The position numbers were made by a program, and so were the translations under genes. A stretch of 50,413 nt of DNA from NCBI GenBank assembly GCA_012798755.1, contig JAAZMP010000001.1, forward strand, positions 1 through 50,413. Reading direction: 5' to 3'. The notes beneath the pieces were generated by a model. The model was not told where the DNA came from. It ran no database searches and saw nothing but the letters and a program-made list of their open reading frames with translations. Below, piece after piece: positions 1-50,413 of this stretch (position 1 is the stretch's first letter; every line of letters begins with the position of its first letter). The stretch is from Bacillota bacterium. Lineage in GTDB: Bacteria > Bacillota > Dethiobacteria > DTU022 > UBA8154.

Positions 1-116
1 TAAGTTTTTATCTGGTGGGCCTGTTTTTCCTGCAAACTAAAACCCCAGGAGCTCATTTTTCTCATGATTTTATCCACTTGTAATAGTTTTGTATTTGCCA
101 TTTCCAAACGCCCCAT
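1..116 (-). CDS. Start of a gene running off the window, possibly rsmG (16S rRNA G527 methyltransferase)
   Basis: An open frame downstream of mnmE on the same strand runs off the window edge. Candidate ATG starts lie at 116, 101 and further in, and none has a strong ribosome binding site. The visible end reads like the N-terminus of RsmG, with a short helix followed by a GFSLQEKQAHQIKTY-type segment, and rsmG is a usual neighbour of mnmE near Firmicute origins. Only about 38 codons are visible, so the identity is an inference. It does not look like the N-terminus of MnmG, the other usual neighbour. Confidence 0.35.
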   Translation of the reverse strand, partial: MGRLEMANTKLLQVDKIMRKMSSWGFSLQEKQAHQIKT

Positions 117-149
117 ATTGCTTTCAATAAATTTTCCACTTACAAATTA

Positions 150-1574
150 CTACTTTCCAATACAAAACCTTTCAAAAATATTACTCAAAACAGCCTCGCC
201 GGTATTTTCCCCCAAAAGGTTACCAAGACATTGTTGGGCCAACCGCATATCTATGCTGACAATATCCAAAGGGTATTTTTGTTCCAAAGCTTTTAAAGCA
301 TCATCTACGCTCATAGCCACCCTGGAAAGCAGTTCACCGTGTCTGACTTCTAAAAATAAAGCACCGCCTTCTTCTTCCTGCAAACCCCCTGAAAAAACCA
401 TTTCCACGATTGCATCCTCGAGTTCTTCCAGGCCCTCGCCTGTTTCCAAGGATGTCTCCATAATTTTTTTATAAGGCAAATATTGCTCAATTTTTTCTTT
501 TTCATAGTTTTTTTCCAAATCAATTTTATTGATCACAACTATAACGCTTTCGCTGTTTTTCGCAGAAATTTTTTCACTAATCCATTTATCCTCGGCAGTG
601 ATACCGGTAGTAGCATCGAGTAAAAACAAGAGAAGGTCCGCTTCCTCCATGGCCTTTCGGGAAATTTCCATACCTATTTTTTCTACAACATCGCCGCTTT
701 TGCGAAGACCGGCTGTATCAATAAGTTTCAAAGGTACACCCTTAATATTTATATATTCAATCAGTAGATCCCTTGTCGTTCCCGGTATTTCCGTAACAAT
801 AGCCCTGTCTTCCTGAACAAGATAGTTATAAAGAGATGATTTACCTACGTTTGGTTTACCGACAATTACGGTTTTTAAGCCTTCCTGGAGTATTTTGCCC
901 CTCGTTCTTTTCTCCAAAAGAACATCCACCTGTTTTTTTAATTCTTTTACTTTCCCGGCTATACTTTCATATTGTTCGCTTTCCACAAGATCAAGATCCT
1001 CATGTGCAAAATCCACGTCTACTTCTATTTCAGCCAAAATATTGATAATCTCATCCCTAATTTTTAATATTTCCCCGGAAATAGCCCCTTTTAATCCCTG
1101 TATGGCCGCCTTCAAGCCTTTTTCTGTTTTAGCGTGCACAATCTGTAAAATACTTTCCGCTTGGAGCAGATCTATCCGGCCATTCAGATAAGCTCTTTTT
1201 GTAAATTCCCCCGGATTGGCAAGTCGGGCTCCTTTTTTTATAATCAACTCTAAAATATTTCTTAAAGAAACGAGGCCTCCATGGGCGTTTATTTCAACAA
1301 CATCTTCGCGGGTATAGGTATAAGGGGCCTGCATGAAGCTCAGCAATACCTCATCAATTTCTTTTCCCTTTTCATCGACAATATAACCGTAATAAAGTTT
1401 TTTGGATTCCGGGCTGAAGCCCTGTTTATCAAAAGCCTTCTGTTTAGGGGATGCCTTAATAAAGATTTGCAAAGCAATATCTTTGGATTTTGGGCCGCTT
1501 ATGCGCACAATTCCTATACCCCCTTCTCCGGGTGGCGTAGAAATAGCTACAATGGTATCATTTTCATTTGGCAA
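150..1574 (-). CDS. mnmE: tRNA modification GTPase MnmE
   Basis: MnmE works with MnmG to install carboxymethylaminomethyl groups on wobble uridine 34 of certain tRNAs. The 474-residue protein has the full architecture: an N-terminal folate-binding domain (IVAISTPPGEGGIGIVRISG), a helical domain, an inserted Ras-like G domain with GKPNVGKS (P-loop), DTAG (G3) and NKID (G4), and the C-terminal FCIGK tail whose cysteine is required for modification. Start is TTG at 1574, seven bases after AGAGGTG. It is the last complete gene of the rpmH-to-mnmE cluster, but a hairpin terminator separates it from jag, so it may have its own promoter. Identity is secure. Confidence 0.97.
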   Translation of the reverse strand: MPNENDTIVAISTPPGEGGIGIVRISGPKSKDIALQIFIKASPKQKAFDKQGFSPESKKLYYGYIVDEKGKEIDEVLLSFMQAPYTYTREDVVEINAHGGLVSLRNILELIIKKGARLANPGEFTKRAYLNGRIDLLQAESILQIVHAKTEKGLKAAIQGLKGAISGEILKIRDEIINILAEIEVDVDFAHEDLDLVESEQYESIAGKVKELKKQVDVLLEKRTRGKILQEGLKTVIVGKPNVGKSSLYNYLVQEDRAIVTEIPGTTRDLLIEYINIKGVPLKLIDTAGLRKSGDVVEKIGMEISRKAMEEADLLLFLLDATTGITAEDKWISEKISAKNSESVIVVINKIDLEKNYEKEKIEQYLPYKKIMETSLETGEGLEELEDAIVEMVFSGGLQEEEGGALFLEVRHGELLSRVAMSVDDALKALEQKYPLDIVSIDMRLAQQCLGNLLGENTGEAVLSNIFERFCIGK

Positions 1575-1674
1575 TACTTTTCACCTCTTAACCGTGATCG
1601 AAGTTGACACATAAACAACTTTTTTATTTGAAAACATTGCCCTTCTATTTTAATTGTAACCCTTTTTAGTCTAT

Positions 1675-1718
1675 AAAAAAGCCGCATAGCCTTTTATTAA
1701 TGACAATGCGGCTTTTTT
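1675..1718 (-). terminator. Rho-independent terminator after jag
   Basis: The 7-bp stem GCCGCAT/ATGCGGC (1681-1687 with 1706-1712) is flanked by six A on one side and six T on the other. It can therefore end transcription in either direction. It lies between jag and mnmE and should end the rpmH-rnpA-yidD-yidC-jag transcript. Confidence 0.85.
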
Positions 1719-1759
1719 GGTATAATTTTTATAACGCAAAAAAATTATTAAACGAAATT

Positions 1760-2383
1760 TTAACGTGGTGCAATAACAATTTTACGATAGGGTTCCTCCC
1801 CGTAACTGGAGGTAACAACATCGCTGTTGTTCTTTAAGGCCAAATGTATAATACGTCTTTCATGCGGAGCCATAGGCTCCAAAGTAACTTCCCTGTTAGT
1901 TCTCAATGCCTTTGAAGCTAAATTTTTAGCCAACTGTTCAAGTGTTTTTTTACGGCGATGACGATAATTTTCCACATCCACTAAGACACGTTCTTTGCTG
2001 TTGGCAAATTGCCGATGAAAAACGATATTAGATAAATATTGCAAAGCATTTAATGTATTTCCCCTTTTACCAATAAGCAAACCCATATCTTTACCTTTAA
2101 TCTTTAATAAAAAAACACCATCTTCATTATTTTCAAGAGTAATTTCTCCTTCAAGGCCAATCTTTTCCACTATATTTTGTAAAAATTCTTGAATGTATTT
2201 TTCAGGGTGTTTTTTTACGGTTACCCTTACTTTTGCCGGTTTTGAACTAAAAAATCTTAACAGACCCTGCCGAGGTTCATCAATTATCTCCACATCAACA
2301 TTTTCTTTTTTTACCCCTAACTGCTTTATACCTTCATCTAGTGCTTCTTCTACTGTTTTAGCGCTTACCTCAAGCGAAATCAT
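1760..2383 (-). CDS. jag: RNA-binding protein Jag (KhpB)
   Basis: Jag/KhpB binds RNA and, with KhpA, affects cell elongation and division in Firmicutes. The 207 residues show an N-terminal Jag_N domain (about 1-50), a KH domain carrying the GKRGNTLNALQYL loop, and a C-terminal R3H domain (ENYRHRRKKTLEQLA, then APHERRIIHLAL). The start codon overlaps the yidC stop (ATGA, 2380-2383), so the two genes are translationally coupled. The yidC-jag pair is conserved next to Firmicute origins. Confidence 0.95.
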   Translation of the reverse strand: MISLEVSAKTVEEALDEGIKQLGVKKENVDVEIIDEPRQGLLRFFSSKPAKVRVTVKKHPEKYIQEFLQNIVEKIGLEGEITLENNEDGVFLLKIKGKDMGLLIGKRGNTLNALQYLSNIVFHRQFANSKERVLVDVENYRHRRKKTLEQLAKNLASKALRTNREVTLEPMAPHERRIIHLALKNNSDVVTSSYGEEPYRKIVIAPR

Positions 2384-3228
2384 CTGGCTTTTCCAGCCCC
2401 TTTCTTTTTCCTTTTATAAGTCTTCTTTTTAGTCTTGGGGGCAGCTTTTTTTCGTGATGGTTTCACTTTTTTTTCTGTCTTTCTATTTTTTACCGCTTGT
2501 GAGGTTTTGCCGTTTTCTTTAGTCCCTGCAATACTTTGGATAGGGTCTGCTTTTTTAGCAGTTTTCTCTCTTTTACCGTCTGCTGCTTTTTGTTCATTTT
2601 TAACATCATCGGAGCCTATTAAAAAACGTTGGTTTACTACGTTAAACAAAGAGTTTGTAAACCAATATAACACTAATCCGGCTGGAAAATTTACACTGAT
2701 CACTAAAATCATTACCGGAAAAATATATAACATCATTTTTTGTTTGGGATCAGTCATGATCATGCGCTGGTGAAAAAAAGTAGCCGCAGATGCCATTACC
2801 GGCAAAACATAGTAAGGATCCGCCTGGGTAAGATCGAGCGGAAAAAAAAGAAAATTAGGATTAAAATTTTCTACTGTTTGAGCTATCAGGCTGGGATCCC
2901 TAAGAAGTTGAAAAACAGCAATCATGATCGGAAATTGGATCAAAAGCGGCAAACAGCCCCCCATGGGATTTACTTTATTTTCTCTCATAAATTCCATAGT
3001 AGCCTGGTTATATTTTTCTTTGTCATGCTTATATTTTTCTTGTATTTTTTTTAATTCAGGCTGGATCGCCTGCATTTTCCTGGAAGACTCCAACTGTTTT
3101 CTTGTTAAGGGAAACATAATAATGTTCACAAGTATAGATAACATGATAATGGAAACGCCATAGTCACCGACTATACTGTAAAGAAAACTTAACACATGAT
3201 TTATATACCCGGCAAGAGCCTGTATCAT
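2380..3228 (-). CDS. yidC: Membrane protein insertase YidC (SpoIIIJ type)
   Basis: YidC inserts proteins into the cytoplasmic membrane alone or with SecYEG. This is the short Gram-positive form (282 residues) without the large periplasmic domain of proteobacterial YidC. The 60KD_IMP core is visible: SIIMLSILVNIIMFPLTRKQ, a charged cytoplasmic hairpin (KKIQEKYKHDKEKYN), NPMGGCLPLLIQFPI, and two further membrane segments. The C-terminus is a strongly basic tail (about 70 residues, KKAAPKTKKKTYKRKKK type), which in this family contacts the ribosome. Unlike SpoIIIJ there is no clear lipobox; the N-terminus is a short hydrophobic segment. Confidence 0.95.
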   Translation of the reverse strand: MIQALAGYINHVLSFLYSIVGDYGVSIIMLSILVNIIMFPLTRKQLESSRKMQAIQPELKKIQEKYKHDKEKYNQATMEFMRENKVNPMGGCLPLLIQFPIMIAVFQLLRDPSLIAQTVENFNPNFLFFPLDLTQADPYYVLPVMASAATFFHQRMIMTDPKQKMMLYIFPVMILVISVNFPAGLVLYWFTNSLFNVVNQRFLIGSDDVKNEQKAADGKREKTAKKADPIQSIAGTKENGKTSQAVKNRKTEKKVKPSRKKAAPKTKKKTYKRKKKGAGKAR

Positions 3229-3250
3229 TAACTTATAGCCCCCTCACACT

Positions 3251-3508
3251 TTATCCTTTTTCACTTGCATCCCTGAAATATTTTTCTTTCTTAATACATA
3301 AAGGCACAGGATCATACCCCCCTTGATTAAAAGGGTGACACCGCAAAATTCTCCTAAAGCACAAAAGCATCCCCTTTAGGACACCATACTGTTTTATTGC
3401 ATCAGAACAATATTGGGAACAGGAGGGATGAAAGCGGCATCTCGGAGCTAAAAACGGGGAAATAAATTCTCTATAGATCTTTATTAATTGCAGTATTATT
3501 TTTTTCAT
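3251..3508 (-). CDS. yidD: Membrane protein insertion efficiency factor YidD
   Basis: This 85-residue protein has the YidD signature: [53 protein letters not shown]. YidD is a small membrane-associated protein that assists YidC-dependent insertion. The start codon lies 38 bases inside the 3' end of rnpA, preceded by AAGAGGAAAA, and yidC follows 22 bases after the stop. The rnpA-yidD-yidC overlap is typical of this locus. Confidence 0.95.
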
Positions 3509-3848
3509 TAACTAGTTTTCCTCTTGCCAGTAATTTTTTTAAATCCCTGACAGCTTCTGCATACGACAGATCGACTGCCTTTTTTCTGGCGATTATAACC
3601 AGATCATACCCTTCTTTTTTAATATACTTTTTCAAAAAACGAAAGGCTTCTAAATAAAGTCTTTTTAAACGATGTCTTACCACACTTTTTCCAACTTTTT
3701 TGCTGACTGATACGCCCAGTCTGTTTACATATAGTCCATTTTTTTTGATAAACAGAATTGTTTTGGCAGTTCTCTGTGCTTTTCCGTCTTTATATACTTT
3801 TTGGAACTGATGGTTTTTACGAAGTTTTTCAATTTTCCCGGCTTTTAT
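3471..3848 (-). CDS. rnpA: Ribonuclease P protein component, apparent ATA start
   Basis: RnpA is the protein subunit of RNase P, which trims the 5' ends of tRNAs. The frame encodes the RnpA pattern: [19 protein letters not shown] at the N-terminus, then [28 protein letters not shown], the RNR-like signature. An ATG/GTG/TTG start exists only at 3683 (GTG), which would remove the first half of the fold. Upstream, the frame runs back to a TAA immediately before ATA AAA GCC GGG AAA ATT GAA. The ATA at 3848 follows AAGGTG by five to six bases, so the gene most likely starts there and encodes 125 residues. The alternative is a sequencing error near the start. It lies 39 bases after rpmH. Confidence 0.85.
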
Positions 3849-3887
3849 TTTTTACACCTTTTCCCTTTCTCTACTATATACCATAAA

Positions 3888-4022
3888 CTATACGGATAAT
3901 CTTTTTCTATCTTTTTTTCTTCTTCTTTTTATAATCCTACGCCCTGCCGCCGTTTTCATTCTTCGTAGAAACCCGTGTACCTTTTGACGTTTTCTTTTTT
4001 TAGGTTGATATGTTCTTTTCAC
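3888..4022 (-). CDS. rpmH: 50S ribosomal protein L34
   Basis: A 44-residue, very basic protein, [20 protein letters not shown]..., ending KDRKRLSV. It is L34 of the large ribosomal subunit, with the conserved RTYQP, HGFLRRM and GRRIIKRRR segments. The start is GTG, read from 4022, seven to eight bases after GGAGG. It is the first gene of the rpmH-rnpA-yidD-yidC-jag cluster and is divergent from dnaA, as in most bacteria. Confidence 0.96.
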
Positions 4023-4088
4023 CGAAAAACCTCCACTTTTTAAAGCTATTTGCTCTGGATCATTTATAATGCTGAATCTCTGGCACTT

Positions 4089-4117
4089 ATTATAACTTAT
4101 CTTTTTAAATCATGCAA
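4089..4117 (-). promoter_or_regulatory. Sigma-A promoter of the rpmH operon
   Basis: On the minus strand TTGCAT (4117-4112) is followed after exactly 17 bases by TATAAT (4094-4089), about 70 bases before the rpmH start. No other near-consensus promoter was noticed in the dnaA-rpmH gap on this strand. Confidence 0.75.
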
Positions 4118-4167
4118 CAGTTGAGACATCTTTTTGAATTTTTCTTTATTTTTAGCAAATCCACGAG

Positions 4168-4335
4168 TTATCAACAACTATAAAACATTTCTATACTTTT
4201 ATTGGTCTTTTAGGGGCCTTTACTACAATTGCAGCGAACGTTTTATTCTGCTATTATAAGAAAGCTGTGGACAATCAACTGCTTTAAATAGTTATCCACA
4301 TTTTTTGTGGATAACTATTGTCCACATGTGGATAA
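4168..4335. other. oriC, upstream DnaA-box cluster
   Basis: This AT-rich stretch between rpmH and dnaA carries matches to the DnaA box TTATNCACA. Perfect matches are at 4292-4300 (plus), 4306-4314 (minus) and 4327-4335 (minus). One-mismatch forms are at 4168-4176 (TTATCAACA), 4266-4274 (minus) and 4318-4326 (TTGTCCACA). Three boxes sit within 50 bases of the dnaA ribosome binding site, so DnaA bound here would also repress its own gene. Together with the cluster after dnaA this is the bipartite origin layout known from Bacillus. No gene is seen in 4023-4352. Confidence 0.85.
4229..4257 (+). promoter_or_regulatory. Possible dnaA promoter
   Basis: TTGCAG (4229-4234) and TATTAT (4252-4257) are separated by 17 bases. 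The -10 has five of six consensus bases but the -35 only three. The transcript would begin just before the first DnaA boxes, which fits autoregulation. Confidence 0.4.
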
Positions 4336-4352
4336 CTATTTTCGGAGGTTTT

Positions 4353-5723
4353 ATGATGCATGATCGTTTGGCTAACATCTGGCGGTCGGTACTTTTTGAA
4401 ATGAAAAACATTCTCAGCAAACCAAGTTATGAAACGTGGCTAAAAACTACCAAACCCCTGACTCTACAAAATGAAACCTTGATTGTGGAGGTGCCCAACG
4501 AATTCACTAAGGACTGGTTATATAACCATTATCAAAAAACTATCTCTAAAACCCTAAAAAAAGTAAGCAATTGCAACTACAAACTTCATTTTGTTACACC
4601 ACAAAACATCGATCTTCCGGAAAAATCAATCACCCCGGAACAAAAAAAAATAAATAATTTACCTGACGTGGCCAAAAACAAAGAAAAAAAAACTTTCTCT
4701 GGAGTTAAATGGTTAAACCCTAAGTACACCTTTGAAAGTTTTGTTGTCGGTGGCAGCAACCGTTTGGCACATGCCGCTTCCCTTGCTGTGGCCGAAACCC
4801 CCTCCAAAGCCTACAACCCTCTTTTTATTTATGGCGGTGTTGGGCTGGGAAAAACTCATCTTATGCACGCTATTGGCCACTATGTTATCTCAAACAGTAC
4901 CAGCGGAAAAATTGATTATCTCTCTTCGGAGAAATTTACCAACCAATTTATTAACTCCATCAGAGATAACAAAACCGTAGAATTTCGCAACAGGTACCGC
5001 AATGTTGATGTCCTTTTGATTGACGATATTCAATTCCTTGCCGGAAAAGAACAAACACAGGAAGAATTCTTTCACACTTTTAATGCCCTGCATGAAAACA
5101 GCAGGCAAATAGTTATCTCCAGCGATCGGCCGCCCAAGGAAATACCTACTCTGGAGGAACGCCTGCGTTCGCGTTTTCAGTGGGGACTTATTACCGATAT
5201 CAATCCCCCTGATTTGGAAACCAGAATTGCCATACTTCGTAAGAAAAGTTTACAGGAAGGAATTGTCATTGCAGATGATGTTCTTACTTTTATCGCCCAA
5301 AAAATAGAAAATAACATCAGGGAACTGGAAGGAGCCTTAATCAGAATAATTGCCTTTGCCTCTCTGGAAGACAGATCTATTGATTTAAAAGTGGCTGAGG
5401 AAGCGTTGAAGGACTTTTTTACAAAAACAAAAAAACCAATAACAGTAAAAAAAATCATGTCTACAACAGCAAATCACTTTAAAATAACCGTAGAAGATAT
5501 TAAATCAAGAAGAAGGACCCAAAACATATCCTTACCACGTCAAATAGCCATGTATATCTGCCGCGAACTTACAGATCTTTCTCTCCCTAGAATTGGTGAT
5601 GAATTTGGAGGAAAAGACCACACCACTGTACTACATGCTCATAGAAAAATAAGTTCCAATCTAAATGATGATGAAAATATCATTCGTCACGTTAAAGACA
5701 TTACCAATCTGTTAAATCAATAA
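4353..5723 (+). CDS. dnaA: Chromosomal replication initiator DnaA
   Basis: DnaA binds DnaA boxes, melts the origin and recruits the helicase. The protein (456 residues) has the N-terminal helicase-interaction domain, a variable linker, the AAA+ domain with Walker A GGVGLGKTH near residue 161 and Walker B LLIDDIQF near 221, and the DNA-binding domain with the DHTTVLHA signature near 422. The frame can be opened 16 codons earlier, but those codons lie over DnaA boxes. GGAGG at 4344-4348 points to ATG 4353 or the adjacent ATG 4356; spacing slightly favours 4356. The gene is flanked by DnaA boxes on both sides. Confidence 0.98.
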   Translation: MMHDRLANIWRSVLFEMKNILSKPSYETWLKTTKPLTLQNETLIVEVPNEFTKDWLYNHYQKTISKTLKKVSNCNYKLHFVTPQNIDLPEKSITPEQKKINNLPDVAKNKEKKTFSGVKWLNPKYTFESFVVGGSNRLAHAASLAVAETPSKAYNPLFIYGGVGLGKTHLMHAIGHYVISNSTSGKIDYLSSEKFTNQFINSIRDNKTVEFRNRYRNVDVLLIDDIQFLAGKEQTQEEFFHTFNALHENSRQIVISSDRPPKEIPTLEERLRSRFQWGLITDINPPDLETRIAILRKKSLQEGIVIADDVLTFIAQKIENNIRELEGALIRIIAFASLEDRSIDLKVAEEALKDFFTKTKKPITVKKIMSTTANHFKITVEDIKSRRRTQNISLPRQIAMYICRELTDLSLPRIGDEFGGKDHTTVLHAHRKISSNLNDDENIIRHVKDITNLLNQ

Positions 5724-5740
5724 TTTTATAGACAAGCATT

Positions 5741-5975
5741 TGTGGACAAACCCAGTAAAATTGTTTGTTATAAAATATTTTTGTGTATAAACACTTTTTT
5801 TTTGCAAAGTTTATTTCGTCCCTGTGAAACATGTAGATATCTTTCTATACTTATCCACAACCTTACCAACAACGAAAATCGTGTGTAGATCGCTTTCCCC
5901 AGACTTATTCACAAATTCACAGTTATTACTATTACTGTTACTAAATTATTAATAATAACTAGTAATAATAACAGT
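5741..5975. other. oriC, downstream DnaA boxes and AT-rich unwinding element
   Basis: The dnaA-dnaN gap holds DnaA boxes at 5741-5749 (minus, TTGTCCACA form), 5782-5790 (minus, TTATACACA), 5851-5859 (TTATCCACA) and 5905-5913 (TTATTCACA). The last three match TTATNCACA exactly. Immediately after the last box come seven successive TTA/CTA/CTG triplets (5923-5943), then an almost pure A/T stretch to about 5972. A box followed by TTA/CTA triplets matches the DnaA-trio element that nucleates strand opening in Bacillus. This is therefore the probable unwinding site. No gene is seen in 5724-6018. Confidence 0.85.
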
Positions 5976-6018
5976 CTGTGTAAATTTGTTAGCAGTAAAA
6001 TTAAAGGAGGCTATTAAC

Positions 6019-7167
6019 TTGCATTTTTTTGTTAGGCAAGATGCATTACAAGAATGTCTGAATATCGTCCAAAATGCTGTGCCTGCCCAAACACCCTTTC
6101 AGATTATAAAAGGCATTTATGTAGAAGCAAAAAATGACATACTGACTTTGGTTGCCAACAATCTGGAGATAAGTATCACAGCCAAATGTGAAGAAGCGGA
6201 AGTAATAGAGGAGGGGGCGCTGGTCCTGCCTGATAGATTAGTTGATATTGTGAGGCAATTTCCGCTGGAAAAAATCGAATTCAAAACAGATGAGGAGGGG
6301 CGCCGCGCAGAAATTACAGGTGAGGGAGTTGATTTTTTTCTACACGGCACGGGTACTGAAGAATTCCCCGCCATTGCCGACGAAAGCCTCTGGAACCAGT
6401 GGGGTAAACTCGTCTTTTCCGCACATGAACTAAAATCCGTGCTGAAAAAAGTGTTGTTTGCTGTCTCCACAGATGATAAAAGGCCTTCATTTAAGGGAGT
6501 ATTATTGGAAGTGGATGAAACACAAAACCTTTTCTGCATGGCATCGGATACATACCGGCTTGCCCATCAACAAAAAAATATAGGCAGCAAAAATGATGAA
6601 AAAAGGCAACCTTTACGTATGCTTGTTCCCGGCAAAACATTGGCGGAAGTTTTAAAGATCTTGGACGATTCCGATACAGAGGTTGAATGTTATTACAAAG
6701 AAAACGAGATTATTTTTAAATACAAACAATTTATTTTTTCCGGAAGACTGTTGGAAGATAGTTATCCTGATTTTTCCAATGCCTTCCCTAACAAATATCA
6801 TACGAAAATAGTAGTAAATAATAGTTTATTGGAGGAAACTTTAGGAAGAGCAGCACTGCTTGCCCGGGGTCATAATTTAATGCTCTCTTTAAGCATAATA
6901 GGCAACATTTTGCAGGTAAAATCAGGATCAGAAATTGGCAGTATGACAGAAGTGCTAAACCTGGAAAAAAAAGAAGGAGATGATTTAGAAGAAATTTTCT
7001 TTAACAGCCGCTTTCTGTTGGATCCGTTACGCATTTTCGAAGATACTTTCATAGAAATTGAATTTAACGGTCCTTTTGGTCCCTGTATTTTTAACTATCA
7101 TCAAGAAACGGAAAATGGCCGTGATCTTTATCGTTATCTCGTTCTTCCCATTAAAAGGGAAGACTAA
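6019..7167 (+). CDS. dnaN: DNA polymerase III sliding clamp (beta subunit)
   Basis: The beta clamp encircles DNA and tethers the polymerase and repair enzymes. The 382-residue length and three-fold beta-clamp pattern fit DnaN, including FSAHELKSVLKKVLFAVSTDDKRPSFKGVLLEV in the second domain and the end LPIKRED (family end PxR). I place the start at TTG 6019, eight bases after AAAGGAGG (6003-6010). An earlier in-frame TTG at 5986 has no ribosome binding site. The N-terminus then reads MHFFVRQDALQECLNIVQNAV, normal for DnaN. recF follows closely. Confidence 0.97.
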   Translation: MHFFVRQDALQECLNIVQNAVPAQTPFQIIKGIYVEAKNDILTLVANNLEISITAKCEEAEVIEEGALVLPDRLVDIVRQFPLEKIEFKTDEEGRRAEITGEGVDFFLHGTGTEEFPAIADESLWNQWGKLVFSAHELKSVLKKVLFAVSTDDKRPSFKGVLLEVDETQNLFCMASDTYRLAHQQKNIGSKNDEKRQPLRMLVPGKTLAEVLKILDDSDTEVECYYKENEIIFKYKQFIFSGRLLEDSYPDFSNAFPNKYHTKIVVNNSLLEETLGRAALLARGHNLMLSLSIIGNILQVKSGSEIGSMTEVLNLEKKEGDDLEEIFFNSRFLLDPLRIFEDTFIEIEFNGPFGPCIFNYHQETENGRDLYRYLVLPIKRED

Positions 7168-7190
7168 GAATACATTTGGAAGGTGTAAGG

Positions 7191-8324
7191 TTGTATTTAA
7201 AAAAAATCTCTTTAAGAAATTTTCGTAACTATGCACAGGAAAAAACATCTTTTTCTCCGGGTATTTGCCTTGTTCAGGGAGCAAACGGACAAGGCAAAAG
7301 CAATCTTCTGGAGGCCATCTATAGTCTATGTTTTGGCCGTACCTTCAGAAATATCCGGGAAAGGGATCTTGTTCGTTGGAATGAACCTTATTATTATCTT
7401 CAAGGCATTTTGCATCTTCAAGAACGCTATGTTAAAGTTGAGCTAGGGTATGAATTATCTAAAAAAAGGAAAGTTATAAAAATTAATGGTAAAACCACCG
7501 GGCAGTTTCGTCTGGCACAGTATTGTCCGGTTGTTTTTTTTATCCCGGAAGATCTGGAGCTTATACGAAGGGGCCCTGAAGAAAGACGGCGTTATCTTGA
7601 TCGTGAATTGAGCCAGGAAAGTACACTTTATGCGGAACTGATCAGCCGTTATAATCGGGTAATATATCAGAAAAACAGAATCTTGAAAGAAAGAAAACGC
7701 TACAATGAAATTATTGAAATGCTGCGCCCCTGGAATAAACAGGTTGTTTATCTGGGTAGCCGTATTATTCACAAGAGAGCCCGGGCAATATCTGCATGGA
7801 ACAAATTAGCGGCAAAAAACTACAAAATACTCTTTCAAAATGATCAAAAGATGAAAATAGTGTATAATAACATTGTAGGGGAGGAAGTAGAAGACACAAC
7901 CATTGCCGAGATTGAAGAAAAATTCGAACGAAAAATTATTTCCAAAGAAAAAGAAGAATGGGAGAGAGGTTTCTCTTTGCTGGGGCCGCATAGGGACGAT
8001 GTAATTTTTTTACTCAATGGCCGGGATGCTAAACGATTTGCTTCTCATGGGCAGCAGCGGAGCGTTGTAATAGCTCTTAAGGCGGCACAAATCCAGCTCT
8101 TTAACGAAAAAAAAGAAAAACCTCTCTTTATTGTGGACGATGTGTTTTCAGAACTTGACGAAAAAAGAAAAAAACAATGTTTTTTACTTCTCCAGGAGGC
8201 GGAACAAGTTTTTTTGACCGTTACGGAAAAAAGTTCCTTAAACAATTTTTTGGATCAGGTGGAACTGTCCTCTTTTGTTCGCATTAAAGAAGGTAAGATT
8301 TTGGAGAGCAAAAACGATGGATAA
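7191..8324 (+). CDS. recF: DNA replication and repair protein RecF
   Basis: RecF is an SMC-like ATPase that helps load RecA at gaps and stalled forks. Visible features are ISLRNFRNY at the start, Walker A GANGQGKSN (Lys 36), the ABC-type signature region (LLGPHRDD, then ASHGQQRSVVIALKAAQ) and Walker B PLFIVDDVFSELDEKR. The start is TTG 7191, five bases after GGAAGGTG; the frame extends upstream to another TTG at 7176 that overlaps this site. The small S4-domain gene (yaaA) that often separates dnaN and recF in Firmicutes is missing: only 23 bases lie between the genes. Confidence 0.97.
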   Translation: MYLKKISLRNFRNYAQEKTSFSPGICLVQGANGQGKSNLLEAIYSLCFGRTFRNIRERDLVRWNEPYYYLQGILHLQERYVKVELGYELSKKRKVIKINGKTTGQFRLAQYCPVVFFIPEDLELIRRGPEERRRYLDRELSQESTLYAELISRYNRVIYQKNRILKERKRYNEIIEMLRPWNKQVVYLGSRIIHKRARAISAWNKLAAKNYKILFQNDQKMKIVYNNIVGEEVEDTTIAEIEEKFERKIISKEKEEWERGFSLLGPHRDDVIFLLNGRDAKRFASHGQQRSVVIALKAAQIQLFNEKKEKPLFIVDDVFSELDEKRKKQCFLLLQEAEQVFLTVTEKSSLNNFLDQVELSSFVRIKEGKILESKNDG

Positions 8325-8820
8325 CATAAAATTATATATTGACAATTTCCTGCAAAAATCACGCTTGCAGGAACAGCTAACCCATAACCGCAGATACTTT
8401 ACTTTATGGTGTGAAGTGGTAGGCAAAAATATTGCCCGCCACGCCCTGCCGATCTATATTAAAAAAAATAAACTGTTTGTAGAGGTTTCGGACAGTACTT
8501 GGGTTTTCCATTTAACCATGCTCAAATCTAAAATTATAAAGGATTTTAATACTGCTGCCGGCTCCGATATAATAAACGATTTAAAATTTCTTAACGTAGA
8601 TTTTCATTCCAGAAATCGGGGCCAAAGGGCTAGAAGGAATGTTCCGGGAAAGGAAACCTTTTACTTAAAAAATGAAAATATTACCATAGCGCCCGATGAA
8701 GAAGAAAAAATTAAAAAAGCAGTCTCCTTATCCCCCCGGGATTATCAATTACGACTGTACAATCTTCTGAAAAAAAGTTGTCTTTATCAAAAAGAACGCA
8801 AAGACGATTTTGTACTCTAG
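8317..8820 (+). CDS. DUF721 / DciA-like protein
   Basis: A 167-residue protein whose N-terminal 95 residues match the DUF721 (DciA-like) pattern: YFTLWCEVVGKNIARHALPIYIKKNKLFVEVSDSTWVFHLTMLKSKIIKDFN. DciA helps load the replicative helicase in bacteria without DnaC/DnaI; whether the Firmicute homologues next to recF do the same is not established. The C-terminal half is polar and variable. Start ATG 8317 overlaps the recF stop by eight bases and has GGAGAG upstream, so it is coupled to recF. The location between recF and gyrB is typical for this family. Confidence 0.8.
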   Translation: MDNIKLYIDNFLQKSRLQEQLTHNRRYFTLWCEVVGKNIARHALPIYIKKNKLFVEVSDSTWVFHLTMLKSKIIKDFNTAAGSDIINDLKFLNVDFHSRNRGQRARRNVPGKETFYLKNENITIAPDEEEKIKKAVSLSPRDYQLRLYNLLKKSCLYQKERKDDFVL

Positions 8821-8842
8821 TGTCATAGAAAGGGGTTCGTCA

Positions 8843-9082
8843 ATGTTTTTACACATAGGTAATTCGCGAGTTGTTTCTACTGAAGAAATTGTCGGGATTT
8901 TTAATTTAGAACTGAAGGATAACCAGATCAATACCCAGTTCTTGGAAAGTTTTCCCGGAGATGAGCTTACTAAAAAGGAAGAAGAAAATTCAAATACCTT
9001 CATCATAACCCCGGAAAAAGTATATTTTTCTCCTATTTCACCTCTTACGCTGCAGAAAAGAATAGAGAAAAAATGGAAATAA
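8843..9082 (+). CDS. remB: Extracellular matrix regulator RemB (DUF370 family)
   Basis: This 79-residue protein begins MFLHIGNSRVVSTEEIVGIFN and later reads SNTFIITPEKVYFSPISPLTLQKR. This is the RemB (YaaB) pattern found between recF and gyrB in Bacillus and many Clostridia. RemA/RemB proteins act in DNA-binding regulation of matrix and osmotic genes; the exact role of RemB is less clear. AAAGGGG lies eight bases before ATG 8843. gyrB follows 24 bases after the stop. Confidence 0.85.
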   Translation: MFLHIGNSRVVSTEEIVGIFNLELKDNQINTQFLESFPGDELTKKEEENSNTFIITPEKVYFSPISPLTLQKRIEKKWK

Positions 9083-9085
9083 TAA

Positions 9086-11017
<1,932 letters not shown>

Positions 11018-11129
11018 CATATATAGCACGATTATTTTTATAATTTAGTACTGCAGCAAAAGGTTAATTTTGCATTTCACCCGAAAAATAACTTTGATTG
11101 CAGTGCGTAGGAGGCAGTTTTTTTAAATT

Positions 11130-13619
11130 ATGCAACAGGAAGAAAAAATTTTATCCATCCCCATTTCGGAAGAAGTACAGAGTTCTTTTATGGATTATGC
11201 CATGAGCGTTATTGTCAGCCGGGCCCTGCCGGATGTTCGCGATGGGCTAAAGCCGGTACACCGGCGCATTCTTTATGCTATGCGCGATTTGGGAATGAAT
11301 TTTGACAGGCCCCATAAAAAATCGGCCCGGCTTGTAGGTGAAGTTCTGGGGAAATACCACCCTCATGGCGATCAAGCTGTCTATGATGCCATGGTTCGCA
11401 TGGCCCAGGATTTTTCGATCCGCTACCCCTTAGTAGACGGGCAAGGCAATTTCGGCTCCATGGACGGTGATTCTGCTGCGGCTATGCGCTACACTGAGGC
11501 CAGAATGTCGGCGCTTGCCCTGGAAATGTTACGTGATTTGGATAAGGAAACTGTAGATTTTAGGCCGAATTTTGATGAGACCCTGGAAGAACCTGTTGTT
11601 TTACCCTCGCGTTTTCCCAATCTACTGGTTAACGGCTCTGCGGGAATTGCCGTAGGTATGGCCACCAATATTCCCCCGCAAAATCTTAACGAAGTTGTGG
11701 AGGCGTTGGTTTATCTGATTGACAAACCCGAAGCTCCCACGGAAGAACTTTTAAACTATGTAAAAGGGCCTGATTTTCCCACAGGGGGAGTTATTTTGGG
11801 CCGCCAAGGTATACGCGAGGCCTACCTCACCGGCAGGGGCATCATTAAAATCCGGGGCAAAACAAGCATCGAAACGACTGCAGACGGCAAATCCACCAGG
11901 CTTTTAATTACAGAGATGCCTTACCAACAAAACAAAGCCAAACTCATGGAAAAAATTGCCCAGCTCGTCCGTGAAAAAAAACTTACCGGGATTACCGGGA
12001 TGAGGGATGAATCGGATCGCAGCGGCATACGTGTTGTGATCGAACTAAAAAGGGGTTTTAATCCCCATGTCGTTTTAAACCAACTTTTTAAGTTTACCCA
12101 GCTGCAACAAAGTTTTGGTATCATAATGCTGGCTTTACTTGACGGAAAACCCGAGATCCTGACCTTGAAAGAAATGCTCCGGGCTTATTTGGAACATCAA
12201 AAAGAAATAATGACCAGGCGTTCCCAATTTCTATTAAAAAGGGCCCGGGACAGGGCACACCTTCTTGAAGGTTTGCGTATTGCCCTGGACAATTTGGATC
12301 GGGTTATCGCTTTGATCAGGGGTTCTGCCGATGTAGAACAAGCCCGGGAAGGTTTGATGCAGGAGTTTGCGCTCAGCGAAAAACAAGCAAGAGCGATCTT
12401 AGAGATGCGCCTGCAAAGGCTTACCGCCCTGGAAAGGGATAAATTGCAGGAAGAATATAGTTCCCTAGTGAAAGAAATAGCCTTTCTGGAGGCACTTTTG
12501 GCTGATGAACATTTGATCATGCAGGAAATAAAAAAAGAACTTCTGGAAGTAAAAGAAAAATATGGAGATGAGCGCCGCACCATGATTGTTCGCGATGAAG
12601 GAGAAATTGAGATGGAAGATCTCATCGCCGATGAAAAAATGGTGGTTACGCTTACCCACCAAGGGTATATCAAACGCCAGCCGCTCAAATCTTACCGCAG
12701 CCAGGGCCGTGGTGGCCGGGGTATCATGGGCCACTCTATTAGGGACAAAGATTTTATAGTTCAACTTTTTGTCTCATCGACCAGAACCAACCTTTTATTT
12801 TTTACCAACCAGGGGAAGGTATATCCTCTTAAAGTCTATGAAATACCCGAAGCCGGCCGTTTGGCCAGGGGAACGGCGATCATCAATTTATTGCCCCTGG
12901 AAAAAGGCGAGTATGTTACGGCTGTCTTTCCTTTAGTTGACTATGGGGAAAATGATCATATTATTTTGGCTACAAAAAAAGGTATGGTTAAAAGGACCCG
13001 GCTTAGGGAATATGCCAATGCCAGGCGTTCTGGCCTTATTGCCATCAATTTGATTGAAGGCGATGAACTTATCTCCATAAAGCGTTTAAGCAGTGAAACA
13101 AACGATGAAGAAGACGGGGAAGGCAGCGGCAATGCTGTTTTTCCCGAAGAAGCCGATATTTTGCTGGGTACATCGCGGGGATGGATCATTCGTTTTCCGG
13201 TTTCACAACTGCGGACACTGGGTCGCACGGCCAGGGGGGTAAGGGGTGTTACCCTCCATGATGACAAAGATAAAGTTATTGGTCTTAGCATAGTAACCAA
13301 CGAAAAAACCAACCTGCTTTTTGTTACGGAAAATGGTTATGGGAAAAGGACAAAACTGGGGGAATTTCGCCCGCAGAATCGTGCCGGCAAAGGCCTCATG
13401 GCTTTTAAGCCGGACAAGCGCAATGGCGCCATGGTCAGCTTTATCCCCGTAAAAGAAAAAGATGAGTTGATCACAATTTCTGAGCAAGGGCTTGTTATCA
13501 GAGCCAAGATTGCCCAGATCCCCATCCAAAAACGTTATGCTTTGGGGGTTACCATTATTCGTCTTTTGCCAAAAGATAAGGTCGTTAATGTAGCAATTGT
13601 AGCCAAAGAACAAAAATAA
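11130..13619 (+). CDS. gyrA: DNA gyrase subunit A
   Basis: GyrA breaks and rejoins DNA. Motifs seen are [22 protein letters not shown], the quinolone-pocket segment [19 protein letters not shown], the catalytic tyrosine in [11 protein letters not shown], and a C-terminal beta-pinwheel that begins with the GyrA box QGRGGRG. The box identifies it as gyrase and not topoisomerase IV. The 829-residue length is normal. An acidic insert ([15 protein letters not shown]) interrupts one pinwheel blade. Start ATG 11130 follows GTAGGAGG at a long spacing of about 13 bases. Confidence 0.97.
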
Positions 13620-13652
13620 GGATTGCCAATTACAAAAGAATAGAATAAGATA

Positions 13653-15038
13653 GTGGGTAAGAAAAACTGGGAAGGAACCTACACATTGCGTCGTAACGGA
13701 AGTTCTGTTGTCGTAGTCGTCCTTCTGATCACGGCAATATTTTCTATATTCTTAGTGCAGATACCTTTGCAGAAAGAAAAAACCATAGCAGCACCTGCAA
13801 AGGGAGCTGATGTTGCCGTCATCGGCGGAACAACAGCGGCGTTGATGTCTGCACTGAAAGCAGCTAAAAATGGTGCCCAGGTCTATCTTTTTCCTAACGG
13901 GCAGGATCTTGCAGAAGATATCTCCTTTTTGGTAACAGGCGGGTTGGCCTTGGCGAAAACACCGGTTCAGGAAGAAGCAGGAATTGAGTTTGGCCCCGAA
14001 CTTTTCGCAGAATTATTAAAGGAACAAGGTTCCGGGCTCAACGATCCCCTTCTGGTGCAGGCTTTTATTTCAACGGATGACATATACGAAGAACTGGTAG
14101 ATACAAGCGGTCTTTTCTTTGATATGCTTCCCCGGCCCGACAGCAGCCCTTATTTTCATCTTACTACTGAACATAATCCCGATCTGCTGTTTAAACAAAA
14201 ATTACTGAATGAGATCAATAGAACTGCAGTTCTGCTCAGCAATGAAAGGGTAAAAGAATTGTTATTTTCCTCCCAGGGGCGGGTTGAGGCTTTGCTTCTA
14301 GAAAACGACCGGGGAAAATCTTATCCCTTTTATACACAGGCCGTTATTTTGGCTGACGGCGGCCACAGAAGCGATGCGATCCAGCGTTACTTACCTGCCT
14401 TTTCCGGAAACCTCGTTAGTCTGAAATCTGCCCCCAAAAATGAAAGCTTGAAGATAGCAGCAGATTTAGGCCTGGATATGATCCAGAAGGATTTTTTTGA
14501 TATGAAAGTTTTGCTCCATGCACCTTTAAAAGAAAATTACCGTTATTTACCTCCGGATTCCTGGGAGAGAACATATATTGTCAATACGGAGGGACAGATT
14601 TTGCCCCTAAGTGAGATTTCAGCAAAGGAAACACTCAATTTTATTTTAAGCTCCCCGACTGACGGGGCCTATTTGATTGCCCCGGAAAATCAGGCGGAAC
14701 GCTATGGGGACTGCTTCCGGATTTTTGAACAATTAGAACGGTTCTTGCAAGCCTGTTCTTTGGAAGAGCTGCCGCAGTTTGACAGAAGATGGCTCCCGGG
14801 GCCTCCTTACTGCGTAGCTTCTTTAAAAGCGGGGATGGATTATATGTTAGGGGGTATCTCTGTTACGCCGCGGGGAGAGGTTAAAAAGAATGGGAAAATC
14901 GTTAAAGGCCTCTATGCCTCCGGCGAAATTGTGGGCGGGTTACACGGCGAGGCTTTGCTTCCCGGAATGGCTTTAAGCGAAACTGTTTTTCTGGCAAAAA
15001 CATCCGGCAGCTCAGCAGCCGGTTATGCCCAGCGCTGA
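13653..15038 (+). CDS. Membrane-anchored FAD-dependent oxidoreductase, fumarate reductase flavoprotein-like
   Basis: The 461-residue protein starts with a short basic segment and one hydrophobic helix (about residues 17-36, SSVVVVVLLITAIFSIFLV), then an FAD-binding Rossmann motif ADVAVIGGTTAALMSALKAA. The C-terminal GLYASGEIVGGLHGEALLPGMALSETV matches the second FAD-contacting motif of the FRD/SDH/aspartate-oxidase family. The helix could be an uncleaved signal anchor placing the flavoprotein outside the membrane; no Tat twin-arginine or lipobox is visible. No heme or iron-sulfur partner is adjacent. The substrate is unknown. The start is GTG 13653 with only a weak upstream site. It sits alone between gyrA and the carboxyltransferase gene. 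Confidence 0.7.
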   Translation: MGKKNWEGTYTLRRNGSSVVVVVLLITAIFSIFLVQIPLQKEKTIAAPAKGADVAVIGGTTAALMSALKAAKNGAQVYLFPNGQDLAEDISFLVTGGLALAKTPVQEEAGIEFGPELFAELLKEQGSGLNDPLLVQAFISTDDIYEELVDTSGLFFDMLPRPDSSPYFHLTTEHNPDLLFKQKLLNEINRTAVLLSNERVKELLFSSQGRVEALLLENDRGKSYPFYTQAVILADGGHRSDAIQRYLPAFSGNLVSLKSAPKNESLKIAADLGLDMIQKDFFDMKVLLHAPLKENYRYLPPDSWERTYIVNTEGQILPLSEISAKETLNFILSSPTDGAYLIAPENQAERYGDCFRIFEQLERFLQACSLEELPQFDRRWLPGPPYCVASLKAGMDYMLGGISVTPRGEVKKNGKIVKGLYASGEIVGGLHGEALLPGMALSETVFLAKTSGSSAAGYAQR

Positions 15039-15116
15039 CCTTGCAGCCCGGCCGCCTGTAAAAACTGATATAAAAAAAACAAGCAGTTTTCCAAACCCAA
15101 CTACTGTTTCAGCCAG

Positions 15117-15140
15117 GCAGCAAAAGCTGCTCTATTTTTA
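15117..15140 (+). terminator. Possible small terminator or attenuator before pycB
   Basis: A GCAGC/GCTGC hairpin (15117-15121 with 15126-15130, loop AAAA) is followed by TCTATTTTTAT. The stem is short, so this is tentative. It lies between the FAD gene and the next ribosome binding site. Confidence 0.35.
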
Positions 15141-15162
15141 TACTTAAAGGAGGTTACAGAAC

Positions 15163-16683
15163 ATGGGCCAGATCAAAAAAAAGGTTGGTATTACGGATAC
15201 CACGTTAAGAGATGCGCATCAGTCCCTACTGGCGACACGTATGCGTACAGAAGAGATGCTTCCTATTACAACCGAAATCGATCAAGTAGGCTACCATTCC
15301 CTGGAAATGTGGGGAGGTGCCACCTTTGATACCTGTATGCGTTTTCTTAAGGAAGACCCCTGGGAAAGGCTGCGCCTTCTGCGGGAACACTTTAAAAAGA
15401 CCAAATTGCAGATGCTTTTACGTGGACAAAACCTGCTGGGCTACCGCCACTACCCGGACGATGTTGTGGAGGCCTTTGTAAAGCACGCCGTAAAAAACGG
15501 CATCGATATAATCCGTATTTTTGATGCCTTAAATGATATCCGTAATTTAGAGACAGCGATGAAAGCTGCAAAAAAAGCAAACGCCCACGTGCAGGCCGCC
15601 ATAAGCTACACGATCAGCCCATTGCATAATATTGCTCATTTTGAAAACATGGCCATTGAGCTGGAGAAAAAAGGAGCCGATTCCATCTGCATAAAAGATA
15701 TGGCCGGACTGATTTCGCCCTACGATGCCTTTGTACTGGTGCAAGGTCTTAAAAAGAAATTAAAAGTACCGGTCCAGCTTCATTCGCACTTTACCAGCGG
15801 CATGGCAACCATGTCTTATTTAAAAGCGATAGAAGCCGGCTGTGATGTAGTGGATACCGCTATATCTTCACTTTCTTTAGGATCATCACAGCCGTCGACC
15901 GATAGCATCGTCGCTGCCTTGAAAGGAACCCCCTTTGATACTGAACTGGATCTGGAACTTATTGCCCGCATTGGCGACTATTTTAAAAAAGTGCGCCAAA
16001 ACTATGATATTCCCCAGGATTTAGTTATGGGGGTGGATACAAATGTTTTAAGCTACCAGATCCCCGGTGGGATGATTTCCAACCTTACTTCCCAACTGGC
16101 TGCTCAAAATGCCTCCCATCTGCTCAAGGAGGTTTTGGAGGAGGTTCCCCGCGTCCGGGCAGAACTGGGCTATCCTCCCCTGGTGACCCCCTCCAGCCAG
16201 ATCGTGGGAACGCAGGCTGTCGTCAATGTTCTTACCGGTGAGCGCTACAAGGTAATTTTAACAGAGGTGAAAAACTACCTCAAAGGCCTTTATGGCCAAC
16301 CGCCCGGAGAAATAGATCCGGATCTGTTAAAGAAAGTGTTGGGGAACGAGCAACCTTTTAAAGGACGGCCCGCTGATCTATTGGAGCCCCAGCTGGAAAA
16401 AACAAAAGAAGAAATGAAAAATGAAATTACCGGCGAGGAGGATCTTCTTTCTTATATTCTTTTTCCACAGGTGGCACGGGCCTTTTTAAAAGAAAGGGGC
16501 AAACAGTTTTCACTTTCTGCCTCCAAAATTGCGGTTCCGCAGCAGGAACCATCCGGCAATACCCGGAAAACTTTAGGAAACCCGGCTTCTTTGCGGCTGG
16601 AAAATCTTCATACGATCGATAAATCACTTGTCTATAATTTCAAAGAAGGAAAACGCGAATATTTTACCTATCCCAGTGCCTAA
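15163..16683 (+). CDS. Pyruvate carboxylase subunit B / oxaloacetate decarboxylase alpha-type carboxyltransferase
   Basis: A biotin-dependent carboxyltransferase that moves CO2 between carboxybiotin and pyruvate/oxaloacetate. The TIM-barrel shows GITDTTLRDAHQSLLATRMRTEEM (metal-binding Asp), DALNDIRNLETAM, CIKDMAGLISP (the lysine carboxylated in this family) and LHSHFTSGM (metal-binding His). A PYC_OADA domain follows (PGGMISNLTSQL, PSSQIVGTQAV). At 506 residues it ends without a biotinyl AMKM domain, so it needs a separate biotin carrier and a biotin carboxylase or decarboxylase partner, none of which is in the window. Start ATG 15163 follows AAAGGAGG. It could equally be the methylmalonyl-CoA/transcarboxylase 5S-type subunit. 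Confidence 0.88.
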   Translation: MGQIKKKVGITDTTLRDAHQSLLATRMRTEEMLPITTEIDQVGYHSLEMWGGATFDTCMRFLKEDPWERLRLLREHFKKTKLQMLLRGQNLLGYRHYPDDVVEAFVKHAVKNGIDIIRIFDALNDIRNLETAMKAAKKANAHVQAAISYTISPLHNIAHFENMAIELEKKGADSICIKDMAGLISPYDAFVLVQGLKKKLKVPVQLHSHFTSGMATMSYLKAIEAGCDVVDTAISSLSLGSSQPSTDSIVAALKGTPFDTELDLELIARIGDYFKKVRQNYDIPQDLVMGVDTNVLSYQIPGGMISNLTSQLAAQNASHLLKEVLEEVPRVRAELGYPPLVTPSSQIVGTQAVVNVLTGERYKVILTEVKNYLKGLYGQPPGEIDPDLLKKVLGNEQPFKGRPADLLEPQLEKTKEEMKNEITGEEDLLSYILFPQVARAFLKERGKQFSLSASKIAVPQQEPSGNTRKTLGNPASLRLENLHTIDKSLVYNFKEGKREYFTYPSA

Positions 16684-16706
16684 TTTTTTAGTAAGGAGGA
16701 GATAAA

Positions 16707-17249
16707 ATGTCGGGGAAGGCTGTAATAGTAATCGATGTGCTCAATGATTTTGTTAAAGGTACACAAAAGTGTGCCCGGGCCTCCCGGATCGTAGAACCGC
16801 TTGAAAGGCTTGTGCAAGGCGCACGTCATGCTAAGATACCGGTGATCTACTGTAACGATGCTCATATTAAAGGAATAGACAGAGAACTGGAAATTTGGGG
16901 TGATCATGCCTTGGTCGGCACGGAAGGTGCGGAAGTAATTGATGAATTAAAACCCCAGGCAGGCGATTATGTAATTCCCAAGCGCCGCTACAGCGGTTTT
17001 TTTCAGACCGGTTTGCGCCTGCTCTTAGATGAATTGAAGGTAGACACCTTAATAATAACAGGCTTGTTAGTCAATATTTGTGTGCGCCATACGATAGCGG
17101 ATGCCTACTACTGGGGATATGAGATCTATGTCCCCAAAGACGGCACCGAGGACTCAACAGAGCAGGAATACAAAAGCGGCCTTGATTACCTGGCCAAAAT
17201 ATACGGAGCCCGGTTAACAACCGTAGATGATCTGCTGAAAACTTTTTAA
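16707..17249 (+). CDS. Isochorismatase-family cysteine hydrolase, nicotinamidase-like
   Basis: A 180-residue protein of the cysteine hydrolase superfamily. The probable catalytic triad is visible: Asp in VIDVLNDFVKG, Lys in YVIPKRRYSGF, and Cys in TGLLVNICVRHTIADAYYWGY, which also has the cis-peptide pattern before the cysteine. The overall pattern resembles nicotinamidase/pyrazinamidase more than isochorismatase, which would make it part of NAD salvage, but substrate cannot be fixed by motif alone. AAGGAGGAG precedes ATG 16707. It follows the carboxyltransferase by 23 bases and is probably cotranscribed. Confidence 0.8.
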   Translation: MSGKAVIVIDVLNDFVKGTQKCARASRIVEPLERLVQGARHAKIPVIYCNDAHIKGIDRELEIWGDHALVGTEGAEVIDELKPQAGDYVIPKRRYSGFFQTGLRLLLDELKVDTLIITGLLVNICVRHTIADAYYWGYEIYVPKDGTEDSTEQEYKSGLDYLAKIYGARLTTVDDLLKTF

Positions 17250-17534
17250 AAATTGACCGTTCAGCCATGCACTGTATTGCCATGCTATTAAGGCTGATCT
17301 CCCAAAACTTCGCGCTGTTTATCTAAACGCCGTCTGCCGATACACTAAGGCTTGCGGCTGCCGCTGGGAACCGGCGGCTATTATTCCGGGTACAAGCAAC
17401 CCTTCTTTTAAGCAATGATGGTCATCATCCTAAGTGTAGGCGGGTACATGGGCTTTCCTGCGGTTTGTGTCAATTCTAAACAGTTTTTTGAAAGTAATTT
17501 AAACGTAGACTGATGTTAATATGCAAATTTTGCA
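17250..17534. other. Intergenic stretch with no recognised gene
   Basis: Between the cysteine hydrolase and the ilv promoter there is no convincing coding region. An ATG at 17415 opens 32 codons (ending 17513) but has no ribosome binding site. A GC-rich imperfect inverted repeat is present around 17350-17380 (GCCGCTGGGAACCGGCGGC). I see no terminator with a T-run for the upstream gene. Confidence 0.5.
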
Positions 17535-17563
17535 TTGACAAATACCCTGCAGCTATATATAAT
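17535..17563 (+). promoter_or_regulatory. Sigma-A promoter of the ilv-leu operon
   Basis: TTGACA (17535-17540) and TATAAT (17558-17563) are both perfect, with a 17-base spacer. Transcription would start near 17570, leaving about 70 bases before T-box stem I. Confidence 0.88.
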
Positions 17564-17639
17564 TAAAAACAATAATTTTCGTGGTGTTTACGTTTAATCA
17601 GGGTTGTTTCCAAACTAAATAAAACATTTCTAAAATATT

Positions 17640-17930
17640 TCTAAAGCCATGATGGGGACATAGGGAAATGTTCACCCTCTGCAGAGAGCCGGCGGTTTGA
17701 AGCTGCGAGCCGGTGAGGAGACAATTCCCCGGTCACCCCGGAGTTTTTCCCTGAAATCTGTTTTTGTAAAAAACAAAAACAGAAACTAAGGGCAGACGGC
17801 AGCACCGTTATCAGTAAAAGTTTTGCGCTTGAAGTGGCTCTTTTAATGTTTTTTAAACAGGGCAACAAGGGTGGTACCGCGGAGCAAACTCCTTCGCCCC
17901 TTGACAGAGGGAGGAGGAGTTTTTTTATTA
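17640..17930 (+). promoter_or_regulatory. T-box riboswitch leader, probably valine-specific
   Basis: T-box leaders read uncharged tRNA and switch a terminator off. The conserved T-box sequence AGGGTGGTACCGCGG lies at about 17868-17882, and a terminator follows with stem ACTCCTT.../...AGGAGGAGT and seven T (about 17888-17927). Stem I spans about 17648-17745: the AGAGAGCCGG and CTGCGAGCCGG segments form its distal loop region. The specifier position, judged by the following ACCCCGGAG, is GTC at 17732-17734, a valine codon. That fits the downstream branched-chain amino acid genes. The specifier was aligned by eye to known T-boxes, so isoleucine or leucine specificity is not strictly excluded. 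Confidence 0.92.
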
Positions 17931-17975
17931 TGAAAACCGGTGCGGTCACCTTATTTTTTCAAAGGAGGTGAGAGC

Positions 17976-18035
17976 TTGGTACGACAGTTTGCTGCTGTCT
18001 ATCAGGCTCAAAATGGGTATTCAAGTTTATATTGA
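17976..18035 (+). CDS. Possible 19-codon leader ORF overlapping the ilvE start
   Basis: The best ribosome binding site before ilvE, AAAGGAGGTG (17961-17970), is five bases from TTG 17976. This opens MVRQFAAVYQAQNGYSSLY in another frame and stops at 18035, overlapping the ilvE ATG at 18013. It may deliver ribosomes to ilvE by coupling. It may instead mark a small assembly error, or the site may act over a longer distance. Confidence 0.3.
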   Translation: MVRQFAAVYQAQNGYSSLY

Positions 18036-18897
18036 TGGGGCTTTCTTTCCAAAAGAAGAAGCCAAAGTATCTGTTTTTGATCATGGTTTTCTCTATGGAG
18101 ATGGAGTTTTTGAGGGGATCAGGGTCTACAACGGCCGTATTTTTAAACTAAAAGAACACCTGGAGCGCCTTTATGAATCTGCTCACCATATTCTTCTTAA
18201 TATTCCCCTTTCCTTGGAAGAAATGGAGCAGGCTACAATAGAAACGGTGCGCCGGAACAAGCTGCGCGATGCCTATATTAGAATTGTAGTATCGCGTGGC
18301 GTGGGCGATCTGGGCTTGGATCCCGAAAAATGTTCGGGATCCGGCATCGTGATAATCGCCGATAAAATATCTCTTTTCCCGGAAGAACTTTATGATAAAG
18401 GGCTGGAAGTCATAACTGCTTCGACACGCCAGCGCAGTGCCAACATCCAGGAACCCCGCATAAAATCTTTGAATTATCTCAACAACATTCTTATAAAAAT
18501 TGAAGCTGCCCATGCAGATGTGATGGAGGCTTTGGTCTTAAATGCCCAAGGGTATGTCGTAGAGGGCTCCGGCTGCAATATTTTTATTGTCAACAGAAAC
18601 GGTGAACTGTTAACTCCACCTGTTTACCTGGGAATTTTGGAAGGCATCACGCGCAACATAGTTATGGAAATAGCGCGACAGGAAGGCCTAATCGTGAAAG
18701 AGGTACCTTTTACCCGCCATGATCTTTATATTTCCCGGGAATGTTTTTTGACCGGAACGGCGGCCGAACTCATACCGGTCGTCTCTATTGACAGGCGTTC
18801 CGTGGGGGAGGGCATGCCGGGAGCCATTACAAAAAACTTAATGCATAAATTTCATGATTATGCCCGGCATAACGGGGTTTTGGTTTATGAAGAATAA
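18013..18897 (+). CDS. ilvE: Branched-chain amino acid aminotransferase
   Basis: A class IV PLP aminotransferase of 294 residues that performs the last step of Val/Leu/Ile synthesis. Family features are VYIDGAFFPKEEAKVSVFDHGFLYGDGVFEGIRVYNG, the PLP lysine in EPRIKSLNYLNN, EALVLNAQGYVVEGSGCNIFIV and CFLTGTAAELIPV. Short class IV enzymes overlap with D-amino acid aminotransferases, but the position directly after a BCAA T-box and before ilvD favours IlvE. ATG 18013 gives a normal N-terminus but lacks its own ribosome binding site; a GTG at 17968 in the same frame overlaps the strong site and would add 15 residues. Confidence 0.9.
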   Translation: MGIQVYIDGAFFPKEEAKVSVFDHGFLYGDGVFEGIRVYNGRIFKLKEHLERLYESAHHILLNIPLSLEEMEQATIETVRRNKLRDAYIRIVVSRGVGDLGLDPEKCSGSGIVIIADKISLFPEELYDKGLEVITASTRQRSANIQEPRIKSLNYLNNILIKIEAAHADVMEALVLNAQGYVVEGSGCNIFIVNRNGELLTPPVYLGILEGITRNIVMEIARQEGLIVKEVPFTRHDLYISRECFLTGTAAELIPVVSIDRRSVGEGMPGAITKNLMHKFHDYARHNGVLVYEE

Positions 18898-18952
18898 ATA
18901 TACAGGTGCAATAAAACAAAGATAACAAGATAACATGGAAAGGGGTAAAAAA

Positions 18953-20635
18953 ATGCGCAGTGATTTGGTTAAAAAAGGATTGGAAAGAGCGCCGCATCGT
19001 TCTTTATTCTATGCCATGGGTTACCACCCGGCAGAATTGGAAAAACCTCTTATCGGGGTGGTAAATTCCGCCAACGAGATTGTGCCCGGCCATGTTCACC
19101 TGCATCAGATTGCCGAGGCGGTGAAAGCCGGTGTATATGCTGCCGGCGGCGTTCCGGTGGAATTTCCGGCGATCGGTGTCTGCGATGGGATCGCCATGGG
19201 GCACCAAGGAATGAAGTATTCGCTTGCTACCAGGGAACTTATTGCTGATTCTACAGAAGCCATGGTATTGGCTCACGGCTTTGATGCCCTGGTTTTTATC
19301 ACTAACTGCGATAAAATTGTCCCGGGGATGCTCATGGCCGCCGGGCGACTGGACCTGCCGTCTGTATTTATCAGCGGGGGGCCTATGTTGGCCGGAGAAT
19401 TTCAGGATCGTGCAGTTTCTTTAAGCACTCTTTTTGAAGCTGTAGGAGCATATAAGGCCGGGCGTCTCACGGAAGAAGAACTAAACGAGTTGGAAATGGC
19501 CGCCTGCCCCGGATGTGGCTCCTGTTCCGGAATGTTTACCGCAAACTCTATGAACTGTATCACCGAAGTATTGGGGATGGCTCTTCCCGGTAACGGAACT
19601 ATCCCGGCTGTTATGGCCGCACGTTTGCGCTTGGCTAAGGAAGCCGGCATGAAAGTTATGGAGCTTTTGGCAAAGGATCTTCGTCCCTCCAAGATCATGT
19701 CTCCACAGGCTTTTCGCAATGCACTGGCTGTAGATATGGCCCTGGGATGTTCAACCAACACTATTTTGCATCTTCCCGCTATTGCTGTGGAGCTGGGTAT
19801 TGACTGGGACTTAAATGAAGTCAATGCTATCAGCCAGCGTACCCCGCAGCTTTGTAATTTAAGCCCGGCAGGGCCTCACCATGTCGAGGACCTGGACAAG
19901 GCCGGCGGCATTCAGGCCGTGATGAAAGAGCTGGCCAAAGACAAACTTATCGATGCAGGGCTTGTCACGGTTACTACGAAAAAGATAAGCGATAACTTTG
20001 CTGCGGCTCCGTCGCCTGACGGTAAGGTAATTCGTACTTTAGAGGAGCCCTATCATTCCGAGGGCGGGCTGGCCGTTCTATTTGGCAATCTTGCTCCCGG
20101 CGGTGCGGTCGTAAAACAAGGCGCTGTTGCACCGGAGATGCAAAAGCGAACTTTGCGGGCACGGGTTTTTGACAGCGAGGATGAGGCTGTAGAAGCTATT
20201 CTGGGAGAAAAGATAGTTCCGGGGGATGTAGTCGTGATCCGTTTTGAAGGCCCCAAAGGCGGCCCCGGAATGAGAGAGATGTTGGCTGCTACCTCGGCGG
20301 TAGCGGGAATGGGGCTGGATAAGGATGTTGCCTTGATAACGGACGGACGTTTTTCCGGTGCCACAAGAGGTGCCTCCATCGGCCATATTTCACCGGAAGC
20401 CATGGAAGGGGGCCTTTTGGCTGTCGTTCAGGAAGGAGATTCCATAGAGATAGACATCCCTGAAAACCGCCTGGAACTGTTAATTTCGGCACAGGAACAA
20501 GAAGATCGCTTTGCTAAACTGGAACTTCCCGAACCCAAGATCAAATCCGGTTACCTGCTGCGCTACGCCGCTCAAGTTAGCTCTGCAGGAGAAGGTGCCA
20601 TCCTAAAACCGGAAAGAAAGGGGCGAAACAAATGA
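18953..20635 (+). CDS. ilvD: Dihydroxy-acid dehydratase
   Basis: IlvD dehydrates dihydroxy acids to the 2-keto acids of Val and Ile and uses an iron-sulfur cluster. The cluster and active-site cysteines are in [11 protein letters not shown] and [18 protein letters not shown]. Other family blocks are [51 protein letters not shown] and [23 protein letters not shown] 18953 follows GGAAAGGGG by seven bases; the ATG six codons upstream (18935) lies before that site. The length of 560 residues is normal. Its stop overlaps the ilvB start. Confidence 0.97.
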
Positions 20636-22314
20636 GGCTGACCGGTGCGCAAATGGTCCTGGCCTGCTTAGAGGCTGAAAACGTTGAAGTAATCTTTGGT
20701 TTCCCCGGCGGTGCGGTTCTAACGCTCTATGACGAGATCTATAAAAAAGGTTTCAAGCATATTTTGGCCCGCCATGAACAGGGAGCTGCACATGCCGCCG
20801 ACGGTTATGCCCGGGCCAGCGGCAAACCCGGCGTAGTCATTGCCACCTCCGGGCCGGGAGCCACGAATATCGTGACGGGTATTGCTACAGCTTATATGGA
20901 CTCTGTACCTTTAATTGCCATTACCGGGCAGGTGGCCACGCCCCTTATCGGATCGGATGCTTTTCAGGAGGCCGACATCACCGGCATTACGCTGCCCATC
21001 ACCAAAAATAATTACCTTGTTAAAGATATAAACGAACTTCCCTTTATTCTGAAGGAGGCCTTTCATGTAGCTAACACAGGTCGCAAAGGGCCGGTTTTGA
21101 TCGATTTGCCCAAAGATCTGCAGGCCCAGGAGGGAGAATTTTATTATCCCGAAACAGTTGAAATATCCAGCTACAAACCGGTATATGAAGGACATGCGGG
21201 ACAGATTGCCAAAGCGGCGGATGCAATTAAGAAGGCACGCAGGCCTTTACTTTATGCCGGCGGAGGCGTTATCAGCTCCGGGGCTCACGAGGAACTATTA
21301 CAACTTTCCAAAATGATGTCCATTCCGGCAACTTTAACCATGAATGGTTTGGGAGGTGTTCCCTATGACTACGAATATTTTTTGGGGATGCCGGGCATGC
21401 ATGGGACTTATGCCGCCAACAACGCCATTAACGAATCAGACTTACTTATAGCCGTAGGCGTGCGCTTCGACGATCGCGTAACAGGAAAGCTGGAAGATTT
21501 TGCCCCCCGGGCCGAAATTATTCACATAGATATTGACCCGGCGGAGATAGGCAAAAACATTTCTGTGCAGATTCCCATCGTAGGGGATTGTAAGCTTGTT
21601 TTAAAAGAACTGTTGAGGCGACTGCAACCCGTAGAGAAAACTAATGCCAAAAAGTGGTGTGCCAACGTTCTGGAATGGAAAACCTCCAAACCGTTGCATT
21701 ACAGCCAGGAGCCGGGAGATTATTTAAAACCGCAGTTTGTGATCGAGGAATTTTACCGCTTGACCGAAGGTAATGCCATAGTTGCCACCGATGTCGGCCA
21801 GCACCAGATGTGGGCCGTACAGTATTACCGTTCCCAAAAACCCCGTACCCTCATCTCTTCAGGCGGGTTGGGAACGATGGGTTTTGGCCTGCCCGCTGCC
21901 ATTGGGGCGCAGGTTGCCTTCCCCGAAAAACAAGTTATTTGCTTCGCCGGGGATGGCAGTTTTCAGATGAATTCTCAGGAACTTGCCACCGCTGTTCATT
22001 ATAATATTCCTGTAAAAATAGCCATCATTAATAATAAATATTTGGGTATGGTGCGGCAATGGCAGGAACTTTTTTATGGAAGCCGCTATGCGCATACTTC
22101 ACTGGACGGCAGTCCCGATTTTGTGAAACTGGCCGAGGCTTACGGTGCCAAAGGCCTCCGTGTTGCCAAAGCGGAAGAAACGGCGGCAACCATCAAAAAA
22201 GCGCTCGAAATACCGGGACCGGTTGTGATCGATTTTCAGGTGGATCCCGAGGAAAATGTTCTGCCCATGGTGCCTCCCGGTACTTCTATCGTCGAAATGA
22301 TCGGGGGTGAGTAA
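20632..22314 (+). CDS. ilvB: Acetolactate synthase, large subunit
   Basis: The ThDP-dependent enzyme makes acetolactate or acetohydroxybutyrate from pyruvate. Motifs are [16 protein letters not shown], the catalytic glutamate in [38 protein letters not shown], the FAD-binding central domain and the ThDP/Mg motif [29 protein letters not shown]. The 560-residue length is right for a biosynthetic AHAS. ATG 20632 overlaps the ilvD stop in ATGA, so translation is coupled. The regulatory subunit gene follows two bases later. Confidence 0.97.
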
Positions 22315-22315
22315 T

Positions 22316-22816
22316 ATGGAAAGAATCCTGGCCATATTGGTAAAAGATCGTTCCGGAGTACTGACCAGAGTATCGGGGCTTTTTAGCCGCAGGGGCTATA
22401 ACATCCAAAATATTGCAGTGGGTCGGACAGTGGAGCCGGGAGTTTCCCGCATGACTGTCACCGTGGATGCAGATCCCTTGACGGTAGAACAAATTGTCAA
22501 GCAGCTCAACAAACTGATCGATGTCCTTAAAGTAAGCGATTTAACCGATGAACCTGCCGTGGAACGCGAATTGATATTGGTTAAAGTCAAAGCGGAACCC
22601 GGCCGGCGCAGCGAAATACAGCAGATGGCCGACACTTTCCGGGCCAAAATTATCGATCTGTCCCCGGATTCCATGATCATAGAACTAACCGGAAGCGAAC
22701 AGAAGCTGCAGGCTTTCTTGACAATGATGCAGGAATTTGGCATCAAAGAGATAGCCTGTACAGGAAAAATATCTTTGTTAAGGGGCAGCAAAGTTACATG
22801 CGATATGAAAATATAA
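22316..22816 (+). CDS. ilvN: Acetolactate synthase, small regulatory subunit
   Basis: The 166-residue IlvN/IlvH-type subunit confers valine feedback control and full activity on IlvB. The N-terminal ACT domain (ERILAILVKDRSGVLTRVSGLFSRRGYNIQNIAVG) is followed by the conserved C-terminal domain (REILVKVKAEPGRRSEIQQMADTFRAKIIDLS-like). ATG 22316 follows GGGGGTGA at seven bases; an in-frame GTG at 22307 is part of that site. The gene overlaps nothing but is only a base away from the ilvB stop. Confidence 0.96.
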   Translation: MERILAILVKDRSGVLTRVSGLFSRRGYNIQNIAVGRTVEPGVSRMTVTVDADPLTVEQIVKQLNKLIDVLKVSDLTDEPAVERELILVKVKAEPGRRSEIQQMADTFRAKIIDLSPDSMIIELTGSEQKLQAFLTMMQEFGIKEIACTGKISLLRGSKVTCDMKI

Positions 22817-22898
22817 TAATATTATAAAACAACGAACTGTCGACTTCATTGTATTAATGAAGTTTACCAACCTGCCTTAAGCAGCAATTTTATATTGA

Positions 22899-22917
22899 CC
22901 GCCTGTTTTCCAGGCGG
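22899..22917 (+). terminator. Hairpin between ilvN and leuC
   Basis: A perfect 7-bp stem CCGCCTG/CAGGCGG with a five-base loop lies in the 253-base ilvN-leuC gap. It is followed by CTATTTATCTT, not a clean T-run, so termination would be partial at best. The rest of the gap holds no recognised gene; ilvC, leuA or leuB, which could be expected here, are not present. Confidence 0.4.
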
Positions 22918-23069
22918 CTATTTATCTTCATATGGGGCAAAAAGCCGCTCCGGGCAGTCAAACATATACAAGTTAAAGGTTTTATAGTAAAATAGAATCA
23001 CCCGCCTGGTTTTAAGCACACCTATTCAAACCAAAGGTTTATCTAGAAAGTTGAGGGGAGGCGAAAACG

Positions 23070-24341
23070 ATGGGCCAGACCATGACTGAAAAAATACTGG
23101 CCAAGGCTGCCGGAAAGAAAAAAGTTTACCCCGGTGAATTGATCAACGCCAAAGTAGATATGGCCTTGGGTAACGACATTACCGCGCCGGTGGCCATTAA
23201 CGAATTTAATAAAATTGGTGTGGAAAAAGTTTTTGATCAGGAGCGCATCGCTCTTATTCCGGACCATTTTACTCCAAATAAAGATATTCAGTCTGCAGAA
23301 CAGGCCAAACTCGTGCGCGAATTTGCCCGCCGGCAAAAGATTGTACACTACTATGAAGTTGGGCGTATGGGTATAGAACATGCTCTTTTACCGGAACTGG
23401 GCCTGGCTTTACCGGGAGAGCTGATAATCGGAGCTGATTCACATACCTGCACCTATGGTGCTCTGGGCACCTTTGCCACCGGTGTAGGAAGCACTGATCT
23501 TGCGGCCGTCATGGCTACAGGGGAGCTTTGGTTTAAAGTCCCGCCTACGATCAGAATTGTTTTTGAGGGTAGATTACCACCGTGGACAAGCGGCAAAGAC
23601 CTTATTTTATATACTATTGGGCAGCTGGGGACAGACGGAGCGAGATATGCCGCCTTGGAATTTACCGGCCCGGTTATAGCAGGGTTGGGTATGGACGGCC
23701 GCTTTTCGATCTCCAACATGGCCATAGAGGCCGGAGCCAAGGCCGGCCTGATACCGCCTGACGATACTACGGCCCGCTACTTGCAGGGCCGCGCCAAAAG
23801 ACCATATGAAGCCGTTCTTGGCGACGAAGATGCCGCTGTACAGCAAGAATTTCGTTGGAATGTAGATGAAATGGAACCCCAGGTATCTGTTCCTTTCAGC
23901 CCGGCCAATGCCCGCCCCGTTTCCCGGGTGGCCGGAACAAAAATAGATCAGGTTGTGATTGGTTCTTGCACCAACGGGCGAATTGAAGATTTGCGACAAG
24001 CCGCGGCACTTTTGAAAGGACGGAGAATTCATTCACGGGTGCGCCTTATCGTTATTCCCGCTACCCAGGCCATCTATCTGCAGGCCCTGCGCGAAGGACT
24101 TCTGGAGATCTTTATCGAGGCAGAGGCAGCGGTCAGCACACCGACATGCGGCCCTTGCCTGGGAGGGCATATGGGCATCCTGGCCGAAGGGGAGGTAGCC
24201 GTGGCCACTACCAACCGCAATTTTAAAGGAAGGATGGGGCACCCCCAAAGCCAGGTTTATTTAGCAGGTCCGGCTGTAGCAGCCGCTTCAGCGCTGGCAG
24301 GGGAAATCATCCATCCCCGGGAACTTGGGGAGGTGAATTGA
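23070..24341 (+). CDS. leuC: 3-isopropylmalate dehydratase, large subunit
   Basis: This is the aconitase-family subunit that isomerises 2- and 3-isopropylmalate using a [4Fe-4S] cluster. Cluster cysteines are in IGSCTNGRIEDLR and PTCGPCLGGHMGIL. Other blocks are GADSHTCTYGALGTFATGVGSTDLAAVMATGELWFKVP and NRNFKGRMGHPQSQVYLAGPAVAAASA. The 423-residue length belongs to the shorter LeuC2/homoaconitase-like class, so citramalate-pathway or homoaconitase activity is possible. The preceding BCAA genes favour LeuC. ATG 23070 follows GGGGAGGCG. leuD begins immediately after the stop. Confidence 0.92.
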   Translation: MGQTMTEKILAKAAGKKKVYPGELINAKVDMALGNDITAPVAINEFNKIGVEKVFDQERIALIPDHFTPNKDIQSAEQAKLVREFARRQKIVHYYEVGRMGIEHALLPELGLALPGELIIGADSHTCTYGALGTFATGVGSTDLAAVMATGELWFKVPPTIRIVFEGRLPPWTSGKDLILYTIGQLGTDGARYAALEFTGPVIAGLGMDGRFSISNMAIEAGAKAGLIPPDDTTARYLQGRAKRPYEAVLGDEDAAVQQEFRWNVDEMEPQVSVPFSPANARPVSRVAGTKIDQVVIGSCTNGRIEDLRQAAALLKGRRIHSRVRLIVIPATQAIYLQALREGLLEIFIEAEAAVSTPTCGPCLGGHMGILAEGEVAVATTNRNFKGRMGHPQSQVYLAGPAVAAASALAGEIIHPRELGEVN

Positions 24342-24833
24342 TTGGGCCAAATAAAAGGTAAAGTATGGATTTTTGGAGATGATATTGATACAGATGCCAT
24401 TATACCGGCCCGCTATCTCAATGTTTCCGTTCCTAGTGAACTGGCGTTACACTGTATGGAGGATGCCGATCCTTCTTTTTCCGGGAAGGTATCGCGCGGT
24501 GACGTCATCGTTGCCGGGAGTAACTTTGGCTGCGGGAGTTCCCGCGAACATGCCCCTCTAGCTATCAAAGAAGCAGGCATTGCCTGTGTGATTGCTAAAA
24601 ACTTTGCCCGTATTTTTTACCGGAATGCGATCAACATTGGCCTTCCTATTTTAGAATCTGAGGAGGCGTCCGCATTTTTAAAAGAGGGGCAGATAGTGGA
24701 AATAAACCTGGAAAAAGGGGAAATCACGGAAAGTTCCAGCGGGCGCATATTTTCGGCAGTACCTTTTCCCCCTTTTATGCAGGAAATCATTTCAGCAGGG
24801 GGGCTTATAAATTTTATTAAAGATGGACAATGA
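24342..24833 (+). CDS. leuD: 3-isopropylmalate dehydratase, small subunit
   Basis: The 163-residue swivel-domain partner of LeuC. It has VWIFGDDIDTDAIIPARYLN, the substrate-specifying loop SNFGCGSSREHAPLAIKEAGIACVIAKNFARIFYRNAINIGLP, and the normal short length of the LeuD2 class. The start is TTG 24342, six bases after GGGGAGGTG, directly abutting the leuC stop. It ends the ilv-leu run. Confidence 0.93.
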   Translation: MGQIKGKVWIFGDDIDTDAIIPARYLNVSVPSELALHCMEDADPSFSGKVSRGDVIVAGSNFGCGSSREHAPLAIKEAGIACVIAKNFARIFYRNAINIGLPILESEEASAFLKEGQIVEINLEKGEITESSSGRIFSAVPFPPFMQEIISAGGLINFIKDGQ

Positions 24834-24920
24834 GAAAGAAACGATTGAAGAACCCTGATTTTGAGGGAACGTTTAGAAAAACGTGCATAAATTGGGCAAA
24901 AAGCAAGTAGAATGCATTAA

Positions 24921-24976
24921 GAAGGAGGTGTTAACCCGGCACTTGGAATTTAACGTTCTTAAGGAACCGGGTAAAT
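24921..24976 (+). promoter_or_regulatory. Distant Shine-Dalgarno and hairpin before the EF-G-like gene
   Basis: A strong AAGGAGGTG (24922-24930) lies 46 bases before the only plausible ATG (24977), too far for normal use. Between them ACCCGG (24934-24939) can pair with CCGGGT (24967-24972), which would bring the site closer to the ATG. A weaker AAGGA (24961-24965) is 11 bases from the ATG. Structure-bridged or regulated initiation is an inference. Confidence 0.4.
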
Positions 24977-27067
24977 ATGAAAGATTTTGGCACTGAGCAA
25001 ATTCGTAATGTAGCTCTGATTTCACACGGAGGTGCGGGCAAAACCTCCCTTGCCGAAGCGATGCTTTATACTTCGGGAGCAATTAAACGCCTGGGAAAAG
25101 TAGATTCCGGAAACACAATCACCGATTTTGATCCCGACGAGATCAAACGTCAAATCACGATCAGCACTTCTCTTGCTCCTTTGGAGTGGAATGAAGTAAA
25201 GGTGAACCTTCTCGATACGCCCGGGTTTTTTGATTTTATGGGCGAAGTACAGGGAGCTTTGCGCGTGGCTGATAGTGCCGTTATTGTGGTTTGTGCAGCT
25301 TCCGGCGTAGAGGTGGGGACGGAAAAAGTCTGGGCTTATGCCGATGATTATAACCTGCCGCGCCTTATTTTTATTAATAAGATCGATAGGGAAAATGCTG
25401 ATTACGATAAGGTTATGGAACAGCTTCGCGAATTTTTTGGCCTTAAAGTTTTCCCATTGCAGTTTCCTTTGGGGCAGGAGGGTTCATTCAAGGGTGTAAT
25501 CGATCTGGTGAAAATGAAGGCCATCATTTATGAAGGGGAAACCGGACTTTCTTTTAAGGAAGAGGAAATACCGCAAGAATTTGCGGATAAAGCGCAGGGC
25601 CTCAGGGAGACGCTTGTCGAGGCAGCTGCCGAATCCGACGATGATCTCATGGAAAAATATCTTGAAGAAGAGCCCATAGGCGAAGATGAGATCAACCAAG
25701 CCTTGCGCAAAGGTATCCTAGAAGGCAAGATCGTTCCAGTTTTATGCGGTTCGGCAACGATGAATTACGGTACCCAGCCCCTGCTCGATCTGATAACAAG
25801 CAACCTGCCTTCGCCGGCGGATAGGCCGCCGATTGTGGGTGTTCTTCCGGGTAAAGATGAAGAGGAGGTAGTCAAGGAGGCCGATAAGGATGAATCTCCT
25901 TCTGTTTTGGTATTCAAAACCCTTGCCGACCCCTATGTGGGGCGGGTAAACTATTTTCGCGTTTGTTCCGGGACGCTGAAAGCCGACTCTCAAATTTATA
26001 ATTTTAATAAAGACAAAGCCGAGCGCATAGGCTCCCTTTTCTTCATGAGGGGCAAAAACCAGATCCCAACGGATCAAATTATAGCCGGAGATATTGGGGC
26101 CGTAGCTAAATTGTCGGCGACGGCCACCGGAGATACCCTTGGCGATAAAAACAGCCCTGTTATTTTTCCAGCCATAGATTTTCCCCAACCGGTAATTTCC
26201 TTTGCCGTAGAACCCAAATCCAAAGACGATGAGGAGAAGGTCAGTGCAGGACTGACGCGTTTTCTGGATGAAGATCCCACTTTCAAAGTAGAGAGAAATA
26301 CGGAAACAAAAGAAATTATAATTTCCGGTATGGGGGATGCTCATTTGGGCGTTATCGTCGAGAGACTGTCCAGTAAATTTGGCGTGGAGGTCAATCTTAA
26401 AACACCAAAAGTGCCCTACAGGGAAACCATTCGCCGAAGCGCCAAAAAAGAAGGAAGATACAAAAGACAAAGCGGGGGCCGCGGTCAATACGGGCATGTT
26501 TTTATAGAGATATCCCCTCTGCCGCGCGGGGAAGGTTTTGTTTTTGAAGACAAAATCGTGGGGGGCGTTGTTCCCCGGCAGTACATCCCGGCGGTGGAAA
26601 AAGGCATCGTAGAGGCCATGGAAGAAGGAAATTTGGCCAAATACCAGGTAGTAGATCTCAAAGTATCCCTGTACGATGGCTCCTACCATACCGTAGACTC
26701 TTCGGAGATGGCATTTAAGATTGCAGCATCCATGGCACTGCGCAGTGCTATTGAAGAAGCAGATCCGGTATTACTGGAACCGGTTATGGATGTAGAAGTA
26801 ACCGTCCCGGAAAATTTCATGGGCGATATCATGGGTGATCTCAACAGCAGAAGAGGGCGCATCCAAGGAATGGTGCCCGGGGAAGGCTTGCAGGTAATCA
26901 AAGCGCAAGCTCCTCTTGCCGAGATGTTCGACTATGCCATAGACTTGCGTTCCATGACACAGGGCCGGGGCTCTTTTACCATGAAATTTTCTCATTATGA
27001 AGAGGTCCCCCACCAGGAATCTGAAAAAATTATTGCCGCTGCCAGTGAAGAAAAAGAAGGAAATTAA
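24977..27067 (+). CDS. EF-G-like translational GTPase (paralogue type)
   Basis: A 696-residue, five-domain translation GTPase of the EF-G family. G motifs are SHGGAGKTSLAEAML (P-loop), LLDTPGFFDFMGEV (G3) and INKID (G4). Domain IV (GRGQYGHVFIEISPLPRGEGFVFEDKIVGG) and domain V (GDIMGDLNSRRGRIQGM) are intact. Canonical FusA has an AHIDAGKTTTTERIL P-loop and sits with rpsL-rpsG-tuf. Here the P-loop reads GGAGKTS and the gene stands alone, as in the EF-G-like paralogues of many Firmicutes and Actinobacteria. The specific role (back-translocation, ribosome recycling or stress) is not known from sequence. Tet(M)-type ribosome protection looks unlikely. Confidence 0.88.
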   Translation: MKDFGTEQIRNVALISHGGAGKTSLAEAMLYTSGAIKRLGKVDSGNTITDFDPDEIKRQITISTSLAPLEWNEVKVNLLDTPGFFDFMGEVQGALRVADSAVIVVCAASGVEVGTEKVWAYADDYNLPRLIFINKIDRENADYDKVMEQLREFFGLKVFPLQFPLGQEGSFKGVIDLVKMKAIIYEGETGLSFKEEEIPQEFADKAQGLRETLVEAAAESDDDLMEKYLEEEPIGEDEINQALRKGILEGKIVPVLCGSATMNYGTQPLLDLITSNLPSPADRPPIVGVLPGKDEEEVVKEADKDESPSVLVFKTLADPYVGRVNYFRVCSGTLKADSQIYNFNKDKAERIGSLFFMRGKNQIPTDQIIAGDIGAVAKLSATATGDTLGDKNSPVIFPAIDFPQPVISFAVEPKSKDDEEKVSAGLTRFLDEDPTFKVERNTETKEIIISGMGDAHLGVIVERLSSKFGVEVNLKTPKVPYRETIRRSAKKEGRYKRQSGGRGQYGHVFIEISPLPRGEGFVFEDKIVGGVVPRQYIPAVEKGIVEAMEEGNLAKYQVVDLKVSLYDGSYHTVDSSEMAFKIAASMALRSAIEEADPVLLEPVMDVEVTVPENFMGDIMGDLNSRRGRIQGMVPGEGLQVIKAQAPLAEMFDYAIDLRSMTQGRGSFTMKFSHYEEVPHQESEKIIAAASEEKEGN

Positions 27068-27096
27068 AGCAGCGCGGTACCAAAACAAAAACAGAA

Positions 27097-27128
27097 GGCT
27101 CCCCGGGAAAGCCGGGGAGCCTCATCAC
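27097..27128 (+). terminator. Strong hairpin after the EF-G-like gene
   Basis: A perfect 10-bp GC-rich stem (27097-27106 with 27112-27121) has a five-base GAAAG loop. It is followed by TCATCACC, which is a poor T-run. It lies 29 bases after the stop codon and probably ends or stabilises the transcript. Confidence 0.6.
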
Positions 27129-27163
27129 CTACATACATAAAAAATCAAAAGGAGGCCCCGGCC

Positions 27164-28282
27164 TTGGGAAAAAGATTAAAGGTTGGCGTTCTTTTTGGAG
27201 GGCAATCGAGCGAACATGCCATCTCTTTGCTATCTGCAGCTGCGGTGATCGCCGCCATGGACCAAAGCAAATACGAAATTGTTCCCATAGGCATAACTGA
27301 AGACGGCCGTTGGCTGGCAGGGGGAGATCCCCTGGAAACTTTGCGAGAAAAAAATATTCCGGGAAACAGTTTTTTTGCTTCTTTGATTACCGATCCTACA
27401 AACCCCGGCCTTATACTTCTTGAACGTGAAGGCCCGGAGCATAAGTTTCTACCTCTTGATGCCGTCTTCCCGGTGCTGCATGGACCCTATGGAGAAGATG
27501 GCACAGTGCAAGGGTTGTTGGAGCTGGCCGGTATACCCTATGTCGGTGCCGGAGTACTTTCTTCTGCCGTAGGGATGGATAAGGTCGTTATGAAAATACT
27601 TTTCCAGCATTGGGGATTGCCCATCGGCGATTTCCTTTATTTTAAATTCCGGGAGTGGAACGAAAATAAAAAGGCACTTATAAAAGAGATTGAAGAAAAA
27701 TTAGGTTATCCTTGCTTTGTCAAACCTGCAAACCTGGGTTCGAGTGTGGGCATCAGCAAGGCCGCCGACAAAAGGGAGCTTATTGCCGCTATCGAAAAGG
27801 CGCTGCGCTATGATTACAAGATCATTATTGAGGCTTTTATCCATGGCCGTGAAATTGAATGCAGTGTTTTAGGGGATGCCAAACCCATAGCATCCCTTCC
27901 CGGCGAGATTATACCCGGCGCCGAATTTTACGATTATCACGCCAAATATATCGATGATAGTTCGCGTCTTATCATACCGGCCCCTTTGAAGCCGGAGGTG
28001 CAAAATACAATTAAAAATTATGCTATAAAGGCTTTTCTCGCTGTAGAATGCAGCGGAATGGGGCGCATCGATTTCTTTTACCAGGAACAGGAAGATAAGG
28101 TCTATGTAAACGAGATCAACACCATTCCCGGGTTTACAAAGATTAGCATGTACCCCAAACTGTGGAAAGCCAGCGGGATTTCCTATTCCGAGCTCATTGA
28201 CAGACTTATAGAGATCGCCTTGGAAAAGCACCGCCTCAAAAAGAAACTTTTAACAAGGTATTCCCCCGCCGGCGAAATTTAA
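27164..28282 (+). CDS. ddl: D-alanine--D-alanine ligase
   Basis: An ATP-grasp ligase making the D-Ala-D-Ala dipeptide of peptidoglycan. Motifs are VLFGGQSSEHAISLLSA, VFPVLHGPYGEDGTVQGLLELAGIPYVGAGVLSSA, CFVKPANLGSSVGISK, and the metal/substrate segment FYQEQEDKVYVNEINTIPGFTKISMYPKLW. The length of 372 residues is typical for the DdlA class. The start is TTG 27164 after AAAGGAGGC. Transcription appears separate from the preceding gene because of the hairpin between them. Confidence 0.95.
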   Translation: MGKRLKVGVLFGGQSSEHAISLLSAAAVIAAMDQSKYEIVPIGITEDGRWLAGGDPLETLREKNIPGNSFFASLITDPTNPGLILLEREGPEHKFLPLDAVFPVLHGPYGEDGTVQGLLELAGIPYVGAGVLSSAVGMDKVVMKILFQHWGLPIGDFLYFKFREWNENKKALIKEIEEKLGYPCFVKPANLGSSVGISKAADKRELIAAIEKALRYDYKIIIEAFIHGREIECSVLGDAKPIASLPGEIIPGAEFYDYHAKYIDDSSRLIIPAPLKPEVQNTIKNYAIKAFLAVECSGMGRIDFFYQEQEDKVYVNEINTIPGFTKISMYPKLWKASGISYSELIDRLIEIALEKHRLKKKLLTRYSPAGEI

Positions 28283-28412
28283 GGCCTGCCTTTACCCCGT
28301 TGTACCCCTTTTCGGAAACGCTTGTTGTGTATTAAATTAATATGTAGTAAAATAAATAAAAGCTAAGAATTCCGAAACAAGCGAGGAATAACCTACCGGA
28401 GGTGATATGGTT

Positions 28413-29276
28413 ATGGTTGCAAAAGATAAAACCGTGGAAATAAAAAACGGTGTAATCATGGATGTAACTAACGAGGAGCAGGCCAAGATTGCCGAGGAAT
28501 CCGGGGCGGTTGCGGTGATGGCCCTGGAAAGGGTCCCGGCTGATATCAGGGCGGTCGGTGGTGTGGCGCGCATGGCCGATCCCGAAAGAATTTTAAGTAT
28601 TATCGACGCGGTAAGCATTCCTGTTATGGCCAAATGCCGGATCGGGCACTTTGCCGAAGCCCGGATATTAGAGGCCTTAGGTGTTGATTATATTGACGAA
28701 AGCGAGGTCCTTACCCCTGCAGATGAAGATTTTCACATCAACAAGCGTGAATTTGCAGTACCTTTCGTTTGCGGATGTAGGAATTTGGGGGAAGCCTTGC
28801 GTCGTATCGGCGAAGGTGCCTCTATGCTTCGCACCAAAGGCGAGCCCGGAACCGGCGACGTGGTGGAGGCAGTCAGGCATATACGCCGCGTGATGGGCGA
28901 AATCCGTCGCCTGCAAAATGCCCCCGAAGAAGAACTGATGTCTTTCTCCAAAGAATCGGGTGCTCCTTTTGAACTGGTCCTGGAAGTGAAAAAGCTGGGT
29001 GCCCTTCCCGTCATCAATTTTGCAGCGGGGGGGATTGCCACTCCTGCCGATGCTGCCTTGATGCTCCTATTGGGTGCTGATGGAATTTTCATCGGTTCCG
29101 GGATTTTTAAATCCAGCGATCCGGAAAAAAGAGCGCGTGCTATCGTCGAGGCTGCGCAACACTATGAAGATCCTGAACGCCTGGCTTCTATCTCCCGTGG
29201 TTTGGGAGAGGCTATGCCTGGCATGGATATCAAGCTTTTAGATGATACAGAGCGCATGCAGATTAGAGGGACGTAA
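28413..29276 (+). CDS. pdxS: Pyridoxal 5'-phosphate synthase, PdxS subunit
   Basis: PdxS forms PLP from ribose 5-phosphate, glyceraldehyde 3-phosphate and ammonia supplied by the glutaminase PdxT. The protein carries [37 protein letters not shown], the lysine motif [35 protein letters not shown] and [38 protein letters not shown] (28398-28404) is only two bases from ATG 28407 but eight from ATG 28413, so I use the latter (287 residues). No pdxT follows; the next gene is a DNA glycosylase. Upstream, 8-bp inverted repeats (28319-28326 and 28376-28383) flank an AT-rich stretch that may contain the promoter (TTGTGT, 17 bases, TAAAAT). Confidence 0.96.
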
Positions 29277-29308
29277 CAACGTAACAAGCAGCAGCAAAAT
29301 TGAACAGG

Positions 29309-29334
29309 AGAAAGGGGTTCCCCTTTCTTTTTAA
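29309..29334 (+). terminator. Rho-independent terminator after pdxS
   Basis: A GAAAGGG/CCCTTTC hairpin with a four-base loop is followed by TTTTTAATT. It lies 33 bases after the pdxS stop and ahead of the glycosylase ribosome binding site. Confidence 0.75.
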
Positions 29335-29362
29335 TTGATCGCTAACGGAGGAGTGCTTATTT

Positions 29363-29992
29363 GTGGAGGATTCGGTATTGGAATTTGCGAAAAAATCCGC
29401 TGAGATCGACACTCTGGAACAATGGCGCGCTTTTTGCTTACAGTGTCGTCGCTGCCCTCTGCGCCAAAGCGCCAAAAACGTAGTCTTTGGCGAGGGCAGC
29501 CCCCGGGCAGATATAATGTTTATCGGTGAAGGCCCGGGCGCCGAAGAAGATCGTCTGGGACATCCTTTTGTGGGTGCGGCGGGCCGGCTTCTGGATCGTA
29601 TTCTTGCCGCCGCCGGATGGTCCAGGGAAGAAATATATATTGCCAATATTGTCAAATGCCGCCCGCCCGGTAATCGTCAGCCCCAGCGCGATGAGATCGA
29701 GGCTTGCTATCCCCTGTTGCAAAAACAGATAGAACTGATCGACCCCCCTATTATCATCTGCCTGGGGGCCGTGGCCAGCAAAGTTTTGCTCAAACCCGAC
29801 TTTCGCATAACCAAAGAGCGGGGAAACTGGCATGAAATAGGAGGCCGCATGGCTATGCCTACATTTCATCCCGCGGCGCTGTTGCGCGACCCTAAGAAAA
29901 AAAGGCCCGTTTGGGAAGATATCCAGCAGGTTATGGCTGCACATAAGAAAATTGTCGCTTCCCGGCAGGCAGGGCACCAAGAAAAAAACTGA
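29363..29992 (+). CDS. Uracil-DNA glycosylase, family 4 (iron-sulfur)
   Basis: The enzyme excises uracil from DNA. Family 4 marks are all visible: cysteines CLQCRRC near the N-terminus with later cysteines in VKCRPPGNRQP and EIEACYPLL (four [4Fe-4S] ligands), GEGPGAEEDRLGHPFVGAAGRLLD (active-site motif GEGPG) and TFHPAALLRDP (second active-site motif, HPAA). The 209-residue length is normal. The start is GTG 29363 after CGGAGGAG. The gene belongs to a class common in thermophiles and anaerobic Firmicutes. Confidence 0.93.
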   Translation: MEDSVLEFAKKSAEIDTLEQWRAFCLQCRRCPLRQSAKNVVFGEGSPRADIMFIGEGPGAEEDRLGHPFVGAAGRLLDRILAAAGWSREEIYIANIVKCRPPGNRQPQRDEIEACYPLLQKQIELIDPPIIICLGAVASKVLLKPDFRITKERGNWHEIGGRMAMPTFHPAALLRDPKKKRPVWEDIQQVMAAHKKIVASRQAGHQEKN

Positions 29993-30026
29993 TCCAAAAA
30001 TTTAGTTAGTGAGGGGATCTCAGCTG

Positions 30027-30713
30027 ATGAAGAAAAAAATCCTTCTTGTAGAGGATGAAAAAACTCTGGCCAAAGCCTTAAAATTTAATTTGGAAAAAGA
30101 AGGATTTAGCGTAGTGACAACTTTTGACGGGGAAGAAGCCCTAAGAGCAATGCCTGCGGAAAAACCGGATCTCGTCATCCTCGATCTTATGCTTCCTAAA
30201 ATCAACGGTTTTGAGGTATGCCGCAGCATCCGCAGGAACTCCGACGTCCCCATTATTATGCTTACTGCCCGCGATGAAGATATTGACAAGATTTTGGGGC
30301 TGGAGCTGGGGGCCGACGATTATATGACCAAACCTTTTAACGTCCGGGAGCTTTTGGCCCGCATCCGGGCTATTTTGCGCCGGACGGTGTCGCAGGCAAA
30401 GGTTGGGGCACAATTTATAAAAGCGGGCGATTTGCAAATAGATTCCCTTAAACGCAAAGTAACGATCAAGGGTCGCAGGATAGCCCTTACCGCCAGGGAA
30501 TATGCCCTGCTCGTCTTTTTGGCTTCCAACCCCGGCAAAGTTTATTCACGCGAACAGCTGTTAAAAGAAATCTGGGGCGAAAATTACAAAGGGGATGTTC
30601 GCACCGTTGATGTGCATATAAGGCATTTGCGGGAAAAAGTAGAAGAATTCCCGGCAGATCCCGGCTTGATCCTTACCGTATGGGGTATCGGCTATAAATT
30701 TAGAGAGGTTTGA
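30027..30713 (+). CDS. OmpR/PhoB-family response regulator
   Basis: A 228-residue response regulator with a receiver domain (acidic pocket ED at 9-10, phosphoacceptor Asp 53 in VILDLMLP, Thr in MLTARDED, Lys in TKPF) and a C-terminal winged helix (RIALTAREYALLVFLASNPGKVYSREQLLKEIWGE..DVRTVDVHIRHLREK). WalR/PhoP/MtrA-like sequence and partner order suggest a cell-envelope regulator, but DNA targets are unknown. ATG 30027 follows AGGGG at about ten bases; the earlier GTG 30009 overlaps that region. Nine bases separate it from the kinase gene. Confidence 0.93.
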   Translation: MKKKILLVEDEKTLAKALKFNLEKEGFSVVTTFDGEEALRAMPAEKPDLVILDLMLPKINGFEVCRSIRRNSDVPIIMLTARDEDIDKILGLELGADDYMTKPFNVRELLARIRAILRRTVSQAKVGAQFIKAGDLQIDSLKRKVTIKGRRIALTAREYALLVFLASNPGKVYSREQLLKEIWGENYKGDVRTVDVHIRHLREKVEEFPADPGLILTVWGIGYKFREV

Positions 30714-30722
30714 AGGTTTATA

Positions 30723-32216
30723 ATGTTTAACAGCATCCGCCTGCGCATGACAATAACATATTTACTGCTTATTGCCGCAGTTATGCTGGCTACGGGAATT
30801 ATTCTATTAAATATGCTTGAAAAATACTATCTTTCTTCTGCAGAAGAAAATCTGGAACAGACCGGCAAACTAACGGCCGAATTTATTGCTTCCTACCTTC
30901 GGGATGGCGCTGATGCCGTTCTTTTAAGCAATGTCGCCGAAAATTTTAGCCGGCAGATCGATGCCCGGGTCATCATTGTAAATCCTCAGAAGACAGTAGT
31001 GGGCGATTCGCTGCGCGTAGGGGGACTTTTGGGCGCGATGATGGAACGGGAAGAAGTTGAAACAGCACTGGAAGGAAAAATCGGGCGCAGCATACAATAC
31101 AGCAAACTTTCGGACCAGTGGGTCCTGCAGGTCTCGGTGCCCGTACAAGAAGGTGCAAGTTCGCTTGGCGCGGTTTTCCTTTCTTCCTCCCTCAAACCCG
31201 TTTATCAAACCCTGGCGGCAGTACGCCGCTTTCTTGTTGTTTCTACCCTGGTTTCCATGATTTTCGCCGGTTTGCTCGTGGTTCTCTTTGCCCATCACCT
31301 GACGGAACCCATCAAAGTACTGACTGCTGCCGCTCAGCAGATTGCCGAGGGCAACCTGGACCAACGGATACCGGTTAGTTTTGGCGATGAGATCGGCCGC
31401 TTAGCCCAACAGTTCAATATCATGGCTGCCAAGCTCAAGGAAATGAACCAGCGCCTGACCCGCTTTGTGGGCGATGTTTCCCATGAGTTAAGGACACCCC
31501 TGTCCTCAATCCACATCTGCCTGCAGTCAATGCAAAACTACGAACTAAGCAAGGAAGAACAAGAAGAATTTCTGGAGGATATAAACCATGAAACCCAGCG
31601 CTTGATCTATCTGGTGGAAGATCTTCTGGAGCTTACCAGGAAACAGGAGGTTGCTGATAAACGGGAAATTTTACCCTTAAAGGCCCTTCTGGAAGATATC
31701 TTGGATCTGGTTTGCCCCCGCGTAAAGCGTAAAGGGCTAAAGCTTTTTTCGGAGATACCCGCAGACCTTCCCTATCTATATGTTTCCCCCGATGATCTAA
31801 AGAGAGTTTTCTTTAACCTTTTGGATAATGCTATTAAATATACACCTGATGGCGGTTGGTTGAAGCTCAGTGTTGAAAACAGACCGGAACAAGTGATTAT
31901 CACGGTACAGGACACGGGTTGCGGCATACCGGCAGATGCTTTGCCATACCTTTTTGATCGCTTTTTCCGAGTGGATAAAGCCCGCTCACGCTACCTTGGT
32001 GGGACAGGACTGGGGCTTAGTATCTGCAAGGAAATAGTGGAGCATTACGGCGGATCAATAGGTGTGCTGGAAACCAAGGAAGGCCTGGGCAGTACTTTCT
32101 TCTTTACTCTTCCCGTAGATCCCGCCATACAACACTGCAAAGATGAAACGGAAAGACCCCAGGAGGAAAATGCCAAAGAAATAAGTCCCGTTTATCTGCC
32201 AATAGAGAAGGGGTAA
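30723..32216 (+). CDS. Sensor histidine kinase (HAMP-HisKA-HATPase)
   Basis: A 497-residue membrane kinase. TM1 is at about 9-31 (MTITYLLLIAAVMLATGIILL) and TM2 at about 166-188, leaving an extracytoplasmic sensor of about 130 residues. A HAMP domain (LTEPIKVLTAAAQQIAEGNLDQRIPV) is followed directly by HisKA with phosphoacceptor His 254 in FVGDVSHELRTPLSSI, then N-box NLLDNAIKYTPDGG, G1 DTGCGIP and G2 GGTGLGLSI. There is no PAS domain between HAMP and HisKA, unlike typical WalK. It pairs with the upstream regulator, and the lipoprotein gene begins two bases after its stop, so all three are probably one transcript. Confidence 0.93.
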   Translation: MFNSIRLRMTITYLLLIAAVMLATGIILLNMLEKYYLSSAEENLEQTGKLTAEFIASYLRDGADAVLLSNVAENFSRQIDARVIIVNPQKTVVGDSLRVGGLLGAMMEREEVETALEGKIGRSIQYSKLSDQWVLQVSVPVQEGASSLGAVFLSSSLKPVYQTLAAVRRFLVVSTLVSMIFAGLLVVLFAHHLTEPIKVLTAAAQQIAEGNLDQRIPVSFGDEIGRLAQQFNIMAAKLKEMNQRLTRFVGDVSHELRTPLSSIHICLQSMQNYELSKEEQEEFLEDINHETQRLIYLVEDLLELTRKQEVADKREILPLKALLEDILDLVCPRVKRKGLKLFSEIPADLPYLYVSPDDLKRVFFNLLDNAIKYTPDGGWLKLSVENRPEQVIITVQDTGCGIPADALPYLFDRFFRVDKARSRYLGGTGLGLSICKEIVEHYGGSIGVLETKEGLGSTFFFTLPVDPAIQHCKDETERPQEENAKEISPVYLPIEKG

Positions 32217-32217
32217 T

Positions 32218-34374
32218 ATGGCTTTTAACAAACTGTGCAGGGCAATAAAAAAGATCAATAAGCGGATTTTTTATAGAAAATCCGATCCTGATCAGATGGT
32301 GAGAAAATGTGCGTTTAGACCCAGCATACCTATTTTTTTGCTGCTTCTGCTCTTTTTATCCAGCTCCTGTTCACCGGCGTCTCCTGTTTCCCCGGTGGAT
32401 CCGGTGGAGCCTGTAGTTACCGGCCTGGAAAATGCAGGGGAAGATATGTTTGTCCGAGGGCGCTTTTCCGTGGTGGATCCGGAGATGAATATCTATGCTT
32501 TAGATATCTCCAGCTCCGGTGATGATATTCTTTTCAGCTCCGATGCCCGTTCAATCCATATGTTAGACGATCAGGGCCGGCTCAAATGGGAGGTTGTTTT
32601 TGAAGGCCTTCCTGTTGCCGCAGAACTTTCCGACAGTGGTTATTATATTGCTGTGGGAACCGACTGCGGTGAAGTGTATTTCTTGCATAGAGACAGCCAG
32701 GTTATCTGGAAAAAAAATTTCCCGGGCGCTATCTGTCACATAGCCCTCTCCCCATATAGCAATTTTTTGGTTATCTCCGTTAAAGACGAAAACGACGTGT
32801 ACAAGCTCTATGCTCTGGATCAGTGGGGAACCCCGCTCTGGGAGAGAGAAACAGGGCCGCTTCTGCAGCTGGATTATGTTTCGGAGAGAAACATAGTATA
32901 CTGTTCTCTGGAAAAAGAAGGTAAAAATGTCTTTGTTGTCTTTAAAAACGGAGAAGTTTTCTGGGAAAAGGAGGCTGCTGTATCCGCAGTTTCCAAGGAT
33001 GGGGAGTTTGCTGCTATTTATAACGACAATGTTTTATCCCTTTACAACCTAAAAACAGAAAAAGGAACTTCCCCCGGCCTGTTTTGGCGCCATCCTTTAA
33101 GTTCTAAAATTACTTCTTTGGAGCTGACAGAGGCGGGGGAACATGTGTTGGCTTACAGCGCTTTTCCCGGTGCCGGCAACAACCTTTTTGTATTTTGCCG
33201 AAAGGGTTCCCTGTCCTGGGAAAAGAAAATACCGAGCGGCTCTCTTTTACAGGCCTCCCGGTTTGGAGACAGGATCGTAGCTTCTTCTTGGCAGGAGTAC
33301 AGCGAGGATTTCAGCAAGGTCCTCGTTCTTAACAAAAACGGAGATGTCCTGCAGGAAACAGGGATGGCCAGCCGCATTGAAAAAATCTCACTTTCCCGGG
33401 ATGGAAACATTTTGGCGTTGGCGGGAAATGAAGGAAATATCTTTATACTGGATATGCCTGTCTACGGCCTTTTGCAGGAAACAGAGCTATCCGGGGGCAG
33501 TGCACCCGAACATGCTGAGGAATTGTACCGCCCCGTGGTTTTTAGCTGTGCTGACGAGGAACAGTATATAACGCTTTATTTTTATGATGAATATGCTTTG
33601 CGATTGGTACCTGTAAGCCGCTGTATTAAAAGTACCCAGGCACCCCTGCAGGCTGCCGTCAGCGAACTCATAAAGGGCCCCTGCCGTCAAAGCGGCCTTT
33701 CCCGTACGATTCCCAAGGATACTCATATCAAAGTAACCCTGCAGGATGGTATTGCTGTGCTCGATCTTCCCGAAGATCTTAGTCGGTTGGGCGATTCCAA
33801 GCAGAACAGGGGCATAATTGATTCATTGATCCTTACCGCCTCCCAATTTCCCTCCGTGGAAGGGGTGCGTTTTCTAATAGAAGGAAGCAGTGCCCGAATC
33901 TTTGGAATGGAAGGTGTTATTATCAACGATGTTTTTCCCTCCCGTTCACCGGTTAAAAACAAAACGATGCTCTATATTCCTTATCGTTCCGGTAAGCGCT
34001 TCTTTTTGCTCCCCCGTGAGGCCATCCAATTGGGAAGCAGGTTTAATACGGCCCAGGATCTGCTCAAAATTCTATTGGAGGAAAGCAGACGTTTTCTACC
34101 GGTGGCGCCGGAGTTGAAAGATATCAGGATCACCAATAAGGAAATTATCTTGGACTGGGGGCAATCTTTGGCCAAGCTGTTTCCACCGGAGGGCAGCCCC
34201 GAGGAAAAAGCACTGGCATCGCTTTTCTTGGATTCTGTTTTGTTAACCCTGGGCAGCAATTTCCAGCAGGATCGCGTTGTTTTGTTCATAGAAGGTGAGC
34301 CCTGGGAACCGCCGGAAGGCTATCCTTCGACGGTTTTGGAATACAGCGAGCCTTTTTATTTGAATCCTGAGTAA
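32218..34374 (+). CDS. LpqB-like lipoprotein: beta-propeller followed by two GerM-like domains
   Basis: A 718-residue exported protein. A hydrophobic segment ends in FLSSSC with Cys 51 as the likely lipidation site. The N-terminal 26 residues before MVRK are unusually long; an internal ATG at codon 27 would give a normal signal peptide but has no ribosome binding site, whereas ATG 32218 follows GAAGGGG. Residues about 75-425 are WD40/PQQ-like repeats (YALDISSSGDDILFSSDARSIHMLDDQGRLKWEV and six or so similar blades). Residues about 440-580 match a GerMN domain (ITLYFYDEYALRLVPVSR, ELIKGPC, IPKDTHIKVTLQDGIAVLDL), with a second, weaker copy to the end. The same domains in reverse order make up actinobacterial LpqB, encoded after MtrA-MtrB. 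Role as a kinase modulator is inference. Confidence 0.8.
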   Translation: MAFNKLCRAIKKINKRIFYRKSDPDQMVRKCAFRPSIPIFLLLLLFLSSSCSPASPVSPVDPVEPVVTGLENAGEDMFVRGRFSVVDPEMNIYALDISSSGDDILFSSDARSIHMLDDQGRLKWEVVFEGLPVAAELSDSGYYIAVGTDCGEVYFLHRDSQVIWKKNFPGAICHIALSPYSNFLVISVKDENDVYKLYALDQWGTPLWERETGPLLQLDYVSERNIVYCSLEKEGKNVFVVFKNGEVFWEKEAAVSAVSKDGEFAAIYNDNVLSLYNLKTEKGTSPGLFWRHPLSSKITSLELTEAGEHVLAYSAFPGAGNNLFVFCRKGSLSWEKKIPSGSLLQASRFGDRIVASSWQEYSEDFSKVLVLNKNGDVLQETGMASRIEKISLSRDGNILALAGNEGNIFILDMPVYGLLQETELSGGSAPEHAEELYRPVVFSCADEEQYITLYFYDEYALRLVPVSRCIKSTQAPLQAAVSELIKGPCRQSGLSRTIPKDTHIKVTLQDGIAVLDLPEDLSRLGDSKQNRGIIDSLILTASQFPSVEGVRFLIEGSSARIFGMEGVIINDVFPSRSPVKNKTMLYIPYRSGKRFFLLPREAIQLGSRFNTAQDLLKILLEESRRFLPVAPELKDIRITNKEIILDWGQSLAKLFPPEGSPEEKALASLFLDSVLLTLGSNFQQDRVVLFIEGEPWEPPEGYPSTVLEYSEPFYLNPE

Positions 34375-34463
34375 ATGGGGGGTATGCAGCTTTTGCCGCA
34401 GATGAAGCTTAGGGTGTTCAGCTCGGGAAGTTCTACGGTTCAGGCGCAGGCTTCCGGCGGTCT

Positions 34464-34504
34464 GCCCGGCCGATTCCACCCGCGACATTGTTTTTCGGCC
34501 GGGC
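34464..34504 (+). terminator. GC-rich hairpin after the lipoprotein gene
   Basis: A 10-bp perfect stem GCCCGGCCGA/TCGGCCGGGC is followed by TTAATATAG. The loop is 21 bases and the T-run poor. It probably marks the end of the three-gene regulator-kinase-lipoprotein transcript. The rest of the 218-base gap before argS shows no gene. Confidence 0.45.
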
Positions 34505-34592
34505 TTAATATAGAATAAATGAAATGGTTGCCTAGTGGCACTGTAAATTCGGCTGCCTAAGCGCTACAATAGATAAAGGACAGTGATATAGC

Positions 34593-36323
34593 TTGCTTGT
34601 TTTCAAAGAAAAAATTGGTTTGTTGCTATCTTCGCTTACGGGCCTAGATCCGGCGAAGGCTGCTTCATCGTTGGAGATACCTCCGGAACCCGGGTTGGGG
34701 GAATATGCTTTTCCTTGTTTTATATTGGCTCGTTCTTTAAAAAAGTCGCCTCAGGCCATTGCCTCCGAACTGGCCGGCCGCATAGAACCAACAGAATACC
34801 TAAAAAAAGTGGAAAGCGTGGGACCGTACCTCAACTTTTATGTACACCGGCCGCACCTGTTTTTCAGGCTTTCAATGGAAATTGCGAAACAAGATTTTGC
34901 ATACGGCCGCAGCGAGGAGGGGCAGGGTCAAACCATCGTCATTGATTACTCCGCTCCAAATATTGCCAAACCTTTTGGCATAGGTCACCTGCGTTCTACG
35001 GTGATCGGAAACTCTCTTTACCGTCTTTATGAAAATTTGGGCTACCGCGTAATAGGGATAAATCACCTGGGGGATTGGGGCACGCAGTTCGGCAAATTAA
35101 TCGTGGCTTACCGTAAATGGGGCGACAGCTCCCGCCTGGAAAAAGATCCCGTGCGCTATCTCTATGAACTTTACGTACTTTTTCATAAGGAGGCGGAAGA
35201 AAACCCCGATTTGGAAGAAGAAGCCCGCCTCTGGTTTCGGAACCTGGAAATGGATGACGAAGAAGCTGTCCAGATCTGGAAGAATTTCCGGGCTTTAAGC
35301 TTAGAAGATTTTAAACGACTTTACAACTTCTTGGGAATACAATTTGATTCATACAAAGGCGAAAGTTTCTACAATCCTTTACTGGAAAAAACTATTCGGA
35401 TGGCCCAAGAAAAAGGGCTGGCCAAGGAAAGCGAAGGGGCATTGATAGCGGATCTGGAACCCCATGGGCTGCCTCCCTGCCTGCTTCGCAAAAAAGACGG
35501 TGCTGCTCTATATATAACAAGAGATTTGGCGGCCGCCATTTATAGATACGAACAGTATCGCTTTGATAAGATATACTATGTTGTAGGATCTGAGCAGACC
35601 CTTCATTTTCAGCAGCTTTTTAAAATTTTGGAGCTAATGGGTTACCCTTGGGCCCAAAATTGCTTCCACGTTCCCTTTGGGTTGATTCATTTCGAAGATG
35701 GGCGAATGTCAACCCGGGAGGGCCGTGTAATTCTTCTGGAAGATGTCCTTAACAGGGCGACAAAGATCGCACATAGCATTATCAGGGAAAAAAATCCCGA
35801 TTTACAGCGGAAGGAAAAGGCAGCGCACATGGTCGGTTTGGGTGCGGTCATCTTTGGGGATTTAATCAACGATCGAGTTAAAGATATCGAATTCGATTGG
35901 GATAAAGTGCTCGATTTTTCCGGGGAAACAGCCCCCTATATCCAATACGCGCATGCCAGGATCTGCAGTATCTTCAGAAAGGCTGAATCCGAAGGTGAAA
36001 ATATTTTATTCCCTTTGAAAGATGATTTTCCCATCCTTACGGAAATAGGTTTTTTAGATTCTATGGAGGAGGAACAGCTTCTTATAACCCTGTCTCGTTT
36101 TCAGGAACAAATCGGCCGTGCAGCACAAGATTGCCGTCCTTCCTACCTGGCACGCTACCTGGTTGATCTGGCCAGGGATTTCAACAGATTTTATCATAAC
36201 TGCCCCGTGCTTACAGCTGAACAAAAATTAAAGCGGGCCCGGCTTGCGTTGATCAAAGGCGTCCAGGTTGTTTTGCACAATGGGTTAAAGCTTTTGGGAA
36301 TCGAAGCACCGCAGGAGATGTAG
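34593..36323 (+). CDS. argS: Arginyl-tRNA synthetase
   Basis: A class I aminoacyl-tRNA synthetase of 576 residues. The N-terminal additional domain (GLGEYAFPCFILARSLKKSPQAIA) precedes IDYSAPNIAKPFGIGHLRSTVIGNSLYRLYENLGY, ending in GDWGTQFGK. The HIGH signature reads GIGH (residues 129-132), with the first His replaced by Gly. The KMSKS equivalent is GRMSTREG. The C-terminal DALR anticodon-binding domain (ETAPYIQYAHARICSI..) is complete. The start is TTG 34593, 12 bases after AAAGGA. No T-box is present upstream. Followed by serS after 104 bases. Confidence 0.96.
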   Translation: MLVFKEKIGLLLSSLTGLDPAKAASSLEIPPEPGLGEYAFPCFILARSLKKSPQAIASELAGRIEPTEYLKKVESVGPYLNFYVHRPHLFFRLSMEIAKQDFAYGRSEEGQGQTIVIDYSAPNIAKPFGIGHLRSTVIGNSLYRLYENLGYRVIGINHLGDWGTQFGKLIVAYRKWGDSSRLEKDPVRYLYELYVLFHKEAEENPDLEEEARLWFRNLEMDDEEAVQIWKNFRALSLEDFKRLYNFLGIQFDSYKGESFYNPLLEKTIRMAQEKGLAKESEGALIADLEPHGLPPCLLRKKDGAALYITRDLAAAIYRYEQYRFDKIYYVVGSEQTLHFQQLFKILELMGYPWAQNCFHVPFGLIHFEDGRMSTREGRVILLEDVLNRATKIAHSIIREKNPDLQRKEKAAHMVGLGAVIFGDLINDRVKDIEFDWDKVLDFSGETAPYIQYAHARICSIFRKAESEGENILFPLKDDFPILTEIGFLDSMEEEQLLITLSRFQEQIGRAAQDCRPSYLARYLVDLARDFNRFYHNCPVLTAEQKLKRARLALIKGVQVVLHNGLKLLGIEAPQEM

Positions 36324-36427
36324 CCGGCCAATAAGTGTGTTAAAATTGTATATAATTGATCAAAAACCTGGGGTTTCAAGGTTTTATCGGAACCCAAGTT
36401 TAAAACGATAAGTAGGTGTGATACTGA

Positions 36428-37777
36428 ATGTTGGATCCTCGTTTTGTTCGTGAAAATATGGATGCCGTGCGCCATGCTGTCAGCATCAGGGGAGAAAAAG
36501 CAGATTTGGAGACCTTCCTAAAACTGGATTTGAGGCGGCGTGATATACTTCAAGAAGTGGAAGCCTTGAAAAATCAGCGCAATACCGTTTCCAGGGAAGT
36601 GGGGCGTTTAAAAAAAGAAGGACGGATCGATAAGGAACTTTTGAAAAGTTACCAGCTCGAAATTGAAAGTGACGATGCAAAAGATTTGGAAAAAGAACTT
36701 GTAAAAAGGATGCGTTCTGTCAGCGAGCGCATTAAGGCCCTGGATGAACAGCTCAAGAAAACCGAAACAAACCTGGAACAGATACTGCTGCAGATACCCA
36801 ACATGCCCGATCCCGAGGTCCCTATCGGCCTGACGGAAGAAGAAAATGTTGAAGTGCGCCGCTGGGGGGATACCCCGCGATTTGACTTTACTCCCAAAGC
36901 CCACTGGGATATCGGCGAACTTTTGGGCATCCTGGATTTTCCCCGTGCAGGTAAAACCACTGGTTCACGTTTTGTCTTTTACCAAGGAGAAGGCGCCCGT
37001 TTGGAGCGGGCTCTGATCAATTTCATGCTGGATTTACACACTGCCGAACATGGCTACAAGGAGATTTTTCCTCCCTTTTTGGTGAACAGCCAGAGCATGG
37101 TGGGCACCGGCCAGCTACCCAAGTTTGCCGAAGATGCCTTTAATGTGGCCGGGACGGATTACTGGTTGATTCCCACCGCTGAGGTGCCGGTAACCAATCT
37201 GCACCGCGAGGAAATTATACCCGCGGAGCAGCTGCCTTTGTACTACGTTGGCTACAGCGCTTGTTTCCGCGCCGAAGCCGGCGCCCATGGAAGGGACACA
37301 AGGGGGCTTATCAGACAGCACCAGTTTAATAAGGTGGAACTGGTAAAATTTTCACTGCCCCAGGATTCCGGCAAAGAACTGGAAAAACTGGTAAATGATG
37401 CTGAAAAAGTGCTGCAGCTTCTGAAGATACCCTACCGGGTAATGCTCATGTGTACCGGGGATCTGGGTTTTGCTGCTGCCAAAAAATACGATTTGGAAAT
37501 ATGGCTTCCGTCTTACCAAGCCTACCGGGAAGTTTCCTCCTGCAGTAATTTCCGTGACTTCCAGGCCCGGCGTGCCGGGATACGTTATCGTCCCGCTGCC
37601 GGGGCCAAAGCAGAATTTATCCATACTTTAAACGGTTCGGGATTGGCTATTGGCAGAACGCTGGCGGCGATCCTGGAAAATTACCAACAGCAAGACGGCA
37701 GCGTGATCATTCCCGAGGTGCTAAGGCCCTATTTCCCGCCCTCCCATCCCGGTGTTATCCGGCCAACCAGGGAATAA
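36428..37777 (+). CDS. serS: Seryl-tRNA synthetase
   Basis: A class II synthetase with a 449-residue standard layout. The N-terminal long coiled coil (about residues 30-100, rich in KEL/KRM/KAL heptads) binds the long variable arm of tRNA-Ser. Motif 2 is [29 protein letters not shown] and motif 3 is [19 protein letters not shown]. Start ATG 36428 follows GTAGGTG. It lies 226 bases before two tRNA-Ser genes and one tRNA-Arg, so enzyme and substrates are neighbours. The upstream gap contains a TATAAT (near 36349) but no T-box motif. Confidence 0.97.
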
Positions 37778-37961
37778 TGCGGAGCGAATTCATCAGTCGA
37801 AATCCTTTGACCGAAGTGAAGAATCCTAAATTAGGCAAGTGATGCAATTGTTTTCCCAGATTCTTTGTTTTGCCCGGATGGCATAGTAATCTGATAGTCT
37901 TCGGCGTGTTTTTTATATGCTCTACCATTTACTTTGTGGCAGGATCTTGGTTGAGCCATTA

Positions 37962-37991
37962 TTGACTTTATTATCTTAAATATGTTATAAT
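37962..37991 (+). promoter_or_regulatory. Promoter of the tRNA cluster
   Basis: TTGACT (37962-37967) and TATAAT (37986-37991) are separated by 18 bases, 12 bases before the first tRNA. The preceding part of the gap (37778-37961) has no gene or clear terminator. Confidence 0.75.
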
Positions 37992-38003
37992 CAGAAAGCC
38001 CTG

Positions 38004-38090
38004 GGAGGGGTGTCCGAGCGGTTTAAGGAGCCGGTCTTGAAAACCGGTGACTCGAAAGAGCCGTGGGTTCGAATCCCACCCCCTCCGCCA
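38004..38090 (+). tRNA. tRNA-Ser (anticodon TGA)
   Basis: The acceptor stem GGAGGGG pairs with CCCCTCC, the anticodon arm CCGGT-CTTGAAA-ACCGG gives TGA, the variable arm is long, and the T arm is GTGGGTTCGAATCCCAC. CCA is encoded. Confidence 0.97.
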
Positions 38091-38106
38091 AAAGAGTACC
38101 ATACGT

Positions 38107-38201
38107 GGAGAGATGGCCGAGCTGGTCGAAGGCGGTCGCCTGCTAAGCGATTAAACGAGTTAAGCCTCGTTTCGTGGGTTCAAATCCCACTCTCTCCGCC
38201 A
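38107..38201 (+). tRNA. tRNA-Ser (anticodon GCT)
   Basis: The acceptor GGAGAGA/TCTCTCC, the loop CTGCTAA with anticodon GCT, a long variable arm (ACGAG..CTCGT) and a GTGGGTTCAAATCCCAC T arm identify a class II serine tRNA. CCA is encoded. Confidence 0.97.
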
Positions 38202-38207
38202 TAACAT

Positions 38208-38285
38208 GCGCCCGTAGCTCAGCCTGGATAGAGTAACTGACTACGAATCAGGAGGTCGCAGGTTCGAATCCTGCCGGGCGTACCA
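38208..38285 (+). tRNA. tRNA-Arg (anticodon ACG)
   Basis: The acceptor GCGCCCG pairs with CGGGCGT (one G-U at the first pair), the anticodon loop is CTACGAA (ACG), and the T arm is GCAGGTTCGAATCCTGC. CCA is encoded. Deamination of A34 by TadA, encoded at 43410-43865, would be needed for decoding CGN. Confidence 0.97.
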
Positions 38286-38289
38286 ACGA

Positions 38290-38337
38290 AAACCCCATGA
38301 ACAACCCATTAGCACATTGTTCATGGGGTTTCCCTTT
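38290..38337 (+). terminator. Terminator of the tRNA cluster
   Basis: A perfect 15-bp stem (38290-38304 with 38317-38331) ends in GGGGTTT and continues TCCCTTTTCTT. It starts four bases after the tRNA-Arg CCA. The remaining gap to 38634 shows no gene; antisense frames there overlap the tRNA. Confidence 0.85.
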
Positions 38338-38634
38338 TCTTGCCATCTTGTTTCTTTTTCTGTCTTTTTGCCTTGGCAACATACACGTAACACACAAAAG
38401 CAGTTTATGATTTTGCGATCGCTTGGTGTAATTCTGTTTGGGGATTTATTTTTGGCTAACATTTTTCCTTAAAATTCTCCTGTAATGCCCCAAAAATGTA
38501 TTCTTAGCCATTATACAGCCTCCGGTAAACGGCCCTTTGTATTAAAATAAATAGCAATGTGTTTTCCTGTACAGGGGCAGGAAAAAGACCAATCGTGTAG
38601 AATAGAGTAGAATAGAAAAGCAAGGAGTGAGCCC

Positions 38635-39024
38635 ATGACTGAACGTGAATTGTTGGAAATTATAGCCAGGCAAGTTTCGAAACTTACAACCCAAATGGAC
38701 GGTCTCACGTCTCGGATGGATGGTCTTACGACTCGGGTGGATGGTCTTACGACTCGGGTGGATGGTCTTGCGTCTCGGGTGGATGGCCTCACGTCTCGGG
38801 TGGATGGCCTCACGTCTCGGGTGGATGGTCTTACGGCCCAGGTTGGTATACTTACCAAAGATATGGCTGAAGTTCAACAAAGATTAGTATCCGTTGAAAA
38901 TACAGTCTTTAGAATTGAAAACGATCACGGCGAAAAGCTGGGTGCTCTGTTTGATGGCTACAGGTTAAATTCTGAAAAGCTGGGCCGGATAGAGGAAGTG
39001 TTAAAACGCAGGGAAATAATTTAA
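38635..39024 (+). CDS. Small coiled-coil protein with tandem heptads
   Basis: A 129-residue protein of unknown function. After a short N-terminal helix (TERELLEIIARQVSKL), residues 20-75 are seven near-identical heptads of the form RVDGLTS plus one degenerate copy. The C-terminal half (KDMAEVQQRLVSVENTVFRIENDHGEKLGALFDGYRLNSEKLGRIEEVL) is also helical, with coiled-coil spacing. There is no signal peptide, membrane segment or cysteine. Similar short coiled-coil proteins annotated as hypothetical are common in Clostridia. It stands alone between the tRNAs and the thioredoxin-fold gene; AAGGAG lies before ATG 38635. Confidence 0.75.
   Translation: MTERELLEIIARQVSKLTTQMDGLTSRMDGLTTRVDGLTTRVDGLASRVDGLTSRVDGLTSRVDGLTAQVGILTKDMAEVQQRLVSVENTVFRIENDHGEKLGALFDGYRLNSEKLGRIEEVLKRREII
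38692..38859 (+). repeat. In-frame 21-bp tandem repeat
   Basis: Seven consecutive 21-bp units (38692-38838) with the pattern CGGGTGGATGGTCTYACGTCT are followed by one degenerate unit. Several neighbours are identical at every base, including synonymous sites (for example the two GGC CTC ACG TCT units at 38776-38817), so copies arose recently by slippage or recombination. The unit equals one heptad, so copy changes keep the frame and register. Confidence 0.9.
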
Positions 39025-39133
39025 AAACAGGCAAAATACAACAAACCGGAAAACCGGCAGATGGGGAAAACAAAGGAAAGCGTGGCCATATTTTACAGAG
39101 TATTCTGTAACAAGGTTTGAATAGGCGAATAAT

Positions 39134-39162
39134 TTGTTAATAGACTTAAATCATGATATAAT
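39134..39162 (+). promoter_or_regulatory. Promoter for the structured leader and thioredoxin-fold gene
   Basis: TTGTTA (39134-39139) and TATAAT (39157-39162) have a 17-base spacer. The transcript would start near 39169, giving a leader of about 160 bases before the gene. Confidence 0.65.
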
Positions 39163-39169
39163 AAATTAA

Positions 39170-39327
39170 AAAAATTACGGATTTGCAGGTAAAGGAAAGG
39201 GGGAATAGGGAAATCACGTAAGGGGTATGATCCGCAAAGTCATAAAGATTGTGTTTCCTGGAATTTTCGGGCAGCAAAGCCCCGGAGATAGTATTACTAT
39301 TTATTATTTATAATTTAGGAGGTTAAT
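39170..39327 (+). promoter_or_regulatory. Unassigned structured 5' leader, possible riboswitch or cis-RNA
   Basis: The long leader is purine-rich and contains pairable segments: CGGAT (39178-39182) with ATCCG (39230-39234), TTTGC with GCAAA nearby, a CGGGC-AGCAAA-GCCCCG hairpin (39269-39284), and ATAGT/ACTAT (39288-39300) just before an AT run and the ribosome binding site TAGGAGG. The sequence GCAAAG appears twice. I could not match it to cobalamin, c-di-GMP, T-box, SAM, fluoride or guanidine classes by eye. Confidence 0.45.
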
Positions 39328-39606
39328 ATGGGTAGGAAATCAACTGAAGGCCGGATAGCAATTCATGTTTTGGAACCTGAAATAGAAAAATGCGAGGCTC
39401 TGGCCATGAAGGCGATCGATGCAGTGGTCGGGTTGCCTATTTTTATTGACGTGACAAAAGTATGGGACAAGGAAATGATCGAAAAAAAGTTTAAAGTTCA
39501 AGAGACGCCGGGACTGGCCATTAACGGTGAGGTCAAAGCTACCGGTAAATTTCCCAAAAAAGAACAGATCAGAAAATGGGCCAAGGAAGAAAGCAACATC
39601 GCCTAA
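39328..39606 (+). CDS. Thioredoxin-fold small protein with a single cysteine
   Basis: A 92-residue protein with the pattern of the small 'redox-active disulfide protein 2' thioredoxin-like family: a VLEPEIEKCEAL helix start, FIDVTKVWDKEMIEKKFKVQETPGLAINGEVKATGKFPKKEQIRKW. The cis-proline loop TPGLAI and the final helix are intact. In family members the active site is CxxC or CxxxC; here only one cysteine remains (Cys 22). It therefore cannot form an internal disulfide and may act by a monothiol mechanism or as a binding protein. ATG 39328 follows TAGGAGG. It is transcribed toward ytaF, with a shared terminator between them. Confidence 0.75.
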   Translation: MGRKSTEGRIAIHVLEPEIEKCEALAMKAIDAVVGLPIFIDVTKVWDKEMIEKKFKVQETPGLAINGEVKATGKFPKKEQIRKWAKEESNIA

Positions 39607-39641
39607 GTTTTAAGATTAATACTTATGTGTGGTCATGAAAA

Positions 39642-39679
39642 ATAGCACCCTTCGGGGAAAAATTCCCGGGGTGCTTTTA
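39642..39679. terminator. Bidirectional terminator between the thioredoxin-fold gene and ytaF
   Basis: An imperfect stem AGCACCCTTCGGGGA/TCCCGGGGTGCT with an AAAAT-type loop is flanked by A and T runs on the two sides. It sits between two convergent genes. Confidence 0.8.
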
Positions 39680-39681
39680 AT

Positions 39682-40299
39682 TTAGCGGATGATATTGATA
39701 AGCCCTAAAAACACCAGCATTATTCCCGGCAGTATATACCCTTTCTTGCCCAAAAAACCTGTGGTAAACTTCTTCCCGATAAATAAACCACCATAAAATG
39801 CTAAAAATAAGGCTGTCGTTACAAGGGGTATTAAAAGAAAGGAATAGCCGGCTATACCAGCCCCTAAACCAGCCCCCGCAACATCTATGTTTAAGGCCAC
39901 TCCTAAAAGCAGGGCTTCTTTATAATCAATGTCGCCGGATCTGTCCACATCGGCGTTTTCCGGTTCACGTATGACCTGCAGTACCAGTCCTAATGTTTTC
40001 AAATTTATTGTAAGTAAGATGGGATCATCCTTGTATTTTTTTAAACCCTCAATTAATTGCCAAAACCCGATTAACATTAAAATACTGCCGCCGATAACGC
40101 CGGCCAGGCGAAAAGGGATCAGGCTGGCGACTAATTGGCCGGCAAACATTGAAAACGCCATGGCCGGGACCGAACATAAAACTATAAGCATTGTGGGCAG
40201 GAAAGTTACTTTGATTTTTCTTATTCCATAGGCCAGGCCCACGGCGAAACCATCGATGCTTAGGGCTATGGCCAGCAACATGGGAGCTAAATAATTCAT
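39682..40299 (-). CDS. ytaF: Sporulation membrane protein YtaF (MntP-like)
   Basis: A 205-residue membrane protein with six predicted hydrophobic segments. The signature ALSIDGFAVGLAYGIRKIKV and the second repeat GVALNIDVAGAGLGAGIAGYSF, each with an acidic residue in the membrane, are typical of the YtaF/MntP manganese-exporter-like family. The loop ADVDRSGDIDYKEALLLGV is EF-hand-like in composition (DVDRSGDID). Its annotated role comes from spore-forming Firmicutes; the transported ion is not established. ATG 40299 follows AAGGTGG. It is the last gene of the feo transcript, suggesting a metal link. Confidence 0.85.
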   Translation of the reverse strand: MNYLAPMLLAIALSIDGFAVGLAYGIRKIKVTFLPTMLIVLCSVPAMAFSMFAGQLVASLIPFRLAGVIGGSILMLIGFWQLIEGLKKYKDDPILLTINLKTLGLVLQVIREPENADVDRSGDIDYKEALLLGVALNIDVAGAGLGAGIAGYSFLLIPLVTTALFLAFYGGLFIGKKFTTGFLGKKGYILPGIMLVFLGLINIIR

Positions 40300-40355
40300 A
40301 TTTACCACCTTCTTTAACATCTGTGTTTTCTAAAATCCCAACCGGATATGCTATT

Positions 40356-41765
40356 TCAAACAAGGGCCAAAAGGCGGGCTGCCTGGGCGGTCAAAAAACA
40401 GGCGGCGACAGCAATAGCAGTGGTAATTGCCGCTGCAACCGCCGGCCATTTAAAACTTCCGGTTTCTTTGCCGATCGTAAAAAGCGTAGTTCCGCAAGGA
40501 AAATGCAGCAGCGAAAATAACATCACGTTTAACGCCGTAAGCCCGGTCCAACCCTGAAAGATCAAAAGATCTCTTAGGGCACTGATGCTATCCAGTTCCA
40601 GCATGGCCCCGGCAGAAAAATAACACATGAGCATGATGGGAATGACGATTTCGTTGGCGGGAAGCCCCAGCAAAAAAGCCAGCACAATAACCCCATCTAA
40701 ACCCAGTGCCTGGCCAAAAGGCTCCAACCACCCGGTAGCATGCCTTATAAAAGAGATATCGCCTATAAAGACATTGGCCATAATCCAAATTATGGCACCG
40801 GCAGGAGCCGCTACGATGACAGCCCTTCCCAGCACAAAAACAGTGCGGTCCAAAAAAGAGCGGGCAATTACCTGAACAACCTGCGGTTTCCGGTAGGGGG
40901 GCAGCTCCAAGGTGAACAAAGAAGGTTTTCCTTTAAGTATGGTTTTGGAAAGAGCCCAGGAAACAAAAAATGTTGCGCTGATGCCCACGAGCACAAGTCC
41001 AATTACCATAGCCGAAGCGGCAATGTTTCCATAGCGGGATGTTGTTTTTGTGCCAACAAACATTGTAGAAATTATGATCAGGATGGGAAACCGCCCGTTA
41101 CAGGGTACAAAATTATTCGTTAGTATGGCAATCATTCTTTCCCTGGGTGAATCAATGATACGTGCGGCGATCACACCGGCGGCGTTGCAGCCAAAACCCA
41201 TAGACATGGTTAGGGCCTGTTTGCCGTGGGCACCAACCTTTTTGAAAATCCGGTCCAGGTTAAAAGCGACCCGGGGCAGATAGCCCAAATCCTCCAACAA
41301 GGTGAATATAGGGAAAAAAATGGCCATAGGCGGTAGCATAACCGCCACAACCCAGGCCAGGCCCCGGTAGATCCCCTGCACGGCCAGCCCGTGCAGCCAT
41401 AAAGGAGCGCCCATGATCAGAAAAAGAGCCGTAAGCCTTTCCTCCAACCACCAAAAAAGATCAGCCAGCAGGGCCGAAGGGTAGTTGGCCCCGATTATGG
41501 TTATCCAAAATACCATCCCCAAAAGAAGAAGCATGAGGGGGTAACCAAAGATCTTTGAGGTTACGAGATCATCTATTAGGCGATCCCAGTCCCTTTTGGA
41601 GCCGGAGGAACTAACCACGGCCCGGGATAAAATTTCCGCCTCTGCATAAATAGTGGATACTATTTTGTCATGTATGTTTTCGTCCTGCTGGCGGCGCAGT
41701 TCCTCTGCTTTACGGATAATCTTTCCTAAAGCTTTTTCTTCTTGGTGGTGCAGCGTTATTCCCAT
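40356..41765 (-). CDS. FeoB membrane (Gate) domain protein, C-terminal half of split FeoB
   Basis: The 469-residue protein holds the transmembrane permease of ferrous iron transporter B: after a 60-residue cytoplasmic lead (the FeoB helical linker region) come about nine membrane segments. These contain the two Gate domains with MSMGFGCNAAGVIAARI and NNFVPCNGRFPI, which carry FeoB's conserved cysteines, and AFLLGLPANEIVIPIMLM. It begins in the same frame as the upstream GTPase gene, two codons after its TAA stop, with GGGGAG before ATG 41765. So the pair equals one FeoB broken by a single stop, both parts apparently translated. Separate GTPase and Gate genes are also seen in other Firmicutes. 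Confidence 0.9.
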   Translation of the reverse strand: MGITLHHQEEKALGKIIRKAEELRRQQDENIHDKIVSTIYAEAEILSRAVVSSSGSKRDWDRLIDDLVTSKIFGYPLMLLLLGMVFWITIIGANYPSALLADLFWWLEERLTALFLIMGAPLWLHGLAVQGIYRGLAWVVAVMLPPMAIFFPIFTLLEDLGYLPRVAFNLDRIFKKVGAHGKQALTMSMGFGCNAAGVIAARIIDSPRERMIAILTNNFVPCNGRFPILIIISTMFVGTKTTSRYGNIAASAMVIGLVLVGISATFFVSWALSKTILKGKPSLFTLELPPYRKPQVVQVIARSFLDRTVFVLGRAVIVAAPAGAIIWIMANVFIGDISFIRHATGWLEPFGQALGLDGVIVLAFLLGLPANEIVIPIMLMCYFSAGAMLELDSISALRDLLIFQGWTGLTALNVMLFSLLHFPCGTTLFTIGKETGSFKWPAVAAAITTAIAVAACFLTAQAARLLALV

Positions 41766-41768
41766 AAA

Positions 41769-42572
41769 TTAATTTCTCCCCTGCCTGCTTTTCAGGTAAT
41801 TTTGAATGCTGGAAATAACCGCGCCGTTGCCCTCCATGAGCCTCAAAGCAACCCAGCGTTTATCAATATTGTTTTGAAAGATGGAGGCAAGCCTGCTTGC
41901 CAGTTTTTCTATAGCATTTTCGATACTTTCATCGTAGCGAACCTGCATGGGATTAACCTTGATCCGGCCTGCTGCGACCCAAGCGGCCGTATTTTTAAGT
42001 TTATCTAACCCTTCGCCATAGCGCGCCGAAGTTGGAACTACGGGCACACCCAATTTTTCTTGCAATTTCAAATGATCAATCTGAATTTTTTTACGCCGTG
42101 CTTCATCGATCAAATTTAGACAGACGACAGTTTTTGGGGCAACCTCCAGGACTTGAAGCACGAAATTCAAGTTGCGCTCCAAACATGTCGCATCAACGAC
42201 AACGATGGTAACATCCGGCCTGCCAAAACAGATAAAATTCCGGGCTACTTCTTCTTCCGGCGAATTGGTCAACAAAGAATAGGTTCCCGGCAGGTCTACC
42301 AGGGTTATCATTTTATCTTCGTGGCGAAAATTTCCGTAAGCTTGCATGACGGTTTTGCCGGGCCAGTTTCCGGTATGTTGTTTAAGACCCGTTAAAGCGT
42401 TGAAAACCGTGCTTTTGCCCGTATTGGGATTGCCGGCCAAGGCAGCGAGGTAGTCGCCCCCTGTGAAATTAAAAGCATCATTGTTGTTCTGCCAAATATT
42501 ATGGGAAGGTATCTGGTAAATTTGATCCAAAACAAGGCCTGGTACAAGCCTATCTTTGAAAATGCATGCCAA
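41769..42572 (-). CDS. FeoB small GTPase domain protein, N-terminal half of split FeoB
   Basis: A 267-residue protein with the FeoB G domain: GNPNTGKSTVFNALTG (G1), DLPGTYSL (G3), NLID (G4), PTSA (G5), and the following helical GDI domain (YDESIENAIEKLASRLASIF.. RWVALRLMEG). The start is unclear: a TTG at 42572 has no ribosome binding site, and the roughly 40 residues before the P-loop resemble no usual FeoB N-terminus. A strong AAAGGAGGTG at 42698-42689 points toward this region but no ATG in this frame follows it. Sits between feoA and the Gate gene. Confidence 0.88.
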   Translation of the reverse strand: MACIFKDRLVPGLVLDQIYQIPSHNIWQNNNDAFNFTGGDYLAALAGNPNTGKSTVFNALTGLKQHTGNWPGKTVMQAYGNFRHEDKMITLVDLPGTYSLLTNSPEEEVARNFICFGRPDVTIVVVDATCLERNLNFVLQVLEVAPKTVVCLNLIDEARRKKIQIDHLKLQEKLGVPVVPTSARYGEGLDKLKNTAAWVAAGRIKVNPMQVRYDESIENAIEKLASRLASIFQNNIDKRWVALRLMEGNGAVISSIQNYLKSRQGRN

Positions 42573-42847
42573 AAACGTTATCGTTATTCTGCTGCCGGCG
42601 TTGTCTTGACGCAGCAGGGATGATTTATGTAAAGTTCTAGCCGGCCGTCAACATTTAGCGGACGAAAAGTCCAGGCTGTACCAGGCTGCACCTCCTTTGC
42701 CCTATCTTTGGAATTATCTTATTTGCCATGGCAATAACACGCCTGCCGCCATGACGTTATCTCTGCTTTATTGCCCCTTCAATTTGTGTTTAGCTCGAAC
42801 AGTTGCAAATAATCTTTTACAACAACGGCAGCAATTTTTCGGATTAC
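42573..42847 (-). other. feoA to feoB gap with strong unassigned ribosome binding site
   Basis: The 275 bases carry a perfect 12-bp palindrome TTGCCATGGCAA (42723-42734) and, on the minus strand, AAAGGAGGTG (42698-42689). Only CTG or later starts follow it, giving short frames that stop within about 10 codons. A doubled CCAGGCTG element lies at 42671-42688. The feoB frame itself stays open upstream to a TGA near 42645. The region may contain a decayed start of the GTPase gene or an iron-responsive operator; I cannot decide. Confidence 0.4.
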
Positions 42848-43102
42848 CTACAGCGGAAGAAGAAAAATTTTGTCTCCCTGTTCGCGGCGCAAGGCGATGA
42901 CAGCTCCTCTTATTTGGTAGGCGACAGGATCGCCGGCCGGGCTTTTGCGTATGGCTTCTACCACCGTGCCGGGCACCAGCCCCAGATCCAACAGTCTTCT
43001 TCTGTCAGGGCCTTCTGATTCCAACGACTTTACAATGCCGCACCGGCCCGGCAAAAGCCGGGAAAGAGTTGTTGTTTTTCTTGCATGCCCCAAATTCTTC
43101 AT
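42848..43102 (-). CDS. feoA: Ferrous iron transport protein FeoA
   Basis: An 84-residue SH3-like cytoplasmic protein that supports FeoB. The pattern LSRLLPGRCGIVKSLESEGPDRRRLLDLGLVPGTVVEAIRKSPAGDPVAYQIRGAVIALRREQGDKI matches FeoA throughout, including the conserved RRLLDLGLVPG and the terminal RREQGDKIFL. ATG 43102 follows TTAGGTGG. It is the first gene of the minus-strand feo transcript; no clear promoter or Fur box was seen in 43103-43409. Confidence 0.92.
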   Translation of the reverse strand: MKNLGHARKTTTLSRLLPGRCGIVKSLESEGPDRRRLLDLGLVPGTVVEAIRKSPAGDPVAYQIRGAVIALRREQGDKIFLLPL

Positions 43103-43409
43103 CTCATAACCACCTAAAATCCCATCTGTCTAATAATAGGCTATGCTTAAAAGAAATAGCTGGTGCCAATAGCTAGGTGTTTAAATTGGATGAAAAGTTT
43201 TCGGGCTTGTTGAGCGAGACTCTTTAAAGTTTTTATGCACAAAACCGGTACTTTATGAACCCTGCATACAGCAAACTGCCGGATCCACGCCGGTGGCACT
43301 TTTGTTTGGCCAATGTTTTTCTGATATAATGATCAGGAAAAACAAGGTAAAATTTGTAATTAAAGGCCGCAAATTCACCCTTTTATTTAGGGATCAGAGG
43401 AGTGTTTTT

Positions 43410-43865
43410 ATGCCGGAAAAAGATGATGAACATTACATGAATATAGCCTTGGGGTTGGCCAGGGAGGCTTTCATGCAAGGCGAGGTACCAATTGGTGCCC
43501 TAATAATCCGGGACGGTAAAATCCTTGCCCAAAATTATAACCGCCGCGAGGAATTAAAAGATGCAACAGCTCATGCGGAGATCCTGGTTTTGCGGGAAGC
43601 GGGAAGGCTTTTGGGTGGCTGGCGGCTTCTGGAAACAACGCTTTACGTTACGCTGGAGCCCTGCCCCATGTGTGCCGGCGCTCTCGTCCAGGCCCGGGTA
43701 TCGCGCCTTGTTTACGGAGCCAAAGATCCCAAAGGAGGAGCAGTCGAATCCCTTTATAATATTACCTCGGATCCCCGGTTGAACCACCGGTTGGAAATCC
43801 GAGGCGGTGTATTAAAAGAAAAATGCTCCGCCCTACTGCAGAACTTCTTCAAAAACCGCCGCTAA
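43410..43865 (+). CDS. tadA: tRNA-specific adenosine deaminase TadA
   Basis: TadA converts A34 to inosine in tRNA-Arg(ACG), the tRNA encoded at 38208. The 151 residues contain the zinc and catalytic motif ATAHAEILVLREAG (His-Ala-Glu) and LEPCPMCAGALVQARVSRLVYGAKDPKGGAV (PCxxC). The open frame extends 39 codons upstream, but AGAGGAG (43396-43402) directly precedes ATG 43410, which gives the usual N-terminus (EHYMNIALGLAREAFMQGEVPIGALI). Confidence 0.96.
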   Translation: MPEKDDEHYMNIALGLAREAFMQGEVPIGALIIRDGKILAQNYNRREELKDATAHAEILVLREAGRLLGGWRLLETTLYVTLEPCPMCAGALVQARVSRLVYGAKDPKGGAVESLYNITSDPRLNHRLEIRGGVLKEKCSALLQNFFKNRR

Positions 43866-44042
43866 GTACACATAGAGTACACATAGGGACGTACCTTTTG
43901 TGTACCTATTATCTGCCTTAAGGCCGAAGCAACTTTTCCTGGGTAAGTAAACTATCTGCATAAAAAAAGAAATGACCCTCAAACACGAAATCTTTTGTTG
44001 AAAATCCGTATTCGCAGGTCAAGCCTATTTTAAAAAAAACTA
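43866..44042. repeat. Possible dispersed REP-like element after tadA
   Basis: Just after the stop, GTACACATA is repeated twice (43867-43888), and GTACACATAGGGACGTACC is followed by TTTTGTGTACC, able to fold into a hairpin. The TAGGGACG...TTTTGTGTACC form resembles the GGGGACGGTTCC-type short repeats at the right end of this window. The remainder up to the tRNA shows no gene; I looked for SRP RNA here and did not find its conserved loop. Confidence 0.4.
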
Positions 44043-44135
44043 TGGCGGAGAGAGTGGGATTCGAACCCACGAGCGGCTACAAACCGCTACTCGATTTCGA
44101 GTCGAGCGCCTTCAACCGGACTCGGCCATCTCTCC
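44043..44135 (-). tRNA. tRNA-Ser (anticodon CGA)
   Basis: Read on the minus strand: GGAGAGA/TCTCTCC acceptor, anticodon loop CTCGAAA (CGA) on a CTCGA/TCGAG stem, long variable arm (AGCGG..CCGCT) and T arm GTGGGTTCGAATCCCAC. CCA is encoded (44043-44045). Confidence 0.96.
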
Positions 44136-44269
44136 ATGCCTGTTCCCTTAAATTAATACTGGTAAACCAATAGATTGCATTGCAAATTATACAACAGTAA
44201 AATGGCTTTGTAAAGCACACCCATGCAAAATCAAGAATTTCTCAAATGCAATTTTAATCAGCCCCGCTG

Positions 44270-45757
44270 TTATAAAATTCTTCCCGAAGGTATTAAATCT
44301 GCGGATATGTTTTCCTCGTCTTCTTCCAGTTTCCTGGTGAGATAGCTCATAATCCAAAGAGAACTGATGATACCGAAGCCGACATTGGCCAGGGCAACGG
44401 CTCCCCAAGCCCCCCAGGCTCCCCATCCAAGCAAAAGGGTAAAAATGCTGGCTCCGGCTGCCTGAAAGATCAGCAGTCGGACAAGGATGTTGATAAAAGG
44501 AGGAATGCCGCGGCCCATCCCTTGAAAAGTAGAGTTGGCCAGCAAACCGGCGCCCAAAAAGCAATAAGTCAGAGCTGTAAGCCGGAAGTATTGGCTGCCA
44601 AATCTTACCACGTCACTGTCCATGCTGAATATTTTAATCAGGTAAGGGGCCAGGATAATGACTAAAATTCCCATGGGGATCATTATTTGAAAGACGAATT
44701 TGCGTCCCGCCATAAAAGTTTCTTTTACCCGTTCCAATTTCCCGGCACCGTAATTTTGCCCTGACATAATCACCGTTCCGGCAGCCAGACCTACCAGTGG
44801 CAGGATCATAATGGCCTCGACGCGAAAACCGATTCCAAAAGCAGCTACAAGAGTGTTTCCCTGGGGCAGCTGCATCAAAATAAAATTAAAAATCAGCAGA
44901 GAAAAAGAGAGAAAGCTTTGATTCAGCGATGCCGGCGCACCAACGGATATTATTTCTTTCAGCTGTTGCCAACGCAGGGCAAAACGGCGGAAATCGAGGC
45001 TGAAAATACCCTTGCCCCGCCGGTAAAAATCAAGAGCATAAAGGCAGCCTATGAGCCAGGAGATGGCTGTAGCGATAGCGGCACCTTTTACCTCCAACCG
45101 GGGGAAAAACCAAAGCCCGAAAATAAAAAAAGGATCAAGGATGATATTGCTGACACTGGCGACAAGCAACATGCGCATGGAAGCAGAGGTTTTGCCTTCT
45201 CCCCGCAGGGTACCGTCAAAAACGTGCAGGAGATATTTGACGATGCCGGCTAAAATTATAACCCAAACATAATCATAGGACATCTTATAGATTTCGCCGC
45301 TGGCACCCATAAATTTCAGGACTGCCGGGAAAAGCGGCATTCCAACCAGGATGATTATCAAGCCGGTGGCCACTGCCAAGCCGATTCCTTGTTTACCCGT
45401 TTCCGCGGCAAATTCCTTCTCACCGGCACCTAAAGAGCGCGCCACTGCGGAACTGACGCCGATAGTAAGCCCCGCACCGATGGCGATCAAAAACATATAG
45501 ATAGGAAAGGTAAAGCCCATGGCCGTAATGGCATCATTTCCCAGGCGGGAAACATAAAAAGTATCCACGACATTAAAGACGGTTATGGAAGACATGCCGA
45601 TAATGATCGGGTAAGAAAGTTTGAGCAGGGAAGGTAAAATCCGTCCCTGCAAAAGAGCATCGGCGTTGGTTTTAGCCCGGCTACCCGGGTGTTCGTTTGT
45701 AGTTTTAGTTTCATTTGCTTCCTGACTGTTACTGCTTAAGCTATTTTTTTTATCCAT
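44270..45757 (-). CDS. MATE-family efflux transporter
   Basis: A 495-residue membrane protein with about 12 hydrophobic segments in two homologous halves. Typical MATE marks are LLKLSYPIIIGMSSITVFNVVDTFYVSRLGNDAITAMGFTFPI and, in the second half, SVGAPASLNQSFLSFSLLIFNFIL, AAFGIGFRVEAIMILPLVGLAAGTVIMSGQNYGAGK. Such proteins export cationic compounds in exchange for Na+ or H+; the substrate is unknown. A polar 35-residue N-terminal tail precedes TM1. ATG 45757 follows AAGGAGA. The leader contains a promoter and a probable attenuator. Confidence 0.93.
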   Translation of the reverse strand: MDKKNSLSSNSQEANETKTTNEHPGSRAKTNADALLQGRILPSLLKLSYPIIIGMSSITVFNVVDTFYVSRLGNDAITAMGFTFPIYMFLIAIGAGLTIGVSSAVARSLGAGEKEFAAETGKQGIGLAVATGLIIILVGMPLFPAVLKFMGASGEIYKMSYDYVWVIILAGIVKYLLHVFDGTLRGEGKTSASMRMLLVASVSNIILDPFFIFGLWFFPRLEVKGAAIATAISWLIGCLYALDFYRRGKGIFSLDFRRFALRWQQLKEIISVGAPASLNQSFLSFSLLIFNFILMQLPQGNTLVAAFGIGFRVEAIMILPLVGLAAGTVIMSGQNYGAGKLERVKETFMAGRKFVFQIMIPMGILVIILAPYLIKIFSMDSDVVRFGSQYFRLTALTYCFLGAGLLANSTFQGMGRGIPPFINILVRLLIFQAAGASIFTLLLGWGAWGAWGAVALANVGFGIISSLWIMSYLTRKLEEDEENISADLIPSGRIL

Positions 45758-45913
45758 AATTTCTCCTTCAAATATAGGTGCGAAACAAGTGCCCTATCGC
45801 TGTAATCAAACTAAAAACGGCAGGCCGGAAAAGAGCGCCTGCCTTTTTTCTTTTCTGGCGCAACTACAAATTCTCTCCTAAAATATTATGTCACTTGCGC
45901 CGGCTCCTGTCAA
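45758..45913 (-). promoter_or_regulatory. MATE promoter and possible attenuator leader
   Basis: On the minus strand TTGACA (45913-45908), 17 bases, then CATAAT (45890-45885) form a promoter. Within the leader a GGCAGGC/GCCTGCC stem (45819-45843) followed by GTTTTTAG on the minus strand looks like a terminator inside the leader. A segment upstream of it, at 45859-45850 (GCCAGAAAAG on the minus strand), can pair nine of ten bases with CTTTTCCGGC of the terminator loop (45833-45824), an antiterminator-like alternative. The stem also carries T on the plus side. No ligand class recognised. The rest of the gap, 45914-46105, shows no gene. Confidence 0.5.
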
Positions 45914-46105
45914 TAAAAGCTATTTAGGTCACGTATTTTTTTTATCTAAAGAGGTAAGCTTTAAATACACTACGTGAACAGCTTTATCGATTGGGATAGA
46001 ACGACTTTATACGAAAATTGAAAATAAACGGGACAGATATTTCCCTAAAAAAGTTGATTACATGAGCAGCCCTTGGGAAACGTAAGGAGGCGTTTTTATT
46101 TTTTT

Positions 46106-46618
46106 ATGAAAAAACCTGCAGCGCAGTTAAAGGAAAAAGCGAAAGGCAAATACGATAAGCTGGATACTGTCTTGGAAAAATACAAAGGCCGCGGGGGTGT
46201 TCTGGTTAAAGTGCTTCAGGAAGCCCAGGAAATGTATGGGCACCTACCCCGCGAACTTCTGATTCATGTCGCCTATGAACTGGATGTGCCTCTAAGCGAG
46301 GTTTACAGCGTTGTTAGCTTTTATTCACTTTTCAGGACTAAGACTACCGGCCGTATTCATTTAGAAGTTTGCAGCGGCACAGCCTGTTATGTTAAAGGAA
46401 TGGAAGATCTTCTGGAATACTTCAGGGAAAATCTATCCCTTAGACCGGGGGGGATTACAGATGATGAAAAATACAGTTTAACAACATCCAATTGCATGGG
46501 CGTTTGCAGTTCTGCACCGGTTATTAAAATCGGAGGGGAGCTGCACGGGGAGATGACTTTGGAAAAATTGCAGCAGCTTTTGAAGGAGCATGAGAATGAC
46601 AAGCAGACTCAGAGATGA
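46106..46618 (+). CDS. NuoE-like [2Fe-2S] subunit of the hydrogenase complex (HydC type)
   Basis: The 170-residue thioredoxin-like ferredoxin has four cysteines in the NuoE pattern: EVCSGTACYVKG and TSNCMGVCSSAPVI, binding a [2Fe-2S] cluster. It also has the family helix KVLQEAQEMYGHLPRELLIHVAYELDVPLSEVYSVVSFYSLF. In the multimeric hydrogenases it passes electrons near the NADH site. ATG 46106 is the only clear start; AAGGAGG (46083-46089) is 16 bases away, which is longer than usual. The NuoF-like gene starts inside its 3' end. Confidence 0.92.
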   Translation: MKKPAAQLKEKAKGKYDKLDTVLEKYKGRGGVLVKVLQEAQEMYGHLPRELLIHVAYELDVPLSEVYSVVSFYSLFRTKTTGRIHLEVCSGTACYVKGMEDLLEYFRENLSLRPGGITDDEKYSLTTSNCMGVCSSAPVIKIGGELHGEMTLEKLQQLLKEHENDKQTQR

Positions 46619-48461
46619 GCTTAAAGAAAAAGTAGCCCAAACCAAACCGGAAGAAAGGCATATCCTGCTTTGCGGAGGAGTGCCCTGCCGGTCGCTGCGC
46701 TGCCTCGAAGTTAAAGAAGCGGTTTCAGACGAGCTGCACAAACACAATTTCGAGGAAAAAGTAAAAGTCCTGGAAACCGGCTGCATCGGCAATTGCAAGC
46801 TCGGTCCCTCTTTAATCATCTTTCCTGAAGGGGTGGTTTATCGCCGTCTGAAAACGGAAAATGCCCGGGAAATTATCGAAGAACACGTTCTTGGCGGCAG
46901 GCTCCTTGAACACCTGTTGCACCGGGACAGTATCTCCGATGAGTTGCAACACCGCAGGGAAGATATGCCTTTCTTTCAAAGGCAGCGGCGGCTCGTTTTA
47001 AAAAATTGTGGCATGATTTCCCCCGGAATCAATTCTTATTTAAGCAACCAAGGCTATGCGGCACTGGCCAAAGCACTTACAGAGCTGACTCCGGAAGAAG
47101 TAATAGCAGAGGTGAGCCGTTCGGGTTTAAGAGGACGCGGCGGCGGTGGCTTTCCTACAGGAAGAAAGTGGCAGGCCGCCAGGGATACACCCGGCGCAGA
47201 AAAATATGTGATCTGCAACGGTGACGAAGGCGATCCGGGGGCCTTCATGGATCGCAGCATCATGGAGGGCGATCCCCATAGCGTCCTTGAAGGTCTGATT
47301 TTGGCTGCCTACGCCGTAGGCGCCGGGCAGGGCTATATCTATGTGCGCGCCGAATATCCCCTGGCTGTCCAAAGACTGGAAAGAGCTATCGGTGAAGCAC
47401 GCAAATCCCATTTTTTGGGGGATAATATCTTAGAACAGGAATTTAGTTTCGATCTGGAGATCAGGGTTGGCGCCGGTGCCTTTGTTTGCGGCGAAGAAAC
47501 GGCGCTTATTACCTCCGTGGAAGGATCCCGGGGTGATCCCAACCCGCGCCCTCCTTTTCCCGTACAAAAAGGTGTTTGGGGCTGCCCCACAGTGATCAAT
47601 AATGTAGAAACACTGGCCAACATTCCTGCGATTGTTTTAAACGGCGCTGCCTGGTTTGCCGAAACCGGCACCGAAAAAAGTAAAGGCACCAAAGTTTTTG
47701 CCCTGGCCGGCAAGGTGCGGCATACCGGGCTGGTAGAAGTGCCCATGGGGACGACTTTGCGAGAAATCATTTTTGACATTGGAGGCGGCATCCCTGCAGG
47801 CAAAAAATTTAAAGCAGCACAAACAGGGGGGCCTTCCGGTGGCTGCCTAACCGAAGAGCATCTGGATCTGCCCCTTGACTATGATTCCTTAAAAGCTGTA
47901 GGCAGCATCATCGGTTCCGGTGGCTTGATCATCATGGACGAAGATTCCTGCATGGTCGATGTGGCCCGCTATTTCTGTGATTTCAACCGCCAGGAATCCT
48001 GCGGCAAATGCACCCCCTGCCGTATCGGCAACAAAAGAATGCTGGAAATCCTGGAAAAGATTATCTCCGGGCAAGGCGAGGAAAAAGATCTGCAAAGGCT
48101 CGAAGATCTCGCCCTATTGATCAAAAATGCCTCCCTGTGCGGCCTGGGCCGCTCTGCCCCCAACCCCGTGCTTAGCACCATGAGACATTTTCGCGATGAA
48201 TACCTGGCACATATTAAAGATAAACATTGCCCGGCCGGGGTTTGCCCAGAACTTAGCCGTTATTACATAGATGCCAAAGAATGCCGCGCCTGTGGTCTTT
48301 GCGCCAGAATATGCCCGGTGGAAGCCATCTATGAAGTCGAAAATGAAAGAGTTTACCGCATCGATCCGGAGAAATGCGTTGACTGCGGACAATGCCAAGA
48401 GGAATGTCCTTTTGAGGCAATTGAAGGCGGCAGAAAAAGAAAGAAGGTGGCCGGTGTATGA
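46596..48461 (+). CDS. NuoF-like NADH/FMN subunit of the hydrogenase complex (HydB type)
   Basis: A 621-residue flavoprotein. The N-terminus is a NuoE-like [2Fe-2S] domain (LLCGGVPCRSLRC ... TGCIGNCKLGPS). The central NuoF core has GRGGGGFPTGRKWQAARD (FMN), GAGAFVCGEETALITSVEGSRGDPNPRPPFP (NADH) and the SLBB fold. Then comes the [4Fe-4S] site ESCGKCTPCRIGNKRML. The C-terminus is a two-cluster ferredoxin (CRACGLCARICP, CVDCGQCQEECP). This is the HydB layout of NADH-dependent and electron-bifurcating [FeFe] hydrogenases. AAGGAG points to ATG 46596 rather than 46590. It overlaps the upstream gene by 23 bases and the hydrogenase gene by four. Confidence 0.93.
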   Translation: MTSRLRDELKEKVAQTKPEERHILLCGGVPCRSLRCLEVKEAVSDELHKHNFEEKVKVLETGCIGNCKLGPSLIIFPEGVVYRRLKTENAREIIEEHVLGGRLLEHLLHRDSISDELQHRREDMPFFQRQRRLVLKNCGMISPGINSYLSNQGYAALAKALTELTPEEVIAEVSRSGLRGRGGGGFPTGRKWQAARDTPGAEKYVICNGDEGDPGAFMDRSIMEGDPHSVLEGLILAAYAVGAGQGYIYVRAEYPLAVQRLERAIGEARKSHFLGDNILEQEFSFDLEIRVGAGAFVCGEETALITSVEGSRGDPNPRPPFPVQKGVWGCPTVINNVETLANIPAIVLNGAAWFAETGTEKSKGTKVFALAGKVRHTGLVEVPMGTTLREIIFDIGGGIPAGKKFKAAQTGGPSGGCLTEEHLDLPLDYDSLKAVGSIIGSGGLIIMDEDSCMVDVARYFCDFNRQESCGKCTPCRIGNKRMLEILEKIISGQGEEKDLQRLEDLALLIKNASLCGLGRSAPNPVLSTMRHFRDEYLAHIKDKHCPAGVCPELSRYYIDAKECRACGLCARICPVEAIYEVENERVYRIDPEKCVDCGQCQEECPFEAIEGGRKRKKVAGV

Positions 48462-50221
48462 TCACTTTGACGATCGATAAACAGCAAGTTACAGTAGAAA
48501 AGGGTACTTCCGTCCTGGAGGCGGCGCGCCAATTGGGGATCGATATTCCTACGCTTTGTTATTTGAAAGATCTCAATGCCCCGGCCGCCTGCCGTGTCTG
48601 CATTGTGCAGGTGGAAGGGCGGCCCACTTTTGACGCTTCCTGCGTGCTGCCGGCCGAGGAAGGTATGGTTGTTTACACCAACACCCCGGAGGTATTAGCG
48701 GCGCGGAAGCAAATTTTGGAACTTTTTCTCTCCGATCATCCTTTTGAATGTTTGACCTGCGAACGCAGCCTCAACTGCGAACTGCAGCGCCTGGTCAAGC
48801 GCTATGGCATCCGGGATCTGCATATCGAAGGCGAGCGAAATCATTTTATAACAGATGATCTTTCCCCTTCCGTGGTGCGAGAGCCCGACAAATGCGTCCG
48901 TTGCCGCCGCTGCATCTCTGTCTGTGAAAATTACATCACGGCTTTTGTCTATAGGATGGTGGAACGCTCCTTTCAATCCATTGTCGCCCCGGCCTATAAT
49001 GGTTCCTTAATGGAAAATTCCTGTATCTATTGCGGGCAGTGCATTACGGTTTGTCCCACCTCTGCGTTGCGGGAAAAAGACTCCACCGCCGAAGTATGGG
49101 AGGCGCTGGCCAATCCCGACCTGCATGTGGTCGTGCAGACAGCCCCGGCCATACGAAGCTCCATTTCCGAGGAATTCGGCTTCCCCGTAGGATCACCGGT
49201 AGAAGGACAGATGGTTGCCGCCCTGCGCCGCCTGGGTTTCGCTCGCGTTTTTGATGTCTGTTTTGCAGCCGATATTTGCGTCATGGAAGAATCTACAGAA
49301 TTCTTGGAACGCCTAAAAGAAGGAGGCCCCTTTCCCCAATTTACCTCCTGCTGCCCCAGCTGGATCCTTTTCTGCGAAAAATTCTACCCCCAGCTCGTCG
49401 ATAACCTTTCAGCAGTCAAATCACCCCAACAAATATTCGGCGTACTGGCCAAAACATACTATGCCAAACAAGAGGGCTTAGATCCTTCCAAGATGTTCGT
49501 CGTCTCCATCATGCCCTGCGTATCCAAAAAATATGAACTTCTAAGGCCCGGAATGAGCGCCAGCGGTTTTCAAGATGTAGATGCCGAACTTACCACCAGG
49601 GAATTTGTCCAGATGTTATACCAAGCGGGGCTGGACATAAAAAAGCTGCCCCCGGAAGAATTTGACTCTCCCCTGGGTTCCGCCAGCGGGGCGGGGATTA
49701 TTTTTGGTTCTTCAGGAGGGGTAATGGAAGCAACGTTGCGCACAGTATATGAAAAACTCAGCGGAGAACCCCTAAAGCGGCTGGAGCTGGACGAGGTGCG
49801 TTCACAAGAATACAAAAAGGCAACAATTCACGCCGGAGAACACGAACTAAAAGTAGCCGTAGCCCGCGGCACAGGCGCAGCCCGGAGACTGATCGACAGG
49901 ATGTTGGAAGGAGAAGAAGAATACCACTTTGTAGAAGTGATGGCCTGCCCCGGAGGCTGCGTAGGCGGCGGCGGTCAGCCCATCTATTTCGAGACAAACG
50001 ACTGGAATGAACAGATCAGCCACCGGGCCAAACGCTCCTCCGGGCTCTACGATCTCGATCGACAAAAAGAATACCGCAAAGCACACGAAAACCCCGCTGT
50101 TTTACAACTATATAAAGACTTCCTGGGCGAACCCGGCAGCCCCCTGGCCTACAAACTCCTCCACTCCCGCAACTTCCCCCGCAAACTCTACTCCGAACAA
50201 CCCCTCCTTATCCAAAAATAA
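48458..50221 (+). CDS. hydA: [FeFe] hydrogenase catalytic subunit (HydA type)
   Basis: The 587-residue enzyme produces or oxidises H2. The N-terminus has a [2Fe-2S] plant-type ferredoxin (CYLKDLNAPAACRVC), a His-Cys3 [4Fe-4S] domain (HPFECLTCERSLNC) and two [4Fe-4S] sites (CVRCRRCISVCE, CIYCGQCITVCP). The H-cluster motifs are TSCCPSW (296-302), MPCVSKKYE (352-360) and MACPGGCVGGGGQP (about 495-508). Cys 299, the presumed proton relay, is present. The subunit set with NuoE- and NuoF-like proteins identifies a trimeric HydABC-type, probably confurcating NADH and ferredoxin. It lacks the C-terminal [2Fe-2S] extension of some HydA proteins. ATG 48458 overlaps the upstream stop. Confidence 0.95.
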   Translation: MITLTIDKQQVTVEKGTSVLEAARQLGIDIPTLCYLKDLNAPAACRVCIVQVEGRPTFDASCVLPAEEGMVVYTNTPEVLAARKQILELFLSDHPFECLTCERSLNCELQRLVKRYGIRDLHIEGERNHFITDDLSPSVVREPDKCVRCRRCISVCENYITAFVYRMVERSFQSIVAPAYNGSLMENSCIYCGQCITVCPTSALREKDSTAEVWEALANPDLHVVVQTAPAIRSSISEEFGFPVGSPVEGQMVAALRRLGFARVFDVCFAADICVMEESTEFLERLKEGGPFPQFTSCCPSWILFCEKFYPQLVDNLSAVKSPQQIFGVLAKTYYAKQEGLDPSKMFVVSIMPCVSKKYELLRPGMSASGFQDVDAELTTREFVQMLYQAGLDIKKLPPEEFDSPLGSASGAGIIFGSSGGVMEATLRTVYEKLSGEPLKRLELDEVRSQEYKKATIHAGEHELKVAVARGTGAARRLIDRMLEGEEEYHFVEVMACPGGCVGGGGQPIYFETNDWNEQISHRAKRSSGLYDLDRQKEYRKAHENPAVLQLYKDFLGEPGSPLAYKLLHSRNFPRKLYSEQPLLIQK

Positions 50222-50222
50222 C

Positions 50223-50355
50223 AAATGACAAGGGGAGATGACAAGGGGAGATGACAGATGACAGGGGGACGGTTTTCTGACACCAAAGATGACAGGGGGA
50301 CGGTTCTCTGACACCAAAAGATGATAGATGACAAGGGGACGGTTCCGTTGACATG
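50223..50355 (+). repeat. Short direct repeats of the GGGGACGGTTCT type (REP-like array)
   Basis: Two units GATGACAGGGGGACGGTTYTCTGACACCAAA lie at 50257-50287 and 50288-50318, and a third, GATGACAAGGGGACGGTTCCGTTGACA (50328-50353), is variant at its end. They are preceded by shorter GATGACAAGGGGA copies from 50223. The array sits between the hydrogenase gene and a gene starting MPRKP, as REP arrays do beside REP-associated tyrosine transposases. Confidence 0.8.
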
Positions 50356-50376
50356 CTTTTTTTAAAGTGATATTCT
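50348..50376 (+). promoter_or_regulatory. Promoter of the terminal gene, -35 within the last repeat
   Basis: TTGACA (50348-50353) and TATTCT (50371-50376) have a 17-base spacer. The -35 hexamer forms the end of the third repeat unit, where the other units read CTGACA. Confidence 0.6.
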
Positions 50377-50397
50377 TTGCCATGGAGGTGTTTTTTC

Positions 50398-50413
50398 GTG
50401 CCTAGAAAACCCA
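50398..50413 (+). CDS. First codons of a probable REP-associated tyrosine transposase (partial)
   Basis: GGAGGTG (50385-50391) is followed by GTG CCT AGA AAA CCC (MPRKP) at the window edge. MPRK is the common start of IS200-like/RAYT transposases in Clostridia, and the flanking short repeats fit. Only five codons are visible, so this is inference from context. Confidence 0.5.

Follow-up and report, generated by a model that had tools for sequence, protein, structure and literature searches.

A predicted response regulator-kinase-propeller/GerMN gene set conserved in Dethiobacteria and its probable action as a three-component module

The stretch of DNA analyzed here (the window; 50,413 nucleotides of a Dethiobacteria contig) encodes an OmpR-type response regulator (RR), a histidine kinase (HK), and a 718-aa surface protein predicted to consist of a beta-propeller followed by two GerMN domains. 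The three genes lie at 30027-34374, all on the plus strand, and the order RR-HK-propeller/GerMN gene-argS is conserved across the class Dethiobacteria in the assemblies that we compared. We consider it probable that the three genes constitute a three-component module, in which the tethered extracytoplasmic protein modulates the kinase via its Cache sensor. The original prediction had described the RR, kinase, and lipoprotein genes as a single operon, and the run is indeed operon-like: its coordinates were right, and the intergenic gaps are 9 nt (RR-HK) and 1 nt (HK-lipoprotein gene). The features of the locus are as follows.

29363-29992, plus strand: family-4 uracil-DNA glycosylase, a conserved upstream boundary outside the module (TIGR00758, 205 bits; likewise upstream in relatives)
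30027-30713, plus strand: response regulator of OmpR/PhoB type (receiver at aa 5-114, Pfam 1.2e-31; Trans_reg_C at aa 149-225, Pfam 1.2e-29)
30723-32216, plus strand: sensor histidine kinase of 497 aa without PAS (Pfam HAMP 188-239, HisKA 245-309, HATPase_c 356-466)
30822-31187, plus strand: predicted extracytoplasmic single-Cache sensor of the kinase, aa 34-155 (sCache_like PF16736, 29.5 bits, cut-off 27; Cache_WalK, 19.1 bits)
32218-34374, plus strand: predicted propeller-GerMN-GerMN surface lipoprotein of 718 aa (Pfam Germane and AlphaFold2 model)
32326-32370, plus strand: hydrophobic signal helix and lipobox-like LSSS-C51 (from the sequence; alternative start M27 at 32296)
32452-33459, plus strand: predicted eight-bladed PQQ/WD40-like beta-propeller, aa 79-414 (AlphaFold2, 32 strands; Foldseek)
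33559-33930, plus strand: GerMN domain 1, aa 448-571 (PF10646, 4e-23; PDB GerM 6gzb, 1.2e-25)
33967-34371, plus strand: predicted GerMN domain 2, diverged, aa 584-718 (domain-1 topology in AlphaFold2; hhalign to domain 1)
34593-36323, plus strand: argS, a conserved downstream boundary outside the module (adjoins the third gene in relatives)

The RR was taken to start at the ATG at 30027, with a GTG at 30009 as a possible alternative. A promoter scan found promoter-like sites at a density not above that of shuffled sequences, and terminator-like sites occurred at about twice the shuffled mean, mostly within genes. Elsewhere in the window, argS is followed by serS, two tRNA-Ser genes, and one tRNA-Arg gene (34593-38285), and a T-box leader (17640-17904; 99 bits) precedes the gene at 17968, among branched-chain amino-acid genes.

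Fold and anchoring of the third protein

The original prediction had set a GerMN match in the C-terminal third of the protein as its own test, and that match was found: Pfam Germane (PF10646) scored 82.7 bits against a gathering cut-off of 23, with the best stretch at residues 452-558. In an AlphaFold2 model built on 39 homologues (pLDDT, 84.7; pTM, 0.54), 32 strands form eight four-stranded blades at about residues 79-414, and two domains of identical topology (beta-beta-alpha-beta-beta-alpha-alpha-beta) follow C-terminal to the propeller. The anticipated order of a propeller and then GerM-like domains thus agrees with the predicted fold. The two C-terminal domains aligned with each other in hhalign (96% probability; E, 2e-9), which indicates that the second is a diverged GerMN domain lying beyond Pfam's best stretch.

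Pfam propeller matches in the window protein were weak, and PQQ_2 did not pass its cut-off; in the third proteins of relatives, PQQ_2 and DUF5711 did, with PQQ_2 (BamB family) reaching 44.8 to 56.5 bits in loci L171 and L067. Searched against the PDB, the family profile matched the solved GerM structure, designed and natural propellers, and BamB. Foldseek returned a probability of 1.00 for WD40 propellers and BamB, the whole-model matches being mostly WD40 propellers; such matches do not discriminate between propeller families and are uninformative on GerMN, for which the PDB sequence search was better.

The N terminus of the window protein has a hydrophobic helix and a cysteine, C51, after SSS. 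The lipobox is imperfect, and the start is uncertain between M1 and M27, the latter yielding a more usual signal peptide. A lipobox-type cysteine, clearer than in the window protein, is present in families f1, f6, f7, and f8, and families f3 and f5 have an uncleaved N-terminal transmembrane anchor in its place. Membrane tethering of the third protein is thus predicted to be retained while its chemistry changes from lipobox to transmembrane anchor. The same genome encodes further GerMN genes elsewhere, including a 358-aa two-GerMN protein on another contig.

Conservation, losses, and related gene sets

Within the order, the kinase gene lies immediately upstream of the third gene in 30 of 30 relatives, in keeping with the expectation that the gene would be conserved beside kinase genes, and argS immediately downstream in 29 (the contig of the 30th ends there). 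Chance adjacency of the third gene to the kinase pair was rejected. The full order RR-HK-third gene-argS was seen in named GTDB genomes and in families f6, f7, and f8, and HK-third gene-argS also in families f2, f3, f6, f7, and f8. The propeller-GerMN protein is present in about 65 of the 76 genomes of the class (an uncorrected count of 75 includes GerMN-only matches). Across 398 genomes of the phylum, all of the matches listed from outside the class were limited to the GerMN part, and the propeller-GerMN fusion therefore looks like a Dethiobacteria trait.

The slot between kinase and argS varies. One genome (G026) has a propeller-only protein there, GerMN being absent, and in four others (G007, G015, G024, and G030) the third gene is missing, with the pair intact and the kinase sensor domain retained. 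The kinase also adjoins argS, with no third gene, in G021 and G022, which belong to the genus of G007 and G015. Where the slot is empty, the leftover gap is 80 to 197 nt, compared with about 2,200 to 3,400 nt where it is filled. In G028 the whole set is missing and the uracil-DNA glycosylase gene (udg) adjoins argS. Three genomes (G064, G078, and G084) yielded neither a kinase nor an argS gene and were left out of the slot readings. Wherever the contig extends upstream, the third gene was never seen apart from the kinase. The third gene was lost several times with the RR-HK pair kept; these losses of the third gene alone, and its never being seen without the kinase, argue that the third gene depends on the pair and not the reverse. 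Retention of the sensor in G007, G015, G024, and G030 likewise implies that the pair can do without the third protein.

In one draft genome (G072; locus L201, 2386-3501), the extracytoplasmic domain, and nothing else, is missing in frame from the kinase, which retains both transmembrane helices; that locus also has no third gene. This joint absence, a single event, points to the sensor domain of the kinase.

Outside the class, an RR-HK pair followed by a GerMN lipoprotein gene was found in Mahella (L098 and L090) and in families f18 (L234 and L237), f109 (L291), and f50 (L293), with L291 and L293 found by kinase similarity alone. We built a tree of concatenated RR and HK sequences that included 16 kinase neighbours picked by similarity alone. 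The Dethiobacteria pairs formed one clade and, together with all GerMN-followed pairs except that of family f26, a larger clade of 25 rows (support, 100/99), separate from WalRK and MtrAB. Similarity-picked neighbours without GerMN fell outside it. This fully supported clade suggests that the kinase-GerMN association is old within Bacillota and that the propeller fusion is specific to Dethiobacteria. The original prediction had left the choice between a convergent and an anciently shared module: ancient sharing holds for the pair and its GerMN lipoprotein in Bacillota, and the propeller partner is lineage specific, so that the likeness to LpqB would be parallel in its parts.

The kinase link is confined to particular clades, as GerMN loci at large mostly lack a kinase: of 40 loci taken from outside the class, the one that was kinase linked came from an already known genus, and the other 39, single-GerMN loci that served as a control, had no kinase upstream. 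Family f26, just outside the 25-row clade, encodes an RR, a kinase (Cache-PAS), a two-GerMN lipoprotein, a GerMN/FG-GAP propeller protein, and an NHL propeller protein; its nearest tree neighbours (L300 and L304) have the pair followed by FG-GAP-bearing proteins.

Several side observations concern these relatives. In the f26 loci (L229, L232, and L233), a Peptidase_MA-type protein follows the NHL propeller protein in the operon, whose middle gene is not resolved in L232. The f26 operon has a second, differently built GerMN-plus-propeller set after a two-component pair, and its GerMN/FG-GAP protein has GerMN before the propeller, the order of LpqB. The Mahella-related loci (L098, 6833-9271; L090, 2192-4619) have two GerMN lipoproteins after the pair; one of them weakly matches an NTF2-like domain at its C terminus, and the other carries three or more GerMN domains. 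A small lipoprotein follows related RR-HK pairs in L297 (859-1401) and L299 (2974-3471); that of L297 matches GerD weakly, at 23.2 bits, which is below the cut-off. Sporulation or germination lipoproteins may recur beside this class of kinase.

Proposed action of the third protein

In the proposed mechanism, the third protein would be tethered to the membrane with its propeller and GerMN domains outside, where it would bind a ligand or partner in the envelope and, by way of the small Cache sensor domain, modulate the kinase. We infer that the protein touches the sensor, that the signal comes from the envelope, and that there is an effect, whose sign could be activation or inhibition. The envelope-stress role and the direct tuning of the kinase put forward in the original prediction are likewise inferred. 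Action on the kinase is likely by parallel with two known cases: LpqB is reported to bind the extracellular domain of MtrB and to alter MtrA phosphorylation (PMC3353115), and YycH and YycI stimulate WalK (PMC7355866). Distance correlations (partial r given argS, from a set in which a few rows duplicate one genome) were 0.40 between propeller and sensor and 0.34 between GerMN and sensor; with the kinase core, the values were 0.12 for GerMN and 0.30 for the sensor. The propeller-sensor value is barely above the within-kinase value, the test being significant and not specific; these correlations hint at, and are weakly consistent with, the third protein acting on the sensor.

Genes of one operon can be regulated together even if their products never meet. 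The third gene could be the output of the pair: an envelope or sporulation protein (a GerM-like scaffold with a BamB-like propeller) that is cotranscribed with its regulator, the pair setting its amount without any contact with the kinase. The lipoprotein GerM of Bacillus subtilis is required for assembly of the SpoIIIA-SpoIIQ complex (PMC7924749), the GerMN domains match GerM in the PDB, and the persistence of the RR-HK pair without the third gene would suit such a role. We nevertheless regard this explanation as unlikely. The third gene was not seen kept without the kinase, G072 has neither sensor domain nor third gene, other GerMN genes are located elsewhere in the genome, and the varied domain compositions in the same slot beside related kinases fit sensor input better.

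We put forward a broader reading tentatively: lipoproteins with GerMN and propeller domains may form an ancient, general class of extracytoplasmic third components that can replace one another and that serve Cache-type kinases of the OmpR family in Gram-positive bacteria. Within one Bacillota kinase clade, GerMN would be the constant element, and the propellers would be independent recruits: PQQ/WD40-like in Dethiobacteria, FG-GAP and NHL in f26, and either Gmad1 or PD40 in Actinomycetota. On this view, LpqB would exemplify a more general rule. The way in which LpqB acts together with MtrB has been a standing question ever since LpqB was put forward as a third component in 2006. Another lineage with reversed parts, GerMN-only relatives, and natural losses make the lipoprotein-sensor question both comparative and experimental, and the natural variants (loss of the gene alone, or of gene and sensor together) frame the questions of what part contacts the kinase and what part can be swapped. 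The analysis also offers a likely, predicted function for a protein carried by most of the class Dethiobacteria, a little-studied Gram-positive group.

Comparison with known systems

The closest parallel in plan is MtrAB-LpqB of Actinomycetota, known from tuberculosis bacteria, which likewise has an OmpR-type RR, a kinase, and a lipoprotein with GerMN and propeller, in the same gene order. The mtrA-mtrB-lpqB-like layout that had been pointed out is borne out by four LpqB loci used for comparison, all of them RR-HK-LpqB and all matching LpqB models. Could the third protein then be a diverged LpqB, with mtrAB-lpqB coming from a Gram-positive ancestor or by transfer and its domains permuted? Besides the identical layout, GerMN domain 1 aligned with the GerMN domain of LpqB (hhalign, 91%), and the RR scored 255 bits for MtrA (NCBIfam). 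The RR scored higher, however, for YycF and RpaB, and the window protein had no match to Gmad1 (PF10647) or the NCBIfam LpqB models, although the control LpqBs did. The propellers could not be aligned (1.2%), and the domain order is reversed, as the original prediction had it: in the control LpqBs the propeller is C-terminal and follows GerMN where Pfam detects GerMN (GerMN at 173-293, propeller at 327-587), whereas the window protein is propeller-GerMN-GerMN, with a different propeller family. In the tree, the window pair fell outside the MtrAB clade (100/100). A diverged LpqB is therefore very improbable; membership in LpqB/MtrAB was rejected on models, propeller alignment, domain order, and tree, and the window system resembles MtrAB-LpqB in its predicted plan without being a member. 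A fifth Actinomycetota locus in the comparison set (L228, 1832-3859) encodes an RR, an HK, and a GerMN-PD40 propeller lipoprotein without Gmad1, which is too divergent to reach the LpqB cut-off.

The RR-HK pair is of OmpR type and, by sequence comparison, related to WalRK yet distinct from it. The best NCBIfam matches were YycF for the RR (269 bits, under the cut-off of 340) and WalK for the kinase (322 bits, under the cut-off of 725); the genome's own WalR is likewise just under the YycF cut-off, at 322 bits. Pfam finds only sCache_like-HAMP-HisKA-HATPase_c in the window kinase, so PAS is absent as had been noted. That the module is the lineage's WalRK, with the propeller-GerMN protein substituting for YycHI, is scarcely credible: these top scores, the Cache_WalK sensor over cut-off in kinases of several relatives, and the PAS retained between HAMP and HisKA in kinases of f8 (a sister family in the class) speak for it, but the same genome has a separate walR-walK(PAS)-yycH locus elsewhere (L212), in its own clade of the RR and HK tree, which rules out WalRK identity for the window pair in this genome. 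Given that locus and the PAS of f8, the absence of PAS does not mark a degenerate WalK. WalRK-YycHI of Bacillota is alike in having a related RR, a Cache-type kinase, and an extracytoplasmic accessory gene directly 3'; it differs in that the window accessory protein is unrelated and the window kinase lacks PAS.

The RR-HK-GerMN operons of Mahella, f18, f50, and f109 share the RR/HK clade and a GerMN lipoprotein directly after the kinase but have no propeller detected in that lipoprotein. GerM of B. subtilis (PDB 6gzb) is a lipoprotein with two tandem GerMN domains, to which the window protein adds a propeller and a place in a two-component operon. We found no report in the open-access literature of a propeller-GerMN-GerMN protein, its class-wide conservation, or a kinase-GerMN clade. 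AOT13_14265 of Parageobacillus thermoglucosidasius is another Bacillota propeller lipoprotein whose gene accompanies a two-component pair; in 2026 it was proposed, with LpqB as the analogue, to be part of a three-component system (PMC13068155). It has seven blades, with no GerMN mentioned, and is set apart here by description only. For Bacillota, a two-component pair with a neighbouring propeller lipoprotein has thus already been proposed, and what appears new is the propeller-GerMN-GerMN composition, its conservation across the class, and the kinase-GerMN clade.
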